NCBI GenBank assembly: GCA_950295325.1
Contig: OX485803.1
Span: forward strand, 15,314,001-15,378,000
DNA from: Polytrichum commune
Taxonomy: Eukaryota > Streptophyta > Polytrichopsida > Polytrichales > Polytrichaceae
DNA length: 64,000 nucleotides
Reading direction: 5' to 3'
A model generated the notes under the pieces. It did no database searches. It was not told the origin of the DNA and saw only the letters and a program-made list of their open reading frames with translations. This document shows, one piece after another, positions 1 through 64,000 of the stretch (position 1 is the first letter of the stretch; every line of letters starts with the position of its first letter). The position numbers and the translations under genes were made by a program.

Positions 1-321
1 TTTGGAAGAGGAATGCCATTTATGCGCTGATGAAAAATTAATGACCATGACTCATGATGTCTGCATCACAAATTTCCTGAGGCACAATTATCATGTAGAA
101 ACAATAAAGTGTTGAAATAACTCAATAAATTCCACAGTACTACATTATTCTGCATGATTATCTTATTTTCTTCTAAGATGTCCCACATTCTGCTACTATG
201 AAGCAAATTGTTACATAAAAATAATGATTTTTAAAACAACATATGCATTATACACAACTGGGTATAATTCTAATGTAAAATTTACATAATACACCACCCT
301 TTGGAAACCTGTAATGTGCAG

Positions 322-885
322 GTTTCAAGGTATGTTGAGACAGCCGAAGTGAAGGAAACCTATGTAGAGACAATTTTGGATATGGAAAATGTTCTCCTTG
401 AACGTGACAGGTTGGATGTACGTTGTGAACCCCATTTCTCACAAAACCCACAGGAAGTTTCAATTAGTCAAGTGGATCAAGATGAAACTTCAACTGCCTC
501 AGCATCTATGGACATCACAAAATTGCAATCAAAGAAGCCATCTTCTTCTCCTTCTTGTAACCACCAACAGGTAGAAATTCTAAAGGTTGATGTAATAGGA
601 TCTCACCAACAAAAGGGAGGAGCCTCAATTGGGGACTGGCTTGTTGTTGGCATACAAGATTTTACATTATATCATATACGAGTGCATGGAAGCGATGCGC
701 AAATTTGGGAGGTCGATCGACGATACAAGGAGTTTGTTACACTTCAGCAACAACTGAGTCGACTATTTTCGGGAAGAAATGATGTGTCACTCCCAGCTCC
801 TTGGGATAAAGTTGCAACTGAGACGTGGAAATTAATTGGCAACACCTCACTTCATGTCATTGAGCTTCGTAGGGCTTTAATTCAA
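322..885 (+). CDS. PX-RH gene, exon with low-complexity linker and PX domain
   Basis: The acceptor AG is at 320-321 and the donor GTGAGT at 886, phase 0 at both ends (188 codons). The first ~90 residues are acidic and serine-rich without a recognised domain. From about residue 90 the PX fold begins (VDVIGS, then GDWLVVGIQDFTLYHIRV, the strand pair of PX domains), with RRYKEF as the lipid-binding motif and LPAPWDK in the proline-rich loop. The open frame continues past the donor to 1071, but that part is intron and runs into a repeat. Confidence 0.88.
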
Positions 886-3800
886 GTGAGTGACATGTAT
901 TTGGAGGGTTTTCGCATTGATTTGCTAGTAGCATTAGAGTTATTCTTTAACTCATTGGGACTTTTTGACAGGAGTTGGTCCCTATGGTCTCCTATTGGTT
1001 TTTTTGCATACAAAATCAATCATTTCTTTCCACTTGTACGCACGCTTGGAGGTAGTAGTATGGAATTCTGAAGGCAGAACATTCTATATCGGTCCATTGA
1101 GGGCCAAACTCATTTTAGCACCCCTTGGCATGCGAAAATGAGTTCAACCCTCCATGAACTAATGTAGAATGTTCCGCGATCAAAATTCCATACTACTACC
1201 TCCAAGTGTACACGGAAAACTTACTGAACATTGGAAAGTGTTGTAGTCAAACATCCCAACTCCCCACCAAAAGTCCTTCTGAGTTGAAGGATTACTCTGT
1301 TTTAGAGGTATCCTTCAATTCAACATGACTTTGGAGTTGGTTGTTTTGCATACAACATCTTCCATATTTGATAAATTTTCGGTGCATGATTGGAGATAGT
1401 AGTGTGGAGGCTTGACCAAAGAACATCGATATCAATTCATTGAGGGTAGTATGGCATGCCAAGAGGTTCTACAATGAGTTTGGCCCTCAATGAAGAACCA
1501 AAATAGGTTGGTCTTCATTTAAATTCAAACACTACCTCCGAGCATGCACCAACACAAGTGGAAAGAAAGAAATTTTTTATATTGTATGCAAATCAATGAA
1601 TGAAAGATCATAGGTGACCAACTTTTGATGTAAAGTTCCATTGAAAGGATAGCTCTTTTGTGGTTGAAGAATCAATTGGCAACTAAATGTTTTCAAGAAG
1701 GCTCTGCAGTAGTTCAGTATGATCTATTGGAGGTATTTCATAAGGATGATGTTCCCTTTTTTGAAGATGTAGGCTTACATTATTTTTGTTTTTACAGGTT
1801 TGCTTTCAATCTCTTTTTGAGGCAGGTCCCCCTTTGAGTACTGCTCCCCCTGTACTGCGGTTTTTGCTACCATCAGGGCGCCACGTTGGTGCAAAATCTT
1901 TGAACATTTCAACAACAACAACAGCAACAACATTCATAAACTCTCAGTTACCAGGCTCTTTGTTACCACTGGAGTATATAGGCTCAAATCCCACACTGGA
2001 GAGGCTATCAGCTTCTGATATCTTGGAACCCCTAGTGCAACCACTATTTGGGAAATCCATAAAATTGTTGACGCAGGTCCTTTCCCTTGCCCTATTTTTA
2101 TGCACAAATTTTGTGTCCTTGTTTACAAGAAGTTTGTAAATGCCATTAAGTATAGGTGGTGTATGTTGACTTCCATGTTGAGGTTGTTCCCTCTTGCTCA
2201 CAAAATTCTCAGATAATAGAGATATCCTTTAGTTCAATGGGACCTTTTGTTTCGAGTTGGTCCCCATTATGATTTTCCAGTGGTTGTTTTGCATACAAAA
2301 TCAATCATGTCTTTCCACTTGTGGTGCATGCTTGGAGGTAGTGTTTGAATATGAATGAAGAGCAGCCTATCTTGGTTCTTTGAGAGCCAAACTCATTTTA
2401 GCACCTCTTGGCATGCCAAAACGAGTTTCATCCTCGATGAATCAATATAAAATGTTCTTTGTTCAAACCTCCAAACTACCTCGAAGCATACACTACAAAC
2501 TTTTCGAACATGGAGGTGTTTTATGCAAAACAACCAACTCCCGACTAAAAGTCATGTTGAATTAGAGGATAAGTCTAATAGTTGAATACTGGAAATTGAT
2601 GCACCCTCTTACACCAACCCATGGCTAAGTTCACTATTGCTCAATCACAATAGAGCTATGCACTAACCCAACATGACTTTTGGGTAGGATTTGGTTGTTT
2701 TGCATCCACCACCTTCCAAATTCAGTAAGTTTTCGGTGCATCCTTGGAGGTAGTGTGGAGGTTTGAACAAAGTGCATTCTATGTCAGTTCATCGAGGATG
2801 AAACCCATTTTGGCATGCCAATAAGGTCCTTAATTGACTTTGGCCCTCAACGAACCGAAACAAGCTGCTCTTTGTTCAATTTCAAACACTACCTCCGAGC
2901 ATGCACCACAGTGAAAAAAATGGTTGATTTTGTATGCAAAACAAGCAATGGAACCTCATAGGGTACCGACCTCCGCATGAAAAGTCTTATTGACTGAAAG
3001 GTTAACAACTCTAATTACCTTCTATGTTTACTACGGGCAATGCTGACAATCAGTCCTTTCATGATCGTAGGTGCACAAGAAGAAATCCATGAGTCAACAG
3101 CTTCGTATACAGCACAATGAGTGTGCGGGCTGTCAGAAGGAGTTGGATGTTGTGACAGGTGTTGTATCAGGATTGGCTCAACATTTTAGATTGCGCGGTC
3201 CACAGTGGTGTGAATACAGTGGCCAACTCTTTTGCTGTGTCTGTCACTTGAATGAGCTTGCTGTGTTACCAGCACTCGTCTTACAGCACTGGGATTTTTC
3301 TCCTCAAAGGGTCTGCCAACTTGCCAAGGCATTTCTTGATTCAATCTATAACCAGGTTTAAATTCCCCTCTACTTTGTGCATCATCATTTTTGACACTTC
3401 TGATTTGGGGGAGGGTTTAGAGTTATGCTCTAGCTGTGGTTAAGGATTTGATATTGTGATCCTATGTTTGTTGTATAATGAGCAGACTGTCAATGGAGAT
3501 GAGGGTTCAAACAAACAAAACAAAAAGTAAATTACTTTGTCACCGACAAGGGATGCACAATCAATGTCATGTATAGTAACTATTGATAATGTACTACCAC
3601 TGCTAACTCAATAACCAATATTGTTGCAACAACGTTTAGGATGTGTATCAATTGAAACAAGATCGGGACACTTAATAGTTCTATTAGTGCGGGCCACAGC
3701 AGTTCTTTAGAATGCACAGTAATTCTCAGAATGAGAATGAATGTGGGCCACGTTAGAGTCCAACCCACGCCAAATCTCTAGTTTAAAATTCGTGTAGGCC

Positions 3801-5749
3801 ATTTTTATTTTTTCTAGGAAGTCGATGTGGGTGACTATTTTATTTTATGCTACTTCTGGCCTTGAACTAATACCCAGGTGTTGGTCAGAAGTCTCCACAT
3901 TCTCGGAGTCTAAGTCTTCACTTATAATTCATCTAAGTCTTGAATTAATCTGAATCTCCACATTGAGTTATGTTATTCTTCCAACCAACACCTTGAGTAT
4001 TAGTTCAAATTAATAAAGAAGACTTAATCAATCAAAGTGTTGGTCCCAGGGTCTTCAGCTCACATTAATTCCACCCTGACTCGATAAGTATTGTGGCCCA
4101 CAGTAATTATCTCCACATTAATTTCCACTCACTAATAGGACTATTTAGTGTGAATGACTTTCATTTAAGACACAGGGAGAATGAGAGTTGCATTTCCTTT
4201 TTTTTATTTGTGGTATTGAAATAGGTGTTGGGCCAGCCGATGTTATGTGTAAGTGCAGTAAATCCATATCTCTACTCCAAAGTTCCAATATTGGCACACC
4301 TGAGGGAGTCAAGAAAGCGGCTGAGCAAAATATTTTCCTGCATACAATGTCCTTCACGTACACGGATGCAATCTATGGTAGCTTCAAGGCTGTATCTTCT
4401 TGAGGACAATGATTTTTTTGCTCTCCGTGACCTTGTGGATCTTTCAAAGGGCGCCTTTGCCGGTATGTCAGATCACACAAGCTGACCAATTTCAATTGGA
4501 TTAAGCTGTGCTCCTTTGTGGTCACCTTAGGGCAAATCACTTTTTGTATCAAACTTATGTGAACAAGAAAATCAAAGCTCCATCCTTGTCTACAACCTCT
4601 TCAAGAAGGCTACTTAAATCAATATTGAAGAGGGTATCAGGTTTGTCTTACACATTCAACCTAGGTGTCATGATTTGATTGGACACTTGATATTTAATTA
4701 TTAATATGAGCCCTTTGGAGTGTATATGTATTTGATCTGACATGTTTGGGTGGCCACCTTTGCAGTGCTTCCTGGGTTTGTACAAACTTTGTTCGAGAGA
4801 TTTTCTCTGCACATCAAGAGGGAGTGTTCCATTTGTCTTGCACTCGGGGAGCCTTGTGGTGCTAATGACTTTTGCAATGACCCAAATGATATTATTTACC
4901 CATTTCAAGTAAGTTCTATTGGTTCTATTTAATAGGAGGATTTTGTTGCCTAGTGTCAAATCTGAATTGGTGAAATTCGGGTCAATAAACTTCTGGAATA
5001 TCTGCTTTTAACGCTGTCGAGAATGATATACCCAGTGATGATTGATTAAAGCTTTGAATATGATACGAGACAGGGTGCTTGGAAAGGCCAAGTAACACAC
5101 ATGGTGCAAGTACCATCCATCTGCAAATTATTACATTGCTTTTCCTGTTTTTATTTACCTTTTATATGCTATGGGTCTAGTGCTTCATGAGCAACAGCTC
5201 ATCCATATAAACTGAACTTCTTTCAATGTAAATTGTTCGCTAAACTACATAGAATTTCTAATGCTGAGCCGCAATGCTCTAGGTTGATTTGTCTACCCTA
5301 TGTGCAGGTCAAATTAGGTGTAAAAGTAATCATGTCTGGTCAAAAGGTACCACGTGTCATTACATGATTAGTTGGAACCTCTTTAAAGATAACATGGCAA
5401 TTGATTTTAAGCAGAGAAATGCCCAACCAGACCTGAACGCATGGTATTTCTAATTTCTGTCTGGTGTTCATGTTATCATGGTGGAGGGACAGAAGGGCGA
5501 AATGCAGATAGAAGTTGTTTTTGACCAGAATTTGCACTTGTGCTTTTTGTCTGTTTTTGGCTGCAGGAGGATAATGTGAAGCGTTGCTCCCTTTGCAAGT
5601 TGCCTTTTCATAAGAGATGTTTTATGAAGATCAAGAGCTGTCCAGTGTGTACTCGAGATTACATTCAACATAAGTCACAGAAAGCCAAAGCCTTTTCTGA
5701 TGGTGGTCTAGAGTCAATACCCGAATGTTCGAATAATGCCACACAATAA
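322..5749 (+). CDS. PX domain / Rubicon-homology (DUF4206-type) trafficking protein, 3' part of gene, six exons
   Basis: Spliced gene with exons 322-885, 1798-2076, 3071-3355, 4225-4462, 4766-4908 and 5567-5749. Every visible junction has AG before and GT after the exon, and the frames join to one 563-residue C-terminal part ending at TAA. A PX domain (WEVDRRYKEF core, basic residues that normally contact phosphatidylinositol 3-phosphate) is followed by a linker and a cysteine-rich Rubicon-homology region: CAGC, CEYSGQLFCCVCH, the conserved block LLEDNDFFALRDLVDLSKGAF, CSICLALGEPC, and RCSLCKLPFHKRCF with CPVC. Known family role: membrane-bound endosomal or autophagic regulators in which PX binds phosphoinositide and the RH zinc fold binds Rab-type partners. 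The residues before 322 are missing because the gene starts upstream of the window. I could not see a start codon or promoter. Family assignment is from motif recognition, not a search; I am confident of it. Confidence 0.9.
934..1657. mobile_element. Fold-back MITE family F, tandem pair in PX-gene intron
   Basis: Two ~360-bp palindromic units lie head to tail (about 934-1305 and 1305-1657). Each unit starts near TTAGAG/TAGAGG, runs through GAGTTGG, TTTTGCATAC and GCTTGGAGGTAGT, and then returns through the reverse complements (ACTACCTCC, GTATGCAAA, CCAACT). Inside are arms with GGCCAAACTCATTTTAG and its partner. No coding capacity; the whole pair is intronic. Confidence 0.72.
1798..2076 (+). 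CDS. PX-RH gene, exon with end of PX domain and linker
   Basis: The acceptor TTTTTACAG ends at 1797 and the donor GTCCTT begins at 2077; 93 codons, phase 0. It opens with VCFQSLFEAG, the last helix of a PX domain, then a Ser/Thr-rich linker (LNISTTTTATTF) and the block LERLSASDILEPLVQPLFG. The donor is weaker than the others in this gene. Confidence 0.82.
2212..3016. mobile_element. Fold-back MITE family F, second tandem pair in next intron
   Basis: Same arms as the 934-1657 pair: TTTTGCATACAAAATCAATC, GCATGCTTGGAGGTAGTG and CACTACCTCCGAGCATGC. Units lie at about 2212-2575 and 2650-3016, separated by a short unique spacer. It fills most of the intron between the PX exon and the first RH exon. 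Confidence 0.72.
3071..3355 (+). CDS. PX-RH gene, first Rubicon-homology exon
   Basis: The acceptor GTAG ends at 3070 and the donor GTTTAA begins at 3356; 95 codons, phase 0. It contains C-x2-C (CAGC), then WCEYSGQLFCCVCH, giving the first zinc ligands, followed by LPALVLQHWDFSPQRVCQLA, which matches the family pattern of a hydrophobic helix, HxWDF and a basic helix. Confidence 0.88.
4225..4462 (+). CDS. PX-RH gene, central Rubicon-homology exon
   Basis: The acceptor ATAG ends at 4224 and the donor GTATGT begins at 4463; it ends in phase 1. It encodes VLGQPMLCVSAVNPYLYSKVP, a basic helical stretch, and the highly conserved RLYLLEDNDFFALRDLVDLS block, the most diagnostic part of the family. 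Confidence 0.88.
4766..4908 (+). CDS. PX-RH gene, exon with third zinc-ligand cluster
   Basis: The acceptor TTTGCAG ends at 4765; the first two bases complete the valine codon begun at 4462. The donor GTAAGT begins at 4909, phase 0. It encodes VLPGFVQTLFERFSLHIKRE then CSICLALGEPCGANDFC and the IYPFQ ending seen in this family. Confidence 0.87.
5567..5749 (+). CDS. PX-RH gene, terminal exon
   Basis: The acceptor GGCTGCAG ends at 5566. It encodes RCSLCKLPFHKRCF and SCPVC, a C-x2-C/H-x2-C/C-x2-C set closing the RH zinc cluster, then a short lysine-rich and acidic tail with no homology I recognise, and TAA. The 3' untranslated region follows; I see no convincing AATAAA within the next 200 bases. 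Confidence 0.87.
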   Translation, partial: EDNVKRCSLCKLPFHKRCFMKIKSCPVCTRDYIQHKSQKAKAFSDGGLESIPECSNNATQ

Positions 5750-8630
5750 CGCGATAACAGCTTTCCATTTTGATGAATATAAGAGGAAAGGTACAAGAAA
5801 GTACCAACCTCAACCTGAACAATTTCAAGTAACAAGTGTGACATAGAGCAATCAAGTCACTAAAACTTGGTGATTTTTTCAGCTGCCTAGTTTGATGAAG
5901 GTATTGCCTATTGTGTCCCTTCCCATGTTGTACATTGTGGAATTATTGGATTGGGGTCAATGCTATAGACAATAGTGTATATAAAATATCTCCTTCATTC
6001 ATTTTTTGTGGGTTCTCTTGTCCACAAACATAGTAGATAGGAAACAAAGTATTCACAATGCCATGAGAATGAGTGAGCACAAAAGACTATGTTGCACTTT
6101 ATTGTTTCAGTGAAAAAAAAATGATAAATCCATTGCAACAATGTAGAATCCCAACTCTTATTTATATTTCTGAATACAAGCTCCAGTTCTTCAAGCATCT
6201 CTTGTCCACAACAATCACAATGCAATCTACTACTTTGGATATATGTTGTCTCAACTCATTACATACCATGTATATGAATTAATATTTGAGGCCATCCCCA
6301 CACTGTCCATTCAACATGTTGCCAATGATAATTGATTGTTTTGGAACTTTGGAACGGTGATTGTGTCAATGCCCTCTCCATTCCAAAATTCCAAAATGCA
6401 AATTAGATGAACTAAAGAGACATGTGAAACATGTCAAACATGCTACTTGGTTTGGGGCTAACTTATGAGATTTTGTCATTATCACGTGCCTTTCTACTTT
6501 CTGCAAGTGAAAAGGAGAAACTATCTAGGAGTGTGGACCATAGAACTATAGCCGTTTGTACTCATACTCGAATATTAAACAAACATTGGGAGAAAAAGTG
6601 ATGTACCACCATCATGGTGAAGTGCATGTCCTTGGTGGGTGCATATGTGACATTTGGCCATCTTGAAAGATTCTCAAAAAGCTCAACCTTACGCTCAATC
6701 TTTGATGTGGTTGATGAGTGCGTGTCTATGAGTTCGAGGGGTTTATGAGTACTATGACAGTCGAGTGAAGGTGTCATAGGTATGAAGTATGAACTCTCTT
6801 TTAAGCTATCCTTGCTCATTCTTAAAGTCTGTACATTGTGTAAGGGCCTAAGGAATCCATTGTATAGTAGAGTAGCTGTTACATTATTTCCCAAAAAAAG
6901 AAAAAGAAAAGAGGTTAGGTTGCAGTCTCTGTTCCCACTTGCTACTAACAAACAGTTGAGTGTTTTCCATCTAAACTGACATGCGCAATTAGGTTGCCTC
7001 ACGCTAATTTATTGGCATTCCACACTATTTTAAATATTTACTCTCATAATAATAAAACACAATTTTTTTCTTTTCTTTTCTTATGGTTGCTATACAGATG
7101 AATGGCGAATTTTTACATTTTGTGATCAGGTTCGACCCAGGGTAATTTGCATGGGTAGAGAGGCAACATAATTGCAAAGGTTGTGTAATTGCACATATCA
7201 TTGTAGGTTAGTACAATATTGCCCTCAAAGGAACTAGTCGAGAACATACATGTAAACTATTGCAATTGGCCAAGCACAATGGATGTCACTCACATTCCTC
7301 ATATTAAAAACTATATTGGTATCCCTTAGAGGTTAACTTCAACTTCATACATTATTCAGCTACAATTGTAGGTTGGGTGGGGCCAAGACTAAGTCATATA
7401 CTATTTGGAACTATATCATGCTTATTCTCTCTTACCAATAGATTCGGCCTAGTAAACTCGGGTGAAGCACTTTCATTGATATTATTAGAATGAAACGGTT
7501 GATAGTAGTTGAATAATGTTATGTTATAGTTTTCATGTGCTCGATTCAATAATCACATATCATATCATAATGAAATAATTTAACAGTAGTGCACGAGTAC
7601 AAGTCATTCCCACCTTTTGTGTATGATTTTCAAACACCATAGCAATACAATATTCTAGTGGTGGGATCATCATGTAGCATAGCTCGATCCTCAACTAAAT
7701 GAGAGGAAACTTGGTGCCTCGTTTGTGGTCATCTCACCTTATAGGCCATTTGGATTAAAAAGAATGATAAGGTCTTCAACCAAGAACAGCGGCGTGCGTC
7801 CAAAGTCAAATATTGTAGGGTGATACCTAGTTCAACACAAAATAAGTAATTTTTGGGTAACTATTGCCACGTGTTGTATCCAATTTGGTCAAGACCATGC
7901 TCAATCCAATGTGAAAATCAGCTTTCGACACTCAAAGTGTTGAACACTCTTTAGTATCTCAATTGGGACGATGTATCATATATGAAGGAGCCGAATGAGA
8001 TAAGAGTGCTCAAACATGCTAAAACAAATTTGATTTTATAAGGAATTATTCCTAGACAATTTGAGGATGTGCTAGAAGTCTTAGGTCACAAATTAAAATT
8101 TGTTATGATATGAAACGAAAAGAAATTCCAAGCATAGTGGTCAATGATTATTTTATGATGGTGTAGGGGTATACATCTTTGATTGCTTTGTGTTCATGGC
8201 ACATTGTAAATAATTGAATGACCTTCTTCACTCTTTGCGTGGTGGTGTGGCTCCGCTTCCCCTCCAAATGGATGTTTTTCTTCTTCTTCTTCTTAGTTCA
8301 TTTGGCAATGGCCTTTGACCTTCCTAATCAATAGAATTGGACAGTGGTCGACTATTCCTATCTTTAGAGAATATAGAGTATGTCACTTTTTCTCTTATAA
8401 TGTAGTTGAAATTGAGACACACTTTGTGTTGGAGTGTCCCCTGTATAATTCCATAAGTTTTGATTAGAATTTGAGAGTGTTGTATTAAGGAGTCTCAAGT
8501 CTCTTTTTTTCAATCCATCAAGCCAACATTAACCTCAAGCCAACATTAACCTCTATCCCAAATAGATTACCGCACTCAACCATTCTAGGGAATTAGCCAA
8601 TTTGACACCATCATGATGTACATTAAATCC
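5750..8630. other. Intergenic, no gene recognised
   Basis: 3' flank of the PX-RH gene, then AT-rich sequence. Reading frames here are short and show no domain I know. A remnant of the dispersed repeat D may lie near 6530-6600. Confidence 0.5.
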
Positions 8631-8809
8631 CACTCTACTAGGATTGTGGGGCCTAAAGCACACTTCCCATTTGACACAAGCGGTCATTAGGACATGACCC
8701 CTTCGATGACAATCGTAGATTGGACTCAACACATGTAAATGGGGTTGTGGTGCAATGACTGCCCGTGTCAAATATGAAGTGTGTTCTAGGACCATGTTTT
8801 CTAATAGTG
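8631..8809. repeat. CACT-ended palindromic MITE, copy 1
   Basis: The ends are inverted: CACTCTACTAGGATTGTGG at the left and ..CCTAGAACACACTT with AATAGTG in reverse at the right. The interior contains ATTTGACACAAG and CATGTAAATGGGG. A diverged second copy follows at 8932. Confidence 0.55.
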
Positions 8810-8931
8810 CCATTCACTAATGACACATGTTGGTGTCATTCTGGTCACTCCATGTTAGATTGTTATGTCATGAAACTACTATGTTTCTACTAGTGATTAG
8901 AAGCCTTTTGACTTCCCGAACTTTAAAATCA

Positions 8932-9178
8932 CACTATCAGGATTATGGGACCTAGAACACACCTGTCATTTGACACAAGTGGTCATTGCACCACAACCCC
9001 ATTTACATGTGTCAAAGTTCAAATGACACATGCAATTGTTACGACATGACCCCATTTACAATGTGTCAAATTGAATCTACGATAATTGTAAATTGAACTC
9101 AACACATGTAAATGGGGTCGTGTCACAATAATTGCCCCTGTTTAATAGCAAGTGTGTTCTAGAACCACATTCTACACC
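8932..9178. repeat. CACT-ended palindromic MITE, copy 2
   Basis: Starts CACTATCAGGATTATGGG and ends with the inverse AGTGTGTTCTAGAACCACAT. The central part is itself an inverted repeat (CCCCATTTACATGTGT against ACACATGTAAATGGGG), longer than copy 1. Confidence 0.55.
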
Positions 9179-9602
9179 GATTATCCCAATTAATGTGTAT
9201 CACACCAAGTTGTCCATATTATTATTTGAAGTTACACAATACTAAAACTAGGTAATGAGGATATATAGTCTACCAAGCAAAGTCATTTATGTTCTAAAAT
9301 GTCCGAACAACCTATTCAACTTTCGTTAGTAAAAATCAAACTCATGAGGAAGACATTATTGTGTTGTGTAACTCCAAAAAGTAACACGCACGAATCATGA
9401 TAATCAATGTAGTGCTATGTCCGAGAAGAACCGGTAATTAGTTGCAGATGAACCGGCTGAGTTCAAGAAATAACCGGTTGAAGTTCAAGACTTTAGGAAA
9501 TATACCGGTCATTTTAGAGGAATCTATACAAGAATATACCTCAAGTGAATAAAGTAAAACCGGAAGATGTGAACATGCAACCGGCTGGATTTAGAATCAC
9601 TA

Positions 9603-10091
9603 AGGTAGAAATACCCTAACCCGTTGACCACCCCTCTAGCCGTGCACTAGACCGCCGTCATAATGGTGAAGTGCCATTTTTGAAACGGATCATGGCTCAG
9701 CGGCAACTTCAATGCGTGTACACTTAGTGTACCCAATGGGAGTCAAGTGTTAATGTACTCATGAAGTAATCAATTTAGGCGATGTTGTGTATGGAAATGC
9801 GGATTACCGTGTTCGGTGTAGGGAGAATCTAGTGAACAAGTAGGGGTTTGGACAACTTTCCACTTTGAAAAATTGTAACAATTTTTGTATAGAACAAAAA
9901 AACATGAAACAACTTGCATTCTTCATGAATCCTTCTCGTCTATCTTGAAAAATCATCTCATGATTGTCAGACTAGATCTTCAATGCGAATCACCTCATTT
10001 TTATTTTTATTTTTGAGAGACAGGAGGTCAATCGACCAACGCCAAAAATGAATCAATCACCTCATTTTCACGGGTTATGGTATTTCTACCT
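9603..10091. mobile_element. TA-flanked mariner-type MITE, family K copy 1
   Basis: Terminal inverted repeats are AGGTAGAAATACC(C/A)TAACCCG, with TA on both sides (9601-9602 and 10092-10093). The related family E copy near 40578 has the uninterrupted site with a single TA, which shows the TA is a target duplication. Without its internal 67-base insertion it would match the length of copy 2. Confidence 0.85.
9989..10069 (-). mobile_element. Short retroposed fragment with A-rich tail inside family K copy 1
   Basis: A 14-bp direct repeat AATCACCTCATTTT (9989-10002 and 10056-10069) flanks ~53 bases that on the minus strand end in an A-rich tail of AAAAAT units after GTCTCTC. The undisturbed family K copy at 28353-28370 has this site once. 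Target duplication plus A-rich tail indicates a 5'-truncated LINE or SINE insertion. Confidence 0.75.
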
Positions 10092-10141
10092 TAGGATCTT
10101 GAGTCTTGACCGACTATGCCCAAAAACTTCCCGAACACTGG

Positions 10142-10545
10142 TGTAGTGTCAGTTCCATTTCATTCCAACGACTATAAATGACGACCTCCAACAAGCGGAA
10201 CCAGAAAGATGATCACCGATTCACCGCATGATATTTTTATCTTTGGCAAACGAATAAAGCTGATTCAGAATCGGGATCATTATACAAATAAGATACACCC
10301 ACGTCGAATTAAACGTACAACTTAGTACTGCTCGTCATCAAGCTCCAGAAATGGAGGAACGCCTGCAGTGAGCTTGAGATCCTTAAAGACCAAGTGGCAA
10401 GATGAGGTTGTCTAAGTTAGAGAGAATATAATAAACACGAAAAGGCGATCCAAGGAAGGTGTCTGCAAGTCGAAAGTCGAGCGCCATAGCTTACGACTAG
10501 TTACAGAAACTCACGATCTCACAAATTATCTGAAACGATTCGGGA
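10142..10545. other. Intergenic, nothing recognised
   Basis: No open frame, repeat or RNA feature that I can identify. Confidence 0.4.
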
Positions 10546-10608
10546 CCCGGGTCCTTGGGATAGAAAGCTTCCAATTGTCACATAAGATAGTGGATATATA
10601 CTATGGAC
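10546..10608 (+). repeat. 63-bp perfect direct repeat, left copy
   Basis: Identical to 11272-11334, starting CCCGGGTCCTTGGGATAG and ending ATACTATGGAC. The two copies bracket a family E-like element. Confidence 0.95.
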
Positions 10609-11271
10609 CTATGTTCGGGGAAAACCGACGGCTAGTTCATTATCAGCCGATGGATTTCCCCTCATGGCCGGTCCAAATTTCCAACCATCGGATGGCAATC
10701 CGATTGTAATTTCAATCCTCCGGCAATTAGCCGATGGACCAGAAAATGTCCCGGAAATGTAGTCGATTCTTCTTGTGAGTTACTGGATTTCAGCCGGAAG
10801 CATCCAAAGCGCTATTTGTCTGGGGCATCTGATGATGCACTTCAGGAAGTACCCTAAACCTTAAACTTTTTGAATTATGCAACCTTTCAATGACCAAATC
10901 CAATTGCTTCTATGAAGAATTGGGGGACCCTTGGCCTTCAGGCGGTGAAGGCATTGCTAGGTTCAATTCCTGCCAAGGATATTAACTCTTCAAATTTAAA
11001 GTTTTGAACATGCTTTTCTTTTCACTTATTCAAGATTTTGTACTAAGAAATGATTTCTAATAACTTTTTATACATTTTTTAAACAATTATTGCCGATATG
11101 AATTCCATTTAATCGGATATTGGCCAATGAAAATATGAAAATATAGGCAATTGGCCGATTGATTTTACAAAAGACCGGCTGTTGCCGATGTAAATTGGAA
11201 AAAAATCCGACCCTTCGTAGCAACTACCGTCAATTAGCCACTAGGGCTTCAAAAACTTCCCGAACTCTGGT
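10609..11271. mobile_element. Family E-like element, related in reverse to 38.3-38.6 kb
   Basis: Left end ATGTTCGGGGAAAACCG; right end AAAAACTTCCCGAACTCTGG, an imperfect inverted pair. The stretch around 10960-11260 (GGTTCAATTCCTGCCAAGG, ATTGGCCGATTGATTTTAC) is the reverse complement of 38313-38630. GGTTCAATTCC resembles an RNA polymerase III B box, so part may be tRNA-derived. Confidence 0.6.
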
Positions 11272-11334
11272 CCCGGGTCCTTGGGATAGAAAGCTTCCAA
11301 TTGTCACATAAGATAGTGGATATATACTATGGAC
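11272..11334 (+). repeat. 63-bp perfect direct repeat, right copy
   Basis: Second copy of 10546-10608. Identity ends exactly at ATACTATGGAC; the next bases differ between the two copies. Confidence 0.95.
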
Positions 11335-11496
11335 ATGTTGCAGAAACATAATTTAAGTAAGCCATGTTGCAGATTCCACAATCGCATGTGCCAAGCTGCC
11401 ACCTCCGGTCGCCTGCAAATAGTGGATTTGCCATTTTTATGTGAGTTACTCTGGAGACTAGGATTCCCACCTTTGAGCTTTCGTGGGTGCATGTTA

Positions 11497-11995
11497 GGGC
11501 CACTTCACACACGAGCCAAGAGCCGTGACCTTGGAATTGTGAGAGCCCAAAAGAAAGTGTCCAAAGGCCGTCCCACCGCACCTCCAAAATCATCTAGTGT
11601 GATCACGGACCCTCAAGTGTAGTGTGAAGTCATATGTGACTAGGCCCTCAACCAAATGCTATTTCAATGAATTTCTGTTTTTGTGGGTCCTCACACATGA
11701 TAACATAGAATAAATCAACAGTCGTGAGTGTTTGGAGTGCTATGGTCTCCTGGTTTTGTGTTAGGCCTGCCTCCAAGAGGTGGTTTTTGAGAATAGTCCA
11801 AGTGACCATGAAACATGATCCGTTCGATGCCATGTAGGAATCCATGTGGACTTTACATCCATCGTGTAGTCACATACTCCGTTGGTCCCTCAAGCGTAGT
11901 GTGAAGCGAACTTGGACCGGCTCCGCCCTTTCCACCAATGAGAGTGCTTGAAGTGTAATGGTCCCGGGCTCTCAGTCTTGTGAGTGAAGTGGCCC
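11497..11995. mobile_element. Harbinger-type MITE family M, copy 1 (499 bp)
   Basis: Terminal inverted repeats GGGCCACTTCACACACGAG and the inverse at the right end, flanked by TTA on both sides (11494-11496, 11996-11998). Three-base TTA/TAA duplications with GGGC ends are typical of PIF/Harbinger (Tourist) elements. No transposase frame. Confidence 0.85.
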
Positions 11996-11998
11996 TTA

Positions 11999-13440
11999 TG
12001 CTTCCTCAATCATGCAAGGTAAGCCAAGGTGGTGATGTATTGGAATGGCCATTGTCATTTTTACAAAATAAGTAAATTTGTGGACATTTTTCACCATGTA
12101 TCTAAGTAGTTGTCTTTTTTTATAAAGTTTGATTGATGTCATCCCAACACCTATGATGAAAGTTAGAGAAGAATTCCGAAAAGAATGGATTGAGTGCTCA
12201 AGAGAGAGTATCTTTGATATGAGATTTGAAGTAAAGAGTTGGCAAAGTTTTGTCACATCTATTTACATGAGCTTTCGCGCATCTGCTAATCAAACCATCA
12301 ACATAGGATTTGAGTTTTGCTTGTTTTTTATAGAGTTATTTGTAAAATCTTCCAAACATGAGGACCTCCTCCACTAGATCTTCTTGAATAGGTATGTTCT
12401 GCCCACTCTGGCCATTTGTTGGATTTGTTTTCTTAGCCATATTAGAAGTTGTTGGGTCGTGTGTCATCATGGGCGGTAAGAATCATCAACATCAAAGATC
12501 GGTTTGTCTAAGAAGTAGTTCTCCCATAGCAAGACATTGTGCATCTCAACCCTTCTTCATTTGTTCTCTCCCCTTTTAGGTTGAATCCCTCCACGAACCC
12601 AGGGTTCACGCTCATTAAAGTCATCAACTAACCCAAATGCTTAGAAGTATCAAAATGCCAAATGTTTGCAGGTCCATTGCTCATGCTCTTAGAGCCCACA
12701 CATAACTAGAGTGGAAGAAACCCAATTGAGCTTGGTTTATCAAGGATACAACTCTAATATATTTTTGTGTCTTCAAATTACTGTTCATTTGGGGAGGAGG
12801 GCCAGGGGGGGGCTCATTATGCTAGCAATTCTTTCATTATGAAGAATGTCAAGAAGAAAGTTGTGATTGGAGTTTGTGTGCTCTTGAGATCTCCAATCAA
12901 AAGTGCATGTTTTTTATTCGTAAAGCGATACCGCATGTGGTGGTGGTGAGGGGAGGGTTGTTTTTAGGTTAACGTAATTTTCAACCAACGCCAAACCTCT
13001 AGTTTAATATTAGTGTGGGGCCACATTAAGTGTTTAATTTGTAAATAAAATAAAACAAATGACGTGGGTGATTTTTTTATGATATGCTACTTTTGTTCTT
13101 GAACCATGTTGGCATAAAGCTTTGTCCATTTGGTCAAAAGTCTTTGTAAAGAAGTAAGGAAAACCCATCATCATGGGCCCACATTATTTCCACCTTGACT
13201 TATAGACAGTCGGAATGGCCCACACTAGTTATCTCCACATCGTTTTTTCATCCAAACTAATAGGACAATCTAGTGTAGCTAACCACACAAGAGAAGTGAA
13301 CACGTAAGACACACGTATGTTAAAACCCACAACGGGGTTTCTCACATATGTGTCAATATGTGTTACGCCCTTTGACTTTTTGGATAACCCTAATACATGA
13401 CCTATTTGTGTTCCTTCCACATCTATTCTATAAGCCGCAT
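11999..13440. other. Intergenic, no gene recognised
   Basis: A stretch open from 12129 to 12377 has fairly normal amino-acid composition but no motif I know, and no clear splice context. The remainder has only short frames. Confidence 0.4.
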
Positions 13441-14010
13441 GTGTGATCTATCTTATGTGCACCGAGACGAGACAAAAAGGCTACCTATGCTTTCAACCAA
13501 CACTTTAGAAGATTCAAAGAGTCTCTCAAAGAAATCTCAAGGGCGTCAATATGTGTGCCCAATTCCAATGACGAGGCAAAGTTGCCGGTCTATGAGCTCT
13601 CTTGTTTGTGGAGTCACCAAAACCAAGAGGCTACCATACTTACCTTGAAAAGATATGAGTGACCTCATGAATGTGTTGGAGTCTATGATACTTCCAACAC
13701 CTTTCAAGCAAGCATTGAACCGTGTGTCGTTATAGCTTTTGTAAAACATCTACAAAAGCTTTATCACTTGGCGGGGCACTAGAGAATTTATGCGTGGAAG
13801 TACTTTATTGTTTGTGGAGTTGCAAACCAAGCGGCTACCATCTTAGGTGAGTCAAGTGATCTCATATACGTGTTGAATCTTTGAGATTTTTGAAGCTTTC
13901 AAGTGAGTATTGGTATATGTGCCATAGCTTTCGTCAACACGTAGAAAATATTTGTGACTCTTTTGGGGAACACTTGACAATTAATGTGTGAAAGAATTTA
14001 TTGTTTGTGG
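13441..14010 (+). repeat. ~190-bp degenerate tandem repeat, first block
   Basis: Units contain TTGTTTGTGGAGT, AAGCGGCTACCAT, GAGTGACCTCAT, CTTTCAAG and CATAGCTTTTGTAAA in constant order. Boundaries are roughly 13610, 13805 and 13990. The same unit resumes at 15766. Confidence 0.7.
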
Positions 14011-14549
14011 AGGGGGAATGTTATCATGTGAGTGGTAAGCATAATAAACAACATGAATAAAGGGGCACTTGGATCATATGACCGTGGAATTACGAGACAT
14101 TTTAGGAATGCACATGAAAATTACTGAGCCCAAATCCTCAACATTGGGAGGGTTTTAGAACGGGGAATGCTAGGGTATGAGCGATAACATATGAGCAGTG
14201 AGGAAGATAAAATATATGGACATATACCCACTAGTATCCTATACACGTGGTATTTTGGCATAGAGAATACCAAGTTTGTTCAGTAATATGAAAGAAATTA
14301 GTATTTAGCCAAATGAAATGTCTTACTATGCTTTGAATATTGACAAAGACGAGGTTGACTTGGTGGATAAGAATAACTTATCAAAATTATTGATGATTTG
14401 CCAATGCTCATCTCAAGATTCATATGTATTTTGGGTGACGTCCTCCATTTCCCTTGTGTAGACCAAATAAAATGCAAAAAATGGTTCCAAAAATGGGCAA
14501 AAGCTCGACTAGAAATACCCAAAAAATATTTTTCATAATTCTACATTTA

Positions 14550-15310
14550 GTATCCCCCCCCCCCCCCCATTGAGTTTCTCCCCATTGGAAAATGGTTTAG
14601 GGATTCCACTTTAGATTGGAAATGACCCTCTTGTAGATGAGATACCCATTTACCAAATTTTTTTTTTTTTAAATGAACCTCCAATAGTCAACAACAAAAC
14701 AAATGTTAAGGTCTCGAAGAACCACTATGTGTTGTCCAAATTGATTTTTCCTCATTGAAAAATCGTTCACAAGTTCCACTTTGGACTAGGAATGACTCTC
14801 TTGTTGACAAAATATCCACTTACAAAAGAAAAGAAAACTCCCAATATTCAACAAAAGCCTTGGGAAGTGTTGGGAGTGTCGTTTCTAAAGAACTTCAAAA
14901 AAAATAGTAAAATTTGGAACCAACCTCAATGTTCTCAAAATGTTGGAAATCACCCTCTCGGCATCAAGAGGATGTTTGTACAAAATTTGAGCAATTCTTA
15001 GGAGCCCTAAGAAGGCCTTAGGAAACGCTGAGAGCGTCATTTCTAACGAATCGACTTAGTAAAATTAACGAATCTTGAAAACTTAGTAAAGTTTGGAACT
15101 ATTTTCAATGTGCCCAAAATGATGGTAAACACCTTCTCAATGCCAAGAGGGTGTTTTTAAAAATAAAAATAAAACATTTTTTCAAGAAACCTAAGAAGGC
15201 CTTTGAAAGCATTAGGAACGTCATTTCTTTTTTTACTTTTTTTACATTAGTAGAATTTGGAACCAACTTCAATGTGTCCAAAATGTTGGAAAACACATTC
15301 TTGAGTGAAG
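14550..15310 (+). repeat. Degenerate tandem repeat interrupting the 190-bp array
   Basis: Repeated blocks carry CCCATTG(A/G)AAAAT with TTCCACTTT and AATGACYCTCTTG, and later TTTGGAACCAA(C)YTCAATGT, CAAAATGTTGGAAA and AAGAAGGCCTT. A C15 run lies at 14554-14568. Confidence 0.6.
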
Positions 15311-15765
15311 TGGATTGCAACATGAAAATCTTATAGATCTAATGTTAACATTGTGGCTACCAAGGATCATGAATGTAAAAAATAAAAAATCCAAAATCCA
15401 AAATCCAAATTTTTGCCAACGTCAACAAGATCACCCAAAAATCACATGTAGTTGTTGTTACAATTTCCACACAAAAATCTTGCAAGGGTTAGATGTACAA
15501 AATATAATGGAGGGTATGTTACCATGTCACTCTATGTTGGTGGTTGTTTTCTAGTGCGTCCACAAAGGAAGGCTTCTGTAATCTTTCCAAACAATTGAGA
15601 GCATGGCCTTTCTATTACAAACCATGAATTGGTCACATGCTTTTAGTAGGTTCTTACTACAAACAATTAGTATGTGTTGTGATATACATATGTGTTAAGG
15701 GGTATCTATTTGGGGGGGGGGGTATTATGTGAATGATCTTGATCTTCATTTGAATGCACCCAAGT

Positions 15766-16500
15766 GTTATACAAAAGCTACCGAACCAAGCGGCTACGAG
15801 GTAGCTACCATCTTAGGCTAGTTGAGTGACCTCACATACATGTCGAGTCTTTGATATTTCCAAAGATTTCAAGCAAGCATTGGTGCATGTGCCATAGCTT
15901 TTGTAAACATCTACAAAAGATTTGTGATCCACTTGGTGGGACGCTAGATAATTGATGTATGGAAGTATCTATTGTTTGTGGAGTCACCGAATCAAGCGGC
16001 TACCATCTTAGGCGAGTCAAGTGACCTCACATACATGTTGAGTCTTTGATATTTCCAAAGCTTTCAAATGAGCATTGGGATTAGTGCCATAACTTTTGTA
16101 AACATCTACAAAAGATTACTGACTCACTTGGTGGGACACCCAGATAAATGATGTGTAGAAGTATCTAATGTTTGTGGAGTCACCAAACCAAGCAACAACC
16201 TTGGGTGACTTGAGTTGCCTCATGAACATGTCAAGTCTTTGATATTTCCAAAAGCTTTTAAGCAAGCAATATTGAAACATGTGCCATAGCTTTTGTCTTC
16301 TACAAAAGGTTTGACCCTTGGTGGGGCTCTAGATAATCGATGTATAGACCGAACCAAGCGGCTACGTACCTTATTAGATGACTCATGTAACCTCATGATT
16401 ATGTTGAGTCTTTGATATTTTCAAAAGCTTTCAAGTGAGCAATATTGAAACATGAGCCACAAACTTTTGTTAATTTCATCAACAAAAGGCTACATGGGCC
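15766..16500 (+). repeat. ~190-bp degenerate tandem repeat, second block
   Basis: Units recur with AAGCGGCTAC near 15789, 15993 and 16354, and a mutated unit at 16188. TCTTTGATATTTCCAAAGC and ACTTTTGTAAACATCTACAAAAG occur in each. The last motif is a short palindrome. Confidence 0.75.
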
Positions 16501-16509
16501 TTGGGGGCA

Positions 16510-17798
16510 ATATGGAGAATCTGACACGAATTTTGATGCATATTGCACAAGAAAATTTACGCAACGTGGATGAGTCCGACACCCAAACCAAGCTAAAGTA
16601 AAGTTGGTCTTGCACCCAACGTGTTACATAGATATTCCTCCACTTAATAAATGTGTTTTTCAAAGGCACAAATCACCATGAGTCCACGTGATGACCACAT
16701 GCCAACCTACAAGCTTGTTTCATTCTATTTTTTGTAAGGTAGGAACGCCTATAATAAACACTTCGTGCACTTGAGAGCCTCCACCCTTAAACTTGGTCTA
16801 AGGAGATCCATGTGCAACTACTGTACACAATTTTTAACACGTCTCCACCAAGTCCTTTGAAAAAACTTATATTTGATGGGTTTGAAAAACTATCTAGTGC
16901 ATTATCTTATGCCAAGGAGAGGATGTGGACATAGTCATATGTGACATTGATGACCAATTTTACTATGTATGAATTTGCATCAAAGGGCACCCAAGTCTTG
17001 AATTTGAATATGGTTCATTATCATTCAACTATAGAAGTGCACTTGATGAATGTGTTAGTTCTGGATGGGGTCTAGTTTAGATAATTAACTTTATGTGGAA
17101 GTATGTAGCTCAAACACAAGTTTTTGTGCATGTAGAAGCCCAAAATTATAGTGCTTCTCAAATGTTAAGAGGCAAACTTGATTAAAAAAACACACAAAAA
17201 CTCACAAACCAATACAATTAAGCTTATGAAAGTATGACATTGTGTGATTTAAGTACACAATTAATCAAATAAGTTTTTTATTTGCGATCTAAAGTGGTTA
17301 CATATGGCCTCACCCTCAAGGTGGGTCAATGTTGAGTATTGATGCTTTTGTCTTCCTCAACTTATGAGTTGCATGTTTTCTCCTCATAATCATATAAGTT
17401 AACTAGTACACATTTAGACATATACAATTTCCTACTTTGGAACTAAAAATATTTAGTGTTGATAGAGTGTTAGAATTGGGTCACTTCAAGAATTGGACGG
17501 TTCTTTGCATAAGGGATTTCTATTTTCCAATTAGCCCACTTCCTCATAATTTATTTGGCAGTTTCTCAATTGGCAAGACCATTTCATTTTCACGAGTCAA
17601 AAATTATGGAGCTCACTTGAATACCTTATTCATAATCGCAATGAGAATTTCCATCCTTCTCAATGGACCATGTAGCCCCCCCCCCCCCCTCCCCACACTC
17701 CAAAAAAAATCATGTCAATTGTTGAACCTATAAGGCCGGTTCAAACAGGCACCCAAACAAAGCATGAAAAATGATACCCCAACTAGTATTTCATCCGC

Positions 17799-17837
<39 letters not shown>

Positions 17838-18870
17838 TCCAACATGCCAACAACCCCAACCAACCCTAATTGAACAAGCTTGAGTGTTCATCCACCGTAG
17901 AAGTTTGGAACCACCACCCATGCAAAGACCAAAAACTTCCCCATATTGTCCACAAGTTGGCTACATTGGTCTATGACATGGTAGGTTGAAGAAGTGGACA
18001 AACCCTAGGTATGAACAACACATTAGATAAAGTTGTTTTTTTAGCCAATGACATTAGACAATCTTTTGTCCATGCGCTCATCTAAATTGGACCTAATAGT
18101 TTTATTATTATTATTATTATATTTTATTATATTTTAAATGAACACACACTTCAATCTCTTTCAAACAAATGTCATTTCATTTTCATTTATTATATTAGAA
18201 AATAATGCATCCAGTTTAGATAAGTAACCGAATATGTAGACCCATTGTGTTGCTAACTTCTTCTTTTTTTATGTTTCGTAGTCCATCGAGAATTAGGTGG
18301 AAATAAGACCTCATACGAACTATAAATTTCCAACCGAGTAAGTTTGAAAAGGCTATCGTCTCGAGATATCATAAAATAGTGATAGGAAGGATCATACTCT
18401 AATAGAAACATACATGATCCTTGATATCTACACATGTTTTTGAGGAGGCTTTTGAGGAGGCTTTTGAGGATCCTTGATATAAGGCTAGGATTTCAAGTGG
18501 AGGTCCCCATAACATATTTGTTTGTAATACCTGAACATTGCTAGATTTTGTAACTTGTAGTCATCTTGAATTAAATATCAAGCACATATTGTATCTTGAA
18601 TTATTTATGTATGATACATAATTGCAAAAAAATTACCTCATATTTGAATAGTTGTATTACCTCTAGAGTGATTGTATTGGATGGTATTTACTCTTGCACA
18701 ACTTCAATGTTGAAGTTTGGTTGTGATCTCACTTGCTTGGACAACAAGGAGTGATTCCTTGGCCCTGAATGTGTTACCACTTGCTAAATTTGTCGCTCAA
18801 TTCTATAGCCTCTTTGCATGTGAAGTTGTTGAGATATTGTTGCAAGTTTGAGCTAGGGTTTGTGATAAGA
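16510..18870. other. Intergenic with simple repeats
   Basis: No gene recognised. Contains a C run at 17676-17689, a (TA)n microsatellite at 17802-17834, a short (TTA)n at about 18103-18120, and a triple TTTTGAGGAGGC-type repeat at about 18437-18470. Confidence 0.5.
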
Positions 18871-18878
18871 GAGTTGGA

Positions 18879-20160
18879 ATGATTTGTTATCTTGTTCCAC
18901 TACAATCATTACCATCACAAGTGATGATTGGACAAGCAATACAATCAACCCACTTCAACAACCGAACGTCACCCCTATACTTAATTACTCTTCCACCCGT
19001 CACCTTACAATACACCACGACCCTACCTTCTTCCCCACCTACTATAACCATAAAGAATCACTACTCACATCCATTCTAATACTCTCCCACACAACCACTC
19101 CACCACGAATATCCACCTTCCACTGACAAATCCCCACAACAAACAGTGGAACAACCCCTCATCTTGGAGCACCTCCATCCACCTCATGGGCCATCAAACA
19201 ACATATTGGCCATCTATCCCCCCGACCTCCACACAACATGATGGCTCAGTTCACAACCTCAAAAGCTATCTAGATAAAGAGCACATGAGTGCACTCATCT
19301 CCCATGCAAAATATACACTACCCTATAGACAAATGGCTCTCTAACATTAATGTATGCATAAAATGGTCAAACCTATTATGGGATGCCCCTTGGATCACTA
19401 ACGCACAAATTACACAAACCCTCAAATTTCAACATGCACGATATTTAGGGAACTACGGGGAAAAAAAACATATCCTTAAACAAGACATATCCCCAGCATG
19501 TAGCTTATGCACATCCCTCTGAAATGTCACATGCCTCCACCTACTATCATGTTGCACAAATAAGCATATAAACAACCTAAGAACAAACTGACGTAATAAA
19601 GCAGTACCCGTCCTAGCAAACACACTACTTGTCCATCCCCACAACACGATGCTTTACCCTAATTATCGAAAGCAAAACTAATGACCGCACTTGACAACAC
19701 CGTCCCCTTGTGGCTACTCCCATGCACATTCACATATGAAGATGTAAATGCCCAACCATGACTTCAGCCACATATACTATGCCTCTTAGGAGCCACACTT
19801 ACAACTAATCAACCCTTCACACCTAGCCTAGACCTCAAAGTACAAAGATTTGAATTCATTCACTACAATGATTAGTTATTTTCCAAAGCTACACACCAAA
19901 AACTAGATAAATACATCATTCTACGCCCACTCCTATCCCGATTAGGGTGGACAATACTACCACCGATTATAATCATGCCATGAACATGAGGCACTATCCA
20001 CACAACAACTACTAAACAACTCCAAGACCTACATATCCCCAAGTCCAAAATCCATAAATTAATGGAATCCTTCTCAAAAATTGCTATAAGGTACCCAACA
20101 CACATTATTCTAAACAAAAGGAAATTAGAAAAGAAACAAGCCCCAATCCCACTCGACTAA
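18879..20160 (+). pseudogene. Decayed LINE reverse-transcriptase ORF, C-terminal part
   Basis: Translations in shifting frames resemble the C-terminal region of plant non-LTR retrotransposon polyproteins. They include WNxPWITNAQITQTLKFQHARY-like sequence, a CCHC-type patch (ACSLC at about 19494-19510, then HLLSCC), RNKAV, a region like RPLLSRLGW, and the terminal KRKLEKKQAP before TAA at 20158-20160. It has several stops and at least one frameshift. Upstream reverse-transcriptase catalytic motifs are not visible, so this is a 5'-truncated dead copy. Confidence 0.72.
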
Positions 20161-20581
20161 ACTACCCACTAGTGCTAAAACTTAAAACTAACATAAAACA
20201 CACATACATGACACCAACCACACGGTCGACCTATAAAAATAGGCACTAAGCCACTCCCACTCCCATGCCCACATAGGCGTGAGAAGGAGCTAGTGAATGT
20301 ACATCGCATGTCAGTGTAAAAACATTGATGTTATTTTTTCTTTTTTTCTTTTTTTCTTTCTTGTGAATGAAGCTAGAGCAATTGGGTCAGTCTTGTAAGC
20401 ACGCGTGTTATCAAGGAGTGTATCCTTGACTTTGGTTGCTAACTTGTCTTGTGTGCCGAACATCTGGCAAAATTGTGATTTAAAACTATAGTTTTGGTGA
20501 ATATGAACAGACAATGAAGACTCCTCTATGTTGTAACTATTGTTTGGGATCATTCCAATTACTTGTTGACTTTTGAGGAAC

Positions 20582-20622
<41 letters not shown>

Positions 20623-21132
20623 GGTCTGATAAAGTAAGTATTGGGGAAGAGAGGTGAATCTTTGATTCCAGAGCAGTTAATTACTTGGTTGAGGGGTTGA
20701 TCACACCGCCCATTTCTGACACCATCCATCAGCATCTCCGACTGTAATAGTGTGAAAAGTGTTGGGTCATCATCTATTTCTCAACATAATCCCCAACAAT
20801 TTCACGGGCGGAACCGGATGGAAAGTTTAGTGTGATCGGGACATGAATCTCTTAAATTCAATACAATGTTTTGAATGTAGTGCATTTATGTCTCTTGACT
20901 GAGTTACTATAAATGAATGTGAATTTTGTATCCAAGTTGTAGTAGCTTTGAGAAAAATTGAAGGTGTCAATTTTCGATAATTTCTTGCCAGAAAATTGAT
21001 TGCAAGCAACAACATCTTTAGCGGATGGTCACAACAACATAATTAGATTGCCTGTGAATGTTGAAGGCTTGAAAAGGCCATTGTTGTTGTACTATTGGGA
21101 AAGTTTCCTCGTGACAAATTGATAGAAGAGTC
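20161..21132. other. 3' flank of the LINE and intergenic sequence
   Basis: A (TTTTTTC)n-like pyrimidine tract near 20333-20362 may mark the LINE 3' end. A (GA)n microsatellite lies at 20584-20620. No gene seen. Confidence 0.5.
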
Positions 21133-21135
21133 TAA

Positions 21136-21660
21136 GGGCGGGTTTAGACTTGGAGTCAAGGCTCAAAAATGGGTTGGGGTGAAAGAAATCCACTCCTCTC
21201 ATTGGTAGAGGTTGGGACTCGCCTCTTCAAGTTTACACCATGAGTTGGGGCCAATTAACAAATAAATTATTTTATTCACCATGACAATGGCCTCAAGCCT
21301 TGGAAAAGAGAGCTCCCAACCTTGTGGAATCTTTCCCTCTAGTTGAGGCCATTGTCAGAGCTTTTATTTGCTTGTGGTAGTTTATTCTTTGAGCATTGAA
21401 TAGGAGGGGATAAATTCTAAATTTATTATACTTTAATCATTATCCATAGAATAGTTCATGAGTACGTTGGAACCTCTCATAACCCTCTCATAATTGCAGC
21501 CTCCAAATGGCCCCAACCCCACCTAAATAGGTTTACACATGAAAGCAATGAATGGAGTTAGATTACATTCTTATTAATGGCCTTGGGGCCCATTTGCATG
21601 CCACATGGGACATATTGGCCTTTGTTCACAATGGCCTTGGCCCCAAGTCTAAACATGCCC
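21136..21660. mobile_element. Harbinger-type MITE family H1 (525 bp)
   Basis: Left end GGGCGGGTTTAGACTTGG and right end CCAAGTCTAAACATGCCC, flanked by TAA at 21133-21135 and 21661-21663. No coding content. Confidence 0.85.
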
Positions 21661-21663
21661 TAA

Positions 21664-22737
21664 GTAAGAAGTTTGAGTATCAGATGAAGGCATTGTTTGG
21701 TTAACAATATGACTGGTACCTTTCACATGTAAATGCAGTGTAATTGTTGGATAATATGCACAATCAAGGAATTCAAAAACTGAAAAGGATGTGGACTTTA
21801 ATAATCATGAATTCCCTATTTTTTTCCTTCTTCACCTTTGGCAGAAATTGATCGAAATGGCAGCCTAGTAAGACCGTTGGCTATGAAGAGTCAAGGAAGA
21901 GTGTGAAACAACAAGACAACTATGTACGCTAGACTATAGTAAGTGCAAAATGATAATTGGTTGTCCTAGTGCGGTTTCATTATGATATGTTAGAGTGGAG
22001 ACCTTGAATTAATCAAGCCATGCTGGCTAAAAATACATTAGTCAATAGCCTTGAAAGTATTATAAATGGGATGAGTATTCGAATGTGCAGTGGATCAAAA
22101 GGACGAGAATACCCAATTTAAAATGATAAATTAACGAACCATGCCATGATCTACTAATCCGTATTTGTGGATTGGCATATGATTGCAATGAATGGTCATT
22201 ATGGTTACTCTAGCCGAGACTAGGTAAAAGTCCAATGTCTGACAACATAATTAAAACAAGAATCAATCAAGGAAAGCTGAAAATCCTATAAGGATGATTG
22301 CACTGCACCTTCAAGTTACAATAAATAAGCTTAATTAATAAAGACCATTGACTACACCAAAATGGGATATTGCATGCAAAACAATTAATGATGTTTGTGC
22401 CTATGATTGAGCACTTCACAAGGTCTAAATAAAATGAACTCACCGCCAAATTATTGACAGGGTAAAATGTGAGTACGCATCCCATTTAAATGGGAGTACA
22501 CATTTAAATGAGAGTACGCATTTAAATGTGTACTCCCATTTAGATGATACATTTAAATGTGTGTTGACGAGTACATGTGAATACCAATGACTGCCACATT
22601 TGCATGTATTGTTGACGAGAGATCTTGAAGTCTTTGTCTCATAAATAATTCAAATTATTGTTAGTTCAAATTCAAAATGATCTGAAATCAACATGTGTTT
22701 ACCCTAAAATAAACTTGTTTGAGACACCTACAATAAT
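21664..22737. other. Intergenic with a palindromic cluster
   Basis: At 22460-22575 the block GAGTACGCA / CATTTAAATG / GTACTCCCATTTA repeats in both orientations, giving a cluster of short palindromes. GAGTACGCATCC resembles the end of the pogo-type element that starts at 22738, so it may be a related terminal remnant. Confidence 0.5.
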
Positions 22738-23364
22738 CTCCCACTTAAGTACACACCCGTTTTAAGTACGCATCCCAGTTAATGCGCAATTTTTTTGACA
22801 AAAATTAGGATTCATACTTTATTGTTTGAAAATGTCATGCAGAGTCATTTGCCACGAATGCATGATTTTTTTACTCTTGACATTCAATGTCAATTTGTTA
22901 ACGTTTCGTTGAAACGTTTCAAACGATCGTCGCAACTCATCATACATTTGTCCATCTTTTGTTTCAACATCGGAGCAAAGCAATTGGTCCTCAACGTCGA
23001 GGATAGTGTTGTGTAGAGCTTCAAAGCCTTCGAAGTCAGTAGCACTTTCAGATTCAACAAATGTCTCAATAGGCTGGATTTCGTTGCAATATGTTCTCCC
23101 GATTGTCCCAGACTTTCCGGACGGCACCTTCAGTGACTTCATACTCTTGCCCCAACGCCCGTTTGCTCAGCACGTTATGTTTGTGCAACTTTGCAATGAA
23201 TTCACATCGTTGAGCTTCAGTCAAGCGGGTTGCCTCAAGTTTCATTCATTTCCCGTTGCAATTCATCAAATCAAAAGGTCTAGAAAGCAATATGAGTAAA
23301 GTACACACCTACCAACTAAGTGCGCACCAACGACTCCGATTCAAAATGCGTACTTAAGCAGGAG
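22738..23364. mobile_element. Internally deleted pogo/CENP-B-like DNA transposon
   Basis: Terminal inverted repeats CTCCCACTTAAGTACACA (left) and, reversed, CTCCTGCTTAAGTACGCA (right) enclose minus-strand coding remains: a helix-turn-helix domain and a C-terminal tail, with no DDE catalytic core. At ~625 bp it is far shorter than an autonomous element. Confidence 0.72.
22819..23245 (-). pseudogene. Broken pogo/Tigger-type transposase: N-terminal HTH joined to C-terminal tail
   Basis: From ATG at 23245 the frame reads RLTEAQRCEFIAKLHKHNVL, then SKRALGQEYEVTEGAVRKVW and DNRENIL. This is the CENP-B N-terminal/Psq-type helix-turn-helix of pogo-like transposases. It stops at 23068-23066. The neighbouring frame then continues to 22819 with an acidic segment (TFVESESATDFEGFEALH) and a basic C-terminus. 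The frame change and the lack of a DDE domain make it non-functional as a transposase. The DNA-binding half alone could still be translated. Confidence 0.7.
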
Positions 23365-23430
23365 AATTTAAATGTTGATCATACGAAAATCACCTTAATA
23401 CCTTGGGTGTTTTTCCTAACCAAAATCTAA

Positions 23431-24564
23431 GGGGCGGTTTACACTATGGACCATGAAGTTGGACCAGGGCTCTGCAAGGCAGCTGATTGGTTGTTGAAGT
23501 TCTCCCGGGACAACTTCGGTTTACACTAAGGAAAAAATGGCAAAGGGACCATGGAGGTCGAGGTCCCCAAAATATAATTTTTCAGGCCTAATAAATGCAC
23601 CGACATGGTCCAACGGGTTTTGCATTGAGAGAGCCAAGAGAGGTGGTCTGGTAGGAAAAGGCAAGGGCCCATGTTAGAGAAATACCATTTCAATAATTCT
23701 TTAATGAATCTACCTTTTAAGCACCTTAATTATACCATGGCCCATGAGACATACCAGCACTACCTTGCCCTACCCCTTAAACCGGCTCACACGTGTTTCA
23801 CCAAACAACGCGGGACATCTAGAACTCAAGAATTCAAGTGCAGATTTGTTTTTTTGGTCTACCAAATGCAATGTTTGGAATTATGGGGCTTGTAATATAC
23901 CGTTGGAAAGGTCTTGAAAATACCTTTCCAACAGTATATTACACACCCCAATATGCTTACAAAATGAAGTTGAAAAAGAAAAAAGAAAAATCTGTAGTGG
24001 TTTAGTGATTGTAGATCAGGGTAGTCAAAAGAAGCGCAATGGGAAATCTTCTAACATTAATTATCAAAGAATTGAAAATTAGTGTTGAGCAAGGTAGGGT
24101 GGTAACAACATTAAATATAATCAAACACTAAATATCCTATTTAGTGTAGTGACAACACAAGGTACACGTCACATGTAAATTACATTGAGCATGTACAAAT
24201 TAAATTGCTCATTTTATTTTATTTAAAAAAAATTGTTGTGAGAAGATTTGCAAGCCACATCTTCGACACATTTAACAAGAGGTGAAGACAAGTGAAGCCC
24301 AAGAGAAGACAAGGAATGATCAAACTTAAATTTTTTTCAAAATTGCCCTTTTTGGGCATGTATTAAAAAAATCAGCACCTTCACTTTTTGGTGTGTGGTC
24401 ATTCCTCTTGGTCCACATTCGGTTTACACCTAGTGAGGGGCCCATGAACCATGAAAACTAATATTTTAGTAACTCGGACAATGGAAGTCGTCCCATGAAG
24501 TCGTCCCACGCAAAATAGGCCTCTTACGTGGGACGACTTCATGGTCCATAGTGTAAACCGCCCC
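23431..24564. mobile_element. Harbinger-type element family H2 (1134 bp, non-autonomous)
   Basis: About 30-bp nearly perfect inverted ends (GGGGCGGTTTACACTATGG then ACCATGAAGT), flanked by TAA at 23428-23430 and 24565-24567. No transposase. The interior has two strong hairpins (23890-23942 and 24493-24544) and a ~110-bp segment shared with 29719-29820. Confidence 0.87.
24493..24544. other. Perfect 18-bp-arm hairpin inside H2
   Basis: CCATGAAGTCGTCCCACG at 24493-24510 pairs with its exact complement at 24527-24544 around a 16-base loop. It abuts the right terminal repeat. Confidence 0.85.
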
Positions 24565-25044
24565 TAAACTACACCCACCAACAACGAGAGAGACTTCAAA
24601 TAGAGACTAGAGAGTCCCGAATCCCTTCAAATTGGTAATACCATTTTGGAGTTTATGGTGGCCACTCATGGCCGAGGCATGCAGGAGAATATGTGAAGAG
24701 GTCCTATCCGCGAGAGGATACATGGCCACGTACATAAAAAAGCACCATGTGTTGGAGGCTTAGAGGCCTGAAAACCGGGCAGCAATGATGCCCAAAAAAA
24801 AAAAAAGTCTTGAATAACCTAGAGGATAACATGATTCTAATATAAGGTAGAGCTCGTGACTCAGACGACCCCGGGGTGACGCATGCCAAAAATAATCTCA
24901 ATATATTATGTGATCTGGAATTTTGATCTGACCCTTGTGTGTGTAATAGTGTATTGACATGTCCCCGGTTTAGCAGCTAGGAAAGCCATTGCTACAACGG
25001 TATTAAGGGTCTAATGCTTTAATTAGATTCTCATGTGCTTATAA

Positions 25045-25566
25045 GGGCCACTTCACACATGACATTTAGGGCCACTTCACACACGAGACTGAGAGCCCGT
25101 GGTCATTACACTTCAAGCACTCTCATTGGTGGAAAAGGCGGAGCCGGTCCAATTCGCTTCACACTACGCTTGAGGGACCAACGGCGTATGTGAATACAAG
25201 ATGGATGTAAAGTCCACGTGGATTCCTACATGGCATCGAATGGATCATGTTTCGTGGTCACTTGGACAATTTTCAAAAACCACTTCTTGGAGGTAGGCCT
25301 AACACAAAACCGGGAGACCATGACACTTCGAACGCTTACAACTGTTGTTTTATTCTATTTTATCACAAGTGGGGACATGCATGAATAGAAATTCATTAAA
25401 ATGGCATTTGGTTGAGGGCCTGGTCACATATTACTTCACACCACACTTGAGGATCCGTGACCACACTACGTGATTTTGGAGGTGTCTTGGGATGGCCTTT
25501 GGACACTTTCTTGTGGGCTCTCACAATTCCATGGTCACGGCTCTTGGCTTGTGTGTGAAGTGGCCC
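25045..25566. mobile_element. Harbinger-type MITE family M, copy 2 (reverse orientation)
   Basis: A full family M unit runs 25069-25566, reverse to copy 1. An extra partial terminal repeat (GGGCCACTTCACACATGAC) lies at 25045. The outermost flanks are TAA at 25042-25044 and 25567-25569. Confidence 0.82.
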
Positions 25567-25569
25567 TAA

Positions 25570-25896
25570 GGCCCATGACCATCGCATTGTAAGATCCCTA
25601 ATTGGTCGATGAGGTTGAGACTGTCAAAGTTCACTTCACACTACAATGTAAAGGCCTAAGGGGGTCCAAAGAAACTATCATGGATGAAAAGCTTCCATGG
25701 ATTCTAACATGACAAATTATAGATAATGTGTTTTTGGTTTGTTGGAATTTGTGTCAGGTCTACCTCCAATAGGTAGGTCTGACACACATTCCAACAAACC
25801 ATGTTAGTTAAATAGTTGGTACGGCCTTTTGATGAGAGTCGAGGGCCCTCACAATTACATGGCCACGACCCTTGGCTCATGTATGTGAAATGGCCC
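25570..25896. mobile_element. Family M-related 327-bp MITE adjoining copy 2
   Basis: Starts GGCCCATGACC and ends ATGTGAAATGGCCC, with TAA on both sides (25567-25569 and 25897-25899). It shares the left TAA with the neighbouring family M copy. It contains a long hairpin at 25736-25800. Confidence 0.7.
25736..25800. other. Long near-perfect hairpin, ~29-bp arms, 5-base loop
   Basis: GGTTTGTTGGAAT followed by TGTGTCAG and TCTACCT pairs with its complement after loop CCAAT. There are one or two single-base differences between the arms. It has the geometry of a small-RNA precursor. Confidence 0.75.
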
Positions 25897-25899
25897 TAA

Positions 25900-27965
25900 G
25901 TGCCAAAATAGTGAGGAAGCAAGCAAAATGAGGAGTCGGCTTCCCTAACGTAGGTGTATTGCCCTATTGTAGCCACTTTCAAGTTCCAACTCACACATTC
26001 ATTTTTGATTGTTGGATTAAATTATATGGGTCTTAAATGGTTACTTCCGACTAGCCCATTATGCCTAGTACCTAAACACGCGATTGGCACAAAGTAGTTA
26101 ACAAATCCACGTTAGAGGTTGTAGGCCCTTCACGTATTCTTCAAAGCTCGTATGAATATATGATACATTAACAAAGTGAAGATTCAAGTGATCATTAAAT
26201 GGTCATGATATAGGTTCCCCCAATTATGTTCACAATTGAGCCTAGAAGGGTTACCATGTTTTAAGCATGTAGTCTAATCTCTTCAAAACACATATTTTTA
26301 TGGTATTCATTCTTGGAGCCACACAAATTAGAGACCACTCAAATGTAGATGTCATTATAAGAAAAGTAACCAAATAAGGGTTGACTACCTTAATCTCGGT
26401 CAACAATTGTGGATCGTGAAGATTGTCATTATGAATTTCAAATTCGGAGTCAAGACACAAAATTCTTTAAAAGGGCATGTCCTTCGTTTAGCTGAATTTT
26501 GGCAATCTTTTGGAGAAACTCCACCGCTACACAACCCACTAAATGGTGTTAACTTGTCTATCACTTTAATAAGATTCTCATGTCCATGTGGTTACATTAA
26601 ATGCCAACACCATGAGGAACACACGCACAATGAAGAGCATATACTAAGGCAAGTGGCCCTATTGTGGACACTTCCAACTTCACATACAATTTTTTGATTG
26701 TTGGAACATGTCATGATCGGTTTCATCATGGTCAACAATGTGAAGCTCAAAGAAATTTATCATCTCAAAATTGAAATATGTAGTTGAGACACATGAGTCA
26801 TAAGATGGCAAAGTGTTAGTTCTATTTCTATTTAAGTGATCACATATGCCCTCTTAATTATCATTTGATTCTATATCCAACCTATATCCCCTAAAAAATA
26901 GTGTAGCAAGCTCTATTTATGAAGTAAACTATAAGAGAAATTACACATTACATGAATCTGACCCCATTTTAATAATCTGGATTTTCAAAGGATCCTTAGT
27001 GGCACACACTGCCTAACCATGTGCCATGGAGAGGAGGCTAAGGGCAAGTGTCATGGAGAAAATAATTGTCTCTCTTGTTCCCCTTTGGGTCTCTTCTACA
27101 ACTCCATGGGTGCCCCTTTTCTTGAATTTGATTGGTCAAAGGTCTTTGTTGGAATAAAACATGGCATTTTATTTGTGCATCGCTAAGTTCTTTTAGCGGT
27201 TATAATCTAAAAATTCAAAGGTTTATTCATGCCCAAAAGTTTCCCTCAAAATAGCTCATCTCCCATGTTTCAAGATCCTATGGATAAATATCGTTTTAAC
27301 CTCAAAAATTGTCCATGAAAATTCCACAACCAACATTGAGTGAAATGCATTGAAAAGACCCTTTCATAGGCTTGGGAAATTAGGGGGTTAGGTTCCACGT
27401 CGTTCTATTTAGACCCTTGCACGAAGTTCTCCGTAACCTAGTCCCATTTACATTGAACCCCCACACAAACATTTCAATCTCTTCTTGTCAAAAAAGACCC
27501 CACACCCATCTCTCAAACACAAAACACATAATTTGATGTGACAATAAACAATGTTTCCGGTGAATAGTGCCGGGAATAAATGTCCACCCAAAGCTCCAAA
27601 TGGCAGCTTGAATGTACGAACAATAACCGAATATTACTACTTCGTTCGGGAGGGGGGGCACAAAACATAGTCGCTATGTTCCCAGGTCAGTGGAACTAAC
27701 CCACATGGTTGAATATGTCCTTGCCCATCTAACATGCTATCACCAACCTCAACTCACCTAACACATGAACCCGAGTCAAATAACAACCACTGTAATCAAC
27801 CACAACTTAATAGAAGAGAGTGCATAGAAGCACAACTGACAAAAGTTGTGGAACCGAGGCCGTAGCCACTTTCCTTACACATGTTGGAACTCATGTGAAT
27901 ATCTTATTCATTTCAAAGTGGAAAATTTCCGTACTCATTAAACGACCATACAAGTGCCCCCTTGT
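25900..27965. other. Intergenic, dispersed repeat relics
   Basis: No gene recognised. A repeat D copy lies at about 26221-26420 (GCATGTAGTCTAATCTCTTC, TTCTTGGAGCCACAC). The frame at 26407-26697 has no known motif. Confidence 0.45.
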
Positions 27966-27967
27966 TA

Positions 27968-28391
27968 AGGTAGAAATACCATAACCCGTTAACCACCCTC
28001 TAGTTGTGCACTAGACCACCATCATAATGGTGAAGTGCCATTTCTAAAACCGATCATGGCTCGGCAACAACTTCAATGTGTGTGTACACTTAGTGTAGCC
28101 AATGGGAGTCAAGTGTTAATGTACTCATGAGGTAACCGATTCATGCATTGTTTTGTATGGAAATGCGGATTACTATGTTCGGTGTAGGGAGAATCTAGTG
28201 AACAAGTAGGGGTTTGGACAACTTTCCACTTTGAAAAATTGTAGCAATTTTTGTATAGGGCAAAAAAAAAACGAAACAACTTGCATTCTTCATGAATCCT
28301 TCTCATTTATCTTCAAAAATTATCTCATGATTGTCAGACCAGATCTTCAATGCAAATCACCTTATTTTCAGAGGTTATGGTATTTCTACCT
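27968..28391. mobile_element. TA-flanked mariner-type MITE, family K copy 2 (424 bp)
   Basis: Same ends as copy 1 (AGGTAGAAATACCATAACCC), with TA at 27966-27967 and 28392-28393. It lacks the retroposed insertion of copy 1 and so shows the ancestral site. Confidence 0.85.
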
Positions 28392-28396
28392 TATGT

Positions 28397-28560
28397 TGGG
28401 TATTGAACTCGAAATGGTTATCATATTACGAGCATGTAGTTCAATCTCTATTCAACAAGTGTCTTTTTTATATCCGTGTTTAGGAGCCACACCTAACCAC
28501 ATACCACTCCAATATAAGTTAGGTGTCCTAATAAGAGAAGTAACTGAATAAGGGCTGGCA
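28397..28560. repeat. Dispersed repeat D
   Basis: Contains GCATGTAGTTCAATCTCT, AGGAGCCACACCTAACCACA and AATATAAGTTAGGTGTC. Diverged copies lie at about 26221-26420, 57935-58100 and 63540-63680. No ends or target duplications could be defined. Confidence 0.5.
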
Positions 28561-28726
28561 CTGACAAAGGTCTGCCACAAATGTATCAACTGAACACTTA
28601 TGAGTGTAAAGGTGAACGACTTTGATGATGGTGCACTAGTGTTTTTTTATTCCCTTTCTCCACACACACTTTTGCTTTTATTTTACCAACAAACGTGGTT
28701 TGAAAGCTTGAGCTTTAGCTACCAGT

Positions 28727-28990
28727 GTCCCCGAAGATTTTTGGGCATAATCGGTGCACATTAATCAAGTGTAGAGTTGTTCCCAAGTCCAACCAGTTAC
28801 GTGCCGACAATTTTCGGTTTCTCTTTGTTGAATTCGGGTATGTTCTATAAACTCCTCTAAAAGAATCGGTATTATTTTTCATAAAGTATTGAACTTCAAC
28901 CAGCTGTTTTTCAAATGCAACCAGTTCATTTGTAACTACAAACAAGAGCCCACCCACCGCAAGGTGGGCAGTAAACCCCACCCTGCACCA
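28727..28990. repeat. Family E repeat, partial
   Basis: Begins GTCCCCGAAGATTTTTGGGC and holds the reverse complement of the AACCGGTTGAAGTTCAAG/GAGGAATCTAT core (TTGAACTTCAACCAGCTG). Confidence 0.55.
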
Positions 28991-28999
28991 AGGGGATTC

Positions 29000-31680
29000 T
29001 TGAGTAGGGTAGGACCAATGCGCTCAAATTCACGTTGGATTGCCTGATGTTGGTTTCTTTTCTTTTCATCTATAACTACATTGTTTTGTTTGCTTAGCGT
29101 GGGTTACCATTTGGAATTATGTGTTCCTTTTTTTTTAATACCGATAGTGACATTTTTTACCAACTAGGTTATATCATATTCTTCAGTGTGCACACTAATT
29201 ACACTTAATATGAACACATACACTAAACATCAATAACCCTCTGAAAGTAAGTAACATTAAATGGTAACCCACACTAATTAGACAAAGCAGTGTAGCAGTC
29301 GGTTCTCCCCGTTCCTTGGCAACTACACCATAACCTTCAATCCATCATCCAAGTCACCGATCATCAATTATGTCTTGCTTGAAGAAATTTTGGTGTTAAC
29401 TTATTTGAAGTGCGAGAATGTATAGTAAATACTTATGTACACCTAATTTTGATCCTTGCTCAAACGCTTGGTCAAATTTACCCCCCAAAAAAACTGCACT
29501 AAAAAGGATATTTAGTGTTTGATACACTAAATACAAATGCATACACTAAATGTCAATAACCCTATGAAAGTAAATAACATTAAATGTAAACTCAAACACT
29601 AAATATCAAATATGATTATATGTGAAAGTTACGTGTTTGAATTCAATGCTAGTAAGGATATGAAATCCGTGCTTCACATGAAGGTAGGTGACAGTAGGGA
29701 AGGTAGTGGCAGATTTATGTCTAACACTAATGGTCAAAGAATTAAAAAATTAGCGTTGAACATGGTGGGGTGGTAACAACATTAAATATAATCAAACACT
29801 ATATATCCTTTTTAGTGTACTTATTTTCCGGTGAGAATGCAACATGTAAGAGTGTTGTGGACTATGTTGAATCTTCTTTTAGAATTGAATACATGTTGAG
29901 ACTTGTAAGAGCGTGAGAATCTTGAGGAAACACCAACAATCGTCGATATATGCATGATTTACAAAGGTTGGGACATGCATATCTATTTTTGGTATGGGAG
30001 AGGGGAACAAGTGCTTGTCTTTTCAACTGTAACCAAATTCGTGGTTTGTCCACTAATTATGTTAAAGATGGCCACTCTTTGGAGGCTTTGGCCACGTAGA
30101 GGTTCTCATTTTTGCATGGTCAAGGTCCCTAAAGAAAGGCCCACTTAACCATAATAAGTGGAAAACAAAGGATTACGGTTATAAAGAAAGGGACAATCAT
30201 GTTGCCATACTTCAAGAAGTCTTCAAAACTACACAAAATATGATATTTAACGTTACTTACTATTTTGGAATTACACAATGCTCTAATTGTATATTGTGCA
30301 TCTCATTTTTTACCAACTATGGTTGAATTGGTTGTTTGCACATTGTAGAACATTAACATCTTTACTTGGTAAGAAATTACATTACTAGTAAAAAGATATA
30401 GGAACATGTAACTCCGAACAATACATCACATTGAGTACCGTATTTTGTGTAGTAGTAGTATAATCTCAAAATTTGAAGGGTCCGGAGAACACAATTTAAT
30501 GAACCAATTCCAACGTAGGGATGGGGTAGGGACCCAACAAACACTGCAAGAGAAGAAGAAGAAGAAGAAGAAGAAGAAAAAAAAAGGGTCTAAATTATGC
30601 AATCCAAAATGATCCAAATCATGTTCTTGCATCATTTGGACCAGCTTGCAAAGAACACATTCATGTAGACATGTCCTATTCAGACACCTATCGTGGGTGC
30701 AAAATGGTCCAATATTCTCCTAGAACATACACTTATGATACTAATTTAAGATAATACAATGGCTCATCAATTGGCACAACCAAAAAAGTCAGTGCTCAAG
30801 AAGAAGAAGAAGAAGAAGAAGAACTCCGGTCCCCGGAGGAGGCCGGAGTGAATAAAGTGTATGTTCATAAAACATCCTTGGCCATGCCCTAGGGCAATGG
30901 CGTTAGATGTAAAACTACTTCACCCTTTGCAGGGAGTAGACACTACATTAGTAACTAATAGCCATTACCGGTAACCGGTAGCATGTGACCGCCATTAGCA
31001 GAATTCATCCAATAACATGGCACTATTCTAGGGGGGGGGGGGGGAAGGTATGGTGGGTTGGAAGTTTATTTATTTAGTTATGGCAAGTCATGGAGGTTTG
31101 TGACAAGTTGTCGGTTCTCTAGCCTCTGTTTATGAACTAGTATCAAGTGTGCATATTGTATGGCGATTACGTTGATTTGTTTGAATGTATTGTTGATGTT
31201 CACGACATGGAGTTTAAGCTTTGTTTCCAAGTTTTTCATCGATGGGATGTGTGTTGTGGCTCAACACTTGTTGAACACTTGCTCAACTCTAACCGCATGA
31301 GACACACATTGTTTCTAATCATTTAAAGAAGGTGACATATATTCAATTTGAAAGTTTTGTCACAATTTAATCACCTTAATCTCATTTTTCTTTGACATTG
31401 GATCTCTCTCTAGCTAGCTAGATAAACAATGCATTTAATGCACATCATAAGAGACCAAACCTCATGGAAGTAATTGACATAGTTGTGTGCATTTTGACAC
31501 AATTGTATGTGTTGCTTATGAGCCCGCCCAAATGTCACAAACTTATTATGGTCATTTTGGACGTTGGCATTTAAAGTGGCCCATGCCATCTTGTAATGAA
31601 GTACATACATGGCTGACTCAGTGAGGCCTGGAGAGAGGGAAAATTTTAAATTACCAAAATAAGACTGGCCACAGTTATTA
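29000..31680. other. Intergenic with simple repeats
   Basis: No gene recognised. Contains a ~110-bp segment shared with H2 at 29719-29820, (GAA)n at 30548-30577 and 30798-30825, and a G14 run at 31031-31044. Confidence 0.5.
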
Positions 31681-31770
31681 CCTTTAATGTGGCCCCGTGG
31701 GGGGAAAAGGGGACCAAGGGACACCGGGCCGGGCTGGGGGAACCCCGGCCGCGCTGCGCCCCACCCGTTC

Positions 31771-31798
31771 CCGGGTCGTCTCTCTCGTCCCCATAAAG
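31771..31798 (+). promoter_or_regulatory. Core promoter block of serine-rich gene 1
   Basis: CCGGGTCGTCTCTCT, then CCCCATAAAG (ATAAAG at 31793-31798 as a TATA-like box), about 310 bases before the ATG, in a GC-rich upstream region. The same two blocks stand before serine-rich gene 2 on the minus strand (61761-61735). CT-rich sequence after it is typical of a plant leader. Confidence 0.6.
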
Positions 31799-32107
31799 GA
31801 GCTCGCAGTCGACACACAACTCGTTTTGAAGCTCCTCGCCTCCTCCCCTCTCTCGCATCCCGTCCTCTCTCCCTTGATCCGCTCTCCTGCAGCTGGATCT
31901 CTTATCCAACTATCCACTGAATCTTTTTCTGTCACATTTGGTCCAGAATCGCCTCTGCAAACCGAGTTTTCGTGACTTGTCGGCAGCTGCATCAGAAGTG
32001 GGATGAGTTTGTAGCGGTTTCGTGGATTTGGCGATTTCGTTTCGTTTCGTTTCGTTTTCGTGTTGGCAGATCGGTGGCTTCATTTGAAGACTCGGATTAA
32101 TAGCATC

Positions 32108-32466
32108 ATGTCTTCCGTCGTGTCTACTTCGTCGTCGTCGTCGACGTCGTCGGTGTCTGGGAAGGCGAGTTCGTGTTTGTGTGCGCCCACGACTCACGCG
32201 GGCTCCTTCCGGTGTCGCTTGCACCGCACCCAGCAGTCGTGGGGGAGGCGTCCGTTGCCGAGCTCAGACGTGGACGAGATGTTCGCCTCCGAAGTGGAGG
32301 CGTCCGTAAAGGACGTCCAGCAGACCACGAAGCAGGCATCCGTTGCGTCGTCGTCGTCGTCGACTTCCCCGTTGCCGTCCCCTCCTGCTCGGCGGACGTC
32401 TCCCAGATCAGCCAACAGGCCAAGGTTATCGGTGACGTTCGCGGAAGAAGCTCAGGTCTCCGTCGG
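32108..32466 (+). CDS. Serine-rich gene 1, exon 1
   Basis: Ends in phase 2 immediately before GTGAGT. It carries the whole cysteine motif, (TCG)n-encoded serine runs at about 32128-32150 and 32345-32362, and the VTFAEEAQ block. A TTTCG pentamer repeat in the leader (32034-32058) precedes it. Confidence 0.85.
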
Positions 32467-33007
32467 GTGAGTTGCCCTTTCTACCTCTCGCCCTGGGGTT
32501 TCGTCGACGTATCCCACATTGTAGCAGACTCCCTTCCTACAATACAAAGGTGGATGGTTGTGGTTGTGGTTAAACCTCGAGATTGAACAAAACGAATGTT
32601 TTTTTTCCACCCATACGTGTGGTGTGCACGACAAATCCTTGTGGTTGTGGTCAATGGCAGGGTCATATTGTAAATCATAGAAATCTATCATTGGTTTCGG
32701 TCTTGGTCTCCGAGATTATCATCCTTGTTGGCCATAGATTAAAAGTGTTTTCCTCCTCAACTTTGTTTTCCTCAGACTACACGAGTCAGCCGAGTGTAGA
32801 GTGTGGAGTTGATCGGACATTCGACAGGTGAGGAAATTGCGTGTTCTTGTCTGATTGGTCCTCGGTATGTAAATTTGCAGAGGGCAATTTCACAACGTGA
32901 AGATGGCCACTGGGACCGGAGGCAGCTATGCATCCAAGCGGGGTGCGCGACCTGACTTGTTCAGGATGGTGAAGACCGGCACCACCACTACAAACATCTA
33001 CTTATGA
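32108..33007 (+). CDS. Serine-rich small protein, CLCAPTTHAGSFRCRLHR family (gene 1), two exons
   Basis: Exon 1 is 32108-32466 and exon 2 is 32881-33007. The donor GTGAGT follows GTCGG and the acceptor is TTTGCAG. The joined frame is 161 codons plus TGA. Residues 1-20 are Ser-rich. The motif SSCLCAPTTHAGSFRCRLHR, with two cysteines near a His and a third in FRC, is the signature of plant serine-rich-like proteins of unknown biochemical function. RTQQSWGRRPLP and a Ser/Pro/Arg-rich middle follow, then LSVTFAEEAQVSV. Exon 2 adds GQFHNVKMATGTGGSY, GARP and FRMVKTG. If the intron is retained the protein ends after 120 residues at 32470. I chose the spliced form because gene 2 keeps exon 2 in the same phase. 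The start is the first ATG in frame after the leader. Confidence 0.78.
32881..33007 (+). CDS. Serine-rich gene 1, short terminal exon
   Basis: The first base completes a glycine codon. Twenty-one bases later an internal ATG with AAG before and GCC after begins MATGTGGSYASKRGARPDLF, then RMVKTGTTTTNIYL and TGA. The exon could alternatively be read as a free 34-residue frame from 32903. It is matched residue for residue, with small whole-codon indels, by 60688-60565. Confidence 0.7.
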
Positions 33008-36000
33008 TGGTGACATCCGATTTTCGTGGTAGGGTAAAAACAATTATTTTCCAGAATCTATTGATGTATGATACTTTGGGACAGCGGCACTTCGATGAGG
33101 AGTTTTGTGATTATTTAGTTAACAGTATGCATACCTACAGTCTTGTTCAGTCGGTAAGCATACCTATTTGTATAGATTCCGATGATTTGATTTACTCCGC
33201 CATTCATTCCAACGGCGCGAGAAGAGAGAGACGGCTGCTGCTGCTGCTGTCTTGCACCATTGCAATCTTCAATCAAGTCTTGAGGCGCTGTTCGATTCGA
33301 GGAGGAAGGAAAGGGAAGGGAAGGAAGGGGCTGCCACCACTCGAACCCTAGAGGAAAATGTCTGGGTTTAGGAGTGATGATCATTCGCATGAGCTGGTCG
33401 ATGTCAAGAAGACGATAAGAAAATTTTGTACACAGGGCGAGCATCATGAGTGCTCTTTAGCATGATCCATTTTTTTTTCTGTCTGTCGTGTATCCCTCTA
33501 CAGATTGGCCTGAACACATTCTCAGTGTGTGGAGATGGGCATGGGCATGGGGTTTATTTCAAGTCTTTCACACTCTTGCTCAACTTCCCACAAATCTCTC
33601 AAAGTTTCCTACTCAGAGGTTGAATCAGTCTACTAAACTCCGATCTACAACTGACTCTAGATGGTCTTTCAGCTTACCCTCTCCTCCTCTCACTCACACA
33701 TTGTGTGTCAGGTATGAATTTTTTTCCCTCCGCTATTCTTGCTTGTCAACTAAACCGATGTTCTGGATTGGGTATGTGCACATGCACAAACCGCTAATGG
33801 GTGTAGCTACTGAAATAATTTCTGTCTAAACCCAGTTTCTCATGCAACTACTTGCAACATATGCACAAGCAATTGGATATATGTCCCCAAAAAGGGAAGG
33901 GTGTGGACATCTCTGTGGCGGTTGATTACCGTCGTTAGCCTCGCGACCTGCGTTGGTGAAATTTAGATAGGACTGTCACCATGTACGTATGATTTGAAAA
34001 GTTTGTTGCTTTTTGGATGTGTCTGCAGGTTACCACAGGCGTTCCAATTCGTATAACCTCGGCTTGAATGCGGCAATTACTGTTTCTTCCGAAGCCGGAA
34101 GTTGTTAGAAGGTATGTACTCCCGTTGGCAGTAACTCTAATTTCTTCCTTGCTCGTGACAGATCTTTCTGCATAATGGGCAGACAAGCATGGTTCAAGTC
34201 CATGTGAGATCATCTACGTTGAAGTTGCAAGTGTGTTGCCGCATTTCCTTTTGTGGTCTTCGTGTTAGGGTTGAGGTTTTGCAGCCATTTTGAAAGTAAC
34301 TTAGTGATGTCAAGATGCTGCATCGGGAACTTGTGAGTTTTCATGGTACAGGTTCTTGACTCTTTCGGGGCTTGGGAAGACTAAAAAAGATATGTGGCCC
34401 CATTGTCACATTTGACTCCACAATCCACACATCCCACATGTGTGATCATCAAAATTGTCCTGTTAGCGATTGTCGACTCTAAAGGATTGTCATTTCAAGT
34501 CTCAGAATCGGACTTGAGATGCAAAAGTACAAGCAGGTCAAAGTGAAGATGCTGTTTCTATTTGAAAAATCTATCACATGGAGTTTCCCAAATTTGGCTA
34601 ACTGGAATGGTTAACATGTTTTGAGCACACTAATCCAATCTCACAGGAGTAACACATGTCTCATTACTTAGTGTCCATTCTTACCTTGCCATCATATATC
34701 ATGTTGCCTCTAAACTACAGATGTCCAATAAAGTAGAGTGGCCACACACGGCCCACATACCCTAATATGTCGCCACTCTACTCCGATGACGTTGGCCGCT
34801 TACTGATGGATTGCCATGTGGGCACAACCTCAACAGTAACATGACCTTCAGGTTCAAAAAGGTTTCCTTCTCAGAATCTAGACTAGTTTCTTCCTCCTCG
34901 GTGTCTATTCAGCCTGTGATCCACTTTCTGAATCATGTCCTGCAAAGAGCCACTGTTTGCTTCACGCAAGCAGAATAGTACTACTGCAGGTAGCAGGCCG
35001 GGCCGAGTAATCGCATCCTGATTCTTCATCATGGTGAACTGTGAACGCCAGAAGAATTTACTGAAACCTTTTGATTGTGCATCATGGTGAATTTACGTCA
35101 GGAGAATTTTACTGGAAAACCTTCCTGCCGGATTCAGGTAGTTGAAGTGACAGACCTGGGCAGTATTCCTGGCACCCCAATAACTAGATTTGTTGTACAG
35201 GATTGACGGTGTTGATTATTCTGTCACAAATCGTCCCTCCGAGCATGTGGGAGGCTGGGAGTACAGAGTAACGTTGGAACTCGGAATTCGAGCCCGTCAT
35301 GGGTGGAAGATACTTTTGTGTCATTGAAATTCCAACTTCCAAGGGGGCAGCAGCAGCAGCAGCACCACCACCAAAGGTTTGAAAATGCATTGGAACACGA
35401 GAAGCGTGGAATCTAAGGATATATATATTTATTGATCTGTACTCTCGCAATTCATCCTAAAGATTGGAGATAATTTTATCAGAAAATTTGAAGAGACAAG
35501 TGACAAGGGAAACCTGTTGAGGCCTGTGCCTATGAAATAAGTTCTACCAATTCAAGTTATTCAACAATGTAGAAGAACTTGGGTGGCACTTGATGCCATA
35601 ACCAAACATACATGAAATATATATAAAACACGTACTTTGCCCATGATTAGTCAAACAACAATTTCCATATATCTTATGACAACTTCAGCCTGTCATTTGT
35701 TTCATAACTTGTCATCCTTACCAACGCTTTGGGGATTAGTGCCATTCATGCAAGATGGTGCAGAAAGATTCAACTTCTTATAGGCTTATGGTTGATTCAT
35801 CCCAACTTAATCTCACTACATTGGGTATGGTATTTAGTGTCACATACACTATTTGCGAAGGGCCTAAACAACACTTAAAATGATATTTAGTGTCATCCAA
35901 ATGTCAATCATCTATGACAATATTTCATCACAAGTTGTTGATGAGAGAAGACATGGTTTTGGCCAATGAATGAACTCATCCATCATCCATGACAATATTT

Positions 36001-38240
36001 GTTCACTTATTCATGAGTTGTCATCCAAAAAATTACCATAGTGACATAAATTACCATATGACACTAAATACATTGGATATTTGGTGTAGATGCCTAGAGG
36101 TCTCAAAGTGTCACACCCGCTAATTGTCAATAGATTCCATTCATCAACATAATATGCTCTTTAAAGTGAAAAAATACCTACATTATGACATTTAGAGTAG
36201 CATAGTGGGATCATGTAGATGACAGTCTTGTGTTTTAGTATACAATGGGAAGATCTTTTTGAGCGTACTAATGGCAAGAGGGAGATATTCTTGAGCATGC
36301 TAATGGCAAGTGTCATTTGTGTACACTTTAGTCAATTGTAGACCATTGTGTAACATAGGCATACACCTCATAAAACTATTGAACATACTCGTGCTAAGAT
36401 ATTAGTAAGCGCACTTGAACGCCAAGTGTCATGAGACAACACTTATAGTGAAGTTGTTAATCATCAGTGTATCCTAGCATACGCCTCAAAATAGGTAAGT
36501 GACATTGTTACTCATATGACACTTAATACCATAAATGGTGTTGCTCGTAATATGGTGTCTTTGATTCTAATCTTGTGATTAACTTTGCTGGACACATACA
36601 TTCTAATTCATTGAAGGTTTTCAACGTTTTCACCTTCAACTTACAATTGCATTGCCATTGTTATAATATTTAGTGTCACTACTACTTGGAGTATTGCAAT
36701 GCTATAACTTGTTATTGTTAAGGTAAGTTTTGACCAAGTAAAAATGTTAATGTTCTATAATGTTTAAACAACCAATTTGACCCTTGTTGGTAAAAAAAAA
36801 ATGAGATCTACAATAAATAATTATAGCATTGCGTGATTCCAAATAGTAAGTGACACTAAATATCATAAAAACGGTGTAGACCACCATATGCTATATACAC
36901 AAATAAGCGTACTAAGGGTGAGTCTCCAAGTAGGATGCTCGCCCATTAGATTCTAGATAATATTGGGTCATAGATGTTCTCATGTAGATAAGCACAAGTG
37001 GCCTACTAGAATGTGAGGGTTGTGGACATGGGCCGCTAGACTTTCATGCGCCTACTGAAGCACCGTTTAACCTACAAATGCCGGTCATTGAAGGATAAAA
37101 GACCGCTCTTGGGAGGAAGAGGTTTTAATCTGGAGGAGGTTAGTAGATGGGCCCGGATTCAAGAAGATGAAAATAACTAGCCAACACACACGAACTCTAC
37201 CCCGCATGTCTCCATCTACATTTGGACGAGTTTGTCCTTGTTCCCACTACAATGTGGTGGGCGAGTGGCCTACATACAAACACACCCTAAACCCACCACA
37301 TTTCTTTCTTTCTTTCTTTCTTTCTTTCTTTGGCCACGGAGAACCTACGTGTCCCTTGAGTGCCGTACCATTTGGATAGCTTTTTATATCCAAAGCTTCA
37401 CATCAAAATACGAAGTCACCGGCACCAATCATTGTAGAGTACATTCCACGATAAGGCAAAGCGCAAGCCGTATGCCACCCGTATTCCCATTTTTTCGTAA
37501 ATATTTGGGCTCTTGACGAAGAGTCCCACATCAGACTCAGCATGATAGCTTTTTGAGCCTTGCCCCCAGAGCACTGCCCAGTACTGTGAGGTGCTTCCTG
37601 GGTTCCTCCTTTACGACGCCGGACAATAATGTCCACGTGGGATTTGGATGCGTCTCAAGCAATGTAAGGCTCCCATGTGGCAATGTACGAAGAATACCAA
37701 TGTACCAAGAGCCGAAGTAGCAAGCACTCTACAGATCACGGAATTAGGTTGTTAGGCTCGGCCAAGGATCTGTGGTGTCCACGTAAACTCTACCATTACG
37801 AAGGTGAAAATATGGAGATCTACATACTTCATAGCCTAGAAACGATTATTCTTAAAGGATTCGACTCTGGAAATTGCATCAGACACGTCGAAGTAGTCCA
37901 GTGAAGTCGAACCGGAATGAATTGGCCCTTGACCTGGAGAAGGAGGGGGGTTTGTTGTTCTTATGACCCCTTCATCCACGATGGATAAAGGGGGTTATAG
38001 CAAGAACAATCATGTTGCAAGTTGGAGGCCGGTCTAGTTTAGACTGACCTCGCTAGACCAATGCGGGGCCGTCTGTTGCTATTTCCGGAGTCCGAGCCTC
38101 TCCAAATAATCATTTCCAAGCTACAAAAACACAGATCTCCGCATCAAATCGTCACGGTCCTAGTGGATGGATGCGTATACGTAGACACCACAACTCCCTC
38201 GGGCCCGAGCCATTAGTCAGGCTTCACCAGTCATACCCTC
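33008..38240. other. Intergenic and 3' flank, no further gene recognised
   Basis: Includes a possible 3' untranslated region of gene 1. A (CAG)n/(CAC)n tract lies at 35347-35372 and a (TTTC)n at 37301-37331. Family T remnants (AATACCATAAATGGTG, TAGTGTCAC) lie at about 35830-36110 and 36525-36880. The frame at 33004-33351 is probably non-coding. Confidence 0.5.
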
Positions 38241-38242
38241 CC

Positions 38243-38308
38243 CACACATACTGGTGGCGGGGGGCAGTGAACGGACGAAGTCCGTTCGCCGCCACCAGCA
38301 TGTGTGGG
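38243..38308. other. GC-rich hairpin at the edge of a family E element
   Basis: CCACACATACTGGTGGCGG and GAACGGAC pair with GTCCGTTC and CCGCCACCAGCATGTGTGG around a 3-base GAA loop, leaving a few unpaired G residues. Confidence 0.7.
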
Positions 38309-38312
38309 CCAG

Positions 38313-38782
38313 AGTTCGGGAAGTTTTTGAAGCCTCAGTGGCTAATTGCCGGTAGTTGCTACGAAGGGTCGGATTTTTTCCAATTTACATCGGTAAGAGC
38401 CGGTCTTCTGTAAAATCAATCGGCCAATTGCCTATATTTTCATATTTTCATTGGCCAATATCCGATTAAATGGAATTCATATCGGCACTAATTGTTTAAA
38501 AAAATGTATGAAAAGTTATTAGAAATCATTTCTTAGTACAAAATCTTGAATAAGTGAAATGAAAGGCATGTTCGAAATTTTAAATTTGAAGAGTTAATAT
38601 CCTTGGCAGGAATTGAACCCGTAACTTACCATTTTTAATTTTTAATTTTTTAGGCAAACAAAGTCAAGAATTTCCAAAAAGTTTAGGTAGATTTGTAAAT
38701 AATTATTTTCTGCCTAAGATGCTATTAACCTATGGTAGGACTTCAACCAATTATGCCCAAAAATCTCCCCGAACACGGGCCA
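38313..38782. mobile_element. Family E element with internal SINE-like insertion
   Basis: The left end CCAGAGTTCGGGAAGTTTTT matches the right end of 10609-11271 in reverse. The right part (38630-38782) is a minus-strand SINE-like unit with a TTTTTAATTTTTAATTTTTT tail. Confidence 0.55.
38630..38782 (-). mobile_element. SINE-like element, copy 1
   Basis: Read on the minus strand: head GTTCGGGGAGATTTTTGGGC, then TTGGTTGAAGTCCTACCATA (B-box-like GGTTGAAGTCC), body ending CTTGACTTTGTTTGC, and an A-rich AAATT-repeat tail. Length is about 150 bp. Confidence 0.55.
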
Positions 38783-38796
38783 CTAAACTCAAACCA

Positions 38797-39122
38797 ATGA
38801 TCGGGGAGAACCGGCAGTTAGTTACAAATGAACCGGTTGAGTTTGAGAAATAAACGGTTGAAGTTGAAGACTACAGGAAAATTACCGATCATTTAAGAGG
38901 AATCTATAGAATCTATAGAATATCATCGAGTTCTAGGCTTTAGACTTTAAATTACTTGTGTGGCTAGCTAACCCAATTTTAATTTTTAATTTTTTGAGCA
39001 AACAAAGTCAAGAACTGCCTAGGTGTTAAGGCACACTTGGTAATAATTATTTTAAGCCTAAGCTTCTAGTAACCTACGGTAGGATTTCAACCAATATGCC
39101 CAAAAATTTCCCCGAACACGGG
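38797..39122. mobile_element. Family E element with second SINE-like copy
   Basis: Starts GATCGGGGAGAACCGGCAG with the AACCGGTTGAG / ACGGTTGAAGTTGAAGAC core. From about 38975 a second minus-strand SINE-like copy (GCAAACAAAGTCAAGAACTG on the plus strand) ends at CCCCGAACACGGGCC. Confidence 0.55.
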
Positions 39123-39124
39123 CC

Positions 39125-39673
39125 AATGAACTCAAACGGCCGTTGTCACTCTGGCGCACTTTAGTAAGTTTCTGGTCCTAAACCCGAAAACTTACCTGGG
39201 CTACCTGCGAACGGCCAAATATTAAGGGCCTTGCGCCCAGTCGCTGGTGGGTCAACTTTTTGGACGAAAAGTCCCTCCCTGCTGGTGGGGGCCTTCCACT
39301 GCCTCGCCCACCAGCAGGTGTGGGCAGGCCCTCAGTTATTAGCAGGTGCAACACACAAGCTATACCGGTAGGTCCTCCTCTCCACTACACCATATCATGG
39401 ACCCGCCGGCGTGTCAGGCTCAATCACTCCCTAATTTTTAAGAGGCCTCCACGAGCAGCCCTTCTCACTGGTCCCTTTTAAGTTGTTTCGTTTGTGTCTC
39501 CGATCCCACGCGGGGCCCACCGCCACGTGGACCCCGCCGCCGCCGCCGCCTCCTCCTTCAACTCCCTCCTTAGAAGACGCGGCACCCCCGTTCCCATTGG
39601 CGGGGGCGGGGCTTTGAGCGAGCGCCTGATATTTTGGCGAGCTTGGCTAGGGTTAGGGCCTCGTCGAGCTTCA
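39125..39673. other. GC-rich island upstream of candidate exon
   Basis: Much higher GC than the surroundings, with a (GCC)n run at 39536-39551 and short hairpins built on CTGGTGGG/CCCACCAGCAGG. It could be a promoter and leader for the frame at 39674. Confidence 0.45.
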
Positions 39674-39834
39674 ATGATGGCGTTTTCCATGGTCCGTCTT
39701 CCACCAATTCACGGCCCTTCCATCCACACGAGGCTCATCACCCGCCTGGGCCTCCGCTTGCGGCCACTGTGGTGGGGGAGGAAGACACCCACTTCTGTGG
39801 TGCGCTTCCAAAGCGACACGGGGATGCAGATAAG
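39674..39834 (+). CDS. Candidate first exon with mitochondrial-type presequence; gene incomplete
   Basis: ATGATGGCG opens a frame of 54 residues: MMAFSMVRLPPIHGPSIHTR, LITRLGLRLRPLWWGRKTPT, SVVRFQSDTGMQI. It is rich in Arg, Ser and hydrophobic residues and lacks acids until SDTG, as in an organellar targeting peptide. It ends in phase 2 at a GTTGTG donor-like site, which is also the first base of a 9-bp minisatellite. I found no second exon in the window. It may be a real gene's first exon, or a fragment carried by a mobile element. Confidence 0.35.
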
Positions 39835-39870
39835 GTTGTGTGTGTTGTGTGTGTTGTGTGTGTTGTGTGT
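39835..39870 (+). repeat. Four copies of a 9-bp minisatellite
   Basis: GTTGTGTGT repeated four times, beginning exactly where the candidate exon ends. Read through, it would encode LCV repeats. Confidence 0.85.
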
Positions 39871-40008
39871 ATGCTGGCTTGTGAGGAAATCATCAATTTG
39901 TCTGAACTCTTTTCTTTTCAACTATTGGCTGTCAACGGCTCCAAAGAGAGTCAAATGCCTTCAACTTCACGGGAACAATCGAACGGGGGAGGGCCCGGCC
40001 GCTACGAA

Positions 40009-40605
40009 GTTACAGATGAACCGGTTGAGTTTGATAGCCGGGCCGCACCGGCCGGTTCTAGCCCAGTCAGCCGGTGGGCCCCGCACTGGGAGGTAGTGGG
40101 TTGGGCAGGCTTGGTGTGGTCCTGGGCCAACCATCTCTCCAGTTGGGCCTTGGATAGAGATTGAGGGTTCTTGCGTGACACTTAAAAAGAGTTTAGCATT
40201 TGATTAAAAAAAAATATGACAAAATTCAGCCAAGTGGGCCGGCCGGGTCTGTCATGTGTTGTCGGCAACAAGCTCAACTTGCCCGGCCGGAGGCAGTGGG
40301 CATGCACCTTGGTTGGGTGCAGGGGGAGGGTGCCTTGCTGCCAGCCAGTTGAGCCACTGGCTCGGCTCTGGCTGTAGTGTCTTGGCTAGATGCAGAGCCC
40401 CTCGGACCGCCAGGGTTGGCTGGCCTTGGTGTGGCTAGGGTATGACAAGTAACTGGTTGAAGTTCAAGGCTTCAGGAAGATTAGCCACCATTTGAAAGGG
40501 GTTTTAGAGAATATACCTCGAATTAAGGAAGAATAATAAAAAGGTGTTAGCATGTGACTGGTTGGACTTGGTAGTGCTAGGATCTTGACTAATTATGCCC
40601 GACCA
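40009..40605. mobile_element. Family E element interrupted by a GC-rich segment
   Basis: GATGAACCGGTTGAGTTTGA (ends 40034) is separated from its continuation TAACTGGTTGAAGTTCAAGG (starts about 40449) by ~410 GC-rich bases. Near 40578 the uninterrupted GTGCTAGGATCTTGAC is the empty site for family K. Confidence 0.6.
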
Positions 40606-40619
40606 TTGTGTGGGGAGAG

Positions 40620-42547
40620 GGGGATTTTTATCGGATACAAGTGCACCTCTCATTCATCCATGTGAAAGTGTGTAGTATGCAACTAGTGTGTTTACTATTT
40701 TAAAGTCAATTTTGACACCAAAGTTAGGTTCAAAGACCCCATATTAGTATTCACCAAGTTATTTGAGATGCATTGGTCACATATTTATAGGGGTCAGGTT
40801 ATTATGTTGGATGAGAGAGGGTATGCTATCTCTCTCTCACACACACCTCGTAGTGTAGCTTTCCTTGTACTCCTCATTATTCAAATATTTCATCCAAGAA
40901 AATTAATTCATGAATGATATTACATGATAGTACACTATATCCTCTAAGGATGTTGTGGAATACTTGACTCCACTTTTTCTTCTCTATGATGTGCACCTCA
41001 CTATTTCAAGACTTAAAAAAAAATTAAAAATTAAAACATAAATGACAACCAAACCAACTGTCTCTTATCCACATATTTAGAAGCTACTCTTTTGAGAGCC
41101 AATTCCAAACTCTATGTTTCAATGACACATATCCCACTCACATTATTTTAGTTCCCACGCTAAAGAGAAGGAATGTAGTTAAGATAGACCTCCATCAAAT
41201 TCACCCCTAACAAAAGCTTAAGATGCATCTCATGATCAATGTACATAATAATCATAAAATCTATCATTGTGGATACATAAGTAGGAAATCTCCGACCCCT
41301 ACTTTTGAATATGGTGTGGTATTGTGGGATCTAAATGTAGGCATACTTTATCTATTTGACCATCTAATAAAAAGCAACGATTGGTAAGATGACCATGCGA
41401 TCCCCGTAGTGAAGAGAACTGGCCGTTGCTATGCCCCCAAGCTTTATGTTCCCATAGGGTTTCATTATCATCATGGGATCACTCACTCAAACTTTCTCCG
41501 ACATTGACGCACAAGACGTAGTCTCAACTACGACAACAACACCAACAACAATGACGTCAAGAGCAAGAGCAAGAGGAAAGAGAAAGGAAACCGTCCACCA
41601 AGACTTCAAAGTTGTCCGGTTCTACTAATCGACACGTCTTTGGCATGGACGTGACTACATTGAATTGTCCTATTTACTGTGGGTTGTCATTTGGAGTTAT
41701 GTGTTGCTATAGCTTTTCACTGAGCGTATGATTTTTTAACTCAACCTACATATATAGTTAGTATGCACATCAAAGAACATGATATATACCCTTACTTGGT
41801 AAAAAAAGGGTATACTACAATGAATATATTATTTAGTGTCATCAGTTTCTAATTGTCTTGCTCAATACTAATTGTAAACCGTAGTGTAGTGTCGGTAACA
41901 CTAAATGTTAACCCAACGTTATTTATCATTCCTTGGGATTTTTTTAGGGGATTGTGGATTATAGTGTTGCAACTAATGTCACTTACCAAGTGATTTCTTG
42001 TCCAAATTTCAAACATCCACAACAATATTTCATCAAAAGTTACTGACAAGAGAAGGTAGGGTTTTGGCCAGTGGATGAACTTATCCATCATCCATGAGAA
42101 GTTTTGAAAACTTATTTATAAGAAGCGTCATCCAAAAAGTTACCGTAGTGATATAAAATACCATATTTAGTGTAGTAAAATGTCATAGCAAACACATAAC
42201 TCCAGATGGTAACTCACATTAATAGGACAATATTCAGTGTAATTACATTTGTTTTGAGTGGGAATGGGGTCGTTGGCCTGCCGCCTCCAAAAGTTAAGAC
42301 AACTTATAAACTATTTTAACATATAGCATTTGAACAACTTGGTGACGGTGGACACAAAGAGCTTGTTGGAGGAGTAGTTTTACTGCAAACCGGCCAATGG
42401 TTGAAGAATAGAAGTAAAGTGTTGAGGCAACATTGAGATACAGCTAGCACACCCCCTTGTAGTCCTTCAATTTGAAGAGTACACCAACTTGGAGGGACTC
42501 GTGGGACCGTGTTGATAAATCTACATATCTTACAATTATCCTGCAAA
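40620..42547. other. Intergenic, no gene recognised
   Basis: AT-rich sequence with relics of TTTAGTGT-type repeats at about 41680-42200 (TCATTTGGAGTTATGTGTTG, ATATTTAGTGT). Confidence 0.45.
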
Positions 42548-42548
42548 A

Positions 42549-42597
<49 letters not shown>

Positions 42598-42598
42598 G
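42549..42598 (+). repeat. (TTG)16 microsatellite
   Basis: About 16 uninterrupted TTG units. Spurious poly-Gln and poly-Asn frames arise from it on the minus strand. Confidence 0.95.
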
Positions 42599-42599
42599 C

Positions 42600-45500
42600 T
42601 CTTTGGTGTCAAATCTTTGGCACCCTAGCAAGCACCAATACGATTTGAGATGCCTGTCACAAATGCTGGAATGACCAGAAAATAAAAGGAAAAGGAAAAA
42701 AGAAAGAAAGAAAGAAAACATTGCGTTGCATCCCAATATTGGACATTTATAATCAAGTTGGGATCAATCAACCACAAACCTAACATTCATGGATAAGGAT
42801 AGCAAGTTTTGTTGGACCCTTAACCCCTAAACGCTCAAGCCTTCACATTAAAATTTCGGGCACCTCCAACACCGGTGCTAAAATTTTGTGTAGAAAAATA
42901 GATGATGTTTTCTTCAAATCCAACCGTATGGATGTGGACGAGACTACCATATATTCTTGCTGTGAAAATTTCAAGTCAATTGGTCCATAGTTTCTAGGTC
43001 AGATTGGCATGTGAACATGGCCTTCACATGGGAGGCACCTAGAGAAAACTCTGAAAATTTTCGTTTTATGACCGTTTTGGTCATGCCACAAATTTCAGAA
43101 AGTCGAAAACTTCGCCATAATATGTTATGTGGATGAAAAATGAGCTACTCCCAAAAATTTGGTCTTTTTGAGTAGATCTAGATAAAGTCCGCCACCCTCA
43201 AAGTTGGAGGGGCCGCATGAGGTCATTCTGAGAGATTTCCCCTTTTCATGAAGCAAGCAACATGTGCACCAAGTTTTTTTCTCCCAAATCCACTTGGTCA
43301 AGTTGTGCATAACTGTCACCTTGTCCAAGTGTTCAAGTTTGAAGTGTGCACATGCATTTCAATGTGAAGGGCTTCAAAATAATCACACTTCACTCAAACT
43401 TTCAAACTTTTTTTTGCAACACTTCACAATATATATATATATATATATATAGGTTGTTTTGTATTGAATATGAAAAAAATACGATGTCTCACTATATTGA
43501 AGAAGTACATGCAATAAAATGATGCACTAAAATTATTTAGATTGCCTAATGCACTTAATCATCATCCAACTCCAAAGGCAAAGCCCTCCGGTTTTTGGTC
43601 GATTTCCAAGTGTCAAAAATTCTAGCCCAATGCATATTTCCCATCGGAAGATTGCATAACGGCACTCACACCAATGCATCCAATGTTTCAATTTTCAATC
43701 GACTCCTGCAATCACTCTTCACCCAATTTTATTTGGGAAATCCACGTTCACATATAGTTGTGCTCACCAAGGCGAAGTTGTAGTTTTTGCCGAGTCAAAG
43801 TTGGAGATTTGAAATTGCAAGAGTTATTGGAATTTGGAAGTGTTTGCTAGAGTGCAAGATTGGAGTCCAACTATGTTTTTATTTGCAAATTACAGCCATT
43901 ATATTTTGCGACATGCATTTTTTGGAGAGGCCTTCACTGTGATTGGTTATAACTTTGCATAACACATTTTTGTGAAGTGCCAAAAGAAAAAAAAGAAAAA
44001 AAAGAAACTTTTTTGACGGCCAAATGGCATTTGACATGTGTTGAAGACTTCAATATTGAACATTGCTTTGTCCTAAGGAAGAAAACAAAAAACCCACCCA
44101 AATTGGACATCATTTGTGAAAGATATTGGCTCCTAAATGTGGCTCCTACATCTGAGCAACGCATGGAACTGCCTCCCAAAACAAACAATACCAACCTAAC
44201 AAAAAATTCCTACATGCTTGGAGTATGAGGTTCTTTATATGCTATTTTGACCTGCATGATAATGGACACCACTTTACACCAGTAGATACCTTCTATCCAC
44301 GTAAATTTCCACCTAGTAGATCGCAAACCCCAATACAATATTAGGTGACGACCCAATTCGGGTTGCTTGAACATCTAAAAATTAACTAACATGGATGCCA
44401 CCAATCCTAAGCTACCAAAAGTGTGATAAAAGTGCATATGTTGTAACCGGTCATGATAAACTGGAAGATGTAGTAGAGAAAGGATCCGAAGGCTATCTCT
44501 TGAGACCTTGAACTTTGAACCTTAAACTTTGAAGGCGTCACCTGCAAAAAGCATTCAAAGTAGGTCGGGATCTTTTGGTAGCCAATCATCAACTCGTAGG
44601 TTCCCAAAGCTCAAAGCCGAAAGAATCGTTTGAACACGAATGTAGAATCTCTCTCCGGCTTGAAGACTTGCGAGAGATCGGTATAAGGAGCTTGGAAATA
44701 TGAGATATTTGGTATCTATTCGATGATGAGAACCTTTAAGATTACAAAGGTTACACCAAGAGTCGGTAAACATTTTGGAATGTACTATCTCGGGTGATTG
44801 AATATCATATAAAAATTTCTTCGCCACACCTCACAATCCACACCTACTATGGCACCCGAACCACTAGCATTCATCAATACTTTTGCCGACCATTTGCAAA
44901 GAAGATGTGGGAAAAAGGTATGATCCCCCATGCGTGGAGATATCTTTGTGGAAGATGAGCTATAGCGGTTGAGATTGAGATTGAGGTGGGTGTTGTTGCC
45001 GTGTGTCTTCACGTCTACTTGGCAAATGGAGAGAATACGAGTCTCAATTTGTCATGTTGTTTACGGAACCACGTGTTATCTTAGCAACGAGGCTAGTGGT
45101 ATCTACCATGCAATTGGGGTTAGCTAATGCCATGTTCACCGAAGCCTTGATTTTGCGTGAGAGATAAATAGTGTGGGATGTCGTATGTGTTGGTTGTGTT
45201 TGGAGACTTCGTTGAACACGGGTAGATCACTCTAAGGCATTTTTGTGCACCACGTGCGGCTGGGAGTTTTTTGTTTTGGGGCTATTTACCTTCAAGGGTT
45301 GAATTAAAGCCTCCCTATAATTACTTAAATTTCAAAAATGGCCCATTTGTTTGCACCCTTCCATTACTTATATTGTCCAAGTCACTGCAATGTTTTGTAC
45401 TCTATATTCCTTTTAAGTAATTTTCATCCATTTTTTGACAGACGGAAATCCCAATTATCATCCATCCCCGTGAGTCCTAAACCCATTTACATACCTTCTA

Positions 45501-45700
45501 AGATCCTTATCTTCAACCCCTATATTAATTTTACAAAAAAATAATGGCCCACGTTTTATGTCCATCTAACTTACTTATAATGGGGTTGTCTACATTTAAT
45601 GGCCCCTTCATTATTTGGAATTCCTTTGTAATTTTTATTTCAAATGATTTTAATCCTCTCTATATTATGCCGCACGTCATTTTTAAAATGCACTAAGTGA
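42600..45700. other. Intergenic, no gene recognised
   Basis: (TA)n lies at about 43429-43451. Minus-strand frames between 44407 and 45012 read FKRFFRL/FYIRV and YELMIGYQKIPTYF in shifting frames and may be a decayed gene or element, but I do not recognise them. Confidence 0.4.
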
Positions 45701-45733
45701 TCTACCCGTGTCGTTGAACCCTGTTGTTACATG

Positions 45734-45743
45734 TGGTATCAGA
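45734..45743 (+). other. Possible LTR-retroelement primer binding site
   Basis: TGGTATCAGA, the complement of the initiator-Met tRNA 3' end, stands two bases after TGTTACA, as an LTR end followed by a primer site would. It departs from the usual continuation (TG instead of GC). No second LTR is visible. Confidence 0.3.
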
Positions 45744-45744
45744 T

Positions 45745-47035
45745 GTGTGATGATGATTGATTTTGAGAACCTTGAGCTTGAGAATAATGGCAATTCAAAC
45801 TACGGGAGAGTTTTTCCTTTGTTGATTGGCTATATTGTGGACGAGGTGAAAAATGTACAAATGAGTTCCGTAGGGGCTGATTATAGGCTAAGATCTTGAG
45901 GATTTTTGATGGGGGTCATTGTGTATGCTTGTGTTGCATAGCATATTTCAATCATGTGTACCGAGGTTTGGGGGGGGGGGGTGGGAAATCGTGCCCACAT
46001 AATTTGGGCATATTTCTCTTGGGATTTCCAAGAGCATCAATTGCAAAGTCAACATTAGCTACATGTTGGAAGGGTTTAGTATAGAAGGAGAACAATCTTG
46101 TTTGTGGAATAATAAATGTTATGTGTATATTCTCTTAAGAGTCAACGCTCCTCGAACATATCAATTTGCGAAGTCTAATCCAATTACCAAGGTATGTGGG
46201 TCTTATGTAGTCACTCTTCTTATATGTTCATCATTCACACTACATGAGGACCTACATGATCACTCAAAAAGAAAGAGAATTTTGCCTTTTGACCTCTTAA
46301 AACATTTGCATCTTAATTCCGTTTCTAAGACTCAAAGTGACCAACTTCAAAAGATTGTATGTGGAATTGGAAATGCCCACAAGAGTTCCACAAAAGGTAG
46401 CTGAGCCTAAAGTGACACTGTCCCCCCAATAATTATAACTATAATTATATATATATATTTCAAGCAAGGTAAATAGCTTGGAAAATTTTCAAAAATATTC
46501 CATAGATTTGAAAATTTATACAAAGTCTACAATTTTTTTCTTCCAAAAATAACAAATTTACATGTAACTAACAAAAATCTGCAAGTTCATTTCAAGAGAT
46601 GAGCCTTTTGTTCTTGACTAAGGGGGGGGGGTTCAATAATGTTGGGTTGCTAGGTGAGAATCACCATAGAAGCAACCTTATTGCGGGTGAGAGTTTATTA
46701 TTAAATGAAGGGGGTGTCCCCCTTTTGTGGATCACTTCTTACACCGCCTCATTGAGCATATAGATCCCCAATCAACCATTGTCATCGGCCAATATTGGTG
46801 CTTTTCTTAAAGCATTCTTACATCCTTCTTACACCGCTACTATGAATCACCAAAGTGGTGCTATCTTTTACTTAATGTTGCTTATGATTGATTGCTTTTA
46901 ACAATGACTAACTTGATGGCACCATTGCACTCACTTGTTGATGGCTTAAGGATAAAAAAATAAAGAAGGTGTTGCCAACATGAAGATGTTACTTTAAGGC
47001 ATTGCTACCTTACTAGTATAGGAGCCTAAACAAAA
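45745..47035. other. Intergenic, no gene recognised
   Basis: Open stretches at 45708-45899 and 46063-46404 have no motif I know; they could be remnants of the element whose primer site is suspected at 45734. G runs lie at 45970-45981 and 46622-46631. Confidence 0.4.
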
Positions 47036-47039
47036 ATCA

Positions 47040-47240
47040 AAGTTCACTAACGACTAAAGTCCACTGTGTCTAGGGAGACTTTTGGACATCTTTCGGTTGT
47101 TCTTTATTGATTTGAGGTATATTCTCCAAATTCCTCTAAAACGATCAATAATTTTCCTGAAGTCTTGAACTTCAACTGGTTATTTCTACAAAACCAACTG
47201 GTATTTGTAACTACACTGGTTATCCCGGTTACTAGGGGAG
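47040..47240. repeat. Family E repeat, partial
   Basis: Reverse-orientation core: TTTTCCTGAAGTCTTGAACT, TTCAACTGGTTATTTCTAC and GTATATTCTCCAAATTCCTC. Confidence 0.55.
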
Positions 47241-48969
47241 GGTTAACAATGAATGTGGAGTATTAATAAAGGTGATACGAAATTTCTTTACGTTGTGAAA
47301 CTAGAGCCACCAAAAGATCCAAGGAGTATTGTTCATCCTGGCACTGTTCACAAAATACTATTCATAGCAACACTATTCATTGAAAGTACCGCCACTTGGT
47401 ATTATTCCCTCAAAGTATTGGCACTTGGCACTATTCACTGACAAGCATGTGTTTCCCTATGATTGTTTTTATCACTCTACGAACACCGTAGAGCACGCAT
47501 TCATTTTCTTGAAATCTACGATAACCGAAAATGTAATCCTGAATTTAGTCTCACTTACTGTAGTAAGAAATTCCAGCCCTCAATGACTTTGAGATTTGGC
47601 TAAATAGTGCGTGCTTTGGGAATTAACACCACCCTCACTAATTGGGATAATTAGTGTAGCGGTAGATTCTCCCCGTTCATTAGTTAAGGTGTTTATTGGG
47701 TACGGCCCACACGTCCTTCAGTAGGCTGTTAGTTCTATCCATCTAGTAGGCAAAGGAAGAGTGTTGGAGTTGTGGATAGCCTAGTTTCTCAAACAAGGTA
47801 CTACCGTACTAGACTAGTTGGACTAGGCTTGCCACTACGACAATAAAGCCAATTGCATTTGTTGTGTGCCATGGGTTGCGGTTGATGGGGTGGATTGTAA
47901 GGTACGTGTGCCTAAAAGCAACACTTCCAACAAGTTTTAATCTTTTATTGGTTTTAAAGAAGTCGGTAGAGTTTCATAACATGCTTGCAACAAGTATGGA
48001 AGATGTGTGAAGAGTGCATAGATTTTTTTTAAAGAATAAAGTAGTTTATATGCATCCTACAAACATCTGCAATGTCATTTTGGGGTTTAGGCATTTTTAT
48101 TGTCGAGTAGGGAAGTCCACTCTCACATACATTTGTATTGTGTACCTTCCTTTATAACCTCTACTTATGAATCAACCCTAGCAAGCATTAGATGTAACCA
48201 ACCTAGATTAGACTAAACTACAGTAGCTTTTGGTAAAAGGATGGCAATGCTTTTAGACGCATGTACCTGATCTCAACTTTGACCTAATCCATGGTCTTCA
48301 CTCTAATCTAAACTTCGTTGAAATAATCAAATTTCAAAACTACTCTCTAGATTTTCGAAATGCCACACTAGTTCCACATACCCTCAAGGTGAGCAGGACC
48401 TGATTCGATTTCTCATCTCAAATGAAAATATATACAAATTCAAAGCATATACCAAATTCCTTTGCAATTGAACATGGCTTCTCTATCCACATGCGCGGAG
48501 TAGCCAAAATGCAGGGTTCGCAAATCGGGGTTGTATTTCACAGGGAACATGGAATAGTAACCATCTAAGAGCCTAATCATGTTTTAAGGTTTACTAATGA
48601 CTGCATAACAACTTTATGGTAGAGTCCACAAGCCATTTGGTAAATTGTTGCTACTCTTCCATCCGTTAGGGTGATGAAGATGTAGATAGCATAGATTCTC
48701 AAAACAAAGTCAATACTACAACTACTAGGCCTTGAACTTGCTATAATCATAAACTAGGCTTGGTGACGTAGTAACAAGTTACAACAAAGTCAATTGAATG
48801 CGTAAAGTGTTATTAAGTTGAGGATGGAGTGAACTGCAAGAACTTTCACACCTGAACTCCCATGTAAAATTCGAAATGACCAATTTCAAAAAAGTTGTCT
48901 TTGGAGTTCGAAATATTGCCCGCAATACTTCCGTATACAATTTCAAGAGCCTAAATTGGTTGTGGGTTT
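47241..48969. other. Intergenic, no gene recognised
   Basis: Only short frames, and no repeat with definable ends. Confidence 0.4.
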
Positions 48970-48972
48970 TTA

Positions 48973-49471
48973 GGGCCACTTCACACACGAGACTGAGAGC
49001 CCATGACCATTACACTTCAAGCACTCTCATTGGAGGAAAAGGTGGATCTCTCCAAGTTCGCTTCACACTACGCTTGAGGGACCAACAAAGTATGTGAATG
49101 CAAGATGGATGTAAAGTCTACATGGATTCCTACGTGGCATCGAATGGATCATATTTCATGGTCACTTGGATTATTTTCAAAAATCATCTCTTGGAGGTAA
49201 GCCTAATACAAAACCAAGAGACCATGACACTCTGAACGCTCACCACCATTGGTTCATTCTAATTTATCATGTGTGAGAACACGCATGAATAGAAAGTCAT
49301 TGAAATAGCATTTGGTTGAGGGCGCGGTCACATATGACTTCACACTACACTTGAGGGTCCGTGACCACACTACATGATTTTGGAGGTGTATTGGGGACGG
49401 CCTTTCGACACTTCCTTTTGGGCTCTCACAATTTCATGGTCACGGCTCTTGGCTTGTGTGTGAAGTGGCCT
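48973..49471. mobile_element. Harbinger-type MITE family M, copy 3
   Basis: Starts GGGCCACTTCACACACGAGA; ends with the inverse except that the last base is T (GGCCT). TTA on both sides (48970-48972, 49472-49474). Same orientation as copy 2. Confidence 0.85.
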
Positions 49472-49474
49472 TTA

Positions 49475-50850
49475 CTAACGGCAGTCCTCTTGTGGTTCCC
49501 ACAAGCCATTCAGTAGATTGTTGTTGCTCTTGTTGCTCTTGCATCTGTTAGGGCAGAGGGAGGGAGACGAAGTTCGGAGGGCGATTACGAAGTGCGTGAT
49601 GAAGACGACCTAGATGAGGCCAGTGACGACCACGATCACGTTGCGAGCACTCTGTGGACTACAGATGCCAATGCATCACTCACATTCAAGCTCCCTTCCC
49701 CACATTCCTCTTTCTCACCACCTTCTTTACTCTCCCTCTCCGCATGCGCATGCTGCTTGTCTCCCCCAACTCCCCTCACCACCTGCAACATCAGCACCTC
49801 CTAGATTCGATGCCTAAATGGGCATTCCAAGCCAAACATTAGAGGTCTCACTTTTGGATAGCACCAGGGTTCAGACGTTCATGAATATACACTAGGGTGC
49901 CTGCCGCCCCTTTCAATTCGAATCTCACTACTGATTCTAGCAGCAGCAGGTAGAATGCACATTGGGCATTAGATTGTGGCAAGCATGCTGGCCAAGTAGC
50001 CAGCCAATTTTGTGGCAGAGTTTATATTCTTTGAAAAGAATAATCGGCCATTCTCACAACTTCTTGTCTTGTTTTTTGCAATTCCGGCCTTTTGTCCACC
50101 AGTTCTCTAGCACATTCGTTTGGATTTGACTGTAGGCATTACATCTGTTAAGTTTTGGTCTTGCATGTCCAATTCTGATGTGAGCTTGCTTGTGTCCATT
50201 TTGGAGCAGCATTTGATGTCAACTCCACGTTTGATTTTAATTTTTGGCTGGACTTTACTTTTCTGCTCGTACCTGAATGTTTCTAGTTTCGTCTGTGATC
50301 GAGGTATGGCCATGCAGGTTGTAACGATTGTCTGTCTTCGTCGTATCGAACTCTAGAGCTTGTTTAGTGGCATTGCAGGTGTTTGAACTGGCACCATTGA
50401 TTGGAGTAGGTTGTTGTTTCAATTCGAAAGCAGGACGATGAAAGTTACATGCTAGCTGCAGCGTGATGTAGGGTGAGATACATAGCTGTGATTTCATAAT
50501 GGTTTTCTTTTTTGGGTGGACACCCATAAACCTCAAACTGGATTCATAGTCTTCGGGTACATTCTCATGTTAGATTCCTAAAGGTATTGCTCACTATCAC
50601 TTTACTTGATCCCTATAACAGTGGACCCCAAACCATTACACTTTGAATTGAAGAGGAATTCTAAAGTGATGTGAAACCTACACCATGTCACTCATAAGTA
50701 TTATAGCCCTTAACTTGCATATAACACATTTTGGGTATTTAACATTATTACACAAATGACACTAAATACATAAACAACGCACATACTAGGCATGGACCTA
50801 CCACAATAATAACACGTATAGGCTTGCCACTAGAGTCCCTCAAAGGCTAA
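49475..50850. other. Intergenic, no gene recognised
   Basis: The Ser/Pro-rich frames at 49592-49842 overlap in all three phases of a CT-rich tract and are probably not coding. Family T-like words lie at about 50620-50810. Confidence 0.4.
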
Positions 50851-50854
50851 CTTC

Positions 50855-52240
50855 AAGGAGCTTGGTTTCAAGGTTGGTCCCTCTTTTATTTATTGGGTAG
50901 AATCATCCGTTTTCATCTCCAATCCAAGACATCGTTTTTGCAAGGCTTAGAAACCTTTGTTTGATCAGAGTCGGAAACCGAAAGAAGAGGGACTGACCTT
51001 GAAATCCAACTCCTCGACATTGGACACATGTCAAGGCCGAAATTCTTTTACCTTGGCTCACCAAACTCCATTTCCGAAACCGGCGTTTTTGAACATGTGT
51101 GGCATGCCCTTCAACAACCAAAGCAAGCCAATCGAATGTGTGGAGTGCCATGGGGTGTAAATTGTGTGTGTGTGTGAGGGGGGCTAGAGTTAGGCGGGCG
51201 TCAAGTGTTGGTGCAAGGAAGGGGCCGCAACTCCCTCTTGTATTTACTAGGTAGAATCATCCGTTTCCATCTCCGATTCAAGACATCGTTCCTGCAAGGC
51301 TTAAAAATCTCCGTTTCCGATTGGAGTCGGAAACCAACAGAAGAGGGACCAGCCTTGAAACCCAGCTCCTCAAAGTTAGCCACATGTCAAGGCCGAAACT
51401 CTTTTACCTTGGCTTACCAAACTCCGTTTTCGAGCGTGTGTGGCTTCCCTTCGGCAAGTGAGTCAATCAAAGGTGTGGAGTGGCATGGGTGTGGATTGTG
51501 GGGGGGTTGGAGTTAGGCGGGCGTCAAGTGTTAGTGCAAGGAAGGGGCCGCAACTCCCTCTTGTATTTACTCGGTAGAATCATCCGTTTCCATCTCTGAT
51601 CCAAGACATCGTTCCTGCAAGGCTTAAAAACCTCCGTTTCCAATCGGAGTCAGAAACCGACGGTTTAAACCAACAGAAGAGGGACCAACCTTGAAACCCA
51701 GCTCCTCGAAGTTAGCCACATGTCAAGGCCGAAACTCTTTTACCTTGGCTTACCAAACTCCGTTTTCGAGCGCGTGTGGCCTCCCCTTCGGCAAGTGAGC
51801 CAATGAAAGGTGTGGAGTGGCATGGGTGTGGATTGTGGGGGGGTTGGAGTTAGGCAGGAGTCAAGTGTTGGTGCAAGGAAGGGGCCGCAACTCCCTCTTG
51901 TATTTACTGGGTAGAATCATCCGTTTCCATCTCCGATCCAAGACATCGTTCCTGCAAGGCTTAAAAACCTCCGATTCCCATCAGAGTCAGAAACCGACGG
52001 TTTACACCAACATAAGAGGGACCAGCCTTGAAACCCAGCTCCTCGAAGTTAGCCACATGTCAAGGCCAAAACTCTTTTACCTTGGCTTACCGAACTCCGT
52101 TTTCGAGCGTGTGTGGCCTCCCCTTCGGCAAGCGAGCCAATGAAAGGTGTGGAGTGGCATGGGTGTGGATTGTGGGGGGGCTGGAGTTAGGCGGCCGCCA
52201 AGTGTTGGTGCAAGGAAGGGCCGCAACTGGCAGCTAGTAA
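50855..52240 (+). repeat. Tandem array, ~335-bp unit, four units plus a stub
   Basis: Unit landmark TCAAGTGTTGGTGCAAGG occurs at 51201, 51524, 51861 and 52198, giving periods of 323, 337 and 337. Other constant parts are TAGAATCATCCGTTTCCATC, CAAGACATCGTTCCTGCAAG and CCACATGTCAAGGCCGAAAC. The first unit (50855-51200) is the most diverged. Frames through it are not conserved between units, so it looks non-coding. Confidence 0.88.
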
Positions 52241-52244
52241 AAGG

Positions 52245-55165
52245 AAAAAAGCAGATCTCCCAAGTTAAGTTAAGAGCAACAGAAGCTTGCTTGGGGGAGG
52301 AGTCATAAGTTATCATGTCATGTGGGCTGCCACTCTTGTTCCAAACGCTAGCACAAGGAAGGCAGCCACGTGGCGAGATGCCACGCCAGACCCACACCCC
52401 TCTTTCCCCCACTCCACTCTCGCCTCCAGCTGGAGCTCTCCCATTCGCTGGCTGCGATCCAAGGACCACACAACCCCCCACCCAAAGCATGGGAATAACA
52501 GCAAGCTAACCTACAATAGGGTACTTACTTTATCCACTTTGCTATCCATCCCCTAGGATGTAATGTAGTAGGTGGCAAGATTCTCACTTCTTACTATTAG
52601 GGAAAAAGTGTGGTCCAATGCATTGTTGGACCGGTGTTTAGGTGTATGAATTGCATCAATAAGCAATGTTAATTATAATGGTATCAAAGAAGTTGCCTGC
52701 GGGTATTGGTATTGCAAAACCGTTCATTGTTGACATATGATGGGTATCGTTAGGCGAGAGAATCTTTGTATACTGGAGTTATCATTTGGGTCAGTGCCAT
52801 TCTGAGCCATATTGATACGAGGGCGATTTTAGCTAAGAGGTGAAGGTTCTTTGCATGGTATATAAACCCCAATGGGTGTTTTTTTAATATAGAAATATAA
52901 AGATTTGAAATACCATTTTTTATACCCTGAGATGGTATGAAAAATGGTGAAATCCTCATTATAGATGCATGAGTGATATCAAATGAAGATGATTCCAATC
53001 CAGCATTAGTTAAGATAACAACATGGTTGGAAAATTGACATGGCCATGATCCAAAAGAGCACGAACTTGTAATAAGCACATTTAATCTTCTTTTTACTTT
53101 TTCTTTGCCGAATCAGCACGACAATTCTATTAAGGCTTTATTCCAAGGCCACTTTTTCCATCCATTCTAAAGGAGGTATGCAACAAGATTCTCACTTATT
53201 ACACTAGTGGAATACATGGCTTTGAACAACACACTTGTAAATCGACAAAAGCGTGGTTCTATACAATACAATTTTGTGTTGTTTTGGACCACGTCGTGTC
53301 AATTTGACGACCTTGTTGTTTGGACCATGTTTTATAGTAGTGTTATAAGTGAGAATCTTGCCTACCTCCTTTGGGAATGATGGATAGTAAAGTGGGTATC
53401 TATGAAGCTTGGTTTATTTGTTGCCATCTGTTGGTTGGGATCAAAGTGATCTTGGCATCGGAATATAAGCTAAGCTACATAGGTGTTCGCTTTTCTATCC
53501 ATAGATTCGTTGCCTACATCGGCAACAAGAATCTCACTTATTACACTACACCATTTATGGTATTTTTCGTGTCACTTAATATTTGGAGTTACGTTGTGCC
53601 ATAACATTTCCTATAGATCTCATTTTTTTAACCAACAAAGGTCAAATTGGTTGAAAAGGAGGTCATGATCATCTTGTCTAAAGGCTCAACCACATAAACT
53701 TGCGATTGTGAGCTTGAGGGGTCAAGGTGAGAGAATATGGGCCTTTACATATGTCATAAATGATGGAGCTTCGGTTCCTCCTTTTATAAGGAAGATTGAT
53801 TTTCAAGGTTAAGCCCAAACTTAAACTTGTAGTCATCGGACTTGAAAAGTCTACAAGCTTGTGTTTGATGTCATGAATTCCATCTCCCCCAAAAAGCTTG
53901 ATTTTGAACATTGAGACAATATTGATCCAACATTTTAGACATATGTAAGGTCTCGAACTTGGGGTTTGCACCTTTCATAACATGTATGAGTATATGCGAG
54001 TGCACAAAAAGGATATTTATTTGAACTTTAATGTACTATGTATACATATGCTACACAAATTATAACTCGTAGTTATGTACTTGTATCGAGGACCTCCAGA
54101 AAATATATAATTTTTTGTACATGTATGGTTCGGTCACTAGACTTTATGGGATAAGTATTTAATGTTGAATAATTTTCTCATTTCCTTTTCTCATCCATGT
54201 ATTTATGGACGAGGCAATATTAGGGTTTTGGAAAGGGTGGTTAACCTGAGAACGAGGCCACTTCTTGCTTAGGGTTGCAAGAGGAATGGCCGGCACTTCT
54301 TTCTGGCCCTTCTTTGTGGTTGATGTAGGTGGTTTATGCGGGTTGTTGTTGTAGGTGCTTGTGGGTGATGGATGCCTTTGTTAGATCATGGGCGACATTG
54401 AAATTGTGAAGGTGCTTATTCCCAAGTTGGTTTTCTCTCAATCGGTTTCATATCATTAGTAAACCTCCGATGTGTATAACAAATCGGTGGTGAGTAATAC
54501 AAGGTGATTTAGCCGCCGCTTTGATGATATTTGGGTCACTTGCCCTCACAGAAGTGAAACTACACCCACCATCCTTCATAATGAGGAGTGTTATCCACCA
54601 AGCTATGACACACTTCATTTTTGTGCCTGAGGTGGGAAATTAAGAGACGCCAAGTTGGGCAAATTAGGAGGCAGCATGTGGCTGTGAGGTGCTGACCAAC
54701 TTGTATTGTGGGTATTCTATAATGAAAAAAACAATTTAGCAACATTTTATCTTACATGTGACCGTTTTAAAGGCACGACGCAACCAATATTCGCATTAAA
54801 CTTGGTTTTTATTGGCAAATGACCCATATAGAATCTACTAATGATGTTGTCCACTTACACAACATTGAAAGACAAAAGATTCCCCCCCCCTTCGCCGTAA
54901 CACTGCATTGGGAAGAAGTACAAAATCCTTGACTACGGAGCCTAGATGAACACCTTCCTCAACTCCGATTTCAATAAGCCCAAATTCTTTGGTCATGATT
55001 CGTAATTGCTAACTTGCTCAACTTCTAATGCTCGAATCCATTGACTAAATGATTCCACAAAGCTGGAGATATCCACATTAACCTCATCTACCTTACCAAC
55101 AAATTCAGCTTGAAAAACTCGGGTATAACATTGTCGTTGATTAGAATGAAACAGTTGATAGCAGC
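52245..55165. other. Intergenic, no gene recognised
   Basis: A family T fragment lies at 53545-53660 (ACACCATTTATGGTATTT, ATTTGGAGTTACG) and a C run at 54882-54890. No supported exon. Confidence 0.45.
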
Positions 55166-55168
55166 TAA

Positions 55169-55472
55169 GGGGCTTACCCCACTACAGGCCCTCAAATTTC
55201 GGTGGTGGCAGCGATTGGTTGGGTGCAACTGCCGCTACCCTAATGGGTACCACACAGACGGGAGATAAGAACAACGTGGCTTTGAAAAGTGGAGTGCTTC
55301 CTCACGATGAACTGCCGTTGGATTTTCCCTGGAAGTTTGTGTGGTGCTAAACTGCCAGTAGTGTGATACATGACCACTGGCAAAGTGATGAGATGTAAGC
55401 ATTTGCTTTGAAAAGTTGCCGGAACTATAGTCCACATCACGGAACCCCAATTGCCATAATGTGGTAAGCCCC
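55169..55472. mobile_element. Harbinger-type MITE family H3 (304 bp)
   Basis: Left end GGGGCTTACCCCAC, right end GTGGTAAGCCCC, with TAA at 55166-55168 and 55473-55475. No coding capacity. Confidence 0.82.
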
Positions 55473-55475
55473 TAA

Positions 55476-56515
55476 GTAACGTTATGTCGGGTCTCCCTGC
55501 TCATTGCTCAAAATTATACCGGACCACAGTAATAGGTGCAAAAAGTGTGGCTAGGCAGCCAAACTAGGGCAAATCTCCCTTTCATGAATGACTCCCTTTT
55601 ACTTGCATGCAGGGCTAGTAAATTAAAAGAGGCCATGATGCACCATTGATCAGCGCCTGTCTAAACTTGTGTTGACTTCCTGCAACATAGATGGGGTGGC
55701 TTGGCCAAATTTAGTGTTCAAATTTAATGGTACTGTCCTACAAAGTAGTAGCGTTTACTAGCATATGTGTACTAAGGTAGAGGGTGCTTAAACCAACACT
55801 TTAAGCTATTGCACATACATGTCGCACATTACATGGTTGATATAAAATAATATATATTTATATTAGCCTTTGTTCTAAACATAGGTAAAAAGAAATAAAA
55901 AATATTTTTAGCCTCAATTAGATATTTGATGAATATTTAAAGTCAAAACCACTAGTTTCCTTGAACCAATATATAGGTCATGTGTATGACGACCTTGGAT
56001 ATGATGAGGGCCCCCACTCTCATTGCCTAGAACCAACACAACATAGCTGGGTACTGGACCCAAACTATATCAAAGCCCAAGTAGTAATGATACGCAAAGC
56101 CACATGGCCACCTCCATGATCCCACCTACTGTAGTTCGCTTGCAAAACCATCACCTTGCGTCTCGGGAACCAAGCCCCTTGCATCCTGGGAAATGACCCT
56201 TTGTGCTTTGTGGACTTACCTCCTTGGCTTTGTGAATAGAATGGCTAGAAAAGGCATTGACAAGCCACCCTAATCCCACCTTGAACCAACTCGAGATAGA
56301 GTGAAGCCCGTTACCTACCCTACATGAAGGTAGTGAAGGCCGATATGAGGTGGCACCACTAATGGCACCTGAAAACCGTCGCTCCGTGGGCCCGGACACT
56401 CCTATATCAGGGAAACGGTTCAAGGTAATAAAGTGTTGGCAATTGGGAGGCGTTCATAGGTGTTGGTTTTGGGTGGGATGTTGGTTTTAGCACCCTCTAC
56501 TTTAGCAACTTACAA
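55476..56515. other. Intergenic, nothing recognised
   Basis: No gene or bounded repeat that I can support. Confidence 0.4.
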
Positions 56516-56520
56516 GCGAG

Positions 56521-57054
56521 TACACCGTTTATGGTATTTAGTGTGTTGCATGTCTATTAGTGTCACTCACCTTAGTTAGTGTCACCTCATGACAATTGGC
56601 ATTCAAGTTCACGTCCTAATATCTTGGCTCTATAAATAATCTTTCACTTAAAGAAGTTACTTATGTTGATGAATGGTATCATAGTGATAATTAGCCATGT
56701 GACACTTTGAGACTTCTAGGCATCTAGTTTAGGCCCTTTACAAATATTGTACGTGACATGAAATACCATAAAGAATGTAGCACAATAGGAGCCTTAGATG
56801 TGTGAAGAGGGATGTAGAATTCAAATATGTCAAAGTTTGCAGGACTACAACGTCTATGGTGTTGAGTTTCACTTACTATTTGGAACTACACAATGCTAGA
56901 ACTTCTTACTACATATTTCAGTTTTTACCAACAAAGTGTAAATATACACCATAAATGACTTACCTTGATAGAAAATTTACATTCCTGGAGCAAAAAGTTA
57001 TAACACTGCGTAACCCCGCAAAGTAAGTGACACTAACTACCATAAACGGTGTAG
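56521..57054. mobile_element. Family T MITE (ACACCGTTTATGGTATTTAG ends)
   Basis: Left TACACCGTTTATGGTATTTA and right ACTACCATAAACGGTGTA are inverted. Subterminal AGTGACACTAA and AACTTTTTG/GTTATAACACTGCGTAA recur near 36530-36880 and 53545-53660. An inner pair (AATACCATAAAGAATGTAG at ~56765) suggests a nested or dimeric structure. Confidence 0.65.
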
Positions 57055-57059
57055 CGCAA

Positions 57060-60000
57060 TGGTTGTTTGATTTTTGTCAAGGGAGATAAGCAACTTATAC
57101 CATGCCCACACTAGGGCCAAGCGCTGCTCCTTGGCAACAACATGAGTCCCTCTTGCCCGGGAAAGTTCATCACTTTCCGAGACTTACTGTTACCAATAAG
57201 GATATTCGTCCTACTCACAGAAACGTCACCAAATGCAATGTACTGTAGTTTCGCCGGTTGCAGATGAAGACAAGAACTCCTGTCAAGATGGAAACCCTCC
57301 TATTGGTGTGGGCCAGTCGTTAGTCGTAGTGTGAGCATGATATTAGCCTCTTTGACAATGGAAAGGGGGCAGGAAGTTCAAGTGGACGTCGGTGTGGAGT
57401 AAGATCCCAGAACTTTATCTTCATCTCCAAGAATGGCCCTGCTGGGAATCTCTTTATCCACTTTCCTTTGCTGAATATTTGTTGAAGAAACACGTGGACC
57501 CAGGCTACTTATCCAACTACCCCCATAGTTGGAGCTGTCGTACATATATATAGTCGCAAGCATGACCCATAATCCATTATTCCCTGTATTAGGTGTTCGG
57601 CTCTTGTGAATAGACTATCTTTATGACTTTGGTTTGCCTTGTGGAGCTTCGGGTTTTTGTGTTTTTGTTTGTAAATTTCTTTTTAACATCGAATGGGAGT
57701 TGCATATATAAATTGATAAGAACGTAAACAAAGGTATGTGGGTGTTAATTGGTTCATTTTCCATGTTGTCCAACTTCTACCCATTAGATTTACACAATAA
57801 AAACTTGTGTTGTGTTAGCAAATGTACGATGAAACATTGTAAAAATTGGATTGAAAATTGGACCTCCCTTGACTAAGTTATGCTTATCGGAAGTGCATGT
57901 TTGTTGATTTCTTAAATGAGTACATAGGTCCTCCCATTTGTGTTCACTACTGAGTGTAGAGTAGTTATGAATATTTGAAGACATAATCCAATCCCTTTTG
58001 AACATGTGTCTTTATGACGTTTGCTCTTTAATCCTCACCAAACCACATATCAATCAAATATAGGGGTCTGATTAAGAAAACGAGTCACTTGAGACATGTC
58101 TACCTTACACCCCCAAGAGACAAGCCATAAATTCCTTGCAAGGTAGAAGAAATGCAAGAGGGAGAGTGGGGCTTTATTATACTGACTTAGATTTAGAAAG
58201 ATAACATTAGTTCCTAGACTGAGTAAAATAATATGAAACTGGGATGGCTTATGAAACTAAACCTACATCAAGATGGTGTCAAAAAGTCCAATTCCTTACA
58301 TCATCGGAGTGTCGGAGTGCCGTAGCCTCCGTGAGATAGAAACTACTATCAACTTGATGAATCGTTTGGAAGGACTTTTGACACTGCATAGTACAACATG
58401 CTCAAAAAATAGGGAAGGAAATTCATGTGTAATGGAGTTGTGGAGGGGGCAAAAGTGTGCCTCATTTTCAAATCTCAGTCATGCAAAGTTGATTGGTGAC
58501 CTCAAGTTTGGAATTGTTACTGGACGCTTGGGATATTTGGACTCTAAATGATCAATGCAAACTTTCGGTGGACCGGTGGCAACGACAGCATGCAGCAACA
58601 CTGATACGACAAGGTGACGAGAAACTTACACAGATTACAAAGTGCATGGAGAAAGCCATACCCAACCAAATTGGTCGCATGTTGAGTAAAAACACTTGAG
58701 AAGGTCTACTGTACATACCTTGTAACCTCGTGAAGGAGCCTGCAGGAGACATAAAATCAGGAACCAAAAAGGTCTGACATGTGCTGAAGATGAATCTGGC
58801 ATTTAATTATTCATGTCAGTTATTAGTAAGGATAATGCGTGGTGAATCCCAAGCTGGATGGGTACTGGCCCAAAGAGTGTGATCATCATCAGTCTCGCAA
58901 AGAATCGTATTAGATCAAGTGACGAGTGCATGATTGCAGGATTTCGGGTTGGGCATGTCATTTTGTCTTGCATACTTTCCAGGGTTTATGGTCAACAAAG
59001 GATAACAAGTCTATTTGTCAATTAATGTCCAATATGAGTCTTCCACCGTGGAGTGGTTTTGGATTCTTGAGACTTCAAGATTATTATTCCCTCCCTTATC
59101 ACCGTCATCACAAGTTTTAAACATCAAAGAGAAGTTACATACTCCTTGCCTCACCCAATTTGCAGTGCAAGTTAATAGAGTGGTAATACACAACCAAAAC
59201 TCTGCATTTTAACCCTCCTAGGCAAGCCTGCATCCGGGATCGGCAGAGGCAATCATCACAAGAGTTTGCAAGGATTAGGGGAATTAGGTGAACTTTCGAT
59301 TCTGAATGCATAATCAGAGCAAATATACGTGAGAATTGCAAGTTTGAATTTGATCTTTCATGGATTCGAACCATGCTTATCTGCCCATTGTGCAGGAAGA
59401 TCTTGGATGGTGATGATGATGTTGATGATGACTCTTGATTAATCCCAACATTTCAAACTGGAAGAAAAAAATTCTCACCTTGAATCGATACCTAGGACGT
59501 AGTAGTTGCCAAGCATAATGTTAACTTTGACTCCGATTCTGGATCGGTGCCACCATTTTGCTTTTTCGAGAAAACAAGCAGTTAACAGGGACACACGGAG
59601 GGCCTGCAAGTGGAGAAGAATCAGTGGCACATGACGAGACATCAGGAGTTATTGTCGGTCGGTTGGGAGAGTTCGGAGATTATCCAGGAACCCCAAATTG
59701 CGGTGTTTGCATGTCCCCAGTGGCAAATATTTGCAGTTCCTAACCTCATCTCTCTAGAAGATTTCTATATTTCCGCAACGAAGACCACCTCAACCAATGA
59801 GTAGAAGACATGTAGATATTCAAGGAAACGGTGGGCGCAGGGGCCGGGTAAGTTATGGGGCGGTTAATTACCTCGACCGAGTTATAAACATCAACATATC
59901 GGCATGCCATTGATGGTTGTTAAATGTCACAGTTGCTGACTGATACATGCACCTTGTAATTACAGGCGCCAACACAACCACCTGGAACTACACATACAAA

Positions 60001-60560
60001 TACGGTGAAGTGAAAAAAATGTGAAATCATGTTGATGATGAAGGCCCATCGCTCCTTGTTTTTTGTGCACAATTTGGTCAAGCATGGTATCCAAAAGCTC
60101 AGACCTGTGATTCAAGCTCAAACAGACACAGAAATCCATCCCAGGAAATTGCTGTGAGTAGTGTTTTGTGAATTGTGAACAATGCTGCTTGACTCAAATG
60201 TACATCATCATCATCATCATGCTAAGAGCATAAATGTTGCTCGCACTATGTACAAAATTCCTTCGTCCACCTCGGGACGATAGATATTGACAAAATACTC
60301 ATCTGACCAGAACAATATCCTAAGATGCCTGAATTAATCCTTCCTGCTTGTGTGACGTTGTCAAGGAGTGGAGGGGTTAAGCAATCGATACTGGTGCAGC
60401 TTCTATACAAAAGGTTACGCGGTTGTTTCTTTCCGGAGTTTGGCAGCGAGAAAATCATCACTAATTACAGAATGAGGCAAGGCGCTGAGTGGTTATAATA
60501 ATATCACACATAGTAGCCTGCGGGGTATGTTACCTACTCGAACAAAAATTTTAAGGCAAT
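57060..60560. other. Intergenic and 3' flank of serine-rich gene 2
   Basis: A repeat D relic lies at 57935-58100. The region 58260-59800 looks less repetitive and has several 60-90-residue frames on both strands, none with a motif I know. Confidence 0.4.
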
Positions 60561-60564
60561 CTTG

Positions 60565-60688
60565 TCACATGCAGATGTCGGTTGCCGAATTGCCTGTCTT
60601 GAGCATCCGGAAGACTGAGCTAGGTCGTGCACCGGCTTGATAGCTACCTCCGGTTCCGGTGGCCATCTTCATGCCTTGAATTTGCTCT
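60565..60688 (-). CDS. Serine-rich gene 2, short terminal exon
   Basis: Starts after ATTACAG and has the same 22 bases between acceptor and internal ATG as gene 1. From that ATG it encodes 33 residues, about 21 of them identical to gene 1 exon 2. Even the intron sequence before the acceptor is similar to gene 1 (TCTGACTGGT against TCTGATTGGT). Confidence 0.7.
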
Positions 60689-61385
60689 CTGTAATGTACA
60701 GGAAATCGGTAACCAGTCAGATTCAACAGTTTAAAACATCAACTTGCAAGTGGAAAAGAAAAATACTCCCCGTAATAGAATCATCCTCTAACTCAACACG
60801 ACATTCAGTAGGGAGTTGATCGAATTGCATACAACACCTTCCATATTCAGTAAGCTTTCGGTGCATGCTTGGAGGTAGTGTGAGGTTTGAAAAACGAGAT
60901 AGGTTGATGTTCGTTCAAATTCAAACACTACCTTGGAGCATGGCACCATCACATGATGCATATTAGAATTTACACTGGAATGATGATCAGGAGGAGTTCA
61001 TTAGGATGATGCAAACGCACTCTTGATGAGACTTGTCTGCGTTGGGATGATTTGCGTCCGAAGAGTCTTCTTGGGAGAAAGTGACCGTGTGCTTGAGCCG
61101 AGAGGTGCGTCGGGGTGAGGTGGACATGGAAGTAGGTGACGTGGCGGGAGAAACTGACGAAGCTCGGCTTGAACTCGAGCAGCTCGATAGATGATCCCTA
61201 CCCTCCACCGAAGCTTCAACTTCCGCTGCGAAATCGGTCGCGTCCTCCACCGACGAAGACCGAGATGGCAGAGGTCTCCGCCCCCACGATTGCTGCGGTC
61301 GGTGCAAACGGCACCGGAAAGAGCCCGCGTGCGAGGTCGGGGCACATAAACATGCCATCTTCGGAGAAGTCGACGGCGAAGACAT
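60565..61385 (-). CDS. Serine-rich small protein, CLCAPTSHAGSFRCRLHR family (gene 2), two exons
   Basis: Exon 1 runs 61385-61033 and exon 2 runs 60688-60565; joined they give 158 codons plus TGA. The N-terminus is shorter than in gene 1 (MSSPSTSPKMACLCAPT), then SHAGSFRCRLHRPQQSWGRR. A Ser/Pro-rich middle contains an acidic stretch EDATDFAAEVEASVEG parallel to SEVEASVK in gene 1. LKHTVTFSQEDSS follows, and exon 2 supplies EQIQGMKMATGTGGSY, GARP and FRMLKTG. The donor GTCTCA is weak; without splicing the protein is 132 residues, ending at 60987. The ATG is the first in frame. Promoter block and TATA-like box lie at 61761-61735. Confidence 0.75.
60775..60975. mobile_element. Family F MITE fragment in the intron of serine-rich gene 2
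   Basis: Contains TTGCATACAACACCTTCCAT, GCATGCTTGGAGGTAGTGTG and AACACTACCTTGGAGCATG, as in the PX-gene introns, but the central part is deleted. It lies between the two exons, next to the alternative stop at 60987. Confidence 0.7.
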
Positions 61386-61734
61386 TCTTAAAATAAAAAC
61401 AAGAACTCCTCCCGAGCAAGAAAATTCTCAATCAGCTCCAAATCAGCTCCAAATCGGCTCCAAATCGGTTCCAAATTAGCTACAGAAATTTCTATCGTCC
61501 TCCCGCCTGCTCTAGCCAACACTTCGGAGCTTCCGGAGCTTGCTTGGTTACCTTCGTGTGCAGGTTACAAGACAGCGAATAAGCTTGCGAATATGGAAGC
61601 AAAAAAGTGGACCGGAGGAATCAGTGGGAAGCCAGAGAAACAGAGAATATTACAGACCTCAAGGATTGAGAGCACGAGAGAGAGAGCGAAAGAGCGAAAG
61701 AGCTCGAAAACGAAGTGATTGTCTTCGGTGGCTA

Positions 61735-61761
61735 CTTTATGGGGAAAGAGAGACGACCCGG
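61735..61761 (-). promoter_or_regulatory. Core promoter block of serine-rich gene 2
   Basis: Minus strand CCGGGTCGTCTCTCT then CCCCATAAAG, about 350 bases before the ATG, identical to the gene 1 block except for two or three bases between the parts. Confidence 0.6.
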
Positions 61762-61799
61762 TGGAACGACGGGTGAAGGCCGGGTGACCCGGCGGGTCT

Positions 61800-62589
61800 C
61801 CTCCCCTTGACAACTCAACTTCGCTCTCACGTTACATCCAGATCTCAACAGTTTTTATGCAATGGAGTGTAAGCTATGGGGGCCTTTATTATGTGGTCAC
61901 TCTTCTTAACCTATGTGGGCCTATTTTGATTACTTTTCTTAATTGGACACCTACCTTAAGTTCATCACTTTGTGACTCGGTGTGGATCTAAGAATGGACA
62001 CCAAAAAATTTGGACTATGTGTGGATCGAACGTGAGTCAAAATATTGTTAATTACTCTAGGTTCAGTAGTCAACATACTGTGGAGAAGACTTACACTTCA
62101 CCCTTGATATGTGTTATCTCGATAAGTATTGAAATCATCTATGTGTTGAAGAAAATTGCGCTCCCCAAAAAGAATCCAAAAATTACACTAGTAAGTGTTA
62201 ATTGTTATATGTTAAGAGAATTCATAAAAATTATGCTCCCCTCTTCAATGAATTCACCTCGATAAGTGTTAATTTGTATGAAAGGGAGGTTATGAACTTT
62301 TGTAACTTGGATGAGATTGAATTAGGTCCATCATGTATTTGACTTCTGCAAAGACTGAAACTAGACCACTATAAAATGCACATGAGCTCATCACTTATGA
62401 TGTAATTTGAGCTAAACAATCCATACATACCTATTGAGCAAGAAATTACAAGTATACTTGATGAAAGAGATGATGCAACTTATAATCTCATTGAAGAAGC
62501 TGATAATGCACGAATTGGTGATGTGGTGGTAGATAGAGTAGGACTCAAGGATGCTGAAAGTGAATGAGTGACATTGGAACAATTTTTTG

Positions 62590-62625
<36 letters not shown>

Positions 62626-63862
62626 ACTAATGTTACACTCTCCTCTAGAGCAATTGAACACTTCAAAAGGAGCTAAAATCTTGACGTGCACAAGAATCTC
62701 ATCAAAATACTTTAGATTTGTCCTTCCATTACACTTAGATGTATAATGAAATTCACATCTTCTTTATTTTTATCCTTTATTTATATAAGTATTACTTTTT
62801 TAATTCCAAAGTCACATAAGCGTCATTCATGTAAGTGTTAAAAATTGTCCATGCTACCCCCAATAAGTGTTAAAGTGTTAACACCACATAAGTGTTACAA
62901 GCTTCCTTGCTCCCAAGTGTCAACAGATATGAAGGGTGGACTGTATATGTTCATTTTGAAATGAAGAGAATCTTTGTGCTTCAATAATGGATAAGATATT
63001 CATGCAAGCTTTGAAGATTACGAGGCAACTAGCTACAGGTCTTGAGCCAATGTTGCCAATCGTGTGTCATGCAACATCTTAGGAGAAGTGGGTGTAGATC
63101 CAAAAGTGCCCATTTCATATCCACTTAGATCACCATATTTCAACATGTTTTGTAATTGCATGTTATTGATTTCAAACTTGCCAAAGGACTTATGGGCCTG
63201 AAATAATTGTCGATTGCTCGGTCCACCACATGTCACTCTTTTAGGCAAGCCCTACGCTCACTGTATTAAAGACACCCTAGTTATGGTTGCCGGTGTATAA
63301 ATATTCGTTGAAAAAATATAGACTTCAAAATCTTATTATGGGCACTTTCAACTCCATAGGCAATTAGACCGTTGGATCAAATTGAAAATTCTCGAAGATT
63401 CGTCTCATCTAGTCAGAGCAATTGTGACTCAAAAATACTATTCTTTCCAGTTCAAAATTATACGAGGTGGAAAGAAAACATTCCCTATCCCTTCAAGCGA
63501 GTACACATGGCCTCCCAATCATGGTCACTCTTAGAAACCTAGAACGGTGTCTATATTCTAAGATTATAGTCCAATCTCATCATAAACACGTGTAGTATTT
63601 TGGGCACGCATTCTTCACTACAAGCAATTCCCTATACCACTCAAGAATAGGTCTCCAACCCGTACTCGAGACCCACATAAGGCCCCCACACACACACACA
63701 CCTTAGGTGCTTGGGTTGACCGCATAGGAATTTGTAAGAGTTTGAGTCCCTCTTCCCAAAGCGTTAAAGGACGTTGTTGTCACGTGTGATTCCCTTTAGC
63801 TTGGACGTGGATCTTGGCAAGGAATTTAAGTTAGACATAGCACACAAACCAAGGGCAGAGTA
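61800..63862. other. Intergenic with poly(A) tract
   Basis: An A run of ~34 lies at 62590-62623. A repeat D relic is at 63540-63680 and a short (CA)n at about 63688-63701. No gene recognised. Confidence 0.45.
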
Positions 63863-63865
63863 TAA

Positions 63866-64000
63866 GGCCCACTTCACACACGAGCCAAGAGCCGTGACCA
63901 TGCAATTGTGAGAGCCCAAAAGAAAGTGTCCAAAGGCCGTCCCAACACACCTCCAAAATCATGTAGTGTGGTCATGCACCCTCAAGTGTAGTGTGAAGCC
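63866..64000. mobile_element. Harbinger-type MITE family M, copy 4, cut by window end
   Basis: GGCCCACTTCACACACGAG after TAA at 63863-63865, in the orientation of copy 1. It continues beyond the window. Confidence 0.8.

Follow-up and report, generated by a model that had tools for sequence, protein, structure and literature searches.

Two copies of a small plant gene were found in a window of 64,000 nt of Polytrichum commune DNA (contig OX485803.1, positions 15,314,001 to 15,378,000). Gene 1 lies on the plus strand and gene 2 on the minus strand (Table 1). Both encode the motif CLC[AS]PT.H.GSFRC near the N-terminus, as CLCAPTTHAGSFRCRLHR in gene 1 and CLCAPTSHAGSFRCRLHR in gene 2. On this motif we take them to be members of the plant serine-rich protein-related or serine-rich protein-like family. 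The Arabidopsis members, AT5G25280 and AT5G11090 among others, likewise carry the motif followed by a serine-rich stretch. These end near the position at which exon 1 ends here, and an extra terminal exon is not known among them. The terminal block that follows exon 1 in both copies is referred to as the tail.

No Pfam model is known for the family, and neither the two full proteins nor the two tails gave a Pfam match above cut-off. The sole match listed was Period_C on gene 2 (E 1.1; 9.6 bits, cut-off 25). PDB sequences gave 0 matches to a profile of the tail and 0 to a full-length profile. Pattern scans of prokaryote contigs (two of two scans) and of viral sequences (one of eight scans) gave 37, 66, and 218 matches and no confirmed relative, which is expected of a plant gene. 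A text search of the literature with motif strings gave no match, and none of the papers listed in a broader search was on the serine-rich protein-like family by its title. In two papers, AT5G11090 is the homologue of a soybean drought association candidate (PMC10902137) and AT5G25280 stands in a table of up-regulated genes (PMC4436139).

Table 1. Features of gene 1 and gene 2 and their surroundings, in window coordinates.
Feature	Position	Strand	Description
Gene 1 conserved block, putative promoter/5' leader	31766..31869	+	blastn against the gene 2 block, 54.5 bits
Gene 1 exon 1	32108..32466	+	ATG 32108 to GTGAGT donor
Gene 1 predicted intron	32467..32880	+	GTGAGT donor; CTGAT 27 nt before intron end
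Gene 1 predicted terminal exon	32881..33007	+	41 codons and TGA 33005-33007; internal ATG 32903
Conserved block, presumed gene 1 3' UTR	33422..33466	+	blastn, 47.3 bits
Predicted tRNA-like three-way junction behind gene 1	34160..34212	+	blastn (65.3 bits), folding, and covariance model
Gene 2 conserved block, putative promoter/5' leader	61668..61768	-	CCGGGTCGTCTCTCT..CCCCATAAAG; blastn 73.6% over 106 columns against 31766-31869
Gene 2 exon 1, to candidate donor 61020	61020..61385	-	ATG 61385; CLCAPTSHAGSFRCRLHR motif
Gene 2 candidate intron	60689..61019	-	AGA/GTGCGT donor; CTGAC 29 nt before acceptor
Repeat in gene 2 intron, putatively MITE-like	60773..60953	-	blastn; relatives at ~1195-2908
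Gene 2 predicted terminal exon	60565..60688	-	40 codons and TGA 60565-60567; internal ATG 60666
Conserved block, presumed gene 2 3' UTR	60216..60259	-	blastn 84.4% over 45 columns against 33422-33466
Predicted tRNA-like three-way junction behind gene 2	59351..59403	-	blastn, folding, and covariance model

The duplicated unit and the rest of the window

The two gene regions were compared by blastn (30000-36500 with 63500-57000) and had five strong blocks in common. These were the upstream block, presumed from its position alone to be a promoter, the core of exon 1 (32174-32259 with 61352-61267, 75.2 bits), the tail (32875-32981 with 60694-60591, 68.0 bits, 74.5% identity over 110 aligned columns), a block in the presumed 3' UTR, and a tRNA-like block. 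Three more short matches of 31.9, 29.2, and 27.4 bits were at about the chance level, gene 1 having reached a maximum of 31.0 bits against 88 other 2.6-kb stretches of the window. Intron and UTR sequence around the tail blocks gave mostly no blastn alignment between the copies. Since conserved blocks flank the tail on both sides, it is part of one duplicated unit. The copies have diverged strongly, with a tail dS of 0.95 and exon 1 near saturation. The tail is therefore at least as old as the duplication that gave rise to the two genes, and could be commonplace in the source lineage. A hairpin shared by the two 3' blocks was considered and dropped. The gene 2 block forms it on folding (z -1.17 against shuffles); the gene 1 fold differs and is no better than shuffles (z +0.66).

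The window held 30 ORFs of at least 110 aa. Ten of them were searched in Pfam and one was above cut-off, a PX domain (PF00787, E 4e-6, 27.7 bits against 21.6) in an exon-like frame at 274-1071 on the plus strand. Relatives of the gene 2 intron repeat lie at ~935-3015, where direct and inverted repeats are clustered. A dispersed repeat family of ~500 bp, with copies 88-93% alike, is present at least four times (11494-11996, 25065-25569, 48969-49474, and 63863-63998, the last cut by the window end). A further repeat pair (10960-11273 and 38306-38619, 95% alike) has a B-box-like end, GGTTCAATTCC, and is perhaps SINE-like. Direct repeats 75-88% alike occur at a spacing of ~340 bp in 50878-52228.

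The tail and signs of selection on it

The tail block is 124-127 nt long. In both copies it has the order given in the earlier note: an AG acceptor, 22 nt, and an ATG. The ATG opens a frame of 33-34 residues with a TGA stop. The tails, GQFHNVKMATGTGGSYASKRGARPDLFRMVKTGTTTTNIYL in gene 1 and EQIQGMKMATGTGGSYQAGARPSSVFRMLKTGNSATDICM in gene 2, are 41 and 40 residues long, shorter than the ~48 residues first estimated. Each was matched in the window by the protein of the other copy (tblastn, E 2e-8 and 3e-6), as was exon 1, and the similarity of the tails exceeds chance. Among the tblastn matches listed for the two proteins in the window (E cut-off 10) there was no third tail. Gaps in the blastn alignment of the tails total 6 bases (5 + 1) and 3 bases, so the phase is kept as had been claimed. 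The further claim that the indels are whole codons reflects where the protein alignment places them and is no independent result. Both tails have a GC content of 55% compared to 40-45% in the introns and presumed 3' UTRs.

In both copies the seven codons that lead from the acceptor to the ATG contain no stop in the phase of exon 1. Identity between the tails begins at KM, the first of ten identical residues (KMATGTGGSY) whose codons have three synonymous and no non-synonymous differences. AAGATGGCC surrounds the ATG in both copies and is a good start context. A structure prediction of the tail, with two short strands, was set aside for its low confidence (mean pLDDT 59.7, pTM 0.26).

Nei-Gojobori dN/dS between gene 1 and gene 2 was 0.28 for the whole tail and 0.18 from the ATG; for exon 1 it was 0.13 over 92 codons, with pS near saturation at 0.735. 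Each value is a single pairwise estimate with no error attached and excludes codons opposite gaps. The whole tail had 35 differences in 39 aligned codons, with 16 amino-acid changes where 21.7 were expected from random placement of the differences (3000 trials, P 0.0037). From the ATG there were 29 differences in 32 codons, with 11 amino-acid changes against 17.8 expected (P 0.0003). Tail differences at codon positions 1, 2, and 3 numbered 13, 6, and 16. The six differences in the seven codons ahead of the ATG were all non-synonymous, which limits the visible protein selection to the part from about the ATG onward. The earlier note had thought such selection likely and had named a dN/dS near 1 as the contrary outcome; this one comparison, at 0.28, supports it. 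A comparison of gene 1 with gene 2 cannot show constraint in both lineages.

Candidate splice sites and explanations for the tail

Donor sites were scored with an approximate matrix over the 7614 GTs of the window. The strong in-frame GTGAGT donor reported earlier for gene 1 held up, with CGG/GTGAGT at 32467 scoring 3.98 and ranking in the top 1.2%. The GT at 32828 scored higher (4.56) but would leave an intron of 53 nt. If gene 1 is left unspliced its frame stops at TGA 32468-32470, within the donor itself. The gene 1 intron had no other blastn match in the window at E 1e-3. In gene 2 the matching-phase donor of the earlier note, CAA/GTCTCA at 61032, is weak as stated, indeed very weak (-4.8), but a better in-frame site, AGA/GTGCGT at 61020 (-1.35), had been overlooked. 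Within the exon 1 frame of gene 2 no in-phase GT is better, but over the whole stretch from the ATG to the acceptor it takes only 11th place, and its score is reached or exceeded by 33% of the GTs in the window. Ten gene 2 GTs beat it. Two of these are in the exon 1 frame and out of phase (61201 and 61351) and eight lie past the stop, the best being 60931 (2.07, inside the intron repeat) followed by 60837 and 60973. The surroundings of the two donors are alike, GTGAGTTGC at 32467 and GTGCGTTTGC at 61020, and CTGAY precedes the intron end in both genes. On sequence, a terminal exon spliced in frame is well supported for gene 1, which has the sequence elements of one.

The tail is probably the second of two coding exons in a small plant gene, added to exon 1 by splicing. 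Exon 1 would contribute the CLCAPT..HAGSFRCRLHR motif and the serine-rich stretch, and removal of a phase-2 intron would append the 40-41 residue tail. In gene 1 the stop TGA sits inside the donor, so that a form retaining the intron would stop at once and splicing would decide whether a short or a tailed protein is made. The gene 2 splice may persist through 61020, less efficiently. As a guess at function, the tail would probably be a short linear segment for interaction or regulation.

The main rival, rather unlikely overall, is that the tail is a separate ORF of 33-34 codons with its own ATG, located toward the 3' end of the mRNA or on a shorter transcript. The intron would then follow or span the stop of exon 1, and the agreement of frame would be accidental. 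A separately translated downstream ORF would explain the conservation nearly as well, since selection on the protein is seen only from about the ATG. The identity that starts at KM with silent differences only, the shared ATG context, and the eight GTs past the gene 2 stop that outscore 61020 all fit it, and the low rank of 61020 means that the gene 2 tail may be such an ORF. Against it are the good gene 1 donor, which puts the tail in frame where chance would do so one time in three, and the few codons ahead of the ATG, which stay open in exon 1 phase in both copies. Also unlikely is a split between the copies, in which in-frame splicing of the tail takes place in gene 1 and gene 2 has been uncoupled by donor change and the intron repeat, leaving its tail a relic or untranslated. 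The weak in-frame donor of gene 2 and its competing GTs, the best of them in the repeat, are consistent with this. The frame of the gene 2 tail is still open, a weak counterargument as 12% of random 120-nt stretches of the window are open in a given frame. Conservation of the block as RNA, such as a splicing enhancer or a structure, would be in keeping with the other, non-coding-looking conserved blocks of the duplicated unit. It is nevertheless highly improbable, given the excess of silent changes, the uneven spread over codon positions, and gaps that sum to multiples of three.

The predicted tRNA-like block behind both genes

The 53-nt block lies 1153 nt past the stop codon of gene 1 and 1162 nt past that of gene 2. 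Its predicted minimum-energy fold is a three-way junction in both copies (-16.5 kcal/mol in gene 1, -14.0 kcal/mol in gene 2). The folds beat shuffled sequences by a moderate margin only (z -2.10, 4 of 200 shuffles as good, and z -1.67, 14 of 200, respectively). All 15 pairs of the gene 2 fold are standard in both copies, gene 1 having one more pair per hairpin, and the only change within a pair is U-G to U-A. Differences fell at 1 of 30 paired positions and at 6 of the 21 unpaired ones (one-sided Fisher P 0.015), a mild test because the structure was derived from the same two sequences. One hairpin, CATGG TTCRANT CCATG, contains GGTTCRANTCC, the T-arm/B-box consensus. This string occurs four times in the window, of which the 53-nt blocks account for two and another repeat pair for two, and so is not special alone.

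The predicted fold had no D arm. ARAGORN predicted 0 tRNAs in the window and Rfam gave 0 matches there at gathering score. At a lax Rfam threshold the one match overlapping the gene 2 element, a weak speF leader, was taken as chance (13.2 bits, cut-off 37, E 2.9), and no match overlapped the gene 1 element. A covariance model built from the two sequences found no convincing third copy in the window, the next best of nine matches listed having E 1.4. The block was rejected as a coding exon; in gene 2 the frame that opens at its ATG reaches a stop after three codons, and the differences avoid the stems.

As predicted, the fold would share with the tRNA-like sequences of mobile plant mRNAs a closing stem and two hairpins, one of them with a T-loop-like TTCRANT. 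Unlike those sequences the block here is ~53 nt, lacks a D arm, and is a candidate part of the transcript. Two papers report that an mRNA can become mobile through a tRNA-like sequence transcribed together with it (PMC8166872, PMC7356335). The former describes dicistronic tRNA-mRNA transcripts from the vascular plants studied there, and from neither Physcomitrella nor Marchantia (PMC8166872). It is quite doubtful that the duplicated unit of 2.4 kb forms a compound gene for a serine-rich protein, with the gene 1 tail switched on at the stop-containing donor and a transcript reaching a D-arm-less tRNA-like element for 3' processing or RNA mobility.

Should the tail be added by splicing, this little-studied plant family would have a selected C-terminal module, with a built-in splice/stop switch in gene 1. 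The tRNA-shaped block offers a precise target for asking if tRNA-like structures are a conserved feature of the 3' regions of plant genes.
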